Of a stretch of DNA of 64,000 nucleotides, positions 1-64,000 are shown one piece after another (position 1 is the first letter of the stretch; each line of letters starts with the position of its first letter). The notes under the pieces are model-generated. The model was not told the DNA's origin. It saw only the letters and a list, made by a program, of their open reading frames with translations, and did no database searches. Origin of the DNA: an uncultured Rubritalea sp. (GTDB lineage Bacteria > Verrucomicrobiota > Verrucomicrobiia > Verrucomicrobiales > Akkermansiaceae); contig CAKZNV010000183.1 in assembly GCA_937132085.1 (NCBI GenBank), forward strand, positions 1-64,000. Reading direction: 5' to 3'. The position numbers were made by a program, and so were the translations under genes.

Positions 1-14
1 GCTCCTCAATGCGC

Positions 15-650
15 TTAAAAGTTAGGCTCTTTGATAAAGGTCAACCTCTCACCCGTGACTGGATGCTTGATCCTCAGCTCCGTAGCATGCAGCTGTAGAT
101 CACAGTGGAACGGCCCAACTCCATAAAAAAGATCACCCACGATTGGCACCCCAAGCCCCTTCTCATGCGCTGAATGCACTCGAAGCTGATGAGTCCGTCC
201 AGTCAACGGCACAAACTCCACTCGTGTCAGACCATCACTCACTTCCAAGGTCCGCCACTCTGTGATTCCCATCTTACCGTATTCTTCATCATAGATTTGC
301 AACGGTCGATTATCGACATCTAGCCTAAACGGCAACTCCATACGCCCTGAATCAGCATCCAACACTCCATCCAGCACAGCAATATATCGCTTATAAACCT
401 GCCGGTCTTGGAACTGTATCGAAAGATTACGATGTCCCGCAGCGTCAAAAGCCAGCACCATGAGCCCAGATGTATCCATATCCAAACGATGCACCGCAGG
501 TTGCTCGATACAATGAGGATAGATCTTCTTCAACCGAGTAGTAACAGAATCTAACTTCTCAATGCCTCTACCTGGAATAGAAAGTAAGCCACTAGGCTTA
601 TTCACCACCACGATATCGTTGTCTTCATAGACTATGTCTAGAGCTTTCAT
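15..650 (-). CDS. rluA: RluA-family RNA pseudouridine synthase
   Basis: Isomerises uridine to pseudouridine in RNA; closest in length and layout to E. coli RluA (23S rRNA U746 and tRNA U32). At 211 residues it is a bare catalytic domain with no S4 domain. Visible are the N-terminal strand VVNKPSGLLSIPGR, the catalytic loop HRLDMDTSGLM (the Asp after HRL is the family's nucleophile), and the late motif LTGRTHQLRVH. The ATG start directly precedes the first conserved strand. It reads away from the repeat region to its right, and the window edge cuts off any downstream partner. RluA rather than RluC/D is supported by the short length and the PGR loop. Substrate is inferred. Confidence 0.9.
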   Translation of the reverse strand: MKALDIVYEDNDIVVVNKPSGLLSIPGRGIEKLDSVTTRLKKIYPHCIEQPAVHRLDMDTSGLMVLAFDAAGHRNLSIQFQDRQVYKRYIAVLDGVLDADSGRMELPFRLDVDNRPLQIYDEEYGKMGITEWRTLEVSDGLTRVEFVPLTGRTHQLRVHSAHEKGLGVPIVGDLFYGVGPFHCDLQLHATELRIKHPVTGERLTFIKEPNF

Positions 651-784
651 AAGTTCATCAAATGATCTGATAAAAAAACTCTATGTTCCCGATGTGGCAA
701 TGCAATCGTTTTTTCTAGATCTGCTTAAGACAAGCAGAGGGAGCAGCCCCGAATGACACAGAGTTTAGCAACCATTCTGCGGAC

Positions 785-854
785 CCAATGACCAATGACC
801 AATGACCAATGACCAATGACCAATGACCAATGACCAATTACTCTTGACCAATGA
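785..854. repeat. Heptanucleotide tandem repeat (CCAATGA)n
   Basis: Ten consecutive 7-base units in phase. Seven perfect CCAATGA copies are followed by CCAATTA, CTCTTGA and one more perfect copy. It lies about 60 bases upstream of the MOSC gene start. Heptameric arrays can change length by slippage, so copy number may differ between strains. The rest of the 651-916 gap shows only a small GGAGC-AAA-GCTCC hairpin at 856-868. Confidence 0.95.
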
Positions 855-916
855 CGGAGCAAAGCTCCCACAAATAGGAATTGTCCTAGCGTGATGAATA
901 GTCTAGTCTGTTAGAA

Positions 917-1405
917 ATGACTATTACTATAAAACACCTTTATATTGCGCCTGCGCATAATTACTATGGATCTGATGAGAAGAACACGGCTGATCATGAG
1001 ATGATCGAGCGGACTAGTATCGATTTGAAAGCGAACCATGGGATTGATAATGACTTTTATATAGATGATAAAGAACCTGATAAAAGAGATATTACTTTGT
1101 TTGATTGGTCTATCTTTCGAGTAGTTCGAGATGAAATCGTAAAGGGCGATCTACGTCCTTCGAATATCCAAAGGAATGTTTTTATCGAGGGCGTTGACCT
1201 ACATACCTTGATTGATAAACGATTTACCATAGGCGGCATTGAATTCATTGGTTCCTGTGAGGTCCCTAGCCCATGGATGGATGAAACCTGTGCCGATGGC
1301 ACACACGATGCCCTCAAAGAACGTGCTGGCATCAGGGCTCGTATTATCAATGATGGCAGACTCGATCTTGGTAACTATGAATTAGAAGTGCTAGGCAACG
1401 CATAG
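917..1405 (+). CDS. MOSC domain-containing protein
   Basis: A 162-residue single-domain MOSC protein. This family includes sulfur-carrier domains related to the molybdenum cofactor sulfurase C-terminus and the YiiM proteins of N-hydroxylated base detoxification. The central stretch is typical: RNVFIEGVDLHTLIDKRFTIG followed by IEFIGSCEVPSPWMDE, in which the Cys sits where MOSC proteins keep their conserved Cys. The N-terminus is short, beginning with a beta-strand (ITIKHLYIAP). No signal peptide or membrane segment is seen. It stands alone, with the heptanucleotide array just upstream. moaA is in the same window but 36 kb away, so no link is implied. The exact substrate cannot be read from sequence. 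Confidence 0.8.
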   Translation: MTITIKHLYIAPAHNYYGSDEKNTADHEMIERTSIDLKANHGIDNDFYIDDKEPDKRDITLFDWSIFRVVRDEIVKGDLRPSNIQRNVFIEGVDLHTLIDKRFTIGGIEFIGSCEVPSPWMDETCADGTHDALKERAGIRARIINDGRLDLGNYELEVLGNA

Positions 1406-1689
1406 TTAGGACATAGTCTTGAAGACTTATGCTTTGCGTAAAAATTGATATACTTGGAAAATTGTCAGTTTACTGTTACTGCCTTTCAGCTCTGAGACGA
1501 TGAAGTTTTTCACCACGATTCTGCACGAATTGTCACGAATGTATGCTGGAGCGTCGAGCCGAGCCTTCAACACGCTCGTTTTGAGGGAATCTTAGGCACA
1601 GGGTTGAAACCCCATGCTTTGAATACGTTCTCCTGTCAGTAGAGGTTAGTTCACGGATTGCCCCCTATTACAATACGATGGCTATGCCT
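1406..1689. other. Intergenic gap, no gene seen
   Basis: No credible ORF. The stretch holds a small palindrome GGGT-TGAA-ACCC at 1601-1612, similar in wording to the GGTTGAAA text at 3629 near the haemoglobin gene. It may be another short dispersed repeat. Confidence 0.5.
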
Positions 1690-2433
1690 TTACTTCAGTT
1701 CCTTGATATAGATGTTTTTGAACCAAATCGGATGGCCGTGGCATTGGAGTTCGATTTGTTCTTGAGCAGGAATTGCTTTGCCTTTCTGCCATAAATTAGT
1801 CAGCGGAGCAGCCTCTACAGTTTGCTTGCCGTTGAGCCAAATACTGACTTTATCATCTACCATGCGGACGAAGAAGTGATTCCACTCTCCTGCTACCTTG
1901 TCGGCTTTGACCATTGGCCACTTGCCAAGTTTAGGATTATTCCAGAGAGCTCCTGAGCCTTTTGCCGCTCCGTGGCGTTGGCATTGCTTACTTTCTGTGT
2001 CCCAAATCTGGATTTGTGGAAGTCCACGAAGATAGACTCCGCTATCGCCATGCTGCTCAATTTTCCAGCTTACATGGAATTCAAAATTCTTATATTGCTT
2101 CGCTGTGGCTAAACTAAACCCGCCTTTTTTACCATCGAAGAACAACTCTCCCTTATCTGTCACCGACCAATGACTTGTCATCACCTTATCGGCTTTTGCC
2201 TGTAGTTCAGTAGCCTTGCTCGCCTCTAGCTTAGCTCGCACGTGGGGCTTGTCATTAGGTGGGAGCATGACGCCTTTCCAGTTGCTCAAGTCCTTACCAT
2301 TAAATAGCTGAGTGAAACCTTCCGGAGCCACATTGTCAGCAGTCGCTGGCACCGGCTGGACTGCTGTAGTCTGAGCACACAAGGGTGCGACGGTAAAACT
2401 AAGAGCTAAAAATCCTGATATCATATATTTCAT
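1690..2433 (-). CDS. Secreted DUF1080 / 3-keto-disaccharide hydrolase-fold protein
   Basis: Laminin-G/concanavalin-like protein of the DUF1080 (3-keto-glucoside hydrolase) family, expanded in Verrucomicrobiota and Planctomycetes. The ATG at 2433 gives a clean signal peptide (MKYMISGFLALSFTVAPLCA, then QT). An upstream in-frame ATG at 2451 would add six residues before it and is less likely. Family marks are GFTQLFNGKDLSNWKG near the mature start, then DSGVYLRGLPQIQIWD, GEWNHFFVRM and a final HPIWFKNIYIKEL strand. Predicted location is periplasmic or extracellular, with a role in glycan breakdown inferred from the family. It is transcribed alone, convergent with the MOSC gene. Confidence 0.85.
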   Translation of the reverse strand: MKYMISGFLALSFTVAPLCAQTTAVQPVPATADNVAPEGFTQLFNGKDLSNWKGVMLPPNDKPHVRAKLEASKATELQAKADKVMTSHWSVTDKGELFFDGKKGGFSLATAKQYKNFEFHVSWKIEQHGDSGVYLRGLPQIQIWDTESKQCQRHGAAKGSGALWNNPKLGKWPMVKADKVAGEWNHFFVRMVDDKVSIWLNGKQTVEAAPLTNLWQKGKAIPAQEQIELQCHGHPIWFKNIYIKELK

Positions 2434-2542
2434 GTTAAATATGTAACACACGAGGCTAGCTCTGCAACGCGAAAATCAAGTGACCTAAGATGACCTAAGT
2501 GACAGCCCCTTTTAAAGTCTGAAGTGGAAAGTTCATTTAAAT

Positions 2543-2576
2543 AAAAAACGACTCACTGCGAAGTGAGTCGTTTTTT
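2543..2576 (-). terminator. Rho-independent terminator of PEP-CTERM gene
   Basis: A perfect hairpin CGACTCACT-gcga-AGTGAGTCG has A and T tracts on its two flanks, so it could work in both directions. It lies 25 bases downstream of the PEP-CTERM gene that ends at 2601. Confidence 0.9.
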
Positions 2577-2600
2577 GTGTTTGGAAATACGTTTAGTAAT

Positions 2601-3362
2601 TTATCCACGCTTGCGGCGCAAAAGCAGACCTAGAGCGCCAAGCCCTAAAAGAGCAGAACTTGATGGCTCAGGCACGGTCTCGTAGATCGCAACTGTGAAA
2701 GGTTCGCGACCACGGGCAAAACCAGTGGCTGGCTCACTCTCACGATGGTAAGCGATGGTTACTTCGTTAGATGTGCCTGAAGCTTCCCAATAGCTGCCGG
2801 CAAGAGTTTTTCCGGTGACAGTCGTGACATCCGCGTCGCTTGCTAGATTTCCACGGAAGATGACTTGATTGGTCGTGCCATCACCAGTGATGCTTGAGCC
2901 AATTAATCCACTACGAAGTGTGCTGTCTTCTAAGGTCGTGAGAGGTGCAATGTCATGAATGCGTCCAAGTAAGGAGGAAGTTGAAGAGACAGTGATGATT
3001 TCATTGTCGCCAAAAAAACTGTGCTCCTCCGAGCTGACGAGAAAGTCGACTGACTCAGAAAAGCTGATTTTCCAAGAGTTACCGGTAAGATCATTGACGG
3101 AGGCTCGACGGTTATCGAACTGATTGTTCGCGAGAGCGGCTGAATCAATGTTGAGGGTGCCTCCAATGGCAGATGTTGCGATATTCATCAAAATATCAGC
3201 CCCTAGGGAGTTATTGATGCCAGTGTCAATGTTAGTGAGAGTTCCACCACTATTCAGGGTCGTGAGTTGAGCGGCACTCGGAGACCAATTGACGGCAGTC
3301 TGAGCGTGTGCGACGGATGTGGCCAAGATGGCCAGGCTGTGAAAAAGGTAGTTCTTAGGCAT
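2601..3362 (-). CDS. PEP-CTERM sorted exported protein
   Basis: A 253-residue secreted protein of unknown activity. The N-terminal signal peptide runs to about residue 20 (ATSVAHA). The C-terminus carries a full PEP-CTERM signal: the VPEPSSS motif, a hydrophobic GLGALGLLL helix and the basic RRKRG end. Family knowledge says such tails are recognised by an exosortase (EpsH-type) that moves the protein to the surface, often with exopolysaccharide. The body is Thr/Ser/Asn-rich beta-type sequence with no recognised catalytic motif. It is a single gene with its own terminator. No exosortase is seen in this window. Confidence 0.85.
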   Translation of the reverse strand: MPKNYLFHSLAILATSVAHAQTAVNWSPSAAQLTTLNSGGTLTNIDTGINNSLGADILMNIATSAIGGTLNIDSAALANNQFDNRRASVNDLTGNSWKISFSESVDFLVSSEEHSFFGDNEIITVSSTSSLLGRIHDIAPLTTLEDSTLRSGLIGSSITGDGTTNQVIFRGNLASDADVTTVTGKTLAGSYWEASGTSNEVTIAYHRESEPATGFARGREPFTVAIYETVPEPSSSALLGLGALGLLLRRKRG

Positions 3363-3584
3363 ATTTAATTGGGGGTGTAGTTTAGTTAATAATTGGGGTC
3401 AGGAGATAATTAAACACTCTTAATGAATTACATTCAACCTTAAAACTGATTTGTTCGTATTTGAACCATTGATAATCAGTGACTTTTTTATATTCTTTAT
3501 GGGAATTCCGCAGCTATTCGAGAAAAGCAACGGTGTCTGCGCTATAAGTTAGAATCATCCCTCAACAACTATCTCACCTCTCCT

Positions 3585-3656
3585 CCGTGCCTTCTGCACG
3601 GTTTAATCTGTGTGTTTCATCGTCCTAGGGTTGAAAGATGATCTCCCTTCAGGAGA
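3585..3656. repeat. Paired stem-loops left of the haemoglobin gene
   Basis: Two palindromes lie in the 3363-3671 gap: CCGTGC-CTTCT-GCACGG (3585-3601) and TCTCC-CTTCA-GGAGA (3642-3656). Inverted relatives lie on the other side of the truncated haemoglobin gene. The CTTCA loop is the complement of the TGAAG loop seen in the element family at 47-54 kb. The rest of this gap shows nothing else. Confidence 0.7.
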
Positions 3657-3671
3657 GATAAAAGCTATTAT

Positions 3672-4070
3672 CTATTGCTGAGGTCGGTTGTGTTGCACGA
3701 CTGCTAGCTGGGCTTGTCCCATTCGTTGAGCCGCCTGCTTCGCTTTCTCTGCAAGCTCCCCCTCATACAGGCTATCTAATGTCTCTGACCAAAGCTCCAG
3801 CCATCTGTCAAAATGTTCCTTATTCATGGTATGCTTTAACTGTTGATCCACCTGAATATGTTTCTGGACAGGATTTCCTCTGAAATTAGAACCCCGTAAT
3901 AAATGAACTTCCCAGAAATCACTCAACTTCGATAAATGAGCCGGCCACACATCGCTATCAATGTGATGATTGAAAATATCGCCCAATAAACTGTCCTTTC
4001 TGATCTTGGCGTAAAACTTCGCTACTAATCGGGTAATATCTTCTCTTGTTTCAATTGCTTTCATTTCCAA
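3672..4070 (-). CDS. Group III truncated haemoglobin
   Basis: A 132-residue haem-binding globin of the 2-over-2 type, close to Campylobacter Ctb. Motifs include DITRLVAKFYAKIRKDSLLGDIFN at the A/B helices, DFWEVHLLRGSNFRGNP around the E helix region, and HFDRWLELWSETLD where the His of EHFDRW fits the proximal haem ligand. Group III globins are linked to oxygen or NO chemistry rather than storage, and this role is inferred. There is no signal peptide, so it is cytoplasmic. It stands alone between two sets of related inverted stem-loops. A second start (MKAIETRED) two codons in is equally possible. Confidence 0.88.
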   Translation of the reverse strand: MEMKAIETREDITRLVAKFYAKIRKDSLLGDIFNHHIDSDVWPAHLSKLSDFWEVHLLRGSNFRGNPVQKHIQVDQQLKHTMNKEHFDRWLELWSETLDSLYEGELAEKAKQAAQRMGQAQLAVVQHNRPQQ

Positions 4071-4150
4071 ATCAATATGTCCTATCTCTACTGCAGGTCA
4101 ACTCTCGGTGTTCAATGTCCTAGGGCTAATACTCTAGTCTATGCAGAAGC

Positions 4151-4242
4151 TCTCTCTTCAGGAGATAAGCTAGTTCAAAAAATCTCCTGAAGGGAGTAAG
4201 ACTGCAAAGCCTTCCAACCATCAGGCTCTGTGCTGAAGGCAC
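4151..4242. repeat. Stem-loops right of the haemoglobin gene
   Basis: Three palindromes: TCTCT-CTTCA-GGAGA (4151-4165), CTCC-TGAAG-GGAG (4184-4196) and GTGC-TGAAG-GCAC (4230-4242). The last two read as inverted versions of the pair at 3585-3656, so the haemoglobin gene sits between inverted repeat sets. No gene is seen in 4071-4343. Confidence 0.65.
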
Positions 4243-4343
4243 GCAGATAAAATGCAACGGGGCCATTGAAAATCTTTAGCTAATGTAAAAATCAGTAACT
4301 TTGAAACTTCCCAGCTAGGTTCTCACGATCTACATTCATCATC

Positions 4344-5648
4344 ATGAAATGGATTTGCTTTATTCTTATGTTGTCAGTGATTAGTAGCGCCCGAGACAAA
4401 TTAGTGGAGGAAGAAATTGTAAGGCCTCGCTTTGTTAATCGCTATGCTACCTGTGACAAGCTAATCATAACAGGTCGTGAGCTATACGTTAAAAGTAATT
4501 ACGTCGCAGCACTAGATAGCTATGAACAAGCTGTTGAAGCTCTTATTAAATTACCAAACCATAAAGATAGACTTAGATCATTCACTAGTCACCTTGCAGA
4601 TGCTGCTATAGCCGTAAGCCAAGGTCAGAATCGAGCCGGGAACAAAACTAAGGCCACTGAGACGCTACTCTCAGCGTTTAAATACGATCCAGACAATGAA
4701 CTTCTAATCAAACGCCTTAATAGATTGTTAGGTGAATCTATGCAACCAGCTGAGCTCTATTTAAATAAGGCAAAAGGCTACATACTGCATCAACAATATG
4801 AAAAAGCTCATGAGGTTCTTGCCATCTATTTAAAGGTAGTAGATCCAGCTCAGTCTCCAACTGAACTAGACAAAAAGAGGAGTCAGTTTCAAACAACTCT
4901 ACTCAAAGCTGGACCAGCACCACAGGATCACGACAAACTGCAAATCCCAAAATCAGCTAAAGAAGTATTTTACAAATCTGGTGAACTGAAGCTTAAATCT
5001 TGGATTTCTACCAATGCAGATATCGGTAAAAACCCAGCTATCGTTTTCCTTCATGGCGGATTTGCATTTAGCGAAACAGATTGGGATGACATTAAGCCAT
5101 TTACTGATGCTGGCTATATAGTGATGATCCCTATGCTCAGAGGTGAAAATAGTAACCCTGGAAACTTTGAAGCATTCTACGGAGAGGTGGATGATGCTAT
5201 TGCAGCTGGACAATACCTCCAATCATTACCTTCAGTAGATAAAGACCAAGTGTTCATAGCTGGTCATAGTGTCGGAGGTATACTAACAACGCTAGTAAGC
5301 GAGAGATCATCTCCATTTAAAGCAGCTGCATCTCTAAGCGCTTACTTTAACATAGGCCATTGGCTAGAAAGGTATCCAGTTGTTAACGCAAAGTCCCCAC
5401 TAGAAGTCGCACTACGTGATCCCCTAGAGCATATTGGCAGCCTTAATATACCTTTGCTCTTATGCGCTGAGGACGGCAACCAATTTAAAATAAGCAATTC
5501 TTTCTACAAAAAGGCCAAACAACAAAATAAGACAATCTCGATTTACAAAAGCCCAGGTGACCACATGAGTATGGTAAAGCCATCACTACTTAAATCCATA
5601 GAATGGTTCAAAAAGCATAGCGGCGACATCCCCACTCCATCACTTTAG
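4344..5648 (+). CDS. TPR - alpha/beta hydrolase (prolyl-oligopeptidase-like)
   Basis: A 434-residue exported protein with two parts. After a short hydrophobic leader (residues 1-16), residues about 30-170 form helical repeats of TPR type (AALDSYEQAVEAL, AHEVLAIYLKV). From about residue 205 an alpha/beta hydrolase begins: the oxyanion strand IVFLHGGF, the nucleophile elbow GHSVGG, an acid candidate in LLLCAEDGNQF, and the His in SPGDHMSM. All three triad residues are therefore present. The hydrolase half resembles the S9 prolyl oligopeptidase / dienelactone hydrolase group. Substrate is unknown. It is followed after 71 bases by a PEP-CTERM gene on the same strand, which may be co-transcribed. 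Confidence 0.75.
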   Translation: MKWICFILMLSVISSARDKLVEEEIVRPRFVNRYATCDKLIITGRELYVKSNYVAALDSYEQAVEALIKLPNHKDRLRSFTSHLADAAIAVSQGQNRAGNKTKATETLLSAFKYDPDNELLIKRLNRLLGESMQPAELYLNKAKGYILHQQYEKAHEVLAIYLKVVDPAQSPTELDKKRSQFQTTLLKAGPAPQDHDKLQIPKSAKEVFYKSGELKLKSWISTNADIGKNPAIVFLHGGFAFSETDWDDIKPFTDAGYIVMIPMLRGENSNPGNFEAFYGEVDDAIAAGQYLQSLPSVDKDQVFIAGHSVGGILTTLVSERSSPFKAAASLSAYFNIGHWLERYPVVNAKSPLEVALRDPLEHIGSLNIPLLLCAEDGNQFKISNSFYKKAKQQNKTISIYKSPGDHMSMVKPSLLKSIEWFKKHSGDIPTPSL

Positions 5649-5719
5649 CATTGGTTGTTAGAGCTGACCAACGCCCTAAAAGCTTGCTATGAGGGTAGTC
5701 ACAACCTACCACTACTAGT

Positions 5720-6415
5720 ATGATCTCTAAATTTTCAACATTATCCTTCATTACGATCTTCTCTCTCGGTGGAACTATCTCAAATGCTGCTAACGTTTTT
5801 TATTCTACCTCAGGCATCGGAGGAGCTTCAGCCAATGAGGATTTAGTGTTAGATCTCGATCCGGGAGACTCAGTCAAAGTTTATATCTATTTTGATTTTT
5901 TCAGTTCAGTAAGCACCCCCAGCGATCTAGATATAGTGGAACTTAATTACGCCACCTCATCAGCTGGCATAGCTAGTTTCACTGCGTCAGAAATATTTGA
6001 TTTCAGCGTTTCGAGCGGTGGCAATAGATGGAATGTAAATGGTGGAAGCTCATTTACACCTATTTCAATGGACTCCAATACCATCACTGGCTTCGCCGCA
6101 ATCACAAGCTCTGGAATAGGACTAGATGGCAATGGCTCATCAAGTCTACCTGACCTTGATGCTGGATGGGACTCCACTAGTGGATCTGGCCCACTAGGTG
6201 CCTATCTACTTGGATCATTTGACCTAGATGCCGTCAGTAGTGGTTCAGTAAATATCAATATGACATCAAGCTCGCTAACACCGCAAAGCTCGGGTGGTAG
6301 CACACCAGCAGTATCGAGAGCGATCACAGTCAATGTATCAGGCGTTCCAGAGCCTAGTTCACTGCTATTACTAGGTCTAGGCTCAGCTCTTATGTTATGC
6401 CATAGGAAAAAATAG
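5720..6415 (+). CDS. PEP-CTERM exported protein
   Basis: A 231-residue Ser/Gly/Asp-rich exported protein with a signal peptide (ending near SNAAN), a low-complexity beta-type body, and a PEP-CTERM tail: VPEPSSLLLLGLG, hydrophobic helix, then CHRKK. It is followed in convergent orientation by another PEP-CTERM gene 41 bases away. No catalytic motif is recognised. An adhesive or matrix role is only an inference from the sorting signal. Confidence 0.8.
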   Translation: MISKFSTLSFITIFSLGGTISNAANVFYSTSGIGGASANEDLVLDLDPGDSVKVYIYFDFFSSVSTPSDLDIVELNYATSSAGIASFTASEIFDFSVSSGGNRWNVNGGSSFTPISMDSNTITGFAAITSSGIGLDGNGSSSLPDLDAGWDSTSGSGPLGAYLLGSFDLDAVSSGSVNINMTSSSLTPQSSGGSTPAVSRAITVNVSGVPEPSSLLLLGLGSALMLCHRKK

Positions 6416-6456
6416 TTAGAGCCTAGCTAGAAAAGTTTACCTTCTTTGTCCCAACT

Positions 6457-7056
6457 TTAACGCGAGCGTCTAAAGGCAGCACACAGGCTACCTAAGCCCA
6501 GTAATAGTGCGGATGTTGGTTCTGGCACTTGGACAGTAGTGAGCAATACCCCTGATTCAATCACTTGGAGATCAGGCAGAGCGGTGTTCCCCCCCCAATA
6601 CACATCAAGCGAGTTCACTGCACTTGGAGTAAATGTTGGAGTGCCCCACGTAGCGCTAAAGGAACCATTGATTGCTTCATTTGTGGCGAAGTCATTTTCA
6701 AAAGCTACTAGAAAATAATCTCCATAGTTAGTGATCGCAGCCCCTGTGGCTGATGGTGAGAATGAACGCAAGGCCTGAGTTCCAGAAAAACTGGCCGAGG
6801 TGGCAGTTAAATTATTACTCACAGTAAACCCAGGATCAGCTGCTATATCAGGATTAGCAAAGAACAAACAAGAGAACATCCCAGGAGGAGGTGTTGCTAG
6901 AAAAGTCCCTGAGATATCAAAGGTAACTGAGGTCTCAGATAAGTTGAAATTCGTTATACTAATAGCAGCATTAGCTCCCCCTGCTAACGATCCGAATAGT
7001 GAGATGGCGACAGTCATCGCTCGTGCATTGGTAGTGACAGTGTGAGTAAGTTCCAT
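6457..7056 (-). CDS. PEP-CTERM exported protein
   Basis: A 199-residue exported protein. The N-terminal leader MTVAISLFGSLAGGANA precedes the mature part. The tail is VPEPTSALLLGLGSL with a final RRSR. The body (SITNFNLSETSVTFDISG) looks like a beta-sandwich. It is convergent with the PEP-CTERM gene ending at 6415, so two unrelated PEP-CTERM bodies lie end to end. Function is unknown. Confidence 0.8.
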   Translation of the reverse strand: MELTHTVTTNARAMTVAISLFGSLAGGANAAISITNFNLSETSVTFDISGTFLATPPPGMFSCLFFANPDIAADPGFTVSNNLTATSASFSGTQALRSFSPSATGAAITNYGDYFLVAFENDFATNEAINGSFSATWGTPTFTPSAVNSLDVYWGGNTALPDLQVIESGVLLTTVQVPEPTSALLLGLGSLCAAFRRSR

Positions 7057-7093
7057 AGTGATTATTCTTAGTAAAGTGATTCGATCAGATTAG

Positions 7094-7323
7094 CTAGATC
7101 TCGCATGATACTCCCCCAGTAACTGTGGTCAAGCTAACAGAAGTTTCGACGCTAGGAAAAATGTTAGAGGCTATTTGATATAACACACCATCTACAACAG
7201 CAGTTACACCTCCTTCAGAAGCTAAAGCCTCTTTATAGCTGCACGAGAGGCCTTACTAGCCAGACGCTCAATACGACTATTCACCATATCTACAGGTTCA
7301 GTCATCATGTCCTTTTTAGTCAT
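7094..7323 (-). pseudogene. Small frameshifted ORF remnant
   Basis: An ATG at 7323 opens a frame (MTKKDMMTEPVDMVNSRIER, then LASKASRAAIK) that hits a stop near 7230. Adding one base there joins it to a second open frame (EALASEGGVTAVVDGVLYQI, then about 23 more residues) that ends at the TAG at 7094-7096. The total length of 230 bases is one short of a multiple of three, as expected for a single-base loss in a gene of about 76 residues. The protein is not recognised. It could be a decayed small gene or a sequencing error. Confidence 0.4.
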
Positions 7324-7350
7324 CTTTTATACTATTCAATAACTACCATC

Positions 7351-7920
7351 TTGTCAAATTCATCTAGGCGCAGTGATACGCTAACTTTAATTGGCTCATG
7401 CACTCAACTCCAACACGAAATCAGTTTCAAACTTTGGGATATTGTTTATACTCATCATGTGCCTCGTATCTATTTTCAACCAATCAAAGCCAAGACGCTG
7501 TTTACTCTGCAGAACTATGCTGAGGTTTATAGTGATGAAAAATTGATCTACCTCGTGAGCGGGAAGATCACGCATGACTTCAAAATCCGCTCACCTATGG
7601 GTAATACCCTCTGCTACGAACAGATTAAGAAGAAATGGTTCATGCCCATGTCTGCCTCTCTTTATGGACTCAATGGTAAGGAACTCAGAACAGATTGCCG
7701 CATCAACATCCAGCGTAGACGATGGGGAGCTGAACGAAACATCATGGAAATGCACCTTCAGATCACCAAGCGAGCCTACAGCAACGAATATTTCACCATC
7801 ACTCACCGAGACTACTGGAACAAACTAGAGATCGAATCAACAGACTCAAAGAATGACCTCTACCTCGCTATCTGGTGGTGTTTTAACTACTGGTATAGAC
7901 GAGGTAATCAGAACAGTTGA
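7351..7920 (+). CDS. Hypothetical protein, possibly LURP-one-like
   Basis: A 189-residue protein not firmly recognised. It has no signal peptide or membrane helix. The middle (LIYLVSGKITHDFKIRSPMG, then NTLCYEQIKKKWF) has the repeated short-strand style of LURP-one/tubby-like folds, but this is a weak resemblance. The only upstream start is TTG, with no clear ribosome binding site, so the N-terminus is uncertain. It ends 45 bases before the esterase fusion on the same strand. Confidence 0.55.
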   Translation: MSNSSRRSDTLTLIGSCTQLQHEISFKLWDIVYTHHVPRIYFQPIKAKTLFTLQNYAEVYSDEKLIYLVSGKITHDFKIRSPMGNTLCYEQIKKKWFMPMSASLYGLNGKELRTDCRINIQRRRWGAERNIMEMHLQITKRAYSNEYFTITHRDYWNKLEIESTDSKNDLYLAIWWCFNYWYRRGNQNS

Positions 7921-7965
7921 AATAATTGATCGCTATAGAAGTCTCTTTTCAGTAGCGTCAGTGAC

Positions 7966-9723
7966 ATGATTAGAAAGTTTGCAACCATCGCTCTCAGCAG
8001 CATTTTCACCGCAGCTAACCTCTCCGCTGAAGTGGTCGATGTCTATTTACTAGGCGGCCAGTCCAACATGCAGGGCATCGGAAAACTCTCTGAAATCAAA
8101 GGCAAGGAGTTCCCTAAAGTGAATGCTCATATTTTATTCAAGGGACAGTTCGAACCACTTATCATTGGAAAAACTCAGACATCGAATCGTGCTGGAGAGT
8201 TAGGCCCAGAAATCGGTTTTGCCATGGAGATGACGAACGACAAACCGATTTATCTGATCAAGTATGCCGCTAGCGGGATGCCTCTGGATTCTGGCTGGAA
8301 TGGTAATAAGTGGGTCGGAGGCAAGGTGGTCGATAAGAAACAAAAACGCACCAATTTCTATCCAGGTGAAAATGCTCAGGACATCAACCAAGGTCGCCTC
8401 TATCAAGCAATGCTACAGCGTTACCGCAAAGGGATCGAAGAACTCAAACAACAAGGTCACGAACCTCGAATCAAAGGATTCCTCTGGATGCAGGGAGAGC
8501 AAGATAGCAAAAATGCGGTATCTGCTAGGAACTACGCTGTAAACCTAAAGCTACTCAGATCACGTCTGGCTATAGACCTAGGAATCAAGCAAGCTTCAGA
8601 CCTAGCCTTCGTCTATGGTCAAGTCCTCCCCTACCCGAAACCAATGGCTAGATTCAGTCACAGAGATGAAGTGCGCCAGAACATGGCCGACGCTGACATG
8701 GGCTCAGGTAAAACGGCTGCTATCGCACGAGCAAGAATGATCTCTACAGACAATTTCCCACTACTAAAAGACACCGTTCACTACAATGCTAATGGACAAC
8801 TCATGCTAGGTAATGCTATGGCTAAGGCTATGAAGGAGCTAGCAAACACAGGCGAAACTCAGCTGCTCTGGAAAGGCACACCACTAGGATTCCCTACAGA
8901 CTATCCTCACAACGAAAAAGTATTAGACCCTGAGCATATCACAGAGGTCAGCCAGCCAAGAATACGCATCTTCCCAGCGATGGGCAAGCCAACTGGTCAA
9001 GCCATCGTTATCTTCTCAGGAGGAGGCTATCGCCAACTTGCCGTTAAGAAAGAAGCTGATCGAGTAGCCGCCTATTATGCCACCCGAGGCATTACTTGCT
9101 TCAATGTCGTCTACCGCGTCACCCGAGGAAATCACCCTGCCTTCCGCTACCCTGGCCCATTACTCGATGCGAGAAAAGGCATCCGCCTCGCTAAATCCAT
9201 GGCAAAGAAATATCAGTTCTCCGCAGATCAAGTAGGAGTCATGGGTTTCTCAGCTGGTGGTCATCTCGCCGCAATGACAGCTACTCAGTTCGATGATACC
9301 TTCGAGCTAGAGAAATCATCCTCTGACAGCCTCATTGACATTAGCCCCCGCCCAGCATTCGCAGCTCTCATTTACCCTGTAGCAAGCATGGCCGCACCAA
9401 CCGCACATGGTGGATCAAGAGCTGCTCTGTTCGGTAAGAATCCTGACAGAAAAGCACTAGAGAACGCCTCACCTGAGCTCCGAGTCAAAACTGGCTACCC
9501 AGAGATATTCATCGCACACAATCAGTTCGACCCAGTAGATGCCCAGCTCTCAATCAACCTCGCCAAAGCATACAGCAAAGCGAAAGTTCCCTGCACTCTC
9601 CACCTGTTCTCAGGCAGAGACCACGGATTTGGCATGGGCAGAGCTGGCCAGACAGAGAAGCAAAACCCAGCTATCGCCTGGCCTAAGCTCCTTCACCAGT
9701 ATCTGATAAACCGCCAAAAATAA
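7966..9723 (+). CDS. Sialate-O-acetylesterase / BD-FAE-type esterase fusion
   Basis: A 585-residue secreted two-domain carbohydrate esterase. After a signal peptide (to about residue 21), the first half is an SGNH/SASA (DUF303) domain with the nucleophile block GGQSNMQG (Ser33) and a late DTVHYNANGQ motif containing the catalytic His. The second half, from about residue 310, is an alpha/beta hydrolase of the BD-FAE / acetyl-xylan esterase type: the oxyanion strand AIVIFSGGGYRQLA, GFSAGGHLAA with Ser429, and the His in GRDHGFGMG. Both triads look complete. Both halves are typical de-acetylases of plant or algal polysaccharides, so the fusion probably removes two kinds of ester from one substrate (inference). 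It is transcribed alone. Confidence 0.85.
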   Translation: MIRKFATIALSSIFTAANLSAEVVDVYLLGGQSNMQGIGKLSEIKGKEFPKVNAHILFKGQFEPLIIGKTQTSNRAGELGPEIGFAMEMTNDKPIYLIKYAASGMPLDSGWNGNKWVGGKVVDKKQKRTNFYPGENAQDINQGRLYQAMLQRYRKGIEELKQQGHEPRIKGFLWMQGEQDSKNAVSARNYAVNLKLLRSRLAIDLGIKQASDLAFVYGQVLPYPKPMARFSHRDEVRQNMADADMGSGKTAAIARARMISTDNFPLLKDTVHYNANGQLMLGNAMAKAMKELANTGETQLLWKGTPLGFPTDYPHNEKVLDPEHITEVSQPRIRIFPAMGKPTGQAIVIFSGGGYRQLAVKKEADRVAAYYATRGITCFNVVYRVTRGNHPAFRYPGPLLDARKGIRLAKSMAKKYQFSADQVGVMGFSAGGHLAAMTATQFDDTFELEKSSSDSLIDISPRPAFAALIYPVASMAAPTAHGGSRAALFGKNPDRKALENASPELRVKTGYPEIFIAHNQFDPVDAQLSINLAKAYSKAKVPCTLHLFSGRDHGFGMGRAGQTEKQNPAIAWPKLLHQYLINRQK

Positions 9724-9890
9724 CATCACACCTGGGAACCTGCACTAGAGAGGTTCCCTTGGTTGATGTCTGCTTGTTTGACAGAATTAACAAAATTTAA
9801 CAGAATTTTTGCCCATTCTATGAAGCTACTTAATTTCTGATCACAGCAGTTCAGCTTATGCCTCATCTAAAAGCACCATTTGATCACGCA

Positions 9891-9918
9891 ATTTTGTAAA
9901 TCCTGTTCATTCTGTCTA
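9891..9918. repeat. Short dispersed repeat, copy 1
   Basis: A 28-base stretch with core CTGTTnATTCTGTCTA. It matches 10710-10737 at 26 of 28 positions in the same orientation, on the other side of the ROK kinase gene. A looser inverted relative lies at 9779-9808. No gene is seen in 9724-9957. Confidence 0.7.
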
Positions 9919-9957
9919 AAAATCGCCCCTAGTTTAAATCCCCTCTCCGCTAGAATC

Positions 9958-10641
9958 TCACTCAGACTCCCAAAGACGGAATCCTCCAGCGAAGGCGGAT
10001 GAGTTGTCTACCTCACGAGCTCCTTTAGGGAATGGTTTTATATCCTCTGCATTACCACCACCGATAACTAAGTCGGTAGCACAAAAGGCATGACGAAGAG
10101 CTTCGATAATGCGTAAAGAATGCTTGAGCCACTTTTCGTCACCAAGATACTTCCGACCTTCTTTGCCTACGTAGTCTTCTAGACTCCGTTTAGTCTTTTC
10201 GTAGGGCAGATGGCCTCCCTCTAATGGTATGATTGTGCCGTCAGCAATAAGTGTGGTTCCTAGGCCAGTGCCAAATCCTAGAAAGAGCATGGTGCCTCCT
10301 TTATAACAGCCATACGCTTGCATGGCTGCATCATTGATGAGTTTCACAGGGCAAGCGAATGCCTTGGCAAAGTCGAAATCGATCCAGCCGACACCAAGGT
10401 TTATTGGATCTTTCTTAACTTGCTCATTGACCACAACACAAGGAACGCCGAGTGAGACGACATCATATTCCCAGCCAGCTTCAGTAGTGGCAGCGATGAC
10501 TTTATCTACCATTCTCTGCGCACTCATATCTTTATCTGAAGGGATCTTAATGCGAGACTCTACACCGCTAGCAAGTATCTTGATGTTCGTTCCACCCACA
10601 TCGATTACGAGGACTCTTGTATCTTTCTTCTGTATTGCCAT
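9958..10641 (-). CDS. ROK-family / polyphosphate-type glucokinase
   Basis: A 227-residue sugar kinase of the ROK/PPGK group. The phosphate-binding loop VIDVGGTNIK is at the N-terminus. The second nucleotide-binding motif LFLGFGTGLGTTLI is central, and LEGGHLPYE follows in the place where PPGK-type kinases keep the catalytic-region motif. The length fits polyphosphate glucokinases (about 240-260) better than repressor-type ROK proteins, and there is no HTH. It probably phosphorylates glucose from ATP or polyphosphate, and the donor cannot be decided by eye. It is a lone gene flanked by copies of the short dispersed repeat. Confidence 0.8.
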   Translation of the reverse strand: MAIQKKDTRVLVIDVGGTNIKILASGVESRIKIPSDKDMSAQRMVDKVIAATTEAGWEYDVVSLGVPCVVVNEQVKKDPINLGVGWIDFDFAKAFACPVKLINDAAMQAYGCYKGGTMLFLGFGTGLGTTLIADGTIIPLEGGHLPYEKTKRSLEDYVGKEGRKYLGDEKWLKHSLRIIEALRHAFCATDLVIGGGNAEDIKPFPKGAREVDNSSAFAGGFRLWESE

Positions 10642-10709
10642 GGTGATAATCTTATCGTGACCACCCTACATAGAACAATACTTTTTTAGCGAATCATACG
10701 AATCCAGAC

Positions 10710-10737
10710 ATTTTGTAAATTCTGTTAATTCTGTCTA
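10710..10737. repeat. Short dispersed repeat, copy 2
   Basis: The second copy of the 28-base repeat at 9891-9918. It differs at two positions and lies upstream of the ROK kinase start. Confidence 0.7.
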
Positions 10738-10822
10738 TCTCCCTCCTAATTCAGCTACTCTATGAATTAGATTTACTAGTAATTCTCGACTTTAGAATCC
10801 TGCATCGTATAGTTACCCCACT

Positions 10823-11413
10823 ATGTCATCCGCTAAATTAAAGCAAGCCGCTTACGAAGTCTACGACCACCAAAAGACTGAGCTACTCCAGCATCTCCTA
10901 GAGAACTCTGAAGACTTAAGCTCAGCTATCATCTACGTGCGTATGACTGATGAAATTCATGCTCTAACTACAGGTATGGCCGACGCTGGATTCAATGTAG
11001 ACTCTATTCATGCCAAGAAAAAACCAGCAATGGTCACGAAGGCACTAGCGGATTACAAGAACGGCAAGCTCGACTACCTGATCATCTCCGAAGCGATCGC
11101 AAGAAATACTAAGCTCGAAAATGTGCAGAATGTCATCAACTACGATTTCCCAGAAGTCCCACAAGACTACATCGCCCGCGTCCTAGAGTGTCCAGATGGT
11201 CAGAACATCAGCCTTGTGAACCCTAAGATTTCTAAGCCACTACTCAAGCTCGAAGAACTGCTAGAAGGCAAACTACCACGAGCAACAGCAGAGGGATTCC
11301 TCTACGCTAAGCACGCTCTGAAAGTCTCTACCAGAAACAAAAGCTACAAGAGCAGCGCAAGCACTCGCTCTAAACCACTTCAAAACAAGAAGAAGAAGCT
11401 GAAAAAGAAGTAG
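10823..11413 (+). CDS. Stand-alone DEAD-box helicase C-terminal-like domain
   Basis: A 196-residue protein that aligns with the second RecA-like domain of DEAD-box RNA helicases. LSSAIIYVRMTDEIHALTTG corresponds to motif IV, DYLIISEAIAR to motif V, and NYDFPEVPQDYIARV to the region before motif VI. The arginine finger motif VI (HRIGR) is replaced by ARVLEC. There is no first RecA domain, Walker A or DEAD box, and the 180 bases upstream hold no remnant. The tail is very basic (QNKKKKLKKK), suggesting nucleic-acid binding. It cannot be an ATP-driven helicase on its own. It may be a degenerate RNA-binding relict or a regulatory partner. Confidence 0.6.
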   Translation: MSSAKLKQAAYEVYDHQKTELLQHLLENSEDLSSAIIYVRMTDEIHALTTGMADAGFNVDSIHAKKKPAMVTKALADYKNGKLDYLIISEAIARNTKLENVQNVINYDFPEVPQDYIARVLECPDGQNISLVNPKISKPLLKLEELLEGKLPRATAEGFLYAKHALKVSTRNKSYKSSASTRSKPLQNKKKKLKKK

Positions 11414-11530
11414 GAAGCACTGTGCTACGCACGGGAGCAAGGTATCAAAGGTATTCAGCCTTTATGAACGCCTAGTGGCTCCACGATCCACGCTCCCAAG
11501 GGCAAAGCCCCGCTCCCTGAGCTTTTAAGC

Positions 11531-12361
11531 TCACCCTATCACCACAGCTTCACCCCATAAGGTCGGATCTAATTCCGACCTTGCTTTATCTAGTAGCGCA
11601 GGCGCTTTCTCAGCATCCACTAATGCGATAAAGGTAGAACCAGATCCACTCATCATCGCTCCCTCTACCTCATCTTGAGCCAGAAGCCACATCTTCATTT
11701 CTGCTAAGAATAGATGCTTGGCAAACACGGGTCTCTCTAGATCATTGACCATCGTTCCCCAAGCGAACTCTTGTGCGGAATAGTCCACATCAGGTAGTTC
11801 CTGTGAATCACTCCAAGCCTTATAAGCCGCTGGCGTCTCCACCCCAAAGCTAGGCTTTATAAGCAGTGCGCTCAGTTGATGATCCCATTTCACTGGAGTC
11901 ACCTTCTCACCTCTCCCCTTGCAGTCACTCACGCTTTCATAAGCAAAGAACGGAATGTCTGAACCTATCTCAGCCAGTAGCTCAGCCATTCTATCTTGGC
12001 TAAGACTCGTCTTTTCTAAATTGTTCAACGCACGCATCGCAGCCGCAGCATCAGCACTGCCACCACCAAGACCAGCTCCATGTGGCACCTTTTTATGCAG
12101 AACGATTTTCCATTTGCAAACCACACCCGTCTCACGCTCAAACAAGCGAACAGCCATCGTCACCAAGTTCGACTCATCCAAAGGAACGCCCTCAGTATCA
12201 CACTCCAGGCTATATTCCTCAGCAGGATAAAAGTCTAAAGTATCAGCCAAACTAATAGGAGCCATCCTAGTGGTGACTTCATGAAATCCGTCCTCACGCT
12301 TGCTCAGCACCTTGAGGTCTAGATTCACTTTGGCTTTCGCTAGTTCCGTATGCGTCTTCAT
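11531..12361 (-). CDS. ispE: 4-diphosphocytidyl-2-C-methyl-D-erythritol kinase
   Basis: The fourth step of the MEP isoprenoid pathway: ATP-dependent phosphorylation of the 2-hydroxyl of CDP-methylerythritol. This 276-residue GHMP kinase shows the N-terminal AKVNLDLKVLSKREDGFHEV motif and the ATP loop PHGAGLGGGSADAAA, with the late GSGSTFIAL motif. All three GHMP motifs are intact and the length is normal. Its ATG overlaps the stop of pgeF by four bases (ATGA), so the pair is translationally coupled. Confidence 0.95.
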   Translation of the reverse strand: MKTHTELAKAKVNLDLKVLSKREDGFHEVTTRMAPISLADTLDFYPAEEYSLECDTEGVPLDESNLVTMAVRLFERETGVVCKWKIVLHKKVPHGAGLGGGSADAAAAMRALNNLEKTSLSQDRMAELLAEIGSDIPFFAYESVSDCKGRGEKVTPVKWDHQLSALLIKPSFGVETPAAYKAWSDSQELPDVDYSAQEFAWGTMVNDLERPVFAKHLFLAEMKMWLLAQDEVEGAMMSGSGSTFIALVDAEKAPALLDKARSELDPTLWGEAVVIG

Positions 12362-13023
12362 GATGTCCTACCTAATAATGCAAGCATTCTCCCAGTGCTA
12401 CCCTTTTCTATCCTGTAGCTATAAAAGTTCTCTAAATCGCAACTCGTGCACACTCCACAGTCCACATAGTTCTCCTCTGAAATACCTGCGTTTAATGCCT
12501 GCTCACGGATCTCAGAGGCGAAATCTACCTCATAGGCAGGAGGTCTAATACACGGAGCTAACACAACAACTACATCCGCAGCATCAGTCCCATATTCCTC
12601 AGCCATCATCTCTAACGCCTTTGCTAAAATTCCCAGCTCAGTCCCCTTCTTCCCTGAATGCAACAGCCCTAGCGCCTTGGTCTTCTTATCTAACAAATAG
12701 ATCGCACCACAGTCAGCCACATAGATTCCTAACACTAAACTCATCTCATTCGTGATCAATCCGTCCACTCCATCAATTACCTCCGCTTCACTCAGCCCAT
12801 CGCTCTTCACCACCGCTATCTCAGCACCATGCACCTGCTCAGCTCTCCAACAAACATCCCACGAAAAACCCATCTCCTCCACTACCGCTCTATGAGCAGG
12901 CTCTAACCTAGCCACTGTAGCGAGCCTATCAGTATCAACTTCCACACCATCCACTCGCCCTACAAACCGAGCGTTCACTCCCTCTTCTTGATTCAGAATA
13001 TCCAGAAAATTTTCCATACACAA
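12358..13023 (-). CDS. pgeF: Laccase-domain protein (PgeF/YlmD/DUF152)
   Basis: A 221-residue member of the multicopper-polyphenol-oxidase/LACC1 fold, known as PgeF (peptidoglycan editing factor) or purine nucleoside phosphorylase-like in other bacteria. Zinc-site motifs are visible: the His in AEQVHGAEIAV, the Cys in IYVADCGAIYL, and the His in LGLLHSGKKGT. The C-terminal DCGVCTSCDLENFYSYR block is typical. It is coupled to ispE through a four-base overlap. Which of the reported activities applies cannot be told from sequence. Confidence 0.85.
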   Translation of the reverse strand: MCMENFLDILNQEEGVNARFVGRVDGVEVDTDRLATVARLEPAHRAVVEEMGFSWDVCWRAEQVHGAEIAVVKSDGLSEAEVIDGVDGLITNEMSLVLGIYVADCGAIYLLDKKTKALGLLHSGKKGTELGILAKALEMMAEEYGTDAADVVVVLAPCIRPPAYEVDFASEIREQALNAGISEENYVDCGVCTSCDLENFYSYRIEKGSTGRMLALLGRTS

Positions 13024-13109
13024 AAGCTATCTTATCTCCACCAGACTTCCAATCTATAAACCAACAAAAACTCATTCATTTACTTCAACACACCTCTAAC
13101 AGAAATTAT

Positions 13110-13156
13110 TATAAGTGGCCATAAGTCAAAATTTAAAGCACTTATGGCCACTTATA
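13110..13156. repeat. 47-bp palindromic element, upstream copy
   Basis: The perfect 17-base arms TATAAGTGGCCATAAGT and ACTTATGGCCACTTATA are separated by a 13-base AT-rich spacer. A near-identical element lies after the following ATPase gene at 14674-14720. Confidence 0.95.
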
Positions 13157-13174
13157 GAAAAACTCACTACATTT

Positions 13175-13220
13175 TATAACTGGCCATAAGTCCTGAAATA
13201 AGGTAGTTTTGGCCACTTAA
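13175..13220 (+). promoter_or_regulatory. Degenerate second palindrome touching the ATPase start
   Basis: The arms TATAACTGGCCATAAGT (13175-13191) and AGTTTTGGCCACTTAA form an imperfect copy of the neighbouring palindrome and end three bases before the ATPase ATG. Its position over the ribosome-binding region suggests an operator or 5' UTR hairpin controlling the gene (inference). Confidence 0.65.
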
Positions 13221-13223
13221 GAA

Positions 13224-14654
13224 ATGATGAATCTAGTAGGAAGAGAACCAGAAAAAGAACGCCTTAAGAAGCTACTGAACAGCAACAGTGCTGAGTTTCT
13301 GGCCATCTACGGACGCCGTAGAGTAGGTAAAACATTTCTGATTCGTGAATATTACAAAAATAATATCTGCTTCGAACTCACCGGAATCATCGACACTACC
13401 TTACAAGATCAGTTGCAGAATTTTCACCAAATCCTCTGTAAGGTCAGCAGAAGAAAGCTACAAGAACCGACATCATGGCTAGAGGCATTTCAGTTACTAG
13501 AAAACTACCTCACTAAGCTCTCAAAAAAGAAAAAACACGTGATCTTCCTAGATGAGTTACCTTGGCTAGCCAGCGCTCGCTCTAAATTCCTACCTGCCCT
13601 GGACCACTTCTGGAACAGCTTTCTCTCTAGGCATACCCACCTCACCTTGATCGTCTGTGGCTCAGCAGCCTCATGGATGATCTCCAACGTGATCAATAGC
13701 AAAGGTGGATTGCACAATAGAGTCACAGCTAGAATGAAACTACAGCCATTCAATCTAGCTGAAGTCTCGACCTATCTGAAGTCTCGAAAAATCCAGCTAA
13801 CCCAATACGACCAGCTAACTCTAGCCATCGCCATGGGAGGAATCCCCCACTACCTCAAAGAATGCGAACGCGGCAAGTCGGTGGCTCAGATCATCGACAA
13901 CACAGCATTCCGAGACTCAGGACTACTCGCTGATGAATTCAACCGCCTCTATCACTCACTCTTTGAAAATGCAGACCGCCACGTTGATATCGTCCGCTTC
14001 TTAGCTAAGCATCCGCAAGGTCTGTGCCGTAATGACATCTCTAAAACCTATCCCAGCGGAGGACGACTCACTAAAACACTAAACGAACTCTCAGAAGCCG
14101 GATTCATCACCGCCCTCACCCCTTTTGCCAAAAAAACCAGAGACACGATCTATAAGCTCACAGACGAATACTCGTTATTCTACCTCAAATGGATCGCACC
14201 CAACAGAACTTCAGGAAAGGATATCTTCATCAAGAAAATGGCCTCTCCTGCTTGGCGTTCCTGGAGTGGCTACGCTCTAGAGTCATTAGCTCTAAAACAC
14301 ATCGAACAAATCAAAAAGGCTCTCGGTATTAGCCAAGTAGAAACTCAACATTGCAGCTGGATTCACCGTGCTAACAAAACTCATCCCAATGGCGCTCAAA
14401 TAGATCTACTCATCGACAGAGAAGACAACTCCATCAATCTCGTTGAGATCAAATTCTCACAAGCTCCATTCACAATCACCAAGTCCTACGCTGTAGAGCT
14501 ACGCAACAAAATAGAAATTTTCAAAACAACTACTAAAACAAAGAAAAACGTCTTCTTTACCTTCCTCACATCTCACGGATTAACCGAAAACCAATACAGC
14601 AAGGAGATTGTAAGTAACTCAATCACGACAGAATGTCTATTCACTCAACTATAA
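13224..14654 (+). CDS. AAA ATPase with DUF234 nuclease-like domain
   Basis: A 476-residue protein of the archaeal-type ATPase family (COG1672 style). The Walker A is IYGRRRVGKTFL at about residue 30, and the Walker B is HVIFLDELPWL at about 105. A sensor-like strand LIVCGSAASWM follows. A winged-helix section (GGRLTKTLNELSEAGFI) comes next, then a C-terminal DUF234 domain with the PD-(D/E)XK-like pattern QIDLLI...LVEIKFS. The family is widespread and scattered in phylogeny, and its role is unclear. Toxin-like or mobile behaviour has been suggested. Here the gene is bracketed by copies of one palindrome, which fits a self-contained acquired unit. Confidence 0.85.
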   Translation: MMNLVGREPEKERLKKLLNSNSAEFLAIYGRRRVGKTFLIREYYKNNICFELTGIIDTTLQDQLQNFHQILCKVSRRKLQEPTSWLEAFQLLENYLTKLSKKKKHVIFLDELPWLASARSKFLPALDHFWNSFLSRHTHLTLIVCGSAASWMISNVINSKGGLHNRVTARMKLQPFNLAEVSTYLKSRKIQLTQYDQLTLAIAMGGIPHYLKECERGKSVAQIIDNTAFRDSGLLADEFNRLYHSLFENADRHVDIVRFLAKHPQGLCRNDISKTYPSGGRLTKTLNELSEAGFITALTPFAKKTRDTIYKLTDEYSLFYLKWIAPNRTSGKDIFIKKMASPAWRSWSGYALESLALKHIEQIKKALGISQVETQHCSWIHRANKTHPNGAQIDLLIDREDNSINLVEIKFSQAPFTITKSYAVELRNKIEIFKTTTKTKKNVFFTFLTSHGLTENQYSKEIVSNSITTECLFTQL

Positions 14655-14673
14655 AACCAACATACCTAAAACC

Positions 14674-14720
14674 TATAAGTGGCCACAACTCGAAATTTTA
14701 AGCACTTATGGCCACTTATA
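14674..14720. repeat. 47-bp palindromic element, downstream copy
   Basis: The left arm TATAAGTGGCCACAACT, a 13-base spacer and the right arm ACTTATGGCCACTTATA. The right arm is identical to the upstream copy at 13110-13156 and the spacer differs by few bases. It ends 14 bases before pxpA, so it could also affect that operon. Confidence 0.95.
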
Positions 14721-14734
14721 AAATCTAACAACTC

Positions 14735-15442
14735 ATGAAACTCAACGCCGACATAGGAGAACTCACAGGTAGTGACATAGAATTAATGCCCTATCTAAGC
14801 ATGGGAAATATAGCCTGTGGATTCCACGCATCCACCCCTCGTCACATGCGTGAAACCGTGAGACTCACTAAAGCCAATGGAGTCAGCATTGGCGCTCATC
14901 CGAGTTATCCAGATCGAGAGAACTTTGGCCGAGTTTCTATGTCTGTCACCACTGATGAAGTTTACGATCTCATCTTTGGCCAAGTTCATTTATTAACCCG
15001 AATCGCCGCCAGTGAAGGAACCAAGGTAGATTACCTCAAGCCTCACGGAGCACTCTATCACGACATGATGAATGATCCTGATATCTACTCAGCCATCGTC
15101 AGAATAGCAGCCCACTTCCATTTAGAACTGATGACCCCAGCCCTGCCAGACCTCAAGACTTACCTAGAAATAGCCTTAGTCCGAGAAGTCACCATTATCA
15201 GAGAAGCATTTGCCGACAGAGCCTACACCAAAGACGGCCAACTAGCTCCTCGCTCAAAAGCCAATTCCTTGTTCACCGACGCCGATAAAATCATCAACCA
15301 AGCCAGTGAACTCATCTCGTCTAACAGCCTCATCTGTGAAACAGGTGAACGCATCGAACTGCAAGCTGACACGATTTGTCTGCATGGCGACAATCCAGCT
15401 TCTGTCGTAGCAGCCAGCCCCATTCACCAACTATTACACTAA
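14735..15442 (+). CDS. pxpA: 5-oxoprolinase subunit PxpA (LamB/YcsF family)
   Basis: Part of the ATP-dependent PxpABC complex that opens 5-oxoproline (pyroglutamate) to glutamate. At 235 residues it is of normal length. The family signature is clear: the N-terminal LNADIGE, the block MGNIACGFHASTP, SIGAHPSYPDRENFGR, and VDYLKPHGALYHDM. The catalytic Asp/His/Glu region is complete. It is first in a three-gene operon, with the next gene starting directly after its stop (TAAATG). Confidence 0.95.
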   Translation: MKLNADIGELTGSDIELMPYLSMGNIACGFHASTPRHMRETVRLTKANGVSIGAHPSYPDRENFGRVSMSVTTDEVYDLIFGQVHLLTRIAASEGTKVDYLKPHGALYHDMMNDPDIYSAIVRIAAHFHLELMTPALPDLKTYLEIALVREVTIIREAFADRAYTKDGQLAPRSKANSLFTDADKIINQASELISSNSLICETGERIELQADTICLHGDNPASVVAASPIHQLLH

Positions 15443-16120
15443 ATGTATAGTCTAGATCATCTAACAGAAAACTCACTCGTTGTTCACTTTAGTAGTAAAA
15501 TGGACATCAGCATCACTCTGCGTATCGCCACCATTGCGGAGCGAGTGCGCTCAGAATTAGGAGACCTGTTAGAAGTAGTGCCCTCATCTTGCTCACTCTA
15601 TGTTGAATACGATATCCTAAAGACTGATCCTATTTTGTTAGAGTCCAGAATCAAAGGAATCATCGCCACAACCACTCAATCTGCATCCTCGTATAAAACA
15701 ATCACTCTCCCCTGCTACTACGATCCCTCCGTCGCTCCAGATCTACTACGTCTCGCAGAGGAAAAACAACTCAGCATCGATGAAGTCATTCAGATTCACA
15801 GCAACACAGAATACACCGTATGTAGCACAGGCTTCGCTCCTGGCTTTGCCTATCTATCCAAGGTAGATCAACGTATCGCCACTCCTAGACTCAGCACTCC
15901 AAGATCCCGCATCCCAGCGGGAAGTGTAGGAATCGCAGATCAGCAAACAGCCGTCTACCCCAGCGCTAGCCCTGCTGGATGGAACATTATCGGCAACTGC
16001 CCTCTCACATTATTTGATATCAACGCCACCCCGATTAGCCCATTCACCATCGGAGATAAAGTTAAATTCACACCAATCACGAGAGATGAATTCATTGAAC
16101 AAGGAGGACAGTTTGAATAG
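15443..16120 (+). CDS. pxpB: 5-oxoprolinase subunit PxpB (KipI family)
   Basis: A 225-residue partner subunit with the ATP-related cyclophilin-like fold of KipI. Characteristic motifs are TLPCYYDPSVAPDL, YTVCSTGFAPGFAYLS, the RIPAGSVGIADQQTAVYP stretch, and SPAGWNIIGNCPLTLFD. It begins immediately after the pxpA stop. It overlaps the likely TTG start of pxpC near 16113, below a strong AAGGAGG ribosome binding site. All key motifs are intact. Confidence 0.95.
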   Translation: MYSLDHLTENSLVVHFSSKMDISITLRIATIAERVRSELGDLLEVVPSSCSLYVEYDILKTDPILLESRIKGIIATTTQSASSYKTITLPCYYDPSVAPDLLRLAEEKQLSIDEVIQIHSNTEYTVCSTGFAPGFAYLSKVDQRIATPRLSTPRSRIPAGSVGIADQQTAVYPSASPAGWNIIGNCPLTLFDINATPISPFTIGDKVKFTPITRDEFIEQGGQFE

Positions 16121-16992
16121 CCTCAAGATCATCCGTTCTGCTCAAGCTATGCAAATTCAGGATCTTGGCCGCTACAGTGTCGCACATCATGTGCATCAGC
16201 CAAGGTGGAGCTGCTGACATCCACGCTCACTGCTGGGCTAATCACATACTAGGCAACCCATCTCATTCTCCCACTCTAGAAATACTAGTCGGCAACACAG
16301 AAATACTCGCACTAGAAGACACCCACCTCTCTCTAACAGGTGCAGAAATGCATGCATCAATAGATGATAAAGTAATTCCAAACTGGTCATCATTCACGCT
16401 CAAGAAAGGTCAGCACTTAAAGCTCCGTTATGCCTCATCAGGACTACGTAGCTATCTAGCAATCAAAGGAGGATTCAAAGCCACATCAGTGCTAAATAGT
16501 GTCTCTACTGTCTTACGTAATGACATTGGATCTAATCTACAAGATGGCTCTACATTACATAACAATCTAACAGATTCATCCATTCACTACAAACGAGTCC
16601 CCTCAAAGTTCATCCCGAAATACAACTCAGAACTCACAATCAATGTCATCAGTGGGTCTCCTTCCGCTTTGTTTACTCAGACCTTCACAGTCTCACCTAA
16701 TACTGACCGCACTGGAGTAAGGCTATTCACTGATACGCCACTCCCCTCTGGTTCAGGAATCATTTCCGAATCCAATCCCTTGGGAACAATTCAACTACCA
16801 CCCGATGGAAACCCCATTATTTTACTCAACGATAGACAAACCCAAGGTGGCTATCAAAAGCTCGGCTACGTCACTAAAGTCGACTTAGCGAAAATAGCTC
16901 AAGCTCGACCAGGAACAATACTAAGGTTCAAAAAAGCCTCTCTAACAGAAGCTAGAGAGGCTTGGATTAAGTTCCTTAAATTCTTTATCTAG
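16113..16992 (+). pseudogene. pxpC: 5-oxoprolinase subunit PxpC, frameshifted
   Basis: Encodes the KipA/biotin-dependent carboxyltransferase-like subunit. The expected N-terminus (NSLKIIRSAQAMQIQDLGR, then YSVAHH) starts at TTG 16113, seven bases after an AAGGAGG site. That frame stops at 16217. The conserved continuation SQGGAADIHAHCWANHILGNP is in another frame and runs to 16992. The switch lies near 16190-16200, where dropping one base restores HH-V-ISQGGAAD. The total of 880 bases is one over a multiple of three. Everything downstream is intact (RTGVRLF, LPSGSGIISE, TQGGYQKLGYV), so the break is recent, a sequencing error, or a recoding site. No classical slippery heptamer is visible. Confidence 0.75.
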
Positions 16993-17906
16993 CTCCAGCT
17001 ACCCATGTTTCTGAGAGTCTCTAGACGTTCATCGATCTCAGCTCTATCTACAGCTTGCAGGCGATTCGTTGAAAATGCTTCACAAGTATAACTCGCTACT
17101 ACAGATCCTCTCGCCATCGCCTTGCTGATGTCAGTGAAATCATACTCAGTCTTCTCTAAACTATCTAGGTAACCAGCCATACCTCCGAGGAAGGAATCAC
17201 CTGCTCCCGTAGGGTCTACCAGCACACGTAGTGGCCATGCATGTAGTCTGAAAATCTTGCCATTAGGTCCGAACAATACAGCTCCGAATTCACCAAGTTT
17301 AATGATCACATACTCAGGGCCCTTACCTAACAGAATTTCACCAGCTAGGATTAGATTGTTTTCTTTAGTCAGATCACGAGCTTCAGATTCATTCAGCACG
17401 AGCACATTGATTTGCTCCAAAACCTTATGAAGATTATCAGCCGCAATCATGATCCAGAGATCCATCGTATCAGCGATGACAAATTTATTTTCAGCAGTGC
17501 ATTGCGCAAGCATCTGCAGCTGATTTTCTGGTGACATATTCGCTAGCACTACTAGCTGAGAATCAGCAATCTCTTTAGGGATTTTCACTTCCCAGCCTTC
17601 GAGAACATTCAGAGCAACTGCATGGGTCTCGCGGTCATTCATGTTTTCCATATACTCGCCCGTCCAGGTAAATGACTCAGCTTCGCTTTTCTCAACACCT
17701 GTTAGAGTCACTCCATGACTCTCTAACATATCTAAATGTTGCTGTGGATAGTCATGCCCAATGATGCCAACTAGGTTCACTGTATCTGCATAGTAACTAG
17801 CGGCTAGCGATCCATAAGCAGCTGAACCACCTAGTAAATTTTTCTCTTCTGCGGTAGGTGTTTTCACATTATCTATCGCAATCGTTCCTCCTATAATAAC
17901 TGACAT
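16989..17906 (-). CDS. PfkB-family carbohydrate/nucleoside kinase
   Basis: A 305-residue ribokinase-superfamily sugar or nucleoside kinase. The N-terminal GGSAAYGSLAAS stretch is the substrate-side motif. The C-terminal signature DPTGAGDSFLGG holds the anion hole and the catalytic Asp. The substrate cannot be assigned. It could be a fructokinase- or adenosine-kinase-like enzyme. It is nine bases downstream of thiE on the same strand, so the two are probably co-transcribed. Its stop overlaps the pxpC stop convergently. Confidence 0.85.
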   Translation of the reverse strand: MSVIIGGTIAIDNVKTPTAEEKNLLGGSAAYGSLAASYYADTVNLVGIIGHDYPQQHLDMLESHGVTLTGVEKSEAESFTWTGEYMENMNDRETHAVALNVLEGWEVKIPKEIADSQLVVLANMSPENQLQMLAQCTAENKFVIADTMDLWIMIAADNLHKVLEQINVLVLNESEARDLTKENNLILAGEILLGKGPEYVIIKLGEFGAVLFGPNGKIFRLHAWPLRVLVDPTGAGDSFLGGMAGYLDSLEKTEYDFTDISKAMARGSVVASYTCEAFSTNRLQAVDRAEIDERLETLRNMGSWS

Positions 17907-17915
17907 ATTTTTAGT

Positions 17916-18557
17916 TTATTGATCTGGTGTTAGTAAATTTTTAGCCTCGGCTGTAGCGGACTCTATCGACTCGCTAGTGAGTAGGTCAGACACGATGACA
18001 ATCCTATTTGCCCCTGCCTGCGAAACACTCTGTATATTAGACCTAGTAATACCACCAATACAAAATACTGGAATTTCTCTGCCCACAGTCTCCTCCACAT
18101 AGCGCACATTTTCCATACCGATCCCTGGTCTTCCTTTTTTAGTAGGAGTCGGGAAAAGTGGCCCAAATCCGATGTAATCAAATCCTTCTCTAAGTGCTAA
18201 CTGAGCCTGCTCTACTGAATGTGTCGAACGACCTACTATCATCGTTTCACCTACGATCTCTCGCACAGCAATCAAAGTTCCATCATCCTGACCGATATGC
18301 ACTCCGTCCGCTTTGACCATCGCAGCTATCACAGGAAAATCATTCACGATAAATGGCACTCTAGCAGCGTTACAGATTGGACAAATCTTTCTCGCCAGAC
18401 TTTCTATCTCTGACTCATCTAGCCCCTTAGCTCTCAGTTGAATCACATCAGCACCACCACGAATCAATGACTCAGTCGCTGCCTCAACATTATCAGCTGT
18501 CACATAACCAAGATCCACAATGCCGTAAATCTTCGCATTCTCTAAACTCTCATTCAT
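17916..18557 (-). CDS. thiE: Thiamine phosphate synthase
   Basis: Joins hydroxymethylpyrimidine diphosphate and thiazole phosphate into thiamine phosphate. This 213-residue TIM barrel shows DVIQLRAKGLDESEI, ARVPFIVNDFPVIAAMVKAD (pyrimidine site), DGVHIGQDD, IGFGPLFPTPTKKGRPG (phosphate site) and IPVFCIGGITRSNI. All are typical of ThiE. I saw no TPP riboswitch signature in the 135 bases upstream. Other thi genes are absent nearby. Confidence 0.93.
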   Translation of the reverse strand: MNESLENAKIYGIVDLGYVTADNVEAATESLIRGGADVIQLRAKGLDESEIESLARKICPICNAARVPFIVNDFPVIAAMVKADGVHIGQDDGTLIAVREIVGETMIVGRSTHSVEQAQLALREGFDYIGFGPLFPTPTKKGRPGIGMENVRYVEETVGREIPVFCIGGITRSNIQSVSQAGANRIVIVSDLLTSESIESATAEAKNLLTPDQ

Positions 18558-18692
18558 AGCTAATCCCTATCCACCGAGTATCTAAAAACGAGACAAAAAT
18601 TAACTCAGACTAAAAAACCTCTATAAATTAGCGTCTTCTGCCCTTTAATACTTGCATTCATACGCGTAGAGCTTTATTTCCAGCTCAAGATT

Positions 18693-19583
18693 ATGCAAGA
18701 TACACCTACACCAATAGCTGAGATAGATCACGGACCATCCAAGCTAGACCAATTTCTAGAGAAATATCAGAAATCACTCATGATTTTTGCCTTCCTACTA
18801 TTCTTAGGCATCCTCGCTTATGTATTCTTCATCAAATACGATGAAATGAAGGACAAAGAAGCTGGAGCAGCTCTCTCTGCAGCAACGACTGAGGAAGAAT
18901 ACACAGCAGTAATCGAGAAATACGGTGACCGCACAGCAGCTGGAACAGCAGCACTCGCTATCGCTGACCTAAGAACAACTGACAAAGACGCAATCGAAGC
19001 TCTTCAGTATTTTATCTCTACTTATAAAGATCACCCGAATATACCTAAAGCTGAGCTACAACTAGCTCTACGCCAGATCAACTCAGGCGCTACTGGTGAT
19101 GCTACTACTACACTAGATAGCCTCATCTCTCGTGACCCAAATGGCTACCTAGTGCCAATGGCTAAAATTTCACTTGGTGACATTGCAGCTAAGGACAATG
19201 ACAATGAGACAGCAAAAAAACTCTACACTGAAGCAAAAGAGATCAATCCTCAAACCAACGCGTTTGCTGACATCGCAGCGACTCGCCTAGTATTCCTTAC
19301 AGCAAAGCTACCACAGCTTGTTGAAGCTCCTGTTGTTGCTCCTAAAAAAGAAGCGACTCCAGGTTTACCAAATGATCTACCATTCGGACCAAACGGAGTG
19401 AACGAGAAGAACATGCCTACTCCTCTCCCTATCGAAGGAGCTCCTGCTGATCCTCCAGCACCTCAAGACCCAGCAGTTGTCGATCCTACTCCAGCACCAG
19501 TTGACCCTGCTGCTCCACAAGATCCAGCAGTTGTCGACCCGAATCCAGCTCCAGTTGAGCCAGCTCCTACAGAGCAGCCATAA
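18693..19583 (+). CDS. Membrane-anchored TPR protein (YfgM-like) with Pro-rich tail
   Basis: A 296-residue protein with a short cytoplasmic N-terminus, one membrane helix (LMIFAFLLFLGILAYVFFI, about residues 29-48), a tetratricopeptide part to about residue 210, and a tail of near-perfect repeats based on PQDPAVVDPnPAPV. The layout matches YfgM/BamD-like scaffold proteins that act in the periplasm in envelope biogenesis, though exact orthology is uncertain. The tail repeats are also repeated at DNA level (19459-19570) and may vary in number. Confidence 0.7.
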   Translation: MQDTPTPIAEIDHGPSKLDQFLEKYQKSLMIFAFLLFLGILAYVFFIKYDEMKDKEAGAALSAATTEEEYTAVIEKYGDRTAAGTAALAIADLRTTDKDAIEALQYFISTYKDHPNIPKAELQLALRQINSGATGDATTTLDSLISRDPNGYLVPMAKISLGDIAAKDNDNETAKKLYTEAKEINPQTNAFADIAATRLVFLTAKLPQLVEAPVVAPKKEATPGLPNDLPFGPNGVNEKNMPTPLPIEGAPADPPAPQDPAVVDPTPAPVDPAAPQDPAVVDPNPAPVEPAPTEQP

Positions 19584-19801
19584 TTTTCAGTATTTAACTT
19601 TCCAAATCTATACAATCAAGACCAGCTAAAATCTAACTTTCATTAAATAACATTTTAAAAGAAAGTTATTCACAACCAGCCACGTATAGATTATAAGAGA
19701 TCAACAAATCAATAAGCAGATTTTTGTTTATTGTGAGATTTCCCCGATAGAAACATCCATCATTCATCAAAAAGACTAACCAATAACCAGAACCAACTAC
19801 C

Positions 19802-20356
19802 GTGTCTGTATTCAAAAAATATATCAGCAATAACGAAGAGGAAACCAACAAAAACTCTTCATCATCTACACCAGCAGCTTCCACTCCAGCGGCTTCTGCC
19901 ACTAAAAACGAGTCAGCATCTCAGCCAAGCAACACAAACAAGCCAACTCCTTCTTCTAAAGTAGCAGCTACTAATGGACGTAACGTTCTTAGCTCAGACG
20001 TAGAGATCAAAGGAAAAGTCAAGTTCACAAACGACCTCGTTGTTGACGGACTTATCGAAGGTGAAATCATCTCAGACGGATCACTCACAGTCGGTGAGAA
20101 CGCTCGCATCAAAGCAGAGGTAAATACTCGTTCAGTAGTTATCTACGGTAAAGTGCACGGCAACATCAACGTAACTGACCACGTAGAGCTTAAGTCAAAT
20201 GCTGAACTAGTAGGCGACATCAAGGCAGCAACTCTCTCAATCGAGGCAGGTGCTATCTTCGTAGGTAAGTCAACAGTTGGCGCTCCATCAGCTCAACCTT
20301 CTGCTACTAAGAAAGTAGAAAACAAGCCTAAGCAAGGCAAGCTAGCTACTGCTTAG
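19802..20356 (+). CDS. Bactofilin
   Basis: A 184-residue polymer-forming cytoskeletal protein. After an N-terminal Ser/Thr/Pro-rich linker (residues about 15-60), a DUF583 right-handed beta-helix covers residues about 65-155, with the usual pattern VEIKGKVKFTNDLVVDGLIEGEI, then YGKVHGNINVTDHVELKSNAEL. The start is GTG at 19802, chosen because the conserved MSVFKKY stretch begins there. Bactofilins polymerise on the inner membrane and guide local cell-wall or stalk growth. The gene is single and ends in a terminator. Confidence 0.9.
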   Translation: MSVFKKYISNNEEETNKNSSSSTPAASTPAASATKNESASQPSNTNKPTPSSKVAATNGRNVLSSDVEIKGKVKFTNDLVVDGLIEGEIISDGSLTVGENARIKAEVNTRSVVIYGKVHGNINVTDHVELKSNAELVGDIKAATLSIEAGAIFVGKSTVGAPSAQPSATKKVENKPKQGKLATA

Positions 20357-20397
20357 TAATATCATCCTAAAGTCAATTTAGGACACCAATTTTAGAA

Positions 20398-20428
20398 AGC
20401 GGACATTAAAAATAATGTTCGCTTTTTT
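20398..20428 (+). terminator. Rho-independent terminator of bactofilin gene
   Basis: The hairpin AGCGGACATTA-aaaa-TAATGTTCGCT, with one G-T pair, is followed by six T residues, 42 bases after the bactofilin stop. Confidence 0.9.
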
Positions 20429-20473
20429 GTATCCAGATAAAGGTAGCGAATTGAATACACTCAATGTGTAAGA

Positions 20474-23400
20474 CTACTTCTTTTGTAGTAGAATTCCACA
20501 GTTAGCCAATTCCTGCTCGACCTTCTTCTCGCTGACAGCACCTTTTGTCATCAGATTTGGAGCGAAATAGTTCACCCTCAATTCTTCGATTAGGTAAGCG
20601 CAGTTCATGAGATCTCCATCCCCTTTACGGCTCTGCCACTGCACTGCCCATGGATCTAGGTAATCTAACACTGCATCCATTTTCTCCAGATCCTTGATTA
20701 TCGGGAACGACTTCAATCGCTTAATCCTTTCTAACATCGCTTGGAAATACACAGGGTATCTCTGCAATCCTGCCCAACCTACTTCAGACAAAAAACCGGC
20801 TCTCAATAACCATCTCTTCTGAATACGCAGATCATCCGCCACTTCTCCAAGATGCTTATCACTCGCATTCTTTTCTATAAAATTATCCACCTCACGATTT
20901 ATCGAGATCACTTGCTCTAACAATCTACCGATCGTTTCAACATTTTCAAATAACTCACCGCGTCCAGCATCTGCCGTCTTATAAAAATCTTCAGCATTCC
21001 TAGGTAAATTTCGGCTAAAGACACCAGCTATACCAATGCGCAGAAGCTCAGCTTGGTTGATCCCCTTTTCACCTAAATGCGGTAAATAAAGCTTCAGCTC
21101 AGTCGATAAGGGAAGATTCTTAGAAACATATTTAGAATGATCTGCATGACGCTTTAAAAACAGTCTGACACAGCCAGACAGATGATTACGCTCTGACTCC
21201 CATTGAGTCAAAAACACACTCACTCCGACACTAGCTCCTTCATCTACTAGACCAGGAAATGCAAACTTACCTCTCACTTCTATAGATTCTGGTAGCATGC
21301 CACACTCCCAGTCATGTAATCCGCTCATCTCCCACTCAGCGCCTGACTCATCCTCAAATCTCTGATCGATCACACTCGCTAGCTTTTTACGCAGCGATTC
21401 TAGATCTTTGCCCATCGCCAGCTCTCCGCCATCATCATCGCAGACCCAGACCTTGGTCTGCATCTCCTCAGGCAGCTTAGACAGGTGGAACATCCTTTTA
21501 TCGATCGATGCTCCTGTCTCTCTGCTCAGATAGTAACTCAGCACATCTAGATAAGATCCTTTACCAAAACCACGAGCTTCAGTGATGAAATTAGTAAACA
21601 GCTTAGCTCGCTCAGCAGCTGGGTTACACAGCACTCGTTGACCTTTCGGCAAGCCCTTGATCAGAAGAAATGTTCTTTCCTCTAGTGATCCACTCAGTCC
21701 CCACTCGATAACATCTTCACTCATCGCAGGTAACTGATCCACATGCACACCGAGCGTGATACCGTCATCCACTGCACCGTATTCTGTTTTATAATAAACG
21801 CTATATTCCTGCTCACCATCTTGCACCGAATCAGGATAGCCTTGCAGTTCTTCCTTTATCGATTCCACATCGTCATACATCACATCCTGTAATTCTAACA
21901 GAATGTCATCACCATGCTTCGTCTCCCACTTGTAAAATGCCTTCGCAGTATAAATTTCTTTAGGAATTCTAGTCTCGAAAAACTCGACGATTTTCTCTTC
22001 GCTCCATATTCCACCGACTCTACGCAGCTTTTGCTCAATCTCCAGCACCTTGCCACGAAATGAATCAACTCTACGTAAACATTTAGGTTTATTGTTAAGA
22101 CCATTGCCTAACAGCCCTTCTCTAACAAAAATCGTCCACGATGCTTTAGGATCAACTCTACCAAAGTGAACATTCCTTCCATCGACAATTCTCAACGGAC
22201 CAAACATGACCACCTCTTTAGCATAAACAGCCCCCTGCTTTCTATCCCATTTCGCTCCGTGATACCTGTATCTACAGAGATCAGGCACAACTTCCTCTAG
22301 CCACTTTGGATCAATTAAAGCCACTTTCCTAGCCCACAGCCTAGTGGTATCCACCATGTCGTAAGCTAGTATCCACTCTGGCTTCTTTTTACCAAACATT
22401 CCACTACCCGGGAAAATGGCGAATTCCTTAGCGCTCACTCCTTTATAAGCTCTATCCTCTTTGTCATACTTTCCTACCTGACGAGGCATCCCTACTAACA
22501 GAGCTTTATGAATCACCTCATTGCTCGCCCAGCTATTTATCTGACCCAGCTCAGAAGTTGGCTTTACGCCCTTTCCATGAGTCAGCCTAATATGCCTTAG
22601 CTCAGAAAGCAGGTTCCCCCACTCCATCACTCGGCGGAAATTTAGGAAACTACGTTTACAAAACTTTCTCAGCTTATTCCTCTGCCATCCACCACGCTTG
22701 CCTGTTTCCTTATACTCTGACAGCTCACTCCATAGATGAAGAAGCGAAACGAAATCTGACTCTTCATCGTCCCATCGCTTATGTTGAGCATCAGCTTCAT
22801 TCTTTTTCTCCGCAGGCCTCTCCCTAGGATCCATGATGCTCAGACCACTCACGATGACTAACATCTCTTCATAGCAACCCACCCTAACAGACTCTAACAA
22901 CATCCTCGCAAGCCTAGGCTCTATCGGAACATGTGCTATCTTCTTACCAATGTGACTCAGCTCATCTTCACCATCTAGAGCACCGATTTCTCTCAGCGTT
23001 CTGTAGCCTTCAGCGATATGCTTATCAGACGGTGGATCGAGAAATGGAAACTCTGTGATCTCTGGAAGGTGCAATGCCTTCATTCGCAAAATTACACCCG
23101 CTAAGGAACTACGCCTGATCTCAGGATCTGTGAAATCCTCTCTTTCCTCAAAATCATCTTCACTATAAAGCCTCACACAGACGCCTTCACAGATACGACC
23201 ACATCGTCCCTGTCTCTGTCTCGCACTTGCTTGGCTGATCTTCTCAACCTGAAGTCTCTGCACCTGTCTACTAGGATTCCAGCGACTCACTCTAGCCACA
23301 CCAGTATCCACCACATAGACAATACCTGGAATAGTCAGCGAGGTCTCAGCCACATTCGTAGCCAGCACCACTCTGCGTATTCTCTCCGAAGTAGAAAAAA

Positions 23401-24211
23401 CTTTTTGCTGCTCAGCCATCCCCATCCTCGCAAACAGCGGTAGGATTTCAGTCTGAGCCATCCCTCTACCTTCCAGAACATCAGCACATTCTCGAATCTC
23501 ACGTTCACCAGGCAAGAACACTAAGATATCCCCTAAATCACCACCACGAGCGATCTCTGAAACAGCTCTAGCCACATGTCGTGACATATCTTCTTCGCCA
23601 TTATCCGGCAGATACTTGGTCTCTACAGGAAATGTCCGACCTTCAACATTGATCATCGGAGCTCCTTCAAAGAAGTCTGAGAACCCTCCCGCATCCAAAG
23701 TAGCAGAAGAGATGATCACACGTAAATCTTTACGCTTAGACAACAAGCGCTTCAAATAACCCAACAAGAAATCAATATTCAGACTACGCTCGTGTGCTTC
23801 ATCAATGATGATAACACCGTATTCAGCAAGACTCACATCGCCCTGAGTTTCCGCTAGAAGAATACCATCAGTCATAAATTTCAGACTCGTGTCTTTCTTC
23901 GTCCTGTTCTCAAATCTCACCTGATAGCCGACTTCCTCGCCTAACACTACCAACATTTCTTCCGCCACTCGCTTCGCCACACTAGCTGCAGCTAACCTCC
24001 TCGGCTGAGTGCAACCCACTTTGATAGGCTTATCTAAATTCAGTTCAGACAGATATTCGAGCGCCATTTTAGGCAGCTGAGTTGTTTTACCACTACCAGT
24101 TGCACCCACCACGACTACCACCTGGTTTTCACGTAAAGCATCTAGGATTTCCTCTCTAGCTCCACTTACCGGTAAATCTGGGTATTTTAATCTGTAACCA
24201 CCTTGCTCCAT
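20474..24211 (-). CDS. hrpA: DEAH-box ATP-dependent RNA helicase HrpA
   Basis: A 1245-residue helicase close to the E. coli HrpA length. The N-terminal half has motif I GATGSGKTTQLPK, motif II DEAHERS, motif III SATLD and motif VI QRQGRCGR. These are followed by the helicase-associated domain, OB-fold region and the long HrpA-specific C-terminal DUF3418 domain (from about residue 660). HrpA family proteins work on mRNA processing and on rescue of stalled ribosomes. The start is the ATG at 24211. It is a single gene, convergent with the bactofilin and divergent from the GH109-type gene. Confidence 0.95.
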   Translation of the reverse strand: MEQGGYRLKYPDLPVSGAREEILDALRENQVVVVVGATGSGKTTQLPKMALEYLSELNLDKPIKVGCTQPRRLAAASVAKRVAEEMLVVLGEEVGYQVRFENRTKKDTSLKFMTDGILLAETQGDVSLAEYGVIIIDEAHERSLNIDFLLGYLKRLLSKRKDLRVIISSATLDAGGFSDFFEGAPMINVEGRTFPVETKYLPDNGEEDMSRHVARAVSEIARGGDLGDILVFLPGEREIRECADVLEGRGMAQTEILPLFARMGMAEQQKVFSTSERIRRVVLATNVAETSLTIPGIVYVVDTGVARVSRWNPSRQVQRLQVEKISQASARQRQGRCGRICEGVCVRLYSEDDFEEREDFTDPEIRRSSLAGVILRMKALHLPEITEFPFLDPPSDKHIAEGYRTLREIGALDGEDELSHIGKKIAHVPIEPRLARMLLESVRVGCYEEMLVIVSGLSIMDPRERPAEKKNEADAQHKRWDDEESDFVSLLHLWSELSEYKETGKRGGWQRNKLRKFCKRSFLNFRRVMEWGNLLSELRHIRLTHGKGVKPTSELGQINSWASNEVIHKALLVGMPRQVGKYDKEDRAYKGVSAKEFAIFPGSGMFGKKKPEWILAYDMVDTTRLWARKVALIDPKWLEEVVPDLCRYRYHGAKWDRKQGAVYAKEVVMFGPLRIVDGRNVHFGRVDPKASWTIFVREGLLGNGLNNKPKCLRRVDSFRGKVLEIEQKLRRVGGIWSEEKIVEFFETRIPKEIYTAKAFYKWETKHGDDILLELQDVMYDDVESIKEELQGYPDSVQDGEQEYSVYYKTEYGAVDDGITLGVHVDQLPAMSEDVIEWGLSGSLEERTFLLIKGLPKGQRVLCNPAAERAKLFTNFITEARGFGKGSYLDVLSYYLSRETGASIDKRMFHLSKLPEEMQTKVWVCDDDGGELAMGKDLESLRKKLASVIDQRFEDESGAEWEMSGLHDWECGMLPESIEVRGKFAFPGLVDEGASVGVSVFLTQWESERNHLSGCVRLFLKRHADHSKYVSKNLPLSTELKLYLPHLGEKGINQAELLRIGIAGVFSRNLPRNAEDFYKTADAGRGELFENVETIGRLLEQVISINREVDNFIEKNASDKHLGEVADDLRIQKRWLLRAGFLSEVGWAGLQRYPVYFQAMLERIKRLKSFPIIKDLEKMDAVLDYLDPWAVQWQSRKGDGDLMNCAYLIEELRVNYFAPNLMTKGAVSEKKVEQELANCGILLQKK

Positions 24212-24304
24212 ACTAATTGACGACTTTAAATAAAATTATTTGCTTCCCGATAGAACTACCCATAACGTAACGTAAGTAAAGACTAACAAACAACAATACA
24301 AATA

Positions 24305-25726
24305 ATGGAATCAAACAACCGACGTAGTTTTCTCAAAACAATGACAGCAGCAGGTGCAGGCATTGCAGCTCTTAGCAATGTTTCACAAGCTGCTGACAGA
24401 CCAAAAGGCGCTAAATATATGGGTGGCTTTATTGCCCCTAAATTAGATAAAGTCAGAATCGCTATCATTGGTTGTGGAGCTCGTGGAGGCACTCACTATC
24501 ATCACCTCTCAGCGATCGCTAACACAGAAATCGTCGGCATTTGTGATCTCCATAAGGGTCGTGCTGAAAACGCTAAAAAGAGAGTTCTTAAGAATGATGC
24601 TACCCGTCACGCAAATGTAAAAGTTTACGCTGGCGATAAAGACATCTACAAGAAAATGCTCGCTGAGCTAAAGCCAGATCTCGTATACGTAATCACACCA
24701 TGGGAGCTTCATGCACCAATGGCTATCGACGCTATGGAAGCTGGAGCACACGTTTGTGTAGAAGTTCCACTCTGCCTCACAGTAGAAGAAGCATGGCAGA
24801 TCGTTAATGTGTCTGAGAAGACTCAGAAGCACTGCATGATGCTTGAGAACGTAAACTACGGTAGAGATGAACTCCTGTTCCTCAACATGTGCCGTAGAGG
24901 TGTATTCGGTGAGCTTCTTCACGGAGAAGCAGCCTACATCCACGAGCTCAGAAACCAGATGAATGATAATAACTCCACAGGATCATGGAGAACCTATCAC
25001 TATGCTAACAGAAACGGTAACCTCTACCCTACTCACGGCCTAGGACCAGTAGCTCAATACATGAACCTCTGCCGCACAGATGACAACTTCGGTCGTATCA
25101 CATCATTCTCTACACCTGCTAGAGGCCGAGCTCTCTATGCTAAGAAGCACTTCGCTCCTGACCACAAGTGGAACAAGCTTGAGTTTAAAGGCGGAGACCT
25201 CAGCACATCAATCATCAAGACTACAATGGGCAAGACCATCATGTGTCAGTGGGATGAGACATCACCACGTCCATACTCACGTCACAACATGATCCAAGGC
25301 ACCAAAGGTATCGGCAACGGTTTCCCTACACGTATCGCTCTTGACTACAGCAAAGGAGAACTTCCTGAAGCAGTATTCACAGCTCTTGCTGGAGACAAAG
25401 ATCACACTAACTTCCATGGCTGGACACAGGGCGACAAGCTCAAGGCAGTCTACGCTGAATATGATCACCCTCTCTACACCCGTATGAAAGCTGACGCAGC
25501 GAAAATGGGCGGACACGGTGGAATGGATTTCATCATGAACTTCCGTGTTATCGAAGCTCTCAGAGAAGGCCAGCCACTCGACCAAAACCTCTACGAAGGT
25601 ATCCAATGGTCAGTAGTAGGACCACTTTCAGAAGCATCAGTCGCTCAGGACGGAGCATCAGTAGCATTCCCAGACTTCACTCGTGGAAACTGGAAAACTA
25701 CTCCTCCACTACCAATCATCGACTAA
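24305..25726 (+). CDS. GH109-like NAD-dependent glycosidase (Gfo/Idh/MocA fold), Tat-exported
   Basis: A 473-residue protein with a twin-arginine signal (NRRSFLKTMTAAGAGIAAL), a Rossmann motif (VRIAIIGCGARGGTHYHH), and blocks close to GH109 alpha-N-acetylgalactosaminidases: VITPWELHAPMAIDAMEAG, LYPTHGLGPVAQYMN, YDHPLYTRM, GHGGMDF and DFTRGNWK. GH109 enzymes use tightly bound NAD+ in an elimination/hydration mechanism and cleave GalNAc from glycoproteins. Folded Tat export with cofactor fits this. It is a lone gene with its own terminator. Codons here are unusually regular, hinting at high expression. A plain dehydrogenase is less likely. Confidence 0.8.
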   Translation: MESNNRRSFLKTMTAAGAGIAALSNVSQAADRPKGAKYMGGFIAPKLDKVRIAIIGCGARGGTHYHHLSAIANTEIVGICDLHKGRAENAKKRVLKNDATRHANVKVYAGDKDIYKKMLAELKPDLVYVITPWELHAPMAIDAMEAGAHVCVEVPLCLTVEEAWQIVNVSEKTQKHCMMLENVNYGRDELLFLNMCRRGVFGELLHGEAAYIHELRNQMNDNNSTGSWRTYHYANRNGNLYPTHGLGPVAQYMNLCRTDDNFGRITSFSTPARGRALYAKKHFAPDHKWNKLEFKGGDLSTSIIKTTMGKTIMCQWDETSPRPYSRHNMIQGTKGIGNGFPTRIALDYSKGELPEAVFTALAGDKDHTNFHGWTQGDKLKAVYAEYDHPLYTRMKADAAKMGGHGGMDFIMNFRVIEALREGQPLDQNLYEGIQWSVVGPLSEASVAQDGASVAFPDFTRGNWKTTPPLPIID

Positions 25727-25773
25727 TTAATCTGATACGGCTCAGGCCAAATTAAGATAAACCAAATTTACCA

Positions 25774-25806
25774 AGCCTAGTTCAGAAAATGAGCTAGGCT
25801 TTTTTG
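25774..25806 (+). terminator. Rho-independent terminator
   Basis: The stem AGCCTAGTTC / GAGCTAGGCT around a 7-base loop is followed by six T residues, 48 bases after the GH109-like gene. Confidence 0.9.
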
Positions 25807-25827
25807 TGTCTACACACTTAGGTAGTC

Positions 25828-26778
25828 TTATCTCCTGATAGGATTACGATTGTGAACAGTAGCCGTGACATTACGCCAGATTGCTCGACCACCTGCTGAG
25901 CCAGTAGTGTCACCAAACAGCATAAGATTAGCAAACGGATCATTCCCCACTCGCCCCCAAGGCACGGTAAGGACAGGTTTTTCATTTCCATCGATATACA
26001 CCTTCATCCAGTTACCTTCTCCTACCACACGGTAGTGATGCCAATCGTCCGTTGTATCTAACTTATGAGTTTTGTAGGAAGGAAAAGTCATGATCTTATC
26101 TTCATGGAAAAACAGCCCCCCTTTCATCTTGTCATCAGTCAACAGCATCCCAACACCACTAATATTTGAAGGCTTACCCGAACGCTTCAATACTTTAAGA
26201 TCAAAGCTCAATGTAAGTCTGTGTGTAGCATTCTTAGATTGATGAGCACGACAAAATATAACTGACTCCTGCGCCTTCTTAGTGGAATCGATTTCGACCT
26301 GCTTACCTTTGACTTGCCGCTGCGCCCAGTCCTTTCCTTTCCCTGTGTAACCGAGCTGCGCAATCCAGTCTTTGTTCTTCAATCCCGCTTTGCTAAATAC
26401 AGAAACATCTATAGGTAGTAGTGCTTCAGCCTTTTCAGCTAACTTACCGAGCACCCCCAGTCTCGCCAGACTCTCAGGACTAGTTTCCTTCTTAAGATGT
26501 TCCTTTATCAGCTTAGACATTTTACGAGGCTCAGTTTTCACCATCTCTTCAAGTCTAGCATGAGCAGCAACTCGTTCTGGAAAGGACTCAGCAGATAGCT
26601 GGGAAACCAACGGAGCTATCCCTGCGTCCTTAACTACCTTAGGACAAGGAATCAGGATAAGAGCCGACAGAATAAAAAGCATCCCACAACTAACTCTCAA
26701 TCTATAGTTATTAAAAATAATCACAACTAACACTGTATCAAACCGCAACCATGACACAAGATGTTTATACTGAGTCAC
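25828..26778 (-). CDS. Exported HEAT-like / laminin-G-fold protein
   Basis: A protein of up to 316 residues. A hydrophobic leader (MLFILSALILIPC) begins at an internal ATG at 26682, which may be the true start. A helical HEAT-like section of about 80 residues follows (LSAESFPERVAAHARLEEMV). The C-terminal half is a concanavalin/laminin-G sandwich with DDWHHYRVVGEGNWMKVYIDG, as in DUF1080 relatives. No catalytic residues can be assigned. Probably a secreted carbohydrate-binding protein. It stands alone, between the GH109-type gene and the selenoprotein candidate. Confidence 0.65.
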   Translation of the reverse strand: MTQYKHLVSWLRFDTVLVVIIFNNYRLRVSCGMLFILSALILIPCPKVVKDAGIAPLVSQLSAESFPERVAAHARLEEMVKTEPRKMSKLIKEHLKKETSPESLARLGVLGKLAEKAEALLPIDVSVFSKAGLKNKDWIAQLGYTGKGKDWAQRQVKGKQVEIDSTKKAQESVIFCRAHQSKNATHRLTLSFDLKVLKRSGKPSNISGVGMLLTDDKMKGGLFFHEDKIMTFPSYKTHKLDTTDDWHHYRVVGEGNWMKVYIDGNEKPVLTVPWGRVGNDPFANLMLFGDTTGSAGGRAIWRNVTATVHNRNPIRR

Positions 26779-26907
26779 TTTACATATAAAAACTAAATTC
26801 TAGGTAACCCTCACCATCATGCTGTCAGCTCTGTGTCTCTCGATTTGAATTTCATTATCTGGTTTCGATGCTTTCCATTGCAAAAACGAAGCATATAGTG
26901 CCCCCGA

Positions 26908-27957
26908 ATGAAGACACTATTATCATATGCCCTTTTACTTGGCTTGACCTCGTTTGGCAACGCAGAGCAGGCACAGCCTGAGAAAGCAGAAACACCAACT
27001 AAGCCAATTGAAGTCACCGAACTCACCCAGGTTGAGTTTGAGGTAAAGGTGGCAAACTTACTAAAGACTAATGCTCTAACTAAAGAGAAAGTCCTAGAGC
27101 TATACTCTCTAGCTAAGAAGTATCCTAAGGCTAAAGGAGCCGCGTATGTCAGCTTCCAAAACTATCATTACGAACATAACCCGAAAAAGAAACAAGAGAA
27201 GCTGACCTACTTTATGAGTCAGTATATCGATAGTGACCAGATAAACTATATACTTTATTCTTTGATTCAGAGCTATTCTAATGAAGTGCCAAAGTTGATG
27301 CACTTGGTGATGCTAGGGTCTAACAAAAAGGAAAACCGTCATGCCGCTGCTTTTGCTTTAGCAAGCTGGAAGCATCGTATGATGAGAATGATTGTGACCC
27401 ACCCTAATGTGGTTAAATTTCAAACGGCCGAACTCATTTCAATGTATAATTCAATTATCGACACCCCCGGAATGAACGAACGTATTTTGAAAAAATCAAA
27501 GGCGGCTCTTTATATGCTAGAGACCTTCTCAATTGGCTGTGAAGCTCCTGAAATCATCGGCACAGATCATGAGGACAAAGAATTCAAACTCAGTGACTAC
27601 CGAGGAAAGGTGGTGCTAGTTGATTTTTGGGCTGATTGGTGAGGACCTTGTAAAGCTATGCTTCCTCACGAGCGGTCGCTCGTGAAGGAACTAGGTAATG
27701 ACTTTGCCATCGTAGGAATCAATGACGACTCTAAGGAAAAGTTAGTCGAAATGGTCAATGACGGAACAACTACCTGGAGGAACTTCACCAACAAACAAAA
27801 GAATGGTAAAATTTCTGACCAATGGGGAGTCAGAGGTTGGCCCACTATCTACTTGCTAGATCAGAAAGGAATCATCCGCTATAAAGGAGTCAGAGGAGAA
27901 GAGCTAGAAAATGCAGTTAAGGAACTTATTGCTCAAGGTCAGAACATTGAAAAATAA
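26908..27957 (+). CDS. Probable selenoprotein: TlpA/thioredoxin-like with UGA-encoded Sec
   Basis: An open frame runs from ATG 26908 to TAA 27957, interrupted only by TGA at 27640-27642 (codon 245 of 349 sense positions). The residues around it read VVLVDFWADW-(TGA)-GPCKAMLPHE, so UGA replaces the first Cys of the thioredoxin WCGPC motif. A signal peptide (to about residue 20), a helical domain (about 30-205) and an AhpC/TSA-type thioredoxin fold follow, with GCEAPEI, LSDYRGK, and the cis-proline motif GWPTIYLLD after the UGA. The fold is complete only if UGA is read. A GGTC-loop hairpin lies downstream and selB is in the window. A nonsense mutation is the alternative, but it would be odd for it to hit exactly the Cys position. 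Likely a periplasmic redox protein. Confidence 0.85.
27662..27690 (+). promoter_or_regulatory. Predicted bacterial SECIS element
   Basis: The stem CACGAGC / GCTCGTG (27667-27684) closes a GGTC tetraloop and is extended below by TTCCT / AGGAA with one bulged A. The loop starts 31 bases after the UGA, within the 16-37 base range of bacterial SECIS elements. It has the G in the first loop positions and the GGUC loop used by SelB in E. coli fdhF. It lies inside the coding frame, as bacterial SECIS elements do. Confidence 0.8.
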
Positions 27958-28011
27958 CGAACAACGTCGTCGCAAACGGGCTAATTCACCTGTCTTTTTT
28001 CATCTCAGTTC

Positions 28012-29544
28012 TCACTTCTTTCCAAACCATCTACCAATCAACTTTTTAAAGATACCTTCTTCTTGAGATCTTTTCTGAGGCTGTGGTGTAGTTGAGTTTT
28101 TCTCAAGAACGATGGCAGCTTTCGTCTGGAACCTTATTTCGTGCTGGTATCCATACTGAGTTGCCAGAGATTCCATCTGCTTAAGCATAGGCATAAAGCG
28201 CCCACGGTCGACCATCGATAAAAATCTTCCGTAACCAAGTGCTCTAGCTAATAATCGTTCCGTTTTACCATCCCAGCTAGCGCCCTGTAGCCCTTTCTTA
28301 CTCAAATGATGAAGCAGTGCTCGGTATTTGCGAACTTTCTTGCGGCACACCGAAACCTTATCATTCACCACCACACCAGTCACCTCTTGGTGTTGCCCCT
28401 TGTGCATAATACGGAGCTTATCTGGATGAAGCGTAAATCCCTCTTCAGAAATCACTTTTTTTACCTGCCAGAGTAGTTTTGAGCGATTCTCTTTAGACTC
28501 ACCTTTAGCTGAAAAAGTCATATCGTCAGCATAACGAGTGTAATTAAAACCATGCTTCTTAGCAATTCCTGTCAGTCTTGCATCCAGTCTTCTGCAGATC
28601 AGATTAGTGATCGAGGGACTAGTCGGCGCCCCCTGTGGCAGACAGCGTTCACCATCAGCAATGTGCCAGCTCTCACCATCGATACTAGCCTCAGTTGTTG
28701 GCTGCTCAGTGCAGATGAGAGCCAAGATAGTAGCGATACCATGCGAGTATCCTAGCTCTCGAAATGCTCCTATGACTCGTGGAAAATTCAAGCTAGGGAA
28801 AAAGTCTTTGAGGTCGAGATTCATCACCACATCACACCCCACATGTGGACCAGCATTAGAGACAATAGATTTCTTCATCAAAAACCCATGCGCTGCCGAG
28901 TGTGATTCGACTTGATTTAATAGCTGCAGATAAATCTTCAATTGAGCCTGCTTAAGGCTAGGCATAGGAGCTGAAATCTGACGATACCCTCCAGTCTTTT
29001 TAGGCATCAGGAAGCGCTTATAGTGATTCACTTTAGACACCTTCCTAGCGTAGCTGAGAAATTTCAATCCTCCTAAACTTACACTTAAAAACTCAGCGAG
29101 CTTCAAATGATCTTTGAAATCTGGCAGTCCATACTTCTCTAGCTTCTCTGAATTGCTTTCCAGTTTTGATAAATGATACGACACCTCAGGTCCGAGATAA
29201 AAGATCTCCTCAGCTTTTCGCTTCTCCCACTCCGCAGCACGTTGTTTTCTATCGTTTTCACGCTGGACCTTCAGCTCTGCCTGCCTCTTCCTAGACTCCT
29301 CCATACGGATACGGTGGATCTCTTTGAGAGCTTCTTCCTTAGAACTAAAGATCCGCTGCTGTTTCATCAGCTTAGCTAGTTCCTTACGGATCTCTCCTTT
29401 GCGTTTTATTAAATCCGCAGGAGCGTCATGAGCTGTATCATTCTTCCAGAATCCAAGACGGATCATCTCATCCAGCACCACTTCGTCACGTGATGATTGG
29501 CGGATCTGGTCATAAAGATCTTGGCGGCTGGCTGGTCTAGACAT
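28012..29544 (-). CDS. Retron-type reverse transcriptase (type XIII-like)
   Basis: A 510-residue RT that would copy the ncRNA just upstream into msDNA. It has the retron-specific NAxxH motif (SNAGPHVG, about residue 230), motif A LDLKDFFPSL, motif B QGAPTSPSITN, the catalytic YADD at 338-341, motif D GFTLHPDKL, and the retron VTG motif (EVTGVVVND). It is longer than the usual 300-400 residues. The first 150 residues hold a charged coiled coil (about 50-95) and precede the RT core. A basic tail ends it. It is the last gene of the operon, 38 bases after the ncRNA a2 repeat. Group II intron origin is unlikely because no maturase or endonuclease domain is seen. Confidence 0.92.
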   Translation of the reverse strand: MSRPASRQDLYDQIRQSSRDEVVLDEMIRLGFWKNDTAHDAPADLIKRKGEIRKELAKLMKQQRIFSSKEEALKEIHRIRMEESRKRQAELKVQRENDRKQRAAEWEKRKAEEIFYLGPEVSYHLSKLESNSEKLEKYGLPDFKDHLKLAEFLSVSLGGLKFLSYARKVSKVNHYKRFLMPKKTGGYRQISAPMPSLKQAQLKIYLQLLNQVESHSAAHGFLMKKSIVSNAGPHVGCDVVMNLDLKDFFPSLNFPRVIGAFRELGYSHGIATILALICTEQPTTEASIDGESWHIADGERCLPQGAPTSPSITNLICRRLDARLTGIAKKHGFNYTRYADDMTFSAKGESKENRSKLLWQVKKVISEEGFTLHPDKLRIMHKGQHQEVTGVVVNDKVSVCRKKVRKYRALLHHLSKKGLQGASWDGKTERLLARALGYGRFLSMVDRGRFMPMLKQMESLATQYGYQHEIRFQTKAAIVLEKNSTTPQPQKRSQEEGIFKKLIGRWFGKK

Positions 29545-29581
29545 CGGTTAGATATGAGAACTACACAAATGGTATAAGAAA

Positions 29582-29804
29582 ATCAGTGGCAGAGGAGGCG
29601 TCTTCGTGCAGAACCTAAGACTAGAAGGCTCAACTCCAGCGCAGACGTGCTATATGCGCTAGTTTGCTTCAGAGAAGCCACCCAGAAACTAGCGCATATA
29701 GCATGTCTGCGCACAGTTAAGAGTCGGCTAGTGAAGCATTGCAAGGCTGTATGCATGAACGGCGAAACGCCGTTCGGTTGGCAAGTGCAGCCTCTGCCAC
29801 TGAT
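29582..29804 (-). ncRNA. Retron msr-msd ncRNA
   Basis: About 223 bases between the SWIM gene and the RT. Terminal repeats a1 (ATCAGTGGCAGAGG, 29791-29804) and a2 (29582-29595) are a perfect 14-base inverted pair, as in retrons. The msr part has a tight hairpin GAACGGCG-TTT-CGCCGTTC (29757-29775). The msd part is a 27-bp stem with one mismatch (29639-29665 with 29686-29712) and a 20-base tip. The tip itself contains GCTTC-TCT-GAAGC, and further AACT/AGTT pairs lie below. The branch guanosine and exact msDNA ends cannot be fixed by eye. Confidence 0.9.
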
Positions 29805-29844
29805 GTAAATTAGAGATTAGTGTATTTTCGTTAGTTGAGAAGTG

Positions 29845-31503
29845 TTAAAATAAAAATTTAAGTGATTTCAGTTTAGTCTGAGCGTCCGCCATCCGTGCTG
29901 CTAAGATATGTGCACAGGGGCCCTTCATGAGTTTGTTTTGAGTGTAGAAATTACAGTTACAGATTGCTTCGACCATCCTCTCGTCAGTATCGATCTTTAA
30001 TCTAACAGCATGCACTCGCTTGCCTTCTTTGACAGTAGAGGTGAGGACTTTCATCTCTCCTTCTAGCTTGGATGCTACATCCACATTTCCTTGATCCACG
30101 AGTCGCTGAGCGTCTTGCTCGCGATCATTGGTATAGCGTAATTTATCCATAGGCAGAGGATCAGCTGCTAGCTCTCTACTACGCCAAAGCTTATTCCCTC
30201 CGTCATAGATCACCCTACCCTCTTGTGTCGCTATCCCTAACGCCCCGAGGACAATGCTTTTTTCCATACCAAGAGACTTCGCAATTGCCTCAGCAGTAGC
30301 TGACCAAGTCCTACGTAATTCTGAAATCACCATGCTTACTTGTTCTGTAGAAACTTCAGCTCGCGGAGCTAATAAATCAAAATTTCCAGCTCTTGACCAA
30401 TCATTCGCTGTCCAGCCGGAGAGGCCTAGCGTGAACTCCATATCACCCATGTCCACTCTCCAGAAACTAGGCATTCCATTTCCTAACAGACTCACATGAA
30501 CCATTCGAGCTACTGGGATCAGCCTCTCTAGGCTAGATAATCTACGCCTACCCCACAGTCTGATAGTCTGCTCAGAGTCCCCTAGATACACAGATCTGGA
30601 GCAGTTGATTTTATGTCCCCAAGGATCGACCTCAATAACTACTGGTTGCCCAGGCTTCAGATGGAAACGCAATGACCGTGGCCCATGCTTCTCTTTTTTC
30701 CTCCGTAAATGGAATAAGATGTTATGCAAATCCACTGGATGCAGTTGGATCTCTGCAGCAGACATCGTCTGAGCAGCGCTGACCTGTAAAAAACCACGCA
30801 CCCAGGTATCAGGTAAATCAATTTTTACCTCTCGGTGGCTTTCATCCTGACCTGTCTCTATAGAAAAACCCTCGGGATCGATCGTTAGAAATGTGTCTTT
30901 GTAAGTGCGTATCTTTTGAAACTCATCATACAGAGCAGCCGAGTAGTCCACATTAGTCGTCCCACAAGAGAAATCCCCCAGCGAATCAAACACATTATGG
31001 CTACAGGCTAATCTCCCATACGATGATTCATCCACGCTGAAGCATTCAAATGCGATCTCATCTGGGTGAATCGTAATCACAGGATCTAACACATACCACC
31101 AGTCACGATTTGCAGTGTAGAGGTATTGATAATACTTGTTTCTAGCTTGGTAAAAGGGCTGAAGATGCTGAAGCTCCGTTTGCTGGATCGATCTCATTTC
31201 AGAGTTGAGCTTTTCGATTTCCTGCTGATTAGCAGATTGCTTGCTCATGAACTCTACCAGCCAGCCCTCTTCTTGTGACTTGAGCCAGTCTTGATATTCT
31301 GTGGAACTCCTCGGTGTGTAGTTCAGATCCGAAATCACAATGTCATGCAGAGCTGAAATCGCCTCACGATACGGAAGCTTCTTGTTCAGCTTGCCATGAA
31401 ACCATGCGGGATCGCGGCGAGCATCTGGCACGAACTTCATCTCAGTCTTACCACCCCCGTTCGAGACCTTAGAATGGCCACGGTATTTGTATTCAAAAAT
31501 CAT
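29845..31503 (-). CDS. Retron-associated winged-helix SWIM zinc-finger protein
   Basis: A 552-residue protein. Residues 1-390 are not recognised. A winged helix follows at about 395-450 (RRTWSATAEAIAKSLGMEK, then VLGALGIATQEGRVIYDGG). Near the C-terminus is a SWIM zinc finger with the CxCxnCxH pattern (CNC...GPCAH), known to bind DNA or protein. It starts four bases inside the stop of the upstream WGR gene (ATGA), so the two are coupled. It ends 41 bases before the retron a1 repeat. It fits the WHSWIM component I recall for type XIII retrons. Activity is unknown, and no nuclease or membrane effector is visible. Confidence 0.8.
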   Translation of the reverse strand: MIFEYKYRGHSKVSNGGGKTEMKFVPDARRDPAWFHGKLNKKLPYREAISALHDIVISDLNYTPRSSTEYQDWLKSQEEGWLVEFMSKQSANQQEIEKLNSEMRSIQQTELQHLQPFYQARNKYYQYLYTANRDWWYVLDPVITIHPDEIAFECFSVDESSYGRLACSHNVFDSLGDFSCGTTNVDYSAALYDEFQKIRTYKDTFLTIDPEGFSIETGQDESHREVKIDLPDTWVRGFLQVSAAQTMSAAEIQLHPVDLHNILFHLRRKKEKHGPRSLRFHLKPGQPVVIEVDPWGHKINCSRSVYLGDSEQTIRLWGRRRLSSLERLIPVARMVHVSLLGNGMPSFWRVDMGDMEFTLGLSGWTANDWSRAGNFDLLAPRAEVSTEQVSMVISELRRTWSATAEAIAKSLGMEKSIVLGALGIATQEGRVIYDGGNKLWRSRELAADPLPMDKLRYTNDREQDAQRLVDQGNVDVASKLEGEMKVLTSTVKEGKRVHAVRLKIDTDERMVEAICNCNFYTQNKLMKGPCAHILAARMADAQTKLKSLKFLF

Positions 31504-34500
31504 ACTCGCACCTCCCTTTTTTCAACAGCTAAAACCTTCAACTTAGCCACTTGATTTGGCCAATCTTTCTGAACCATGAAAATAGCCTCCAAGTAGGCAG
31601 CCTTGTCGCCTATCGCACAAGTCACAACGTAATCATTCCATAAATTTAATGCCAAGGCAGCCACTCGCTCATCTTTTTTAGCCTCGATTTTGAGGAATCC
31701 GAGCACACGATCCTTAGCCACTCTACCCGCACTAACAGCTCCCATCACTGTGCGGAAATAGAACTCTAGATTCAAAATGATTTCTGGTTGATCGCTTGCG
31801 GTCTGCTTTAGGAAATGAGTCGCAAATTGTTGCATCTCACGTGTCGGGTGCTGGCTCAGCTTCATCATGTAGACCTCGCCATCTTCCTCTCTAAACCGCT
31901 TCGTGATCATTTCCCGGCCAAAGTCTTGCACGCTTGGCTTCACACTATCACAGAGATCTACTAATGCTTCAACAGTCCAACGCTCTTCAGGAACACGATT
32001 GCGTAGAAACTCCATGCCGAACTCCCTCACCTCAGTCCACTCCGACTCCACTAGCGGCCGAGTCTCAGATAGCTGTATCAGCAGTCTCTCTGGATTCTCA
32101 TCCAGATGCCCTAGTATCGCCTCTCTTAGTTTAAAGTGAGGATGATTCACCCATTCTACAAGTTGTAGTAGAGCCTCATTCTGAAGCTCTGTCTCTTCTT
32201 CTAGTAAATAGAATCCCAAAACATGAGCTGCCGAGTATTTAGACTTCAGCATTCTTCGGAATGAATCATCTGGAATCACTTTTAGTGAGCTGCCCAATGG
32301 TCCCAAAAGAATAGCCAACACGTCGTCATGAATACCTTCTGAAGTTTCCTTTCGTAGCACTGCAGAGTAAAGAGACATTACCATATCTTGACCGAAGCTC
32401 TGCTGAGCCTTCACTAGTCTCTCCAGAACTACTAGAATCCCCTTGCGGAGTTCTCTTGATTTAGAAGTGCAGCAGCTAGCGATGAGATCCGCCTGATCCA
32501 CTAATTGAGCATCGCTAAACGACTCTAACAACAGCATGCCTTGTTCGCGAATAATTGAAGAATCAGACTCAATAGCCTCGACCACTACTTGCTCAGGAAC
32601 TGGCTTTCCAGCCCTAGCGTATTCACCATAGCAATATAGAGCAAACCACATAGACTGTTCATCTTCAGAAGCTAATAAACGTGTCAACTCAGACTCACAC
32701 ACCACTGTCGCTGAGTTTTCTAGCTTAAGTAATTTCAATGATTCTATCGCCAACTCTGCCGATACTTCTACAGCCTCTTTAGCTGGCAACAACCTCGCCA
32801 ATTCACTAAAGATATTAGGAACTGACTTACCGAGAAATAGTCCGCGTAGCCTTTCGTGGATGTTCTTTTCACCGCTTAAGAAAATAGCAGCCAAAAACGC
32901 AGGATGCATCAGAGATAAATCAATCACCTCAGTAAGTAATTTAAAGCCAAGCTCACTAGCTTCCTCTAAATCACAAAGGATCAGAGCCTCTAGCAGCTCG
33001 AAATCTGGTTTACCTGCGTCCCATATCGCCTCTACTAACTCTAAGCCCAATCGCTTAGTGCCAGAGAATGATGAACGAATAAATGCCACGATATCCTCAG
33101 CATTCGCCTCACTGACAAAACTTGGATTTGCCTGCCACACAGCATTAGCAAAGACATGCACTTCCTCTAATTTAGCATACTTGAGTAGATGAATAATCGC
33201 ATCTGGCGCCTGATCCCAGAACTCTGGAAATGGCTCTTCCCTTAACCCAACTACATCTCCCTCAGAAGACTCTGTTCCCGAGTATTGCCAGTTTAAACTC
33301 TGTGAGACTGTCAACCTCGTCGATTCACCTCTCATCAGCCATGTCAGGCAATAGATATTTCCATAGCGTGGAGCATGTTTAAATACATGGTTATAACTGC
33401 TTCCATCGTATTCATAAGAGCTGTATCGTTGTGCTGGATTGATAGGCGTATTCTCAGTCGCTGAAGCTAACACTCCAGTTGCCATAGTGATGTATCCACC
33501 TATATTCCCATCAGTCCCCAGCGCTGTGAAATTTCTAACAGAGCGAGCTTTAAAGTATTTCTTTGTAGCACGAGAAAACACTCCTTTTTTCAGTTCTTTA
33601 TAGCTACTACCTACTATAGTCCATGTTGTAACGAGCTTACACTTTTCGTATTCTAGTCGACTCACGAGAGCACCATACATCTGCCCATCAAACCTAGCTT
33701 CACTGAGCTTGTAGAGTAGCCGCATCAGACGAAACGAACCTTCTGCTATCTCTACAGATGCAGCAAAATCTACCAAAGCCTCTCGAATCTCGCTATCCTT
33801 CAAGCCCATGAGATAGAGAATCTCAATGTCCACGACAGATTGCTCATTTTTGTAAAATTGTTCAGATTTAAGGTAATCACTAAACTCTTCAGACTCAAGA
33901 CTGTCTCGAGTCTCCTGCGAAAGACTATCTGACTGCTCTGTGATAAACTTCTGCCTATCAGGCTCTTTCATACAGAGCATCCGAGCATCACGGATCATCC
34001 TGCTCACCGCTGGACTCTTTGCTAGAGGCTCTAGTTTGTCTAGAATCGCCGCACTCCTGTCGCTTTCCTCAGCTATATTCGCAATAGCCCAAGCCACTGC
34101 ATATTGTTCTAGTTTGTCTAAATCTGTAGAAATTTGCCTAGCGATCAATGGCAAGGCATCCTTAATTCTCAGCTGTCCAGCCCTCCAGATCACACGTGCT
34201 AGTGGCCACTCCGTTTTAGAAACTATTGGCAGCCATTGAGTCAGTCTATTCAGAATTGCTCGCTGCTGTTCTGGTGACCCTAGTGAGTCAGGATCTTGCG
34301 TATCGTCATCTAGTGTCACAGCTTCTTCAACGCTTGATTCAACCGAAGTAACAATACCCGATTGATTTGCATATCCTTTCTTCGTTTTCTCAGCGACTAG
34401 TTTCTCATATATCAACTCTGCCGCCTTAAGATCGACAGGAAATATCGTTTTTGTCCCCTCTCTCAATCTATTACCAAATCGACCATAACGAAAATTCACC

Positions 34501-34598
34501 ACGTATTCGTCTTCAGCAGATAAAATCAAATCTACTTCATAAACCTTGTCAGATTTGCCCTCCGTAAATCGAAGTTTAGCCTGTTTTAAAATACGCAC
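31500..34598 (-). CDS. Retron-associated WGR / ARM-HEAT repeat protein
   Basis: A 1032-residue protein starting at GTG. Residues about 1-85 are a WGR domain (VNFRYGRFGNRLREGTKT), a nucleic-acid-binding module also found in PARPs and in the E. coli YehI/MolR family. The remainder is almost entirely helical HEAT/ARM-type repeats (AILGHLDENPERLLIQLSET and similar), interrupted at about 330-450 by a Gly/Tyr-rich insert (SYEYDGSSYNHVF). It is first gene of the retron operon. It probably acts as scaffold or sensor with the SWIM protein (inference). WGR and SWIM proteins also pair in MoxR/VWA operons, but no MoxR or VWA gene is present here. Confidence 0.8.
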   Translation of the reverse strand: MRILKQAKLRFTEGKSDKVYEVDLILSAEDEYVVNFRYGRFGNRLREGTKTIFPVDLKAAELIYEKLVAEKTKKGYANQSGIVTSVESSVEEAVTLDDDTQDPDSLGSPEQQRAILNRLTQWLPIVSKTEWPLARVIWRAGQLRIKDALPLIARQISTDLDKLEQYAVAWAIANIAEESDRSAAILDKLEPLAKSPAVSRMIRDARMLCMKEPDRQKFITEQSDSLSQETRDSLESEEFSDYLKSEQFYKNEQSVVDIEILYLMGLKDSEIREALVDFAASVEIAEGSFRLMRLLYKLSEARFDGQMYGALVSRLEYEKCKLVTTWTIVGSSYKELKKGVFSRATKKYFKARSVRNFTALGTDGNIGGYITMATGVLASATENTPINPAQRYSSYEYDGSSYNHVFKHAPRYGNIYCLTWLMRGESTRLTVSQSLNWQYSGTESSEGDVVGLREEPFPEFWDQAPDAIIHLLKYAKLEEVHVFANAVWQANPSFVSEANAEDIVAFIRSSFSGTKRLGLELVEAIWDAGKPDFELLEALILCDLEEASELGFKLLTEVIDLSLMHPAFLAAIFLSGEKNIHERLRGLFLGKSVPNIFSELARLLPAKEAVEVSAELAIESLKLLKLENSATVVCESELTRLLASEDEQSMWFALYCYGEYARAGKPVPEQVVVEAIESDSSIIREQGMLLLESFSDAQLVDQADLIASCCTSKSRELRKGILVVLERLVKAQQSFGQDMVMSLYSAVLRKETSEGIHDDVLAILLGPLGSSLKVIPDDSFRRMLKSKYSAAHVLGFYLLEEETELQNEALLQLVEWVNHPHFKLREAILGHLDENPERLLIQLSETRPLVESEWTEVREFGMEFLRNRVPEERWTVEALVDLCDSVKPSVQDFGREMITKRFREEDGEVYMMKLSQHPTREMQQFATHFLKQTASDQPEIILNLEFYFRTVMGAVSAGRVAKDRVLGFLKIEAKKDERVAALALNLWNDYVVTCAIGDKAAYLEAIFMVQKDWPNQVAKLKVLAVEKREVRV

Positions 34599-34681
34599 AT
34601 CTATTCAATATTGAAAACATCAACACAGCGCAAGATCATTTTGTTAGAATAGAGTTGCAACCCACTATAATAACAGAAAAA

Positions 34682-34822
34682 TTAATCATCCAGATAGGAC
34701 ATCTCGGCTTTCTTTAGATCTTTGGCGCCAGCACTTCTTAACTCTGAATATCTGTTCATCTGCGGACAGTCTGGCCCTTCTACAGCCACTGCAGAACTGA
34801 GCTATCACTGAGCTGATAAAAC
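34682..34822 (-). pseudogene. Remnant of moaA 3' end
   Basis: About 140 bases that match the 3' part of the intact moaA 3 kb to the right, in the same orientation. The match runs from the stop region (34682) through the CNRARLSADGQ region. A 119-base piece is missing, between two copies of GAATATCT in the intact gene (37721 and 37840), so the deletion looks like recombination at that short repeat. Many point changes show it is not recent. The sulfatase gene lies between this fragment and intact moaA. The rest of the 34599-34892 gap holds no gene. Confidence 0.85.
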
Positions 34823-34916
34823 CTATTACCTATTACGTGTATACACACTCGCACAAAAAAAATTAAGTGGCTCCCCTTATTTACCTTTAGAAGTGATCAT
34901 CATAAGTTCTCTCATT

Positions 34917-37550
34917 ATGAAAACTACACCTCGATTCCTTTTTTCAACGCTCATCGCTACAGGCATCGCTCTCTTTTCTCTACCTGCTTTTTCAGCGGAA
35001 CCTAAGCCCAACGTTCTATTCATCTGCATTGACGACCTAGTTCCTACTCTTGGTTGCTATGGCGACGAATACGCTCAAACCCCAAATATCGACGCCGTTG
35101 CAGCCCTAGGCACAACCTTTCTTAATCACCACTGTCAATGGCCAGTCTGTGGACCTTCTCGCGTTGCTCTCTCCTCGGGTCTAATGCCAGAGGAAACTGG
35201 CGTTATGGGATTTCGACCGATGCGCGCTCTGCTCCCTGACATCATCACTCTCCCTCAGCACTTCCGTGATTCTGGTTACGAAACTGCCGCTGCTGGTAAA
35301 TTCCACGATAAACGCACCGTTGGCACCATCGTAGATCCCGACTCTCCGACCACCGGTGGATCATCCACAGATGACCTTCTTTCATGGTCGCTCCCTTATA
35401 CCTCTGGAGGTTCTGGCTACACTCCTCCCACTGCTACATCTGGGAAAAAATATGCCACTAATTCAAACACACTCGCTACTGATCCAACTGACGATCTACT
35501 CTACACTGACGGGAAGATCCTCACCGCTGGACTCAGTCTCATTGACCAAGTAGCCGAAGGGACTAAGCCTTTCTTCGTCAGCGTTGGCTTTAAAAAACCT
35601 CACCTTCCCTTCGTAGCGCCCAAAACCTACTGGGATCTCTACAATGCTGCAAATGCTCCCATTGCTGCCTACCAGCAACTCCCTATCAATGCCACCACCT
35701 ACAATGCTGCCACCCTCGGCGACAACGGTGAACTCCGTGGCTATGAACCCTACGCTACTAACTACATCAGCGACACTACTGTAACGCCTACTACAGCTGA
35801 GAAACTCGATCTCATTCATGGCTACTACGCCAGCACCTCGTTTGTTGACAGCCTTGTCGGACAACTCACAGCTAAACTCGCGGCTACTGCCGACCCCGTC
35901 CAAACTGGTAAAATGATGAGCGAAACGACCATCATCGTTATCTGGGGTGACCATGGGTTTGCCCTCGGTCAGCACGGTAAATGGGCTAAGCACACTATTA
36001 TGCAACAGTCATCCTCATGCCCTCTCATCATCTTTGATCCTCGCACACCTACTACTGGAGCGACTACTAATTCACCTGCTCAGACAGTCGATATCTATCC
36101 CACACTCTGCCATCTAGCTCAGCTCTCTATCCCGACCCAGCCCCAAGACGAAACGACCACCACTGGTCGACCACTCTCTGGACGTTCACTCGTTTCCGTC
36201 ATCAATGACCCCACTAGTAAAGTTGCTCAGGGAGCTATCACCCAAATCAGTAGAAACGGAGGTCTCGGCTACGCTTACCGCACCGAGAAATATCGCTACA
36301 TCGAATGGGTTAATGGCTCCGGAGTCGTCATCGGCTCCGAACTCTACGACTATACTCTCGACCCCAATGAAACTGCCGCTGTTTACCGCACCGACACCAA
36401 CGACTCAGCTAATAACATCACAGACGCTGACTACGAAACAATCGCCTACGGCCTCTCCCGCTCCCTCCGTGCTGAGGTATCCAGCCAAGGCTCCGCTCGT
36501 TTCTGGGACTCAGATACTGATACTTATTCCAGTGGTCCCAACCGTCTCCAAAGCTCCACACCTCTACTGACTTTCGAAACTATTCAACAAAGCTTTGTCC
36601 ACTCACTACGCCTAGATCCACTCACCAGTGACACAGCTGTCCTTAGTTGGTCCGCTATTGGAAATTCCACGTATAAAGTCACTAAAAACACCGACCTCTC
36701 CAGCACTTGGAATTTACACCAAGATTCTCTCAGCACCAACGAACTTACGATCAACAGCACTCTCGCCAAAGAATTTTTCCGAGTGCAACTATCTGATAAC
36801 GATCGCCCAGTCTTCAGCTCTGACCCTATAGTCAAAGCCGATGCCGCCTCTGGATCGGCATACAGCGGAAACATTGCCAGCGATGCCTCTGACCCTAACG
36901 CCGGAGACACGATCACCTTCAGTAAAGTGAGCGGTCCCGCTTGGCTCAGTGTCGCCAGTGATGGCACCCTCAGTGGCACCCCCGCTGTTAGTGACGAATC
37001 CCCTAACTATTTTACCGTAAGAGCCACAGATAACCATGGAGCATCTTCAGACGCGGTCCTTCACATCAATGTGACTTCTACCGCCGTAGCGACTGTCACT
37101 ACCAATTTCACCTCCACGCATGATACCTATGCGAAACAGTCATCTCCCACTACTAACTATGGAACGTCTGGGCAAATGCAGCTACGAGAAGATGGTGCCT
37201 CCAACTTCGCTCGTGTCGGTTTCGTTCAATTCAATGTCACTGCCACCACGAATATAAGCTCTGCTAAACTCTACCTCTACTCAGATGACGAAAGCGATAC
37301 GGTCAATGCTCACCTAACAACGAACGGATGGACTGAAACAAACCTTAATTGGTCAAATAAACCTGAAACAGGAGCTCTCGCTGGGTCCGCCACAGCCACC
37401 GCTGGAGCATGGTTTTCTATCGACGTGACAGCCAGCGTCACCGCCAACGGCACCTATTCCTTCGTTATTGATGAACAAGGCGATACCTCCGGGAAACTAG
37501 GCACTACTAACAGTAACTTCGCACCCTACCTCAAAATCATCCACGAATAG
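34917..37550 (+). CDS. Secreted sulfatase with Ig-like and DNRLRE/CBM96-like domains
   Basis: An 877-residue exported type I sulfatase from ATG 34917. A signal peptide ends in PAFSA. Its core is like iduronate-2-sulfatases: VLFICIDDLVPTLGCYGD (metal site) and QWPVCGPSRVALSSG, where the Cys of CxPSR is converted to formylglycine. Later metal and substrate residues include KKPHLPF and WGDHGFALGQHGKW. After about residue 540 come an Ig-like He_PIG domain (GDTITFSKVSGPAWLSV) and a C-terminal DNRLRE/CBM96-type sandwich (THDTYAKQSSPTTNYGTSG). It is probably a polysaccharide sulfatase that binds its substrate. Base use is visibly richer in C than in neighbours, and the gene sits between moaA and its remnant, so transfer is likely. 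Confidence 0.88.
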   Translation: MKTTPRFLFSTLIATGIALFSLPAFSAEPKPNVLFICIDDLVPTLGCYGDEYAQTPNIDAVAALGTTFLNHHCQWPVCGPSRVALSSGLMPEETGVMGFRPMRALLPDIITLPQHFRDSGYETAAAGKFHDKRTVGTIVDPDSPTTGGSSTDDLLSWSLPYTSGGSGYTPPTATSGKKYATNSNTLATDPTDDLLYTDGKILTAGLSLIDQVAEGTKPFFVSVGFKKPHLPFVAPKTYWDLYNAANAPIAAYQQLPINATTYNAATLGDNGELRGYEPYATNYISDTTVTPTTAEKLDLIHGYYASTSFVDSLVGQLTAKLAATADPVQTGKMMSETTIIVIWGDHGFALGQHGKWAKHTIMQQSSSCPLIIFDPRTPTTGATTNSPAQTVDIYPTLCHLAQLSIPTQPQDETTTTGRPLSGRSLVSVINDPTSKVAQGAITQISRNGGLGYAYRTEKYRYIEWVNGSGVVIGSELYDYTLDPNETAAVYRTDTNDSANNITDADYETIAYGLSRSLRAEVSSQGSARFWDSDTDTYSSGPNRLQSSTPLLTFETIQQSFVHSLRLDPLTSDTAVLSWSAIGNSTYKVTKNTDLSSTWNLHQDSLSTNELTINSTLAKEFFRVQLSDNDRPVFSSDPIVKADAASGSAYSGNIASDASDPNAGDTITFSKVSGPAWLSVASDGTLSGTPAVSDESPNYFTVRATDNHGASSDAVLHINVTSTAVATVTTNFTSTHDTYAKQSSPTTNYGTSGQMQLREDGASNFARVGFVQFNVTATTNISSAKLYLYSDDESDTVNAHLTTNGWTETNLNWSNKPETGALAGSATATAGAWFSIDVTASVTANGTYSFVIDEQGDTSGKLGTTNSNFAPYLKIIHE

Positions 37551-37656
37551 CGGATGCAGCCTAAGCTAGCAATAAACTCACCATTCACTAAGCCATCGTT
37601 TAGGCTCATTAGAAAGTTAATCCCGATTACGATTCACCTATACGCCTAAGAAATAA

Positions 37657-38661
37657 CTAACCACCCAGATAGGACATCTCGGCTTTCTTTAGGTCTTTGG
37701 TGCCAGCACTTCTGAGTTCTGAATATCTATCAGAACGTTTCAGCCAGAGATCTCTAAGATTCTCTGTTAGATCAATCATCTGATCTTCATCTCTAAGGAT
37801 TGGCTTTACATCAAAGCCTTGGCTAGCAAATAAGCAGGTGAATATCTGTCCATCCGCAGACAGTCTGGCTCTATTACAGCCACTGCAGAATGGTGCTGTC
37901 ACTGAGCTGATAAAACCGACCTCAAATCCCTCTTCGCCTTCTATGTGATATCGAGTCGCAGTTTCCCCTGCTTTTCCAGCCTTCTTCACTAGCGGCAGTG
38001 TTGCTTGCAATCTCTCTAACAGAACCTTCGATGGCACAACTTCATCCAGCTTCCATCCGTTGACATTTCCCGTGTCCATGTATTCGATAAAGCGAACTGG
38101 GATGCCACGTTCTCTTGCGAACTGAACTAGACTTTCGACATCTCCATCGTTGACGCCCTTCTTGATTACCGCATTGATTTTAACGCCTAGCCCAACCGCC
38201 AAAGCCGCATCTATCCCAGCAACTACCTTTGCAGGCTTCGCTCCTACACCATTCATCTGAGCAAACACCTCATCATCTAGAGAGTCTAAAGAGACTGTGA
38301 CTCTATTCAATCCATTGTCTTTAAGATCAGCTGCGAACTTATCTAGCAAGGCCGCATTCGTGGTCATGGCTATGTCCTCAACACCCTCAATCTGAGCTAA
38401 CATCTTCACTAGCTCAGGCAATTCTTTTCTGAGGAGCGGCTCACCACCAGTCAGGCGGAGTTTTGTCACTCCTAACTCCACGGCACTCTCAGCCACTCTA
38501 ACAATTTCACCAAAACGTAAAATCTCTTTCTTAGGCAGAAAGGCATAGTTAGCCCCAAACACCTCGACTGGCATACAGTAACGGCAACGGAAATTACACC
38601 GATCCGTGACTGATATGCGCAGGTCATTTAATGGCCTTTGGAGATGATCTAGGGGCTTCAA
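37657..38661 (-). CDS. moaA: GTP 3',8-cyclase MoaA
   Basis: A radical-SAM enzyme that starts molybdenum cofactor synthesis. It is 334 residues long with the N-terminal cluster motif DRCNFRCRYCMP, the SAM-binding LRLTGGEPLL, the C-terminal cluster motif FCSGCNRARLSADGQIFTC, and the essential C-terminal Gly-Gly (SYLGG). All are intact. Its start is 14 bases after the pyrC stop on the same strand, so it is the last gene of a DUF5069-pyrC-moaA operon. Other moa genes are not in the window. Confidence 0.96.
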   Translation of the reverse strand: MKPLDHLQRPLNDLRISVTDRCNFRCRYCMPVEVFGANYAFLPKKEILRFGEIVRVAESAVELGVTKLRLTGGEPLLRKELPELVKMLAQIEGVEDIAMTTNAALLDKFAADLKDNGLNRVTVSLDSLDDEVFAQMNGVGAKPAKVVAGIDAALAVGLGVKINAVIKKGVNDGDVESLVQFARERGIPVRFIEYMDTGNVNGWKLDEVVPSKVLLERLQATLPLVKKAGKAGETATRYHIEGEEGFEVGFISSVTAPFCSGCNRARLSADGQIFTCLFASQGFDVKPILRDEDQMIDLTENLRDLWLKRSDRYSELRSAGTKDLKKAEMSYLGG

Positions 38662-38675
38662 GAGTCTATTCCAGA

Positions 38676-39689
38676 TTAGTTAATCTCAGTCACTGACCAT
38701 GGAAGCTCTTCGCCTGCATGCATCGGCACCACATGTTGACCAAAGCCTTCGTAGGCGGCAGGAACTTGAGATGGAGTCTTCTTCAGTGTGACTTTTTTCT
38801 CAAGAGGAGTCAGTCCATAGAGGCGCTGAGCATTTCCAGAGATAAAGTTCTGTAAGTTGTCTAGCTTGCCGTGATCATCGAATAACTGCGCCAATCTAGG
38901 CAGAGCTAGAGGAGCGGTGAATACACCAGCAGCACAGCCACAGCATTCCTTCTTGCTCAGCGGATGCGGAGCACTATCACTACCAAACATCAAACTAGGG
39001 TTAGCAGCTAAAGCAGCCTGAAGCAGAGCTTCTCTATCCTCTGGACGCTTAGCAATAGGCTTACAGAAAAGATGCGGATTGAGTAATCCACCAGCCACAT
39101 CATCGAGTGTGATGATAAGGTGCTGAAGAGTCACCGTCGCTCTGAGATTCTCATAGCGCCCCATCAGATCCACAGCGTCTGCCGTAGTGATGTGTTCCAT
39201 CGTGATCTGTAGTTTAGGAAACTTCTTCGCTAGGTATTCATAGCTCGCAAGAAATTCCTTCTCTCTATCCATTACAAATCCATGTGTCTCACCATGAACC
39301 ATGAGCGGAATTTCCATCTCTTCCATCATCTTGAAGACAGGTTCCACTGCATCGATGGCTTTCACACCCGCTTCACTATTCGTCGTCGCACCAGCTGGGT
39401 AGAGCTTGATCCCTATCATGTGTTCCTTCGCAGCAGCTAGTTCAGCTTCTGTGTAATCTCTGAAAAACATCGCCATGTAAGGCGTAAATTTATGCTCACC
39501 TTGAGCAGCAGTGATGCGCTCTTTATAGGCATGCAAACTGTCCAGATTATCCACAGGCGGCACTAGGTTTGGCATAATGACAGCGCCGGCAAATGTCTCA
39601 GCAGTCAGTGGAGCTACGAGCTTCAGCATCTCCTCATCACGGAGGTGCAAGTGCATGTCTAAAGGTGATTGAATCGTAATTTCTTTCAT
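38676..39689 (-). CDS. pyrC: Dihydroorotase (class II)
   Basis: Third step of pyrimidine synthesis: reversible ring closure of carbamoyl aspartate. It is 337 residues long with the zinc His pair in [14 protein letters not shown], the carbamylated Lys region [26 protein letters not shown], and the catalytic Asp in FGSDSAPHP. It matches E. coli-type PyrC in length and motifs. Its ATG overlaps the TAA of the preceding DUF5069 gene by one base. Confidence 0.96.
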
Positions 39690-40117
39690 TAGTTTAGTCT
39701 CCCTTCGTCAGCATCAATAAAGTCAAAGAAGCTTGCGATGTCGTCTCTGTTGCCAAATCCAGCCTCTATTTTTCTCTTCTCTAAAATTTCTGCTAAATCA
39801 TCAGCATAGCCACGATTTCTCATGTAGCTCAGCCACCAATCTATCCCAGGAGACTCTAGCTTAGCACCTTGATCCTTCGCCCACTGCAGAGCCTCTTCAT
39901 CGCTAGCACCATCACGGACTACTTTTACTAGTTCCGTGTATTCCACAGTGAGGAATTGGCAGATCCATAGATCAAACCCTCCACCTAAGTTAGACTGATA
40001 GTCTGCATGCAGCTCACCATCACGCTCTAATCTGATCTTGTGGCACATTCTCGCAAAGTAGGGAATTCCCTCTATCTCGTCCTTTGGACTTACTGGATAA
40101 ATAATCTCTTCTGACAT
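39689..40117 (-). CDS. DUF5069 protein
   Basis: A 142-residue protein with the family pattern [18 protein letters not shown], then [18 protein letters not shown]. The C-terminal [14 protein letters not shown] stretch is also typical. It has no signal peptide or membrane helix. Function is unknown. Close coupling to pyrC (one base overlap) is the only clue. Confidence 0.8.
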
Positions 40118-40263
40118 GCCTCCATACTGAATTTTATCAGCTCTAGGTCAAGCCCACCAAGCAACATAATTCAGAAAAATAAAGAAATACATCTCTCCTC
40201 TAGCAGTTTTTTTATACCCTTCATGCATCTGTCTGGACAATCTCCCCTCTGGCACCTTTACTC

Positions 40264-40491
40264 ATGCCAGCTATGAAAGACGCTCCTATCATCACCACAG
40301 GCACTATCATCGAGAGACGCGATGAACGCACATTCTACGTAAGACTCAAGAATGGCAAACGTATCCTAGGCCACACTCAGCTAAAACTCGCTCACATCCG
40401 TGACGAGCTCAAAGACGGCTACACAGTGACCCTAGAAATGACTCCGTTCGATTTCGAAAAAGGACGAATCGTGGAATATTCAGTGAGCTAA
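40264..40491 (+). CDS. IF-1-like S1-fold protein
   Basis: A 75-residue OB-fold protein resembling translation initiation factor IF-1: TGTIIERRDERTFYVRLKNG, then KRILGHTQLKLA, and EMTPFDFEKGRIVEY at the end, where IF-1 has ELTPYDLTKGRI. It differs at several otherwise fixed positions, so it is probably a second, divergent copy rather than the housekeeping one. The ATG at 40273 is a possible alternative start. It is 16 bases upstream of selB, likely the same transcript. Confidence 0.8.
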   Translation: MPAMKDAPIITTGTIIERRDERTFYVRLKNGKRILGHTQLKLAHIRDELKDGYTVTLEMTPFDFEKGRIVEYSVS

Positions 40492-40507
40492 TACCTCCCA
40501 CGCTAGT

Positions 40508-42418
40508 ATGCATATTATCTTAGGCACAGCGGGTCATATCGACCACGGTAAATCTTCACTCATCAAGGCTCTCACTGGCATCGACCCAGACCGCCTTCCA
40601 GAGGAGAAAAAACGTGGCGTCACCATTGAGCTTGGATTCGCACACCTCACACTAGGTAAGCACGAGCTAGGCCTGATCGATGTCCCCGGCCATGCCGACT
40701 TTGTCAACAACATGGTCGCGGGTGTCGGCTCTCTAGATCTAGCGCTCTTCATCGTCGCAGCTGATGATGGATGGATGCCACAGTCAGAGGAACACCTGCA
40801 TATTTTAAACTATCTCGGTGTAAAAAATGTCATCATCGTCATCACTAAGAGCGATCTAGCAGAAGACCTAGAATTCACCATAGAGCTAGTCAAAGAAGAC
40901 CTCATCGGCACTAGCATAGAAGACGCCACCATCATCCCAGTCTCCTCGCACACTGGCGATGGTATCGATACTCTCAAAGCAGAAATTCTAGAACGCATCA
41001 ATGCAGGAGGCCTTCAATCATCACCGAAGCATCTTATCCCACGACTCTCGGTAGACCGCACCTTTTCACCTACTGGCATCGGCACCGTCGTCACTGGCAC
41101 ACTCACTGGTGGCACTCTGAAAAAAGGTGACACCATCAGCTGCCAACCAGAAGATCTCAGCTCTAACATTCGTGGCATTCAGAATCACTCCAGCGCTGTA
41201 GACGAAGCCCACCACGGCATGCGCACTGCTCTGAATCTCCCTGATTTAAATCTCAGCGAGCGTGGTAAAACTGGAGTCCAACGTGGCTCAGTCATCACAC
41301 TGCCAAAGACGCTCGAACCTACCAGCACTCTAGACGTCACACTCACCAGACAGGAGCGCTCAGTCACGGGGCAATCCGCCACTCAGCGTCCGCTGAAGCA
41401 TACCGAAACAGTCATCCTGCACCACGGCACCTCACGCACTAGAGCCAGAGTCATCCTACACTCACAGACTCAACTAGCACCAGGTGAAGAATGCTACGCT
41501 CAGCTCAGACTAGAAACTCCGATCACTGCCTGCGTAGCAGATCGCTTCGTCATCCGAGACGGCGCCCAACAAGGCACCCTAGCTGGCGGAACTATCCTAG
41601 ATGCAATGCCAGAACGTAGACAGTTTCGCACCGATGCTCGACTAGAATTTCTAACAACAAGAGCAGAAAACGTAGACAACTTACGCCAGATCATCCTCAC
41701 AGAGATAGCTAAGACCCCGATACTTCCAGCTCAGAAACCGATCACTAACTCACCGTTCACCGCTCATCACACTGAGCAAACCATCACCAAGCTAGTCAAA
41801 GAGAAAAAGGTCACTCAGCGTGGCGACTACGTGATAGACCCTAAAGGCTGGAAAGCGGCACTCACTAATGCTTCTAGTCTGATTAACAATTTCCATAGCC
41901 AGAATCCAGATGCACCCTCCATGCCGATTGAGAACTGGAGATCTCAGCTGATCGAGAACAACATCCACCCCACTCTCATCCCTCACATTGAGAAACATCT
42001 TACTGCGAATGGCTACTCACAGATCAAAGACGGAATCGCCAATGCTGAGCACAGCCTAGAGCTTCCTGAACATCTAACAGCTATCGCAAACACTATTCTC
42101 AGCTCCTTAAAGTCCGCTGGCCTTCAACCTCCAGCTAGAGTCGACTTAGCACCCACACCAGAAGCCCAACAGGCTCTAACATTTCTTATCCGCAGCTCAC
42201 AGATCATTGAGCTAGATCCTAAAGCGCTACTAGAAAGTTCACAGTATCAGCTAGCAAAAGAAGCCGTCATTTCTCATCTCAAGAGCGCAGAGAAAGCCAC
42301 CGCTAGCGAGATCCGCCAGCAAATCGGCACCACCCGCAAGGTCCTCATGCCTCTGCTTGAAAAGCTCGATGCTGAAGGAGTCACTGTCCGACACGATGAC
42401 TACCGCATCTTGGCTTAA
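40508..42418 (+). CDS. selB: Selenocysteine-specific elongation factor SelB
   Basis: A GTPase that brings Sec-tRNA(Sec) to the ribosome at UGA codons by binding the SECIS hairpin. It is 636 residues long. The N-terminal signature GTAGHIDHGKSSLIKALTGID (G1), RLPEEKKRGVTIELGFA (G2), DVPGHADF (G3) and ITKSDL (G4) is characteristic of SelB rather than EF-Tu or IF-2. A C-terminal part from about residue 380 holds the winged-helix repeats that bind SECIS RNA (last one ATASEIRQQIGTTRKVLMPL). It implies a working Sec system and supports the UGA reading at 27640. selA, selD and tRNA-Sec are not in this window. Confidence 0.96.
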   Translation: MHIILGTAGHIDHGKSSLIKALTGIDPDRLPEEKKRGVTIELGFAHLTLGKHELGLIDVPGHADFVNNMVAGVGSLDLALFIVAADDGWMPQSEEHLHILNYLGVKNVIIVITKSDLAEDLEFTIELVKEDLIGTSIEDATIIPVSSHTGDGIDTLKAEILERINAGGLQSSPKHLIPRLSVDRTFSPTGIGTVVTGTLTGGTLKKGDTISCQPEDLSSNIRGIQNHSSAVDEAHHGMRTALNLPDLNLSERGKTGVQRGSVITLPKTLEPTSTLDVTLTRQERSVTGQSATQRPLKHTETVILHHGTSRTRARVILHSQTQLAPGEECYAQLRLETPITACVADRFVIRDGAQQGTLAGGTILDAMPERRQFRTDARLEFLTTRAENVDNLRQIILTEIAKTPILPAQKPITNSPFTAHHTEQTITKLVKEKKVTQRGDYVIDPKGWKAALTNASSLINNFHSQNPDAPSMPIENWRSQLIENNIHPTLIPHIEKHLTANGYSQIKDGIANAEHSLELPEHLTAIANTILSSLKSAGLQPPARVDLAPTPEAQQALTFLIRSSQIIELDPKALLESSQYQLAKEAVISHLKSAEKATASEIRQQIGTTRKVLMPLLEKLDAEGVTVRHDDYRILA

Positions 42419-43591
42419 TTAGCCAACAACTCCGCCGATCACCGCACCAACGAGAACGATCGACCACACCGGAGCCTTTTTGCTATATAAGACAGCAAAC
42501 AATGCCACAGCCACGGCCACATCTATCCAGCCAGTCAAAGCACCTGCTCTTAAAATATGCACCAGCGCTGCGATAAGAAGTCCCACCACAGCTGCATTAG
42601 CACCAGACAGACCACTTCTCACTACAGCATTATCTTTAAAGTAATTCCATAACGGCATTCCTATACTAAGCAAAATCATCCCCGGTAAGAAGATACATGC
42701 TAAAGCTACTAATCCGCCTACCCAGGAGTTCCCAAACATAGGAACCTGAGCGCCTAAGAAAGCAGACAGCGTAAACATCGGTCCTGGCACAGCCTGCGCC
42801 GCACCATAACCAGCTAGAAATTCCTGCTGCTTCATCAGACCAGTGTTCACCACCTCAGCTTCTAACAGCGGTAAAACCACATGCCCACCACCGAACACCA
42901 TCGCTCCAGTTTTCACCATTCCTCGCATCATCTGCCCATCATTGCTTGATATCGTCATCCAGCTCAGACCAATCGTAGCGACAACAAATAAAGACAATCC
43001 AACTAAGCTTATTCTAGGAAACTTTTTCTTCTCCTTTTTTTCTACCACACTCTTCTCAGAGCCAGCACCTTTAAAGAGAAACGCTCCCAGAACACCACCC
43101 GCTAAAATCATCAAGGGCTGCAACCACGCTTCTCTAACAAAACATAAAACCACAGCCACCACGAGAGCTATAACAGTCGTCTTCACATCTGGGCAGAGCT
43201 TCTTCTTCATCCCTATAATAGCCATCGCTACCACTGCCACTGCCACTACTTTCAGCCCATGGATCCAGCCACTACCTACCCAGCTATTAATATTATCTAG
43301 ATTGCTAGCCAGAATAATCAGCAGCACCGCGGAAGGCAGAGTAAACCCAAGCCAAGCAGCTAAACCACCCAGCCAGCCACCTCGATGATATCCTATCGCA
43401 GCACCTAATTGACTGCTTGCAGGCCCCGGCATAAACTGGCAAATTGCTAACAGCTCAGCGAACTTCTGATCGTTCAGCCATTTCAGCCTCTCCACATACG
43501 CCTCACGGAAATACGCCAAATGCGCCACAGGTCCACCAAATGAGGTCAGTCCAAGCTTTAAAGAAGCCATAAAACATTCTAGAAATTTCAT
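42419..43591 (-). CDS. chrA: Chromate transporter (ChrA family)
   Basis: A 390-residue inner-membrane protein made of two homologous CHR halves. Each opens with a GLTSFGGPVAHLAYFREAYV- or GAMVFGGGHVVLPLLEAEVV-type motif and about five to six helices. The ICQFMPGPASSQLGAAIG and GAAQAVPGPMFTLSAFLG blocks are the family hallmark. Related proteins export chromate. The natural substrate here may be sulfate or another anion. It is convergent with selB, with adjacent stops, and divergent from nadD. Confidence 0.9.
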   Translation of the reverse strand: MKFLECFMASLKLGLTSFGGPVAHLAYFREAYVERLKWLNDQKFAELLAICQFMPGPASSQLGAAIGYHRGGWLGGLAAWLGFTLPSAVLLIILASNLDNINSWVGSGWIHGLKVVAVAVVAMAIIGMKKKLCPDVKTTVIALVVAVVLCFVREAWLQPLMILAGGVLGAFLFKGAGSEKSVVEKKEKKKFPRISLVGLSLFVVATIGLSWMTISSNDGQMMRGMVKTGAMVFGGGHVVLPLLEAEVVNTGLMKQQEFLAGYGAAQAVPGPMFTLSAFLGAQVPMFGNSWVGGLVALACIFLPGMILLSIGMPLWNYFKDNAVVRSGLSGANAAVVGLLIAALVHILRAGALTGWIDVAVAVALFAVLYSKKAPVWSIVLVGAVIGGVVG

Positions 43592-43633
43592 GCCTCATCA
43601 CTAATAGATAGTCCCCTAAACTCAACATTAAAA

Positions 43634-44209
43634 ATGTCACAAAATAGAAAACTAAAAGTCTGTCTCATCGGTGGCACCTTCGACCCCATTCACCTCGGCC
43701 ACACCTACATCGCAGCTAGATGCAAGCGTGAGCTGGGCATGGATAAAGTCATCTTCCTGCCCTGCCGTCAGTCCCCGCACAAGCTCACTAAACAAAATGC
43801 GCCTGACAACCATCGGCTCAAAATGTGCCAACTAGCCACCGCCAACTTCCCCTGGGCAGAAGTCAACGACCACGATCTCACCGCTCCTATACCATCCTAT
43901 TCATGGCGCACAGCAGAGCATTTTACAGAACAATACCCAGACGCAGAGCTCTACTGGCTCATGGGCGCTGACCAGTGGGAAACTATCCAGAAATGGGACA
44001 GAGCAGAGCACCTAGCTAGCTTAGTGAAATTCATCGTCATCTCCAGAGGAGAGGATCCAGCTGAGATCCCAGGTTTCGAGCGAACCTCACTCACTGGAGC
44101 TCACACCGCCTCCGCAACAGCGATCAGGCAGGATGCCTCAGCTACTAATTCCATCTCCTACCTCCACCCAGAGGTGCTCCACTACGTAAAGGAACATCAG
44201 CTATATTAA
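43634..44209 (+). CDS. nadD: Nicotinate-nucleotide adenylyltransferase
   Basis: Makes nicotinate adenine dinucleotide in NAD synthesis. It is 191 residues long. The nucleotidyl-transferase motif GGTFDPIHLGHTYIA is at the N-terminus and the late SATAIRQD motif is the second phosphate contact. MGADQWETIQKW is the substrate site. The length is normal. It is followed by a TPR gene in the same direction after about 70 bases. Confidence 0.93.
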   Translation: MSQNRKLKVCLIGGTFDPIHLGHTYIAARCKRELGMDKVIFLPCRQSPHKLTKQNAPDNHRLKMCQLATANFPWAEVNDHDLTAPIPSYSWRTAEHFTEQYPDAELYWLMGADQWETIQKWDRAEHLASLVKFIVISRGEDPAEIPGFERTSLTGAHTASATAIRQDASATNSISYLHPEVLHYVKEHQLY

Positions 44210-44280
44210 CCTAAACTAGATTGATTCCTTGCAGAAATCGCTATTTCTTATATTATTTAGCTAATCACATTTTAACGACC

Positions 44281-45111
44281 ATGAAACTTTTAAAACCATT
44301 CCTCACAGCTGGCCTCACGCTCAGCCTACTTCAGTTCTCCGCAGGCCAAGATGAGCCAGAAAAGCCTAGAGAAAAAACTGATGTCGAAATCAAAAGAGAT
44401 AAGCTCAATGAAGCCTTCAGTAACCTTCCTGAAGAGAAAAGAACTGCATATTTAAAAGGCCGTCAAGAAGCTCAACGTCTCTTCAGCAAGAAGAGAACAT
44501 TCGAAACCTTGATGACTATCTATGAAATTGAGGAGATTTTCCCCAATGATCCAGCTGTATTAAACCTCATCGGTGCGGTTCATGTCGAATTCAGAGACTT
44601 TGACTATGCCCGACTTATCTTTGATAGAGCCGTTGAGCTTGCTGGCGAAGACCCTAAGATTCTCTTCAATGTTGCGGAGATCGAGTTCTGCTCAAACAAC
44701 TGGGAAACATGCATTCAAAAATTTGACTACCTTATCAAAAAGATAGACAACCCTGATTCAGATTTCGTGAATATTATGGAGCTTAAAAGACTACTTTGCT
44801 TCCTCGCATTAGCTAACGAAAATAAAGACAATGCGCAAAAAAGAGCCGAATACTTAAATAAGGCTAAAGAAATTGCTAAGCTACATGACTACATGGACGA
44901 TACTCCATTCAGTTACTATGCCAATGCCTCACTTGCATATTTCGAAGAAGATAAAATTCTAGCATCGGAGTGGGTCATGCGTGGAAAAAAAGTTTTTGGT
45001 CCAGCTAACACTCTATCATGGGACGACACTCTAGTTGAGTTTGGTTACATTGAGTCCCACTACGGACTCCATTTCTCTAAAGCTAATAGAGATGAGCCAG
45101 CTGCTCCATAA
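44281..45111 (+). CDS. Exported TPR protein
   Basis: A 276-residue exported protein. The start at ATG 44281 gives a normal signal peptide (MKLLKPFLTAGLTLSLLQFS, cut before QDEPEK). An upstream ATG at 44221 would place 20 unlikely residues first. The body has helical repeats of TPR type (AVLNLIGAVHVEFRDFDYAR, LIFDRAVELAGED, and later repeats). No enzyme motif is seen. It is probably a periplasmic scaffold, function unknown. Confidence 0.75.
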   Translation: MKLLKPFLTAGLTLSLLQFSAGQDEPEKPREKTDVEIKRDKLNEAFSNLPEEKRTAYLKGRQEAQRLFSKKRTFETLMTIYEIEEIFPNDPAVLNLIGAVHVEFRDFDYARLIFDRAVELAGEDPKILFNVAEIEFCSNNWETCIQKFDYLIKKIDNPDSDFVNIMELKRLLCFLALANENKDNAQKRAEYLNKAKEIAKLHDYMDDTPFSYYANASLAYFEEDKILASEWVMRGKKVFGPANTLSWDDTLVEFGYIESHYGLHFSKANRDEPAAP

Positions 45112-45162
45112 ATGCCAAGTTATTAAATCTTCAAACTATTTAGTAGTGCATCGAATCTAAGA

Positions 45163-47337
45163 TTATAGATCTCGATAATCTACATCCCTTTTCTTCACCG
45201 CAGCTGGTTTCTTACTGGCTGCGGTTTTCTTTTTTAGCTCCGCTATCTGATCTCTGAGATGCCCAGCTCGCTCGAACTCCAGCTTAGCCGCAGCTTCTCG
45301 CATTTCAGTCTCTAGCTCTGCTAAAACCTCTAGCACATTGTAGTCAGCCTCTGTGTCGGCCACCATGGCCATATTCATATCCTTAGCAGACTTCTTCACC
45401 TCATGGTTCATCCCCAGACTCTGCTGCACTGACCTGATCACACTCTCTGGAGTGATTCCATGCTCCTCATTGTAGGCGATCTGTCTTGCTCGTCTATACT
45501 CTGTGATATCGATCAGAGCCTGAATACTATCAGTGATCCTGTCACAGAAAAGCACACACTCACCACGCACATGTCTAGCCGCTCTTCCAGCTGTCTGCAC
45601 TAGGCTTGTCTCGTTTCTGAGGAAGCCTTCATTGTCCGCATCTAAAATACAAACCAGACTAACTTCAGGTAAATCCAAGCCCTCCCTCAGAAGGTTAATG
45701 CCCACCAGAATATCGAACTCTGCGGCCCTTAGTTGACGTAAAATTTCCACCCTCTCCACAGCATCGATATCTGAGTGAATATAACGCACCTTCAGCCCCA
45801 CACCTAAAAGATAATCAGTCAGCTCCTCAGCCGTCTTCTTAGTCAGAGTAGTCACCAACACTCTCTCCCCCTTCTCCACTCTGTCTTTGCACAGAGCGAT
45901 CGTTTCATCGATCTGCCCTTCCAGTGGCTTCATCGTTAAAACAGGATCTAACAACCCAGTAGGTCTGATGATCTGCTCCACCATCAGAGTAGAGCCACGA
46001 CTATTCACATCAAAGCTCTCCAGAGAATCCGTGCTCTGACTAGGACTCACCTGCTTCTTCAACAACTTGATCGCCTGGTTCGCACTCATCTCTCCCCTCA
46101 CCCATGGAATATATTTCTTATTATCCGGTCTACAATTAATGAACTCAAACGGCCCAGGAGTAGCCGAAACATAAACCTTCTGCCGCGTCATCTCCATGTA
46201 TTCCGCAAATTTCAGCGGCCTATTATCCATCGCACTTGGCAGCCGGAAACCATGATCTACCAGCACACCTTTACGGCTCTTATCACCCTCAAACATTCCA
46301 CCCACCTGCGGAATCGTCGCATGACTCTCATCTGCTAGTAGCAAGTAATCATCAGGAAAGAAATCTAACAGAGTATAAGGTCTAGCCCCAGGATCTCGCC
46401 CAGTGATATGCCGAGAATAATTCTCAATACCCTGACAAAACCCCATCTCATTCATCATCTCCAGATCGTAATCCGTCCGCATCCTAATCCTCTGCGCCTC
46501 GATCAGCCTCCCATCCTTCTCAAATTCCGCCACCCTCTGCTTCATCTCCTTACGGATCGAAACCATCGCCTTCTTCATTTTGACATTACTCGTCACGAAC
46601 TGCTTCGCCGGGAAAAATCGATAATCATCCATCTCCCCACGTTTTTTACCGCTCACACTATCCACCTCAGAAATTCTATCAATCTCATCTCCAAAAAATT
46701 CCACCCGAATCGCCGTATCTTCTAAATACGCAGGCCTAATTTCCACCACATCACCACGCACTCGGAACTTACCTCGCCCAAACTCAATATCATTCCGCTC
46801 AAACAACAACTCCACCAGTTGCCCTAAAAATTCATCTCTACCAATCTCATCGCCCACCTTCACCGACAACATCATGTCCTTATAATCATCTGGCGAACCC
46901 AAACCATAAATACAACTCACACTAGCGATCACGATCACATCCTTACGAGTCAGCAAACTACCCATCGTGCTCAGACGCAACCTCTCGATCTCGTCATTGA
47001 TCGAACTATCCTTCTCAATATAAGTATCCGTCCGCGGAATGTAGGCCTCTGGCTGATAGTAATCGAAATAACTCACAAAATACTCCACCGCATTGTTCGG
47101 AAAGAAATTCTTAAACTCAGAATACAACTGCGCTGCCAGCGTCTTATTGTGACTCATGATCAGCGTTGGCTTCCCCACACCTTGGATGATATTTGCCATC
47201 GTGAATGTCTTACCAGAACCCGTCACCCCCCACAGAGCCTGATGCTTATTCCCTGCATCGATAGACTTCAGCAGCTTCTCAATCGCCTGCGCCTGATCAC
47301 CCTTAGGCTCATAATCACTCTTTAAATCAAACATCAT
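45163..47337 (-). CDS. uvrB: Excinuclease ABC subunit B
   Basis: A damage-verification helicase-like subunit of nucleotide excision repair. It is 724 residues long with Walker A GVTGSGKTFTMAN, the beta-hairpin YYQPEAYIPRTDTYIEKD, ADESHATIPQ, YVSATPG, QTAGRAARHV, and a C-terminal UVR motif (AKLEFERAGHLRDQIAELKK) that contacts UvrC. All are intact. It is a single gene, convergent with the TPR gene. Confidence 0.97.
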   Translation of the reverse strand: MMFDLKSDYEPKGDQAQAIEKLLKSIDAGNKHQALWGVTGSGKTFTMANIIQGVGKPTLIMSHNKTLAAQLYSEFKNFFPNNAVEYFVSYFDYYQPEAYIPRTDTYIEKDSSINDEIERLRLSTMGSLLTRKDVIVIASVSCIYGLGSPDDYKDMMLSVKVGDEIGRDEFLGQLVELLFERNDIEFGRGKFRVRGDVVEIRPAYLEDTAIRVEFFGDEIDRISEVDSVSGKKRGEMDDYRFFPAKQFVTSNVKMKKAMVSIRKEMKQRVAEFEKDGRLIEAQRIRMRTDYDLEMMNEMGFCQGIENYSRHITGRDPGARPYTLLDFFPDDYLLLADESHATIPQVGGMFEGDKSRKGVLVDHGFRLPSAMDNRPLKFAEYMEMTRQKVYVSATPGPFEFINCRPDNKKYIPWVRGEMSANQAIKLLKKQVSPSQSTDSLESFDVNSRGSTLMVEQIIRPTGLLDPVLTMKPLEGQIDETIALCKDRVEKGERVLVTTLTKKTAEELTDYLLGVGLKVRYIHSDIDAVERVEILRQLRAAEFDILVGINLLREGLDLPEVSLVCILDADNEGFLRNETSLVQTAGRAARHVRGECVLFCDRITDSIQALIDITEYRRARQIAYNEEHGITPESVIRSVQQSLGMNHEVKKSAKDMNMAMVADTEADYNVLEVLAELETEMREAAAKLEFERAGHLRDQIAELKKKTAASKKPAAVKKRDVDYRDL

Positions 47338-47402
47338 ATTTACAGCCCCAATCTACCGCCAAACCCCTAAAAAGAAACCAAAATATCCAATTAAGCTTCC
47401 CC

Positions 47403-47509
47403 TTTCTCCAACGGAGAAATTTATACCAGAATAGGCAAAGGAGCGAAGCTCCACATCCCTATTAACCTCACACCAGCATCATCGTTCGCTGAAAGTGAAC
47501 TTTATACTG
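47403..47509. repeat. Two-hairpin repeat element, locus 1
   Basis: Elements of one family in the gap 47338-47620. Hairpin TTTCTCC-AAC-GGAGAAA (47403-47419) and TTATACCAG are followed by a second hairpin with outer stem ATAGG/CCTAT (47431-47462) around GGAGC-GAA-GCTCC. Then comes GTTCGC-TGAAA-GTGAAC (47484-47500) with TTTATACTG. The same layout recurs at 50587-50733 and 53866-53972. Confidence 0.8.
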
Positions 47510-47526
47510 ATAGCGTATCTAAGCCG

Positions 47527-47568
47527 TAAAAAAAGCCATCCACCCAGAATCATTCTGAATAGATGGCT
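47527..47568 (-). terminator. Terminator of the P460 gene
   Basis: On the minus strand the stem AGCCATC / GATGGCT with an inner CAGAAT / ATTCTG stem is followed by seven T residues. It lies 53 bases after the cytochrome gene stop. A sister copy with the same inner sequence ends the rpiB-glyA gene at 50781-50822. Confidence 0.9.
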
Positions 47569-47620
47569 GAAAATTACTCAACTAGTCTAAATGCTAGTAA
47601 TCCACTTTCTACATCAAAAA

Positions 47621-48739
47621 TTATTTCAATGGAAAGATACTTCTAACAGTGTCTTTTCCAACTGAGTGACATTGATAGCAACCAATCACTCCATTGCCAT
47701 GTGCCACTATTTTTGCCTGTGTATCGAGATCTGCTAGTTCATACCAGAACCAGCCCTTGCCTGCATCAGAGTCCTCTTGAGTCTTCACCATGACTGCCCA
47801 GCCAGAGGCTTCACCTGTCTTAGTAAACATTTCTTTTACCATTGCTGATCCTACTGGATGCTTAGCATTTGCAGATTTAAGCGAGTCTCCTATCGTCTTA
47901 TTCATAAACACACGGACTGGTAACCCCACCTTTTGGTGTGGCCCCACAGATGGATGCGCTTTAGTCTCCTGGTAAGGAAACCTCTTGTAATCACCCGCTT
48001 TCAGATAAGCAACCAATGCCTCTTTATCTAAAGGAATATCAAACTTAGTAGTTGGCGTTGGTGCAGTAGGTGACCACTGATTTGTCTCTTTTTTCTCTAC
48101 CTTCTTAGCTGATGCCTTTCTAGCCGCTTTGTCCTCAGGATCTATATTCGCTCCCGCCTTCTTAGCTGCTGAGAGCACTGGATAGTATTGTGTGAAAACA
48201 AAATCTTCCGCGGCACTGGCTTGGTGACATGAATTACAAGAAGTCGTAGCAAATGCCTTAGCTGAATTCTTCAACGTTCCCTCTTCAGCATTAGTGAAGC
48301 TATAATACGCCCAGTTTCCAGGTTCATTTGGTGATTGTGTCTTATCCTTAATTGTAGCCTCTAGACCAATGAATTCTCCAGCGAAGTATCCTTGCCCACT
48401 TACTGCCGCCTTGGATCCGATATCCACTAACTCTTTGACTAAAATAGTGCCATCCCTCCACTCACCATGCTCTTTCCAATGAGCGTAACTTTTAGGATCT
48501 ATATAAACATTGTGCATCTCTGGGAATGCAGCCTTACCCCCATTCATATCATTAGGTGTGACAGGCGTCCCCACATAGACCCACGTCCTGTAGCCTGTCG
48601 GTCTATTTAAATTTCCACTACCATCGTAACTGTAGTAAGAAGGCTCTGCTGCAGTTCTTGTTTCTGAGCTTGTTGATTCTTGGCAGGAATTGAGCGATAC
48701 AACTAAGGCTCCTAACAGTGTTATTCTTTTTAGTTTCAT
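47621..48739 (-). CDS. Tandem cytochrome P460 lipoprotein
   Basis: A 372-residue exported protein from ATG 48739. The leader ends at a lipobox-like VSLNSC (Cys19). The first P460 domain has YRTWVYVGTPVTPND, FPEMHNVYIDPKSYAHW and the haem motif CNSCH. After a Lys-rich linker, a second, shorter P460-like domain (KVGLPVRVFMNKT, WFWYELADLD) ends with CYQCH and IFPLK. P460 haems are linked to oxidation of hydroxylamine or detoxification of NO. A double P460 protein is unusual. It diverges from a Crp/Fnr-type regulator that may control it. Confidence 0.82.
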   Translation of the reverse strand: MKLKRITLLGALVVSLNSCQESTSSETRTAAEPSYYSYDGSGNLNRPTGYRTWVYVGTPVTPNDMNGGKAAFPEMHNVYIDPKSYAHWKEHGEWRDGTILVKELVDIGSKAAVSGQGYFAGEFIGLEATIKDKTQSPNEPGNWAYYSFTNAEEGTLKNSAKAFATTSCNSCHQASAAEDFVFTQYYPVLSAAKKAGANIDPEDKAARKASAKKVEKKETNQWSPTAPTPTTKFDIPLDKEALVAYLKAGDYKRFPYQETKAHPSVGPHQKVGLPVRVFMNKTIGDSLKSANAKHPVGSAMVKEMFTKTGEASGWAVMVKTQEDSDAGKGWFWYELADLDTQAKIVAHGNGVIGCYQCHSVGKDTVRSIFPLK

Positions 48740-48813
48740 TATCTTATTGATGGGTTTCAAAGGCATTATTACCTTTAGAGTTTATTTTATATAATGATTC
48801 TTAATATAACGAT

Positions 48814-48827
48814 ATGATCTCAATCAT
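48814..48827. promoter_or_regulatory. Crp/Fnr-type operator between P460 and regulator
   Basis: ATGAT-CTCA-ATCAT is a perfect palindrome with the half-site spacing of FNR/DNR boxes (TTGAT-N4-ATCAA). It lies between the divergent cytochrome and regulator genes, 75 bases from the cytochrome start and 71 bases from the regulator start. Confidence 0.6.
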
Positions 48828-48898
48828 GTTCAATCGTCAATATTCAGCTAAGCTCAATCAAATCACACTCTAACAATTTCAAAAACTACAGCCACGCT

Positions 48899-49507
48899 AT
48901 GTCACTATACACCTTGCAGAAGATCTCCCAATGTTTTGACGGTCACGATCTACATCAAAAGACGATTCAAGAGGATGAGATCCTCTTTTGGCAGGGAGCT
49001 GCTCTCGACTATGTATACTATGTGATATCTGGAGAAATCCGCTCTGAACGATACTTGATGGAAGGCAGAGAGCTCGTCTTCTATAGAGGCCAAATGGGGT
49101 CTATCTTGTGTGAAGAGTCACTCTATTTTGATAAATATCTCTACACTGGAGTCGCCACCGTAGACTCTACAGTTTTAGTGATCCCACAAGCATCTTTCAG
49201 CCAAGTCTCGGAGACGAATCCAGAGTTCACCAAACAAATAATCCGCTGTATGGCTCAGCGCTACGAAAGCTCACTCATGTCACGTGAGATACTCATGATC
49301 AAATCTGCTGACCAGCGACTTCTAGCTTGGTTAAACTTCCTCATGCCGAATGGTGAAACCTCCATTGACCTGTCTCAGAAAATGGGAACTCTCGCTTCAG
49401 AAATAGGCCTATCACGTGAGTCCATTTACCGATCATTTAAAAAGCTCGAAGAACAAAAACTGATCACTAGAGACCACGGATCAGTAACACTGATCAAACA
49501 ATCCTAA
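48899..49507 (+). CDS. Crp/Fnr-family transcription regulator
   Basis: A 202-residue regulator. The N-terminal cyclic-nucleotide-fold domain (IQEDEILFWQGAALDYVYYV) is followed by a dimer helix and a C-terminal HTH (LASEIGLSRESIYRSFKKLE). No Fnr-style N-terminal Cys cluster is present, so it is not an oxygen-sensing Fe-S Fnr. It resembles DNR/NnrR or unassigned Crp relatives. Divergence from the P460 gene over a palindromic box suggests it controls that gene and itself. Its stop is 13 bases before the UDG-like gene. Confidence 0.85.
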   Translation: MSLYTLQKISQCFDGHDLHQKTIQEDEILFWQGAALDYVYYVISGEIRSERYLMEGRELVFYRGQMGSILCEESLYFDKYLYTGVATVDSTVLVIPQASFSQVSETNPEFTKQIIRCMAQRYESSLMSREILMIKSADQRLLAWLNFLMPNGETSIDLSQKMGTLASEIGLSRESIYRSFKKLEEQKLITRDHGSVTLIKQS

Positions 49508-49520
49508 ATTTCATTTATCC

Positions 49521-50096
49521 ATGACGCCACTTGAATCACTCCTAACAGAAGTCAGAAATTGTAAGATCTGTTCTGAATTCCTGCCTTGCGGAATCCGCCC
49601 AGTATTACAAGTCCACCCCAGCGCCAAAATCCTCATTGCTGGACAGGCTCCCGGCAGAGTGGTGCATGAGACAGGCATTCCCTTCGATGACGCCAGCGGC
49701 AACCGTCTACGTGAGTGGATGGGAATCAACAGTGAGGTGTTCTACGACCCCAGCACAGTTGCTATTTTACCCATGGCATTCTGCTACCCAGGAAAAGGTA
49801 AATCTGGTGACCTACCACCACGAAAAGAATGCGCCATCGCCTGGAGAGAAAAGTTGTTAGCTCAGCTACCCAACATCGAATTGACCCTACTAGTGGGGCA
49901 ATACGCTCAAGAATATGACTTAGGAACAGAACACCCTACTCTAACAGAAAGAGTAAAAGCATGGGATACATTCGGCGAAAACATCATTCCTCTACCTCAC
50001 CCCAGCCCCCGCAACAACATCTGGCTAAAGCGCAATTCTTGGTTCGAAAAAGAAGTAATTCCCTGCCTCCAGGAAAGAATCCAAGCCCTCGTTTAA
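49521..50096 (+). CDS. Uracil-DNA glycosylase superfamily protein
   Basis: A 191-residue protein of the family 4/5-like UDG superfamily. It has the N-terminal Cys pair CKICSEFLPCG, the motif GQAPGRVVHETGIPFDD in the place of the GEAPG active-site loop, MAFCYPGKG, and LPHPSPRNN, which is the second motif (HPSP). The GQAPG Gln replaces the usual Glu, so activity on uracil may be weak. It is likely co-transcribed with the Crp-type regulator. Confidence 0.8.
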   Translation: MTPLESLLTEVRNCKICSEFLPCGIRPVLQVHPSAKILIAGQAPGRVVHETGIPFDDASGNRLREWMGINSEVFYDPSTVAILPMAFCYPGKGKSGDLPPRKECAIAWREKLLAQLPNIELTLLVGQYAQEYDLGTEHPTLTERVKAWDTFGENIIPLPHPSPRNNIWLKRNSWFEKEVIPCLQERIQALV

Positions 50097-50234
50097 AGAA
50101 ACTAAAGACCTCCCCTCCTTATATTTCCTTGTGAAACCGATGCTTAACCCATTTGCATCTTGAGATACTGCTGATTTATGGTAAGAGGTATGTTGCGTTT
50201 TCTATAAATGCATTAACCACGAACTATTCCTCAT

Positions 50235-50570
50235 ATGAAACGAATCATCCAATATGCAAGCCTTGCCCTTTTAGCTGCAACAGCCCCTATCCTAACTAGT
50301 TGTCAAAGCACACCGACTAGATCTACCCCTAGTTATACTAAATCTAATCCAAAAGTTAAGATCAGCAACAACCGTAATCGCAGCTTAGGAGTCCGAGTCG
50401 AAGGACCTGAGACAAGGTTCGTCTACCTCACTCAATACGACAGCGAAACCATCACTCTAAAGCCAGGTGCCTATAGATATGCAGCCGTTTCTAAAAACAC
50501 CAAATCATCAGTAGGCACCAAATACTTCGCCGCTGGCAAGATCTACGACTGGAAATTCAGCAAAAAATAA
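50235..50570 (+). CDS. Small lipoprotein
   Basis: A 111-residue lipoprotein with lipobox LTSC (leader MKRIIQYASLALLAATAPIL). The remainder is a Thr/Ser-rich linker and a short beta-domain (KVKISNNRNRSLGVRVEGPE, then TRFVYLTQYDSETITL). No family is recognised. Transcribed alone. Confidence 0.7.
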   Translation: MKRIIQYASLALLAATAPILTSCQSTPTRSTPSYTKSNPKVKISNNRNRSLGVRVEGPETRFVYLTQYDSETITLKPGAYRYAAVSKNTKSSVGTKYFAAGKIYDWKFSKK

Positions 50571-50586
50571 CACCTTCTCCAAAGAA

Positions 50587-50733
50587 AAAATTCATACTAG
50601 AAAAGGGAAAGAAGCGACAGCGACGTATCCTATTGGCTGAAGGCCAATCTCATACCAGCGTAGGGAAAGGCGCAGCCGCATCCCTACGTAGTGCCCCAAC
50701 ATACACAGTTGGCTGAAGGCCAACCTCATAGCA
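50587..50733. repeat. Two-hairpin repeat element, locus 2
   Basis: The best-preserved copy. ATTGGC-TGAAG-GCCAAT (50632-50648) and CATACCAG are followed by a stem CGTAGGG / CCCTACG (50659-50688) around GGCGCAGCC. A second unit starts at GTTGGC-TGAAG-GCCAAC (50708-50724) with CTCATAGCA. A degenerate first unit (CATACTAG, GGGAAAGAAGC) begins at about 50587. No gene is seen in 50571-50850. Confidence 0.85.
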
Positions 50734-50780
50734 TCAACCAAGCAATTCTGTGAATTATGAAAAATTATGCTAATTCTGTA

Positions 50781-50822
50781 TAAAAAAAGCCACCCACCCA
50801 GAATAATTCTGAATGGATGGCT
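50781..50822 (-). terminator. Terminator of rpiB-glyA gene
   Basis: On the minus strand the stem AGCCATCC / GGGTGGCT with an inner CAGAAT / ATTCTG stem is followed by seven T residues. It lies 29 bases after the gene stop and is a sister of the terminator at 47527-47568. Confidence 0.9.
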
Positions 50823-50850
50823 GAAAGTTGTTAGAATTGCTAACTACTAA

Positions 50851-52524
50851 TTAGCGAGGAAGTGGAAACGCTCTGTTGAAAGCGAATACTTCTTCACGGA
50901 TCTCAGCGAGCTTAGCATCGTCATCACGATTCGATAACGCTGCGTGGATGAAATCTGCTACTGTCTTCGCATCTTCTTCCATCATGCCACGAGTCGTGAC
51001 TGCTGGAGTTCCGAGTCTGATACCGCTTGGCTTAAATGGCCCTGCTGTATCGAATGGAATCGAGTTCTTATTGATCGTGATACCTACTTTATCGAGAGCA
51101 TCTGAAGCAATAGATCCGTCCATACCTGATGGTCTAAGATCTACTAGCATGAGGTGGTTATCTGTGCCGCCTGAAACGATGCTGTAACCATTCTCTACAA
51201 GTCTAGCTGCCATTGCCTGCGCATTTTTCACTACCTGCTCAGAGTATGTCTTGAACTCTGGCTTAAGCGCCTCACCGAAGCAAACTGCCTTCGCTGCGAT
51301 CACATGCATCAGTGGCCCACCCTGAATTCCTGGGAACACAGTAGAGTCGATTTTCTTAGCATGCTCTGCCTTACAGAGAATAATTCCGCCACGTGGTCCA
51401 CGTAGAGATTTATGAGTAGTAGAAGTCACAAAGTCAGCATGTGGCACTGGATTCGGATGCACACCAGCCGCTACGAGACCAGCAATGTGTGCCATATCTA
51501 CGAAGAGATACGCTCCCACCTTCTTAGCAATCTGCCCCATTCTCTCGAAATCAATCTCTCTAGGATACGCACTCGCACCAGTTGTGATCAGCTTAGGCTG
51601 AAGCTCAATCGCTGTCTGCTCTAGAGCATCGTAGTCGATACGCATGTCGTTTTCACTCACACCATAGTGAGTCACTTCGTAGAACTTACCTGAGAAGTTT
51701 GCCTTATGTCCGTGAGTCAAATGTCCGCCATGAGCCAGATCCATTGTCAAAATCTTATCACCTGGCTTAAGCACTGAGAAGTAAACCGCAGTATTCGCCT
51801 GTGAACCTGAGTGAGCCTGAACATTCGCATGATCAGCTCCGAAGAGTTCTTTAAGACGATCAATCGCAATCTGCTCCACCACATCCACATGTTCACAGCC
51901 ACCATACCAGCGTCTGCCAGGATAACCTTCTGCATACTTGTTAGTGAGCAAGCTACCTTGAGCTTCCATCACAGCTGGGCTTGTGAAGTTCTCAGAAGCA
52001 ATCAACTCAATGTGACTGCGCTGACGTCTTCCTTCAGCATCTATCGCTGCCGCCACATCTGGATCTACCACTGAGAGTGGGCTACCTGATGCCTTAGCGA
52101 GTCTTCTGTCATGACGTCCACCTTCATACTCAGTATGGAGGAATGCATCCACGATCTCAGCAACCTGCTCTTCAGAAACATGCTTCTGACCCATGCACAG
52201 AACATTCGCATCATTGTGCTCACGGCAAACTTTCGTTTCATCCGCAGCACGCACATTCACAGCACGCACACCATTGAAGCGGTTAGCAGCCATACAAACG
52301 CCCACACCAGAAGTGCAGACAAGAATTCCAGCATCAAATGTGCCATTCGCTACCTCGATAGCCACCTCATTCGCATAGTCAGCATAGTCCACACTGTCAC
52401 TAGAATCTGTGCCATAGTCCATCACCTCATGCCCTTGTGAAGCGAGGTATCTAGCCACTGCATCCTTGAGTTCTACACCGCCATGATCGGCGCCTATCGC
52501 TATACTGTAAGAAGAATTATTCAT
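50851..52524 (-). CDS. RpiB - serine hydroxymethyltransferase fusion
   Basis: A single 557-residue frame joins two enzymes. Residues 1-150 are ribose-5-phosphate isomerase B ([45 protein letters not shown]). From about 155 the rest is serine hydroxymethyltransferase: [43 protein letters not shown] with the PLP lysine, and [14 protein letters not shown]. Both active sites look complete. RpiB converts ribose/ribulose-5-phosphate and GlyA makes glycine and methylene-THF, both inputs of purine synthesis, so the fusion may channel or balance them. It is transcribed alone. Confidence 0.92.
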
Positions 52525-52615
52525 CGATTGTTTGTATAAAGTTGTATAAAATTACCTGCTCATCAATGGCCTTTCAACGCATGAAAAGCAACCATTTATG
52601 AGCATAAAATTGTCA

Positions 52616-53542
52616 TTAAGAAAGTTGCTCTACTGCCGCATCGAGTGACTCGATATCTTCGATACAGATCACAGTCGCCTCTTTATTGATACGCTTCATC
52701 ATACCAGCAATCAGCTTACCAGGTCCGAGCTCGATAAATGTAGTGTGACCATCAGCGATCAACGCCTCAATACACTCGACCCATCTTACAGAACCAGTCA
52801 CCTGCTTTTCTAGAGTCTCGCGGATTTCCGCTGCGCCATTTACCTTACCACCTTTGAAATTACTAGCCACTGGGATACCAGGCTCATTCACCTCAGTCTC
52901 AGCCAGCACACCAGACAGCTTGTCCTGCGCACTCTGCATCAGTCTTGAGTGATACGCTCCAGCCACATTGAGCTTCTTAGCCATCTTAGCTCCAGCACCT
53001 TTAGCTCCAGCCACTGCCTTATCGACACCTTCTTCATTTCCAGAAACTACGATCTGTCCCGGAGCATTAAAGTTAGCCACATCTACATCACACTCAGCTG
53101 CTAGCTCAGTGATAGCCTCAGGAGTTCCGCCGATCATTGCTGCCATTGCTCCCTTAGTAGCATCACAGGCTTCTTCCATAAATTGTCCACGTTGCATCAC
53201 TACCTTAAGTCCATCAGCAAACGAGAATGTCCCAGCCGCGGCATGCGCTGTGAACTCACCTAGCGATAAACCAGCAGCAGCCACAGGCTCAAAGCTAGGA
53301 ACTCTCTCCTTTAGCGCAGCAAGACATGCTAAGCCATGAAGATAAAGTGCAGGCTGGCAGCGAGAAGTCTTAGTAAGCTCCTCAGCAGGCCCCTCGAACA
53401 TAATCTCGCTAAGAGAAAAACCAAGAGTCTCATCCGCCTCAGCGAATAGTTGTTTAGCCACATCATAGTTCTCTACGATATCTTTACCCATGCCCACTTT
53501 TTGTGCGCCCTGTCCTGAGAATAAAATCACTGCTTTGCTCAT
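52616..53542 (-). CDS. fabD: Malonyl CoA-ACP transacylase
   Basis: Loads malonyl groups on acyl carrier protein for fatty acid synthesis. From MSKAVILFSGQGAQKVGMG it has 308 residues. The nucleophile motif is GLSLGEFTAH (Ser), QRGQFMEEAC holds the malonate-binding Arg, and AYHSRLM holds the catalytic His. An ATG two codons upstream is an alternative. Other fab genes are not adjacent. Confidence 0.93.
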   Translation of the reverse strand: MSKAVILFSGQGAQKVGMGKDIVENYDVAKQLFAEADETLGFSLSEIMFEGPAEELTKTSRCQPALYLHGLACLAALKERVPSFEPVAAAGLSLGEFTAHAAAGTFSFADGLKVVMQRGQFMEEACDATKGAMAAMIGGTPEAITELAAECDVDVANFNAPGQIVVSGNEEGVDKAVAGAKGAGAKMAKKLNVAGAYHSRLMQSAQDKLSGVLAETEVNEPGIPVASNFKGGKVNGAAEIRETLEKQVTGSVRWVECIEALIADGHTTFIELGPGKLIAGMMKRINKEATVICIEDIESLDAAVEQLS

Positions 53543-53676
53543 ATACATTAAGATCTAGCTTCCAAAATCACCCCTTCACAGAAAAAAATGAAAAAACTAC
53601 ACACTTTTTCTTGCAATTATTCTCATAATACGCTTTTTTCCCCCCGCAGCCAAAAAGCTCGCAACACTTTCTAAGC

Positions 53677-53764
53677 GGAGGGGTGGCAGAGTGGTTTAAT
53701 GCACCGGTCTTGAAAACCGACGTGGGGAGACTCACCGTGAGTTCGAATCTCACCCCCTCTGCCA
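53677..53764 (+). tRNA. tRNA-Ser(UGA)
   Basis: An 88-base type II tRNA with acceptor stem GGAGGGG / CCCCTCT, D-arm GCAGAGTGGTTTAATGC, anticodon loop CTTGAAA (anticodon TGA), a long variable arm (GTGGGGAGACTCACC), T-arm GTTCGAATC, the serine-type G73 discriminator, and encoded CCA. It reads UCA codons. It is not tRNA-Sec, whose anticodon would be TCA. A C-A mismatch closes the anticodon stem (27-43). Confidence 0.95.
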
Positions 53765-53772
53765 TTTTTTAC

Positions 53773-53806
53773 AAAAAAGCCGAACTTTATCAAGTTCGGC
53801 TTTTTT
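53773..53806 (+). terminator. Terminator after tRNA-Ser
   Basis: The stem AGCCGAACTT / AAGTTCGGCT with a 4-base loop, A tract before and six T after, lies 8 bases past the tRNA CCA. Confidence 0.92.
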
Positions 53807-53834
53807 GGTTTCAAGATTGAAGTTTTAAGTTTCA
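53792..53834. repeat. 43-bp direct repeat, copy 1 (terminator tail)
   Basis: A 43-base stretch containing the right half of the tRNA terminator is repeated exactly at 54088-54130. The 250 bases between hold the two-hairpin repeat element at 53866-53972. Confidence 0.95.
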
Positions 53835-53865
53835 AGATTAGCCTCTCCCCCCACACCATCTCCCC

Positions 53866-53972
53866 TTTGACTGAAGGTCAAACTTATACCAGCCGTGGGA
53901 AAGGAGCCAAGCGACGCATCCCACGGTCTCGCCACCCAACCCCAGCGTTCGCTGAAAGTGAACCTTATGCTG
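53866..53972. repeat. Two-hairpin repeat element, locus 3
   Basis: TTTGAC-TGAAG-GTCAAA (53866-53882) and TTATACCAG are followed by a stem CCGTGGG / CCCACGG (53893-53926), then GTTCGC-TGAAA-GTGAAC (53947-53963) with CTTATGCTG. It lies in the 427-base gap between tRNA-Ser and dnaG, which holds no real gene. Confidence 0.85.
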
Positions 53973-54087
53973 TAATTGCCATCGAATCATTTATACCCCC
54001 TCACGACATAGAGAATGTTCCTTATCCTGCACCACAATCAAGCCATGGACTTTGACCAACAGGTCGATGATACCGTCTTCGATTAAA

Positions 54088-54130
54088 AAGTTCGGCTTTT
54101 TTGGTTTCAAGATTGAAGTTTTAAGTTTCA
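54088..54130. repeat. 43-bp direct repeat, copy 2
   Basis: An exact copy of 53792-53834. It carries only the right half of the terminator, so it does not itself fold as a terminator. It may be a scar of a duplication or insertion next to the tRNA. Confidence 0.95.
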
Positions 54131-54204
54131 GCCTTAAAGATATGGCTCACTTCACCCACCGCTTCTAATCACCCACCTAGAAGCAACAGGTATTGACATC
54201 AATC

Positions 54205-56043
54205 ATGGCTATCATCCCAGAGGAAACTATCAAGGCAGTCCTAGACGCTACAGACATTGTAGACGTTATTGGAGGCTATTTCCCATTGAAGCGAGCAGGC
54301 TCTGCATTTGTCTGTAACTGCCCATTTCATAACGAGAAAACGCCGTCATTTAATGTCAATCCTGCCAGACAGTTCTTCCACTGCTTTGGTTGCGGTGAAA
54401 GTGGTGATGCTATCTCCTTTGTCCGTAAACATGAGAATGTTCCATTCATGGATGCGGTTAAAAAGCTAGCAAGGGCTGCCGGTGTTCCCATCATCGAACA
54501 AGCCCACGATCCTCAAGCGGAGAAACGTCAGCGCAACAGATCCAGACTCATCCAACTACACAACGACGCAGCCGAGTTCATGCACCAGATGCTCCGTAAG
54601 TCACCACAAGCTACTCACGCTCGTGATTATCTAAAAAACCGTGGCTTCAACTCAGAGATGGCAGAAAACTGGAAAGTCGGCTGGATGCCTGACAACGCAA
54701 CACTTTTCCTCCAATGGGCAAAAGAAAAAGGCTACAAGGGCCGCGAACTCTGCCAAGCAGGACTCGCAGGACAACGTGACGAGCACAATCCCTCCGCAGG
54801 TCTCTGGGTCAGATTTCTCAATCGCCTCATGTTCCCGATCTATAATGACTACGGCGATATCATCGCATTCAGCGGACGCCAGCTAGTAGCCGATCCTAAC
54901 AGTGGTAAATACATCAACTCTCCCCAGACCCCTCTTTTCGATAAATCACGCACCTTCTTCGGACTAAATAAAGCTAAGAAGCACATGCCAAAGGCTGGGT
55001 TCGCCCTCATCTGTGAAGGTCAGATCGACGCCATTTCCTGCTACGAGCAAGGCATCCAAAACGCCATCGCCCCTCTAGGAACCGCCTGCACCGAAGCTCA
55101 TGCCAAGCTCCTCAAACGCTACACCTCAGAAGCTGTCCTCTGCTACGATGCAGACAATGCCGGCTATAAAGCCATGGCAAAAGCCTTCGATCACCTCGCC
55201 CCCGTAGGCATTCACATCCGCTGTATCGACATGCCAAAAGGCGAAGACCCAGACTCTTATATCCAGAAACACGGCATAGAAGAATTCAAGGCTCTTGTAA
55301 ATAACGCTAAAGAATACTTCGAATACACGCTCGACTACGAAGCCAGAGAGAATGATCTCACTGACATCCGCCAAAAATCAGAAATCGCCTCCAAGCTAGC
55401 CAAACAAATCAACCTCCTCTCTAACAAAGTAGCACAAGACACCATCATCAACCAAGTCGCAGCCCGTCTAGGAATAGGCCAGCAAGACCTGCGCACTACT
55501 ATGTTTAAAGAGCATAAAAATAGTGCCCGCCTCCGCAGTAGATCCAAGCACCGTGAAGAACAGGAGGAAGATAATACTCAGCACGATCGAGTAGACCCTA
55601 CACCTCTCGACGGCTCCATCGCTATACTCTGTTCAATGGCTCTAGGCTCACTCGATGCCCAGCAATGGCTCTGCGAGCAGCTAGAATCCCTCCACGAACC
55701 GCTACAAAACACCACAGGCGGCCACCTTCTCACCACCATTTTAGCTAGAAAACCAGACGCCAGCTCGAATTCATCCGTCATGGCGTATCTAAACACTCTA
55801 GCTCCGTCCGATACCCTAGCTCTGCAACAAACCCTCTCCTACCGAATCCCAGCCGATGTCATCAAGGCCACCTCTGAAGCCTCCGCTATGGTTATAAATT
55901 CTCACTACCAACGAGAAGAAGCCGCCGTCCGTGCAGCTCTCTCTCAGCCAGGTCTCTCACCAGAGCAATTCAAGCATCTGTTAGAGCGCACCAAAGACCT
56001 ACAAGACATCCTCAAAAACCTTCGAAACCGCTACATCCGATAA
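54205..56043 (+). CDS. dnaG: DNA primase
   Basis: Makes RNA primers for replication. From ATG 54205 it has 612 residues; a TTG at 54193 is upstream but unlikely. The zinc-binding domain CNCPFHNEKTPSFNV, then FHCFGCGESGD, is at the N-terminus. RNA polymerase-like motifs include LMFPIYNDYGDIIAFSGRQL. The Toprim core is FALICEGQIDAISC and CYDADNAGYKA. A C-terminal helicase-interacting section follows. All is intact. A signal-peptide protein starts four bases after its stop. Confidence 0.96.
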   Translation: MAIIPEETIKAVLDATDIVDVIGGYFPLKRAGSAFVCNCPFHNEKTPSFNVNPARQFFHCFGCGESGDAISFVRKHENVPFMDAVKKLARAAGVPIIEQAHDPQAEKRQRNRSRLIQLHNDAAEFMHQMLRKSPQATHARDYLKNRGFNSEMAENWKVGWMPDNATLFLQWAKEKGYKGRELCQAGLAGQRDEHNPSAGLWVRFLNRLMFPIYNDYGDIIAFSGRQLVADPNSGKYINSPQTPLFDKSRTFFGLNKAKKHMPKAGFALICEGQIDAISCYEQGIQNAIAPLGTACTEAHAKLLKRYTSEAVLCYDADNAGYKAMAKAFDHLAPVGIHIRCIDMPKGEDPDSYIQKHGIEEFKALVNNAKEYFEYTLDYEARENDLTDIRQKSEIASKLAKQINLLSNKVAQDTIINQVAARLGIGQQDLRTTMFKEHKNSARLRSRSKHREEQEEDNTQHDRVDPTPLDGSIAILCSMALGSLDAQQWLCEQLESLHEPLQNTTGGHLLTTILARKPDASSNSSVMAYLNTLAPSDTLALQQTLSYRIPADVIKATSEASAMVINSHYQREEAAVRAALSQPGLSPEQFKHLLERTKDLQDILKNLRNRYIR

Positions 56044-56047
56044 GCTC

Positions 56048-57010
56048 ATGAAAGCTCTCCTCGTCTATTTTCTCATCACATTCCATCTCTCTGCCCAAGC
56101 TCCAGCTGAGCAGAAACCAGAAGACCAATGGATTTCATTCTACAAGAACGTCATCGCATTAGACACAGCTAACACTCAATTGGCTAAAGAGAAAAACGAC
56201 ATGTTAGAGCTAGAGTTTTCTGTCTTAGCTAAAAAAGTAGATACCAGCCTAAACGACCTAGTAAAATCTAAACAACTCGTTGCCGAAGACATCACCTTTA
56301 CGCCTAGCAAGTTGAGTAAAGACCAACACGACTTGATGCGCTACATGAACATCGGCCTCATCCAGCGCTATGGACAACAAGCTAGTTTCGAAATGTTAGA
56401 CGTAGGGCTTCATATGAGAGCTATAACGAAAGTCATGCCAGATACACCCGTCTTCAAAACCAGATTACCTAAAAAATTTAATCTAGCACTCAAACATATC
56501 CTCACTGGTGATAACCTCACCAAAGTCGACTTCCCAAAACCACAAACTCTCGATCAAGTCACCACCCCCGCACAGGCATGGATTAGATTCTATAAGGAAC
56601 TAACGACAGCGAATGAGCAATATAACATCCTCAACACCACCAAGAACGCAAACCCACTAGACATCACCACCGCCCTCTACGGACTAGAAGTAACACTTGA
56701 GAAGCTCACTACACTTGGAGTTCTTAAAAAGAAAACTTATCCATTCACACACGGACAACTTAGTGATATTCAAGCTAATGAATATCGTAGTCTTGTAGAA
56801 TCACTAGACACACATCGCTATGGCTCCTCTGCAATGCAAGAAATGGCAGGCACAGGTATTACCCATTTAACAAAAGCCAAACTCGCTCCAGCGATAAAAG
56901 CAAAGGCAATCACCTTCTCTACCCTAAAAAACAAAACACTCACCATCTACCTACCTCAGCCACAATTCGAACAAGCTACTAAGCTTCTCGATTCGTTTAA
57001 GGTTCAATAA
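56048..57010 (+). CDS. Exported hypothetical protein, paralogue 1
   Basis: A 320-residue exported protein (leader MKALLVYFLITFHLSAQA) of unknown function. It contains two similar halves (TFTPSKLSKDQHDLMRYMNI and PFTHGQLSDIQANEYRSLVE), so it looks like an internal duplication. It ends YLPQPQFEQATKLLDSFKVQ. The next gene ends almost identically, at DNA as well as protein level. It begins four bases after dnaG. Confidence 0.7.
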   Translation: MKALLVYFLITFHLSAQAPAEQKPEDQWISFYKNVIALDTANTQLAKEKNDMLELEFSVLAKKVDTSLNDLVKSKQLVAEDITFTPSKLSKDQHDLMRYMNIGLIQRYGQQASFEMLDVGLHMRAITKVMPDTPVFKTRLPKKFNLALKHILTGDNLTKVDFPKPQTLDQVTTPAQAWIRFYKELTTANEQYNILNTTKNANPLDITTALYGLEVTLEKLTTLGVLKKKTYPFTHGQLSDIQANEYRSLVESLDTHRYGSSAMQEMAGTGITHLTKAKLAPAIKAKAITFSTLKNKTLTIYLPQPQFEQATKLLDSFKVQ

Positions 57011-57025
57011 AAATTCCAAATCATT

Positions 57026-57946
57026 ATGAAAATCATCATTCTATTCCTAATCTCTCTTATCAGTCTCAGCGCTCAAGCCCCCAAAGCTAAACAAGCTGAT
57101 AATGACAATCACCAACTCTGGACCAAACTCTCGGCAACAGCATTCTCTAATAAAGAATTTTTTGCTAACACTAAAAAGACTGATCCCCAACTAGTTAAAT
57201 CACTCGAAGATTCATTTAGTCAACTTATCAATGAGAAGTCACTTATTAAATCATCTCATACATTTAAAATGAAAAAGCTTGGAGTTCTTAGACAACAAGC
57301 ATTTCATGCTGTGATCAATAACCTCGAGCAAAAATACGGCCATACTCTAAGCTTAGAAATGATCGGCCTAGGCACTAACTTCATTAGTCAACATGGATTT
57401 AAAGTCCCAGAAACTGTGACGCTCACTCATCACTTACCCACTGCTGAACATAAGCAAGTTGCTAATATCTTAGATGAAACTAAAGAACTGATTGCTGTTG
57501 TTCCATTGAAGTTTGAAATAAATGATGAAACTCCAAACAACTTACTCTGGATAAGACTAGTAAGTAAGACTAACGACCTCAGGGACTGTGTTTCAATTAT
57601 TGAAAGAGGTGACGCTGATCCTGTAATTGCCACCCCACTTGTAAAGGACATAGAAAACACCATGAAAATAATGGTCAAAAAACAGCTTCTAGAAGCAAAG
57701 ACCTACCAGTTCAGCATTAATAAACTTAGCCCAGATCAACTAACCAAACTTAAAAAAATCACTCTACCTCTAGTCCCAAATTACGGCTTATCTACTCATG
57801 AAATGACCGCTACAGGAATGATTATGCTATTTTATAAATATGTGCCGCAGCCTGGCTACAATCCAGATCAATTCACCGTCTACCTTCCTCAGCCACAATT
57901 CGAACAAGCTACTAAGCTTCTCGATTCCGTTAAGGTTCAGAAATAA
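57026..57946 (+). CDS. Exported hypothetical protein, paralogue 2
   Basis: A 306-residue exported protein (leader MKIIILFLISLISLSAQA) related to the preceding gene. It has two halves with the same pattern (TFKMKKLGVLRQQAFHAVIN and QFSINKLSPDQLTKLKKITL) and the C-terminus YLPQPQFEQATKLLDSVKVQ. Identity with its neighbour is low over most of its length but nearly complete over the last 20 codons. Function unknown. Confidence 0.7.
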   Translation: MKIIILFLISLISLSAQAPKAKQADNDNHQLWTKLSATAFSNKEFFANTKKTDPQLVKSLEDSFSQLINEKSLIKSSHTFKMKKLGVLRQQAFHAVINNLEQKYGHTLSLEMIGLGTNFISQHGFKVPETVTLTHHLPTAEHKQVANILDETKELIAVVPLKFEINDETPNNLLWIRLVSKTNDLRDCVSIIERGDADPVIATPLVKDIENTMKIMVKKQLLEAKTYQFSINKLSPDQLTKLKKITLPLVPNYGLSTHEMTATGMIMLFYKYVPQPGYNPDQFTVYLPQPQFEQATKLLDSVKVQK

Positions 57947-57970
57947 TTTCATCATCCACTTCATAAAACT

Positions 57971-58987
57971 GTGCAATCAAAAGCTCTTACATTCCACTTC
58001 ACCACTCTAGATACTCCTCTACCTAGCGGTGACGCTCTGCTCATCAATGCAGCTCCAGGCCCCTACTTAAAGCATCTCGCTGATCATAATCTCCAAGTCA
58101 TCACCGCTCTCGCAAACACTGCGGACAAATGGGCAGCGAAAAAGATCGAGACGGCTGTCGAGACTGATGAGAAGTTCGACCTCATCATCCACTTCGCCAC
58201 TAAGTTCGCCACCGAGAACATCGCCACCATTGGCCGATACGCTCAGCAGCTAAATCCTGGCGGAACATTCATCACCGTCATCCCTAACAAAACGGGTGCT
58301 TCTAGACTCAGCAAAGACTTCTCAAAGCTATTCTCCGAGAAAGAAAGTTCCTCCAAGGCAAAGTGCAGAATTTTCCAGACCTCGCTCACTACAGCGACTA
58401 TCGATGACAAACTCGCCAGAAAGTGGGCGTCACTCAATAAGCCAAAACTCATCAAAGACACTGAACTCTGCACAGTTCCTGGCGTATTCTCCGCGGAGAA
58501 GATCGACACTGGATCAGAACTGATGTCTGAAATCCTCAAGCAAGAGTCTTGGTATGGCTCAGTCGCAGACCTAGGTTCTGCCTACGGATACTTGTCCCAC
58601 GTCATCCTTAGCACACCACGACCGAAGATGAAAAACCTCTGCCTCTACGAGCTAGATCAACGTGCGCTAGACTGTGCAAAACAGAACCTCTCAGCCTTCG
58701 ACACCAAAATCGAATACCACTGGACCGACGTCACACAGAAAGTCCCACACGAGCGCAAGTTCGACTGTGTCATCATGAATCCTCCCTTCCATGCTGCTCA
58801 AGATTCATCATTTGCACTGGGTAAAAAATTCATCGAACAAGCGGCGAACATCCTCAAGCCAGGTGGAACACTCTTTCTCGTAGCGAACATCCACCTTCCA
58901 TACGAAGAAGATATTCAGACACTATTCCGCTCTCACAGGCTCCTCAAAGAAGACAAAGGATATAAGATATTCCTCGCTAGAAAATAG
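57971..58987 (+). CDS. rsmC: 16S rRNA (guanine1207-N2) methyltransferase-like
   Basis: A 338-residue SAM methyltransferase. The second half has VADLGSAYGYLSHVIL (motif I) and the catalytic NPPFH motif in CVIMNPPFHAAQDS, as in RsmC/RlmG. The first half is a degenerate MTase domain, as in RsmC, and the length matches E. coli RsmC (343). GTG start at 57971. The RlmG alternative cannot be excluded. Confidence 0.82.
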   Translation: MQSKALTFHFTTLDTPLPSGDALLINAAPGPYLKHLADHNLQVITALANTADKWAAKKIETAVETDEKFDLIIHFATKFATENIATIGRYAQQLNPGGTFITVIPNKTGASRLSKDFSKLFSEKESSSKAKCRIFQTSLTTATIDDKLARKWASLNKPKLIKDTELCTVPGVFSAEKIDTGSELMSEILKQESWYGSVADLGSAYGYLSHVILSTPRPKMKNLCLYELDQRALDCAKQNLSAFDTKIEYHWTDVTQKVPHERKFDCVIMNPPFHAAQDSSFALGKKFIEQAANILKPGGTLFLVANIHLPYEEDIQTLFRSHRLLKEDKGYKIFLARK

Positions 58988-59039
58988 GAAAACGATGCCT
59001 CTTTTACTGATACAGTATATCAAAAGTAGCTCTATAGAA

Positions 59040-60869
59040 CTACTTTTGCGAGGCTACAAATCTCAAACCCCTAAGATCTTTGCTACCAACAGGGTCTAAG
59101 TAAGTAACCAAAATGAACCTACCTAAATTGTAACTACACGAGATTTGATCTGCTCCTACTCTTCTCATTGTGTCAGGCTCTCCTAGTAAAGCTTTTAAAT
59201 CCTTATGAGTCATCCCCCATTTCATTCCATAAGGTAACTCTCGATTATAAGGTTTGTAACCGAATACCTCAGAAAGGTAATCTACAACAATGACAACATC
59301 GTCTTTGTTCACCTTGAAACTAAAGCCCATTGGCTTTGCCTCATAAAATTTTGGTCCAGTCAGAACAGCTTGATCAGCTCTAACTAACACCTGTTTTGAG
59401 ACGAGATATTTGAGCGCATCCTGCCTTTTCATACCTACTATTCTAGCCAACGGACATTCTCGCACCTTAGTCGAATTAACTCTAGTAATATTAATATTGG
59501 GTGCTGCACTTAGTGACTTTGCTTCTTTGATTAATTTCTCTCCGAAAGCTGGGTTGGACTTAATACCTGGAGCTCCAGATTTTAATTTCTCTCCGAATAC
59601 TTGCAGTGCTATTAAATGCTTGTCCTTAGCCGCCTTTTTCAGCCAAGAATTGGCCTTCTTAGTGTTTTGCTTCACCCCTAGCCCTAGATCAAATGCTTTG
59701 TATACAAGGAATTTTGCCTGAACATCAGTCTTAGACAATGCTCCCAGTTTCGGTAAAATTCCTTTAGCCAACTCTTGAGCCTTCGCCTCATCTTTATCAT
59801 AACCAAAAATCCCTGAGTGTAGCCCTATTGCCCTCCACATTTCAGCCCTCACATCACCTAGTTTTTCAGCCTTCTCTAGGTTACCTCTGATTTTATATAG
59901 AAACTGAGTATACTCTCTGCCATCTGCAATGAGATACAAAGTTCTCTCCATTAGTTCTTCTGCTGTCACACTCTTTGAGGGATAGATCACTAACCTCATT
60001 CCTGAGTCTGCGCCCCTTTTACTCGTTATATACTTGGTGCATCTAGCTGCCACCCTACAATCTACCGCATTACTATTGCTGCTTCCTCCTTTGCGGACAA
60101 AATTCGTTCGAAGTGACAGATTTAAGTAGTTTGATCCAAACACTCTATCAGTAAAATATCGCTCTTCTTTCGCTTTTACTTTTTCTTCTTCTGTCAGTCC
60201 CGCTAAATCTTCCGATTTCTCATGCACTCTACACCATTCAAATACATTCCCATGCATATGCTGTATGCCCCAGTTATTAGCAACTTTTCTATTGGCTCCA
60301 TAGACTTTAAACTCTCCAGTTCCGAAAATAGCTGTCTTTTGCGTTAACTTTTCCCCAAAAGCAAACGCTGTGTTTGTCCCAGCTCTACAAGCATATTCCC
60401 ACTGAGCCTCTGTTGGCATACTAACAGTCCCACCTTCTAGCTTCCCTAAATAATTGATGGCATTAATATAATGACAAGCCGTTCTACTATTTACGTAAAC
60501 AACAGGTAGTTCACCATGTTTCTCTGGTAGTTTATCTTCGAACACATATCTATATATCTCATGGTAGCCCTTGGATGCATGATATCTTGATCCAATACTA
60601 AACTCTAGTTCTGCTATCCAGAAACCTTCTTTAAAGTGAACTTTACGCTCTTTTTCATCAGCCTTTCTGCCTTTTTCACTAGCAGGACTGCCTACCGTAA
60701 ATCCATCTGGTCCTGTAGGTGGACACCATCTAAATGGCACCTCAACTCCTCCAAGCAAAGTAAACATTCTACGCTCACCTGCTTTTTTACCTATGATAGG
60801 CTCAGCCGCTTCTAGGCTAACACCTAACTGGACAAGCATTAATACTAACAACACTACGACTTTAATCAT
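59040..60869 (-). CDS. SUMF1/FGE-fold protein with Sel1 repeats
   Basis: A 609-residue exported protein (from MIKVVVLLVLMLVQLGVSLE; signal peptide ends in AA). Residues about 30-300 show the formylglycine-generating enzyme/SUMF fold (MPTEAQWEYACRAG, HMHGNVFEWC, VRKGGSSNSNAVDCRVAARC). The Cys pair of true FGE is incomplete: the upstream Cys is replaced. It is therefore probably not an active sulfatase-maturing enzyme. Sel1-type repeats follow (about 390-450: AFDLGLGVKQNTKKANSWLKKAA). The C-terminal 120 residues are not recognised. Likely an envelope scaffold. Confidence 0.75.
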   Translation of the reverse strand: MIKVVVLLVLMLVQLGVSLEAAEPIIGKKAGERRMFTLLGGVEVPFRWCPPTGPDGFTVGSPASEKGRKADEKERKVHFKEGFWIAELEFSIGSRYHASKGYHEIYRYVFEDKLPEKHGELPVVYVNSRTACHYINAINYLGKLEGGTVSMPTEAQWEYACRAGTNTAFAFGEKLTQKTAIFGTGEFKVYGANRKVANNWGIQHMHGNVFEWCRVHEKSEDLAGLTEEEKVKAKEERYFTDRVFGSNYLNLSLRTNFVRKGGSSNSNAVDCRVAARCTKYITSKRGADSGMRLVIYPSKSVTAEELMERTLYLIADGREYTQFLYKIRGNLEKAEKLGDVRAEMWRAIGLHSGIFGYDKDEAKAQELAKGILPKLGALSKTDVQAKFLVYKAFDLGLGVKQNTKKANSWLKKAAKDKHLIALQVFGEKLKSGAPGIKSNPAFGEKLIKEAKSLSAAPNINITRVNSTKVRECPLARIVGMKRQDALKYLVSKQVLVRADQAVLTGPKFYEAKPMGFSFKVNKDDVVIVVDYLSEVFGYKPYNRELPYGMKWGMTHKDLKALLGEPDTMRRVGADQISCSYNLGRFILVTYLDPVGSKDLRGLRFVASQK

Positions 60870-60977
60870 GCCTACATATAGATACATGATTTCCCTTTAT
60901 CAAGAGCAAAACTCTTATCTATTCCCTGAAAAATCACGTGCCTTTCTCCTCTTTTCATGCTTTAAAAGCCCATCACA

Positions 60978-61799
60978 ATGGAACAAAACATAAGAACAGA
61001 TCGCTTTGGCGGTGTAGGCAGACTCTACGGAGAAGAAGCTCTAGACCGATTCACCAATGCGCACGTTGCTGTCATCGGCATCGGAGGAGTCGGCTCATGG
61101 GCTGTTGAGTCTCTCGCTAGATCAGGCATCGGCCACATCACTAAAATAGATCTAGATGACGTCTGTGTCACCAATACTAATCGCCAAATCCATGCTCTCA
61201 ACGGAAACTTCGGCAAACAAAAGACCCAAGCTATGGCTGAACGTGTTGCCGCGATCAATCCAAACTGCAAGGTCACAAAGATCGACACCTTCTATCGCGA
61301 ACGCAATGCCGATGAACTATTGTCCCATGGCTTCGACTTCGTTATCGACTCTATAGATCAAGTCTTCGAAAAAGCTCATCTCATCGCCAGCTGCAAAAAG
61401 CTCGGCATACCCGTCATCAGCTGCGGTGGCACAGGTGGTAAAACAGATCCTACCCAGATAAAAATAGCCGACTTCATCGACGTCACCAACGACCCAATGA
61501 TAAACAAAGTCCGCACAGCTCTACGCTCCAAACACGGATTCCCTAACGGCACTGACAACCGCAAGAATATGGAACCTTTCGGAGTTGAGGTCATCTACTC
61601 CACCCAAAATGCAGTCTATCCACAATGTGACGGCTCAGTCTCTCCAACCATAGACACCACAGGATCCGAGCAACCCAAAGGCAACATGCGACTCAACTGT
61701 GCTTCTGGCTTCGGCAGCATCACTCACATGACCGCCACCGTAGGACTCTTCGCAGCAGCCAGAGCACTGGACTCCATCGCCCAGAAATCACTATCATGA
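60978..61799 (+). CDS. tcdA: tRNA threonylcarbamoyladenosine dehydratase
   Basis: A 273-residue ThiF/MoeB-fold enzyme that cyclises t6A to ct6A at position 37 of tRNAs. It has the ATP-binding GIGGVGSWAVESLARSGIG, DDVCVTNTNRQIHAL, the catalytic-region VISCGGTGGKTDPTQI, and the tail ASGFGSITHMTATVGLFAA. The TcdA/CsdL assignment rests on these. The stop overlaps the next start by four bases (ATGA), so it is coupled to a J-domain gene. Confidence 0.92.
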   Translation: MEQNIRTDRFGGVGRLYGEEALDRFTNAHVAVIGIGGVGSWAVESLARSGIGHITKIDLDDVCVTNTNRQIHALNGNFGKQKTQAMAERVAAINPNCKVTKIDTFYRERNADELLSHGFDFVIDSIDQVFEKAHLIASCKKLGIPVISCGGTGGKTDPTQIKIADFIDVTNDPMINKVRTALRSKHGFPNGTDNRKNMEPFGVEVIYSTQNAVYPQCDGSVSPTIDTTGSEQPKGNMRLNCASGFGSITHMTATVGLFAAARALDSIAQKSLS

Positions 61800-62320
61800 T
61801 CAACTACTTCCACCTTCTGTCTCAGCCAGAGAACGCACACCTAGACTTAGATGCGTTAACCGAGAGCTATACCGCCCTAGCCTCAGAGCACCATCCCGAC
61901 AAAGGAGGCGATGAGCTAAAGTTCAACGAAATTAACACTGCCTACCAGACTCTCAAGTCACCATCGCAGCGCCTCAAGCACCTCATGGAGCTAGCTGAAA
62001 TCAACTACGATAAACGTGGAACTGTCAGTAATCACCTCATGAATACCTTCATGAGCACAGGCGAGACGCTCCAGAAAGCCGACACCTTCATCAAGAAAAA
62101 GCAAGCAGCCACCTCAGCTCTCGCTAAAGCTCTGTTAGAACCTCAGACTATCGACATCCAAGAATCCATCAGTCAACAGATCGACAACATCGAACAGCAA
62201 CAACAGCAAACCTTAGCTAATACCACCTCTCCCGATCACTACGAAATCAGCTCCAGAGACCTCGCCTTTCTAGAGAAATGGCAAGCCCAGCTCAAACAAC
62301 GCTACGCTAGCTTGTTTTAG
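61796..62320 (+). CDS. hscB: J-domain co-chaperone (HscB-like)
   Basis: A 174-residue protein with an N-terminal J domain (YFHLLSQPENAHLDLDALTE, HHPDKGGDELKFNEINTAYQ with HPD) and a C-terminal helical domain (ALAKALLEPQTIDIQESISQ) like HscB, which delivers the Fe-S scaffold IscU to HscA. It is coupled to tcdA. No other isc gene is close. A general DnaJ-like role is the alternative. Confidence 0.75.
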   Translation: MINYFHLLSQPENAHLDLDALTESYTALASEHHPDKGGDELKFNEINTAYQTLKSPSQRLKHLMELAEINYDKRGTVSNHLMNTFMSTGETLQKADTFIKKKQAATSALAKALLEPQTIDIQESISQQIDNIEQQQQQTLANTTSPDHYEISSRDLAFLEKWQAQLKQRYASLF

Positions 62321-62381
62321 AGCAGTAGTTTTTGTAGTAGCTAGTAGAGAGTAGTTAGCGTAGAAACAAAAAAACAATCTT

Positions 62382-62705
62382 ATGAGCAATCAATCAGCCA
62401 TCACTAAGAGCCAGCTCTGCTGGGTAATCATCCGCACCATGGGAGTCATCGCCCTATTCATGACTCTCTCACGTGTTTATAATTTCTTGATCCTACTCAC
62501 CGTCGATAGACGAGCTAGTATTCCTAACGACGCTCTTTTCTACCTAATCGTGGAAGCTTTAGTGTTCCTAGCTGTCACCTTCTATCTCACCCAAGAAGGC
62601 ACCAAACTCCATGAGATATTATCCAATGGAGCTCCAGTCCAGAAACACGAAAACAAACCACTCTATAAACGTAATCCTAACTCAGATGAGGACGATCTGT
62701 ATTAA
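62382..62705 (+). CDS. Small membrane protein
   Basis: A 107-residue protein with two membrane helices (VIALFMTLSRVYNFLILL and FYLIVEALVFLAVTFYL) and a hydrophilic Asn/Lys/Asp-rich tail ending DEDDLY. Family not recognised. Confidence 0.65.
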   Translation: MSNQSAITKSQLCWVIIRTMGVIALFMTLSRVYNFLILLTVDRRASIPNDALFYLIVEALVFLAVTFYLTQEGTKLHEILSNGAPVQKHENKPLYKRNPNSDEDDLY

Positions 62706-62806
62706 ATTCATCACAATAACGTAAAGAGCACGTAAACCAGTAAAAACAGCATTGCAATTTTCTAGAAATCATAGAAAACTCCGCTCAGAAATTAATTTAT
62801 TCACCT

Positions 62807-63370
62807 ATGAAATTCGCAAAAATCATTCTTAGTTCACTCAGCATCCTAGGCTCAATCACTTTGTCAGCCTCAGCTGAAGCTCCAGCAGCATACGCTACTT
62901 GCTCAGCTTGTCACCAGCCTACTGGACTAGGTATCCCAGGAGCATTTCCTCCACTTGCTGGATCAGAGTGGGTAAATGGACCTGTAGAAAACCTCATTCG
63001 TATCCAGCTCCGTGGACTCATGGGTGAAATCGTAGTAAAAGGTGTCAAATACAACAGCGTCATGCCTCCAAACGCTACCATGTCTGATGATCAAATCGCA
63101 GAAGTTCTCACCTACGTGAGAAACGAATGGGGCAACAAAGGCTCAGCAGTAACTCCTGACATGGTCAAAGCTCTACGTTCAGAAGTAGGCAAGCCAATGC
63201 TCACTGTTGCTGACCTTAAAGATCCAAACGAAGTTGTTCTCGAACTCAAGTCTGGTGAATTTGTCGAAACCGTAGATGTTGATTCAGATCGTTCACTTCC
63301 ATGGTATGCAGTCGCATTCTTCGGCGTATGCCTTGTGCCAGTTGCACTTAGTGCAGCGAGCAAGAAGTAG
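62807..63370 (+). CDS. Membrane-anchored class I cytochrome c
   Basis: A 187-residue exported cytochrome c. After a signal peptide (to SASA) comes the haem site CSACH (residues 32-36), the sixth ligand region SVMPPNATMSDDQ (Met), and a C-terminal membrane helix (WYAVAFFGVCLVPVALSA). The Met after VKYNSV lies in the usual cytochrome c place. It is probably an electron carrier tied to the membrane. Transcribed alone with its own terminator. Confidence 0.88.
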   Translation: MKFAKIILSSLSILGSITLSASAEAPAAYATCSACHQPTGLGIPGAFPPLAGSEWVNGPVENLIRIQLRGLMGEIVVKGVKYNSVMPPNATMSDDQIAEVLTYVRNEWGNKGSAVTPDMVKALRSEVGKPMLTVADLKDPNEVVLELKSGEFVETVDVDSDRSLPWYAVAFFGVCLVPVALSAASKK

Positions 63371-63400
63371 TCCACCTACTCTAACAAACTAAACTTTCCC

Positions 63401-63433
63401 AACGCCGACTTCTCTCAGAGGTCGGCGTTTTTC
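63401..63433 (+). terminator. Rho-independent terminator after cytochrome c
   Basis: The stem AACGCCGAC / GTCGGCGTT around an 11-base loop, followed by T residues, 30 bases after the cytochrome stop. Confidence 0.9.
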
Positions 63434-63439
63434 TTTGCC

Positions 63440-63492
63440 CACCTTTCACCTTTCACCTTTCACCTTTCACCTTTCACCTTTCACCTTTCACC
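63440..63492. repeat. Heptanucleotide tandem repeat (CACCTTT)n
   Basis: About 7.6 perfect copies of CACCTTT. The TGA stop of the protease on the minus strand (63488-63490) lies inside the last unit, so repeat growth or loss would change only sequence beyond the stop. A second heptanucleotide array lies at 785-854. Confidence 0.95.
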
Positions 63493-64000
63493 ATCTAACA
63501 AATCTCAGTCTACCCACACCTCCGAGCTGTTGGATCGCTTCTGCTAACTTCTTATGCAGCACAGGATCACCATAGAATGGTCCTGCCCCAGCACCACCAG
63601 TATGATGCGTCTCTATCAAGACTGGCTCACCATTCTTCATGATAAATGACGGATTACCACTGTCACCACTGACAAGAATTTTCCCATAGCCCACCTTCTT
63701 ATTAGCATCATAGCGGAGGAAAATCATACTGCCACCTCCAGCGCTTTTACCCAGTCCACCTACTTCATGGACGAATACTCGTTTCTTCTGATCTGTGACC
63801 AACACAAACTCCCCTTTCAGCTTTTCTGCAATATTAGCATCGTATGCTAACAAGGGATAAACCTTGTAACCAGAAGGCACAGGCTCATTCAGTAAGCCCA
63901 CAGCGCAATCACCAACTACATTTACAGCTGAGACTAAAACTCTCTCTAACCGGCGACCATTCCGATCGTGAAACACCACTGAGCTAGGCACCTTCCTCTT
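63488..64000 (-). CDS. Trypsin-like serine protease, C-terminal part
   Basis: The frame runs off the right edge; a GTG at 63991 is probably internal. Visible are the catalytic Asp candidate in NVVGDCAVGLL, the nucleophile motif SGDSGNPSF with the catalytic Ser, and a final Trp. The catalytic His would lie upstream of the window. S1 (chymotrypsin-fold) assignment rests on GDSG and the spacing. A leader peptide and its partners are outside the window. Confidence 0.7.
   Translation of the reverse strand, partial: KRKVPSSVVFHDRNGRRLERVLVSAVNVVGDCAVGLLNEPVPSGYKVYPLLAYDANIAEKLKGEFVLVTDQKKRVFVHEVGGLGKSAGGGSMIFLRYDANKKVGYGKILVSGDSGNPSFIMKNGEPVLIETHHTGGAGAGPFYGDPVLHKKLAEAIQQLGGVGRLRFVRW

Follow-up and report, generated by a model that had tools for sequence, protein, structure and literature searches.

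A very probable msr-msd RNA in a type XIII retron operon, with a stem break at a fixed height among its relatives

The operon and its noncoding RNA

Retrons are bacterial anti-phage elements in which a segment of an RNA is copied into a small hairpin of DNA. In the window, by which we mean the whole 64-kb stretch of DNA that was analysed, an operon with the order WGR/HEAT gene, SWIM gene, noncoding RNA (ncRNA) and reverse transcriptase (RT) gene is found (Table 1), with the WGR/HEAT gene overlapping the start of the SWIM gene by 4 bp. Since the RT, SWIM and WGR/HEAT proteins all match PADLOC type XIII models (RT_XIII, SWIM_XIII, WGR_XIII and HEAT-ARM_XIII), we regard the operon as a complete type XIII retron, a class that is said to go back to the classification of Mestre et al. 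in 2020. The matches are full-length and fall in the same operon, and no difference from the type was found in the proteins; the likeness to type XIII rests on these proteins.

The RT matches RT_XIII at an E value of 4.1e-174, compared to 2e-89 for the next best PADLOC model, and its NAxxH (residues 230-234), YADD (338-341) and VTG (388-390) motifs are invariant among the relatives. Its nearest solved structures are headed by the Ec86 RT (E 1.5e-39), and the genome holds one such RT along with two further weak RT matches elsewhere. A PDB sequence search with the SWIM and WGR/HEAT proteins gave no significant relative. The AlphaFold model of the SWIM protein, built from a two-row alignment, is poor (mean pLDDT of 39), and its C-terminal part appears in this weak model as a winged-helix-like fold with the SWIM region.

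Table 1. Features of the retron operon and its ncRNA in the window
Feature	Position	Strand	Evidence or remark
Retron reverse transcriptase, 510 aa	28012-29544	-	PADLOC RT_XIII E 4.1e-174; RVT_1; NAxxH, YADD and VTG intact
a2 arm, CCTCTGCCACTGAT	29582-29595	-	ncRNA 3' end; pairs with a1
ACGAAG motif just before a2	29602-29607	-	CGAAG invariant in 15/15; proposed start of reverse transcription
Helix below msd stem, 3' side, CUAGU	29620-29624	-	helix 2
msd long hairpin	29639-29712	-	8 bp, A/C mismatch, 18 bp, 20-nt tip with 5-bp sub-stem
Mismatched C, msd 3' arm (G in msDNA)	29647	-	faces A 29704
Mismatched A, msd 5' arm (T in msDNA)	29704	-	stem break at same height in 15/15 ncRNAs
Helix below msd stem, 5' side, ACUAG	29728-29732	-	pairs with CUAGU 29620-29624; helix 2
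msr hairpin, GAACGGCG-TTT-CGCCGTTC (RNA GAACGGCG-UUU-CGCCGUUC)	29757-29775	-	8 bp, 3-nt loop; fold
CUUGC motif after a1	29781-29785	-	invariant in 15/15; G 29782 proposed as 2'-OH priming guanosine
a1 arm, ATCAGTGGCAGAGG	29791-29804	-	ncRNA 5' end; 14-bp perfect complement of a2; covariation
Candidate sigma-70-like promoter, TTAACA-18-TACACT	29819-29848	-	upstream of a1; weak (one found; chance expectation 0.6)
SWIM zinc-finger protein, 552 aa, type XIII accessory	29845-31503	-	PADLOC SWIM_XIII E 7.1e-217
WGR + HEAT/ARM-repeat protein, 1032 aa, type XIII accessory	31500-34598	-	PADLOC WGR_XIII E 1.1e-247, HEAT-ARM_XIII E 1.5e-24; WGR domain

The ncRNA is flanked by the SWIM and RT genes, with 40 nt from the SWIM stop to the start of a1 and 37 nt from a2 to the RT start. 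We read it on the minus strand, from 29804 to 29582, because all three protein genes lie on that strand. The preliminary description of this DNA, made from the letters of the window, had placed a perfect 14-base inverted pair at the ends of a 223-base interval between SWIM and RT, and this is borne out on the minus strand: a1 and a2 pair perfectly over 14 bp with a span of 223 and constitute the sole perfect inverted repeat of at least 14 bp with a span of 150-300 in the window. The longest inverted repeat in 2000 dinucleotide shuffles of the 300-nt gap was 11, compared to 14 in the real sequence. On the minus strand, the fold has an energy of -111.1 kcal/mol (z -8.5), which none of 200 shuffles equalled. 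The plus strand folds more strongly still (-124.2, z -10.9) with an unbroken stem, since the A-C mismatch turns into G-U there.

The msr hairpin was found at 29775-29757 as it had been described, by both fold and covariation, and it falls within the general definition of one to three hairpins of about 7-10 bp with loops of 3-10 nt (PMC6868368). The msd is one long hairpin with a mismatch, as the general retron definition has it, and its tip carries a 5-bp GCTTC/GAAGC sub-hairpin. A stem of 27 bp had been claimed; the 27 positions, the single A-C mismatch and the structured tip are all there, but they amount to 26 pairs and not 27. The same general msr-msd plan is described in the literature (PMC6868368). 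A search against Rfam at gathering and relaxed thresholds gave no retron family, only weak chance matches to microRNA and snoRNA families.

Elsewhere in the window, a thioredoxin/TlpA-like open reading frame (26908-27957, plus strand) has an in-frame TGA (27640-27642) at the first cysteine of the redox motif (WADW-TGA-GPCK). With this TGA read as selenocysteine, the product matches AhpC-TSA (E 2e-19) and the ResA/TlpA group, and a candidate SECIS, a hairpin with a GGUC loop, lies about 25 nt after the TGA (z -2.05). The window also encodes SelB (40508-42418, plus strand; TIGR00475, 306 bits, above the cut-off) and the genome has a tRNA-Sec (contig C157:8818-8908, above the Rfam cut-off), which makes selenocysteine decoding plausible here, and the reading frame probably encodes a selenoprotein.

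Relatives and covariation

A search for SWIM_XIII covered several hundred genomes from the phylum and order of the window; in the order sample, 17 of 387 genomes have it, among them the window's own. A scan of genome contigs with the RT gave one locus (L004, Leucothrix arctica), and no SWIM relative was found among viral contigs and phage records. The type XIII operon is patchy across several families and two phyla, which would fit a defence operon that moves horizontally. The nearer clade comprises 12 loci with a SWIM protein about 50% identical (L004, L035-L042, L045, L047 and L051), of which L035 is a Methylobacterium bullatum replicon. All 12 have an ncRNA in the gap between the SWIM stop and the RT start, and each shows a1/a2 repeats of 11-17 bp with a span of 221-273 nt, an msr hairpin and a long msd hairpin. 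Two of the loci have two ncRNAs, giving a comparison set of 15 (the window and 14 others), in which the 14 share 50-67% identity with the window's ncRNA.

Changes on both sides of a pair, i.e., compensatory changes, were seen in 32 of the 47 core pairs in the 15 core sequences. Standard pairs filled 92.4% of the core pair cells, compared to 74.9% in shuffled alignments and 32-44% with slid partners; the shuffles overstate the significance since the relatives share ancestry, but the slid control keeps the ancestry and agrees. The msr helix was paired in 100% of cases across the 15 sequences, with both-side changes in 4 pairs, and msd helices 3 and 4 had such changes in 15 of 17 pairs. Homologues lacking complementarity between the a1 and a2 positions had been named in advance as grounds for giving up the retron reading; instead, 11 of the 12 aligned a1/a2 pairs show compensatory changes, and 91.4% of their pair cells are standard (77.2% in shuffles). 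In every one of the 15, the core runs from CUUGC to CGAAG and measures 183-186 nt.

A covariance model from homologous loci had been proposed as a check, and the model R2, built from ten sequences with the window and its four nearest relatives held out, finds the window at 29602-29785 on the minus strand with an E value of 4.7e-42. It also matches L044, L046 and L048 of the divergent clade (E 3e-16 to 4e-8). The full model, R1, matched 11 of 15 whole genomes at E <= 0.01, solely at the retron locus. To judge from these relatives, the folded shape of the ncRNA has been kept by evolution while its letters changed. The ncRNA models did not match four divergent SWIM_XIII loci (L043, L049, L050 and L052), whose ncRNA may sit elsewhere or differ too much.

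The stem break and the tandem ncRNAs

All 15 msd stems have a single break 7-10 bp up, in the form of a 1-3-nt bulge or a mismatch. The stems pair for 7-8 bp from the base (10 in three members when wobbles are counted), break, and then pair for another 11-19 bp. The window has A/C at the break and both L041 and L042 have AA/CC there; in the other twelve it is a bulge of 1-3 nt in the 5' arm of the RNA. Since msd stems commonly carry mismatches or wobbles (PMC6868368), it is the fixed height of the break that is added here to what is known of them. The mismatch had been described as equally distant from the ends in both arms, which is true but trivially so for any 1x1 mismatch and is no evidence in itself. 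It had also been left open whether it was a natural variant or a recognition mark. Only the window has exactly A/C, and the supposed mark sits at a conserved irregularity, because every stem breaks at that height. For the same reason, we consider a structural role for it more probable than an accident confined to the window. That the A-C mismatch is a private, neutral mutation, a view that touches the recognition mark and not the retron reading, seems rather unlikely to us: the occurrence of this exact form in the window only would agree with it, as would the general presence of mismatches and wobbles in msd stems (PMC6868368), but the 15 stems are otherwise well paired and are all broken at the same height. 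The predicted msDNA has the plus-strand sequence, and the A/C of the RNA would be a G-T wobble in it. Another possibility is that MutS binds this G-T, given that in E. coli MutS is titrated by mismatched msDNAs when these are overproduced (PMC6868368).

Two complete ncRNAs precede the single RT in L045 (6651-6902 and 6911-7161) and in L051 (4182-4454 and 4462-4731), which belong to two genera. Over the msd hairpin, the first copies of the two loci are 83% alike and the second copies 78%, while first and second copies are 64-68% alike; first and second copies are separately conserved between the genera. Pairs that differ between the copies within a locus have mostly changed on both sides (7 in L051 and 11 in L045). 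The ncRNA tree groups the four tandem copies together and leaves the order among them unresolved. An old duplication is the simplest reading, with selection acting on both copies. L045 also has a 215-bp element of MITE-like look with perfect 18-bp inverted ends between its second ncRNA and the RT (7164-7378); this third inverted repeat was left out as an ncRNA since it is without the ncRNA motifs.

The retron reading and its alternatives

The best explanation of 29582-29804 on the minus strand is, with high confidence on sequence grounds, that it encodes the msr-msd ncRNA of a complete type XIII retron. This is also what the preliminary description had proposed, and the retron-type RT, the position between SWIM and RT, and the covariation of a1 and a2 support it. 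The operon content, position, fold, conservation and covariation come from the sequences, while the mechanistic steps are drawn from established retron biology. In this mechanism, a1 and a2 would anneal and the msr hairpin would be bound by the RT, with a guanosine located just inside a1 providing the 2'-OH at which synthesis begins. As CUUGC is the invariant motif just inside a1, the likely branch point and best candidate is G 29782, and the RT would likely copy the msd from beside a2, near ACGAAG. The conserved priming motif beside a1 in retrons is AGC (PMC6868368). Here the candidate motif is UGC and lies 9 nt inside a1 and not directly beside it, which makes the branch point only tentative. 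Removal of the template by RNase H would then leave a branched RNA-DNA with a long DNA hairpin containing one G-T wobble. The particle of RT and msDNA may hold SWIM and WGR/HEAT in check; once a phage disturbs the msDNA, the released proteins would kill or arrest the cell. The SWIM protein, as a putative DNA-binding protein, may read the msDNA stem, and the fixed break could help to place it there. Since the SWIM structure model is poor, we put this contact forward only by analogy with type IX retrons, where a winged-helix protein cradles the msDNA stem loop (PMC13405049). Type IX (Retron-Kva2) also has two accessory proteins, of which the winged-helix protein that touches the stem loop is one, but it has a HEPN effector and no HEPN was seen in the operon of the window. 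Retron-Eco1 (Ec86) shares a sequence-related RT, the a1/a2 repeats, an msr hairpin whose loop is UUU, and a long msd hairpin. In contrast, its accessory proteins are others, the window has UGC for AGC at the proposed priming site, and the RT of the window is longer by an N-terminal extension of about 130 aa.

It is very unlikely that the RT uses the structured RNA in some other manner, as a DRT-like scaffold or repeated template that gives no branched msDNA. The departure of the priming motif from AGC would allow it, and other defence RTs use structured ncRNAs differently (PMC12039810 and PMC12489045). However, the RT has retron-specific motifs and matches RT_XIII, and a1/a2, the msr hairpin and the long msd hairpin come in canonical order with strong covariation. 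A MITE-like mobile element or a terminator/attenuator unrelated to the RT, which the inverted ends, the high stem content and the MITE-like 18-bp inverted repeat adjoining the L045 ncRNAs might suggest, is in practice refuted by the match of the held-out model and the single locus per genome (one copy or an adjacent pair, in each case at the retron), along with the covariation and the invariant core length; no T-run terminator was found either.

The type XIII retron itself has already been named and is little studied, and the literature searched gave no paper on its mechanism or anti-phage activity. What may be new here comes down to the stem break of fixed height, the tandem ncRNA pairs and an ncRNA with no Rfam match. 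With its exact ends, strong covariation and fixed stem defect, the ncRNA model allows type XIII systems to be annotated and tests of msDNA and effectors to be designed, and the operons with two tandem ncRNAs would offer a natural way to ask what purpose the msDNA sequence serves. We tentatively suggest that an obligatory stem defect at a fixed height docks the SWIM/WGR effectors on type XIII msDNAs and that the sub-lineage of L045 and L051 makes two msDNAs, different and separately conserved, from its tandem ncRNAs with a single RT. If two msDNAs are indeed made by one RT, a single retron could sense two kinds of disturbance.
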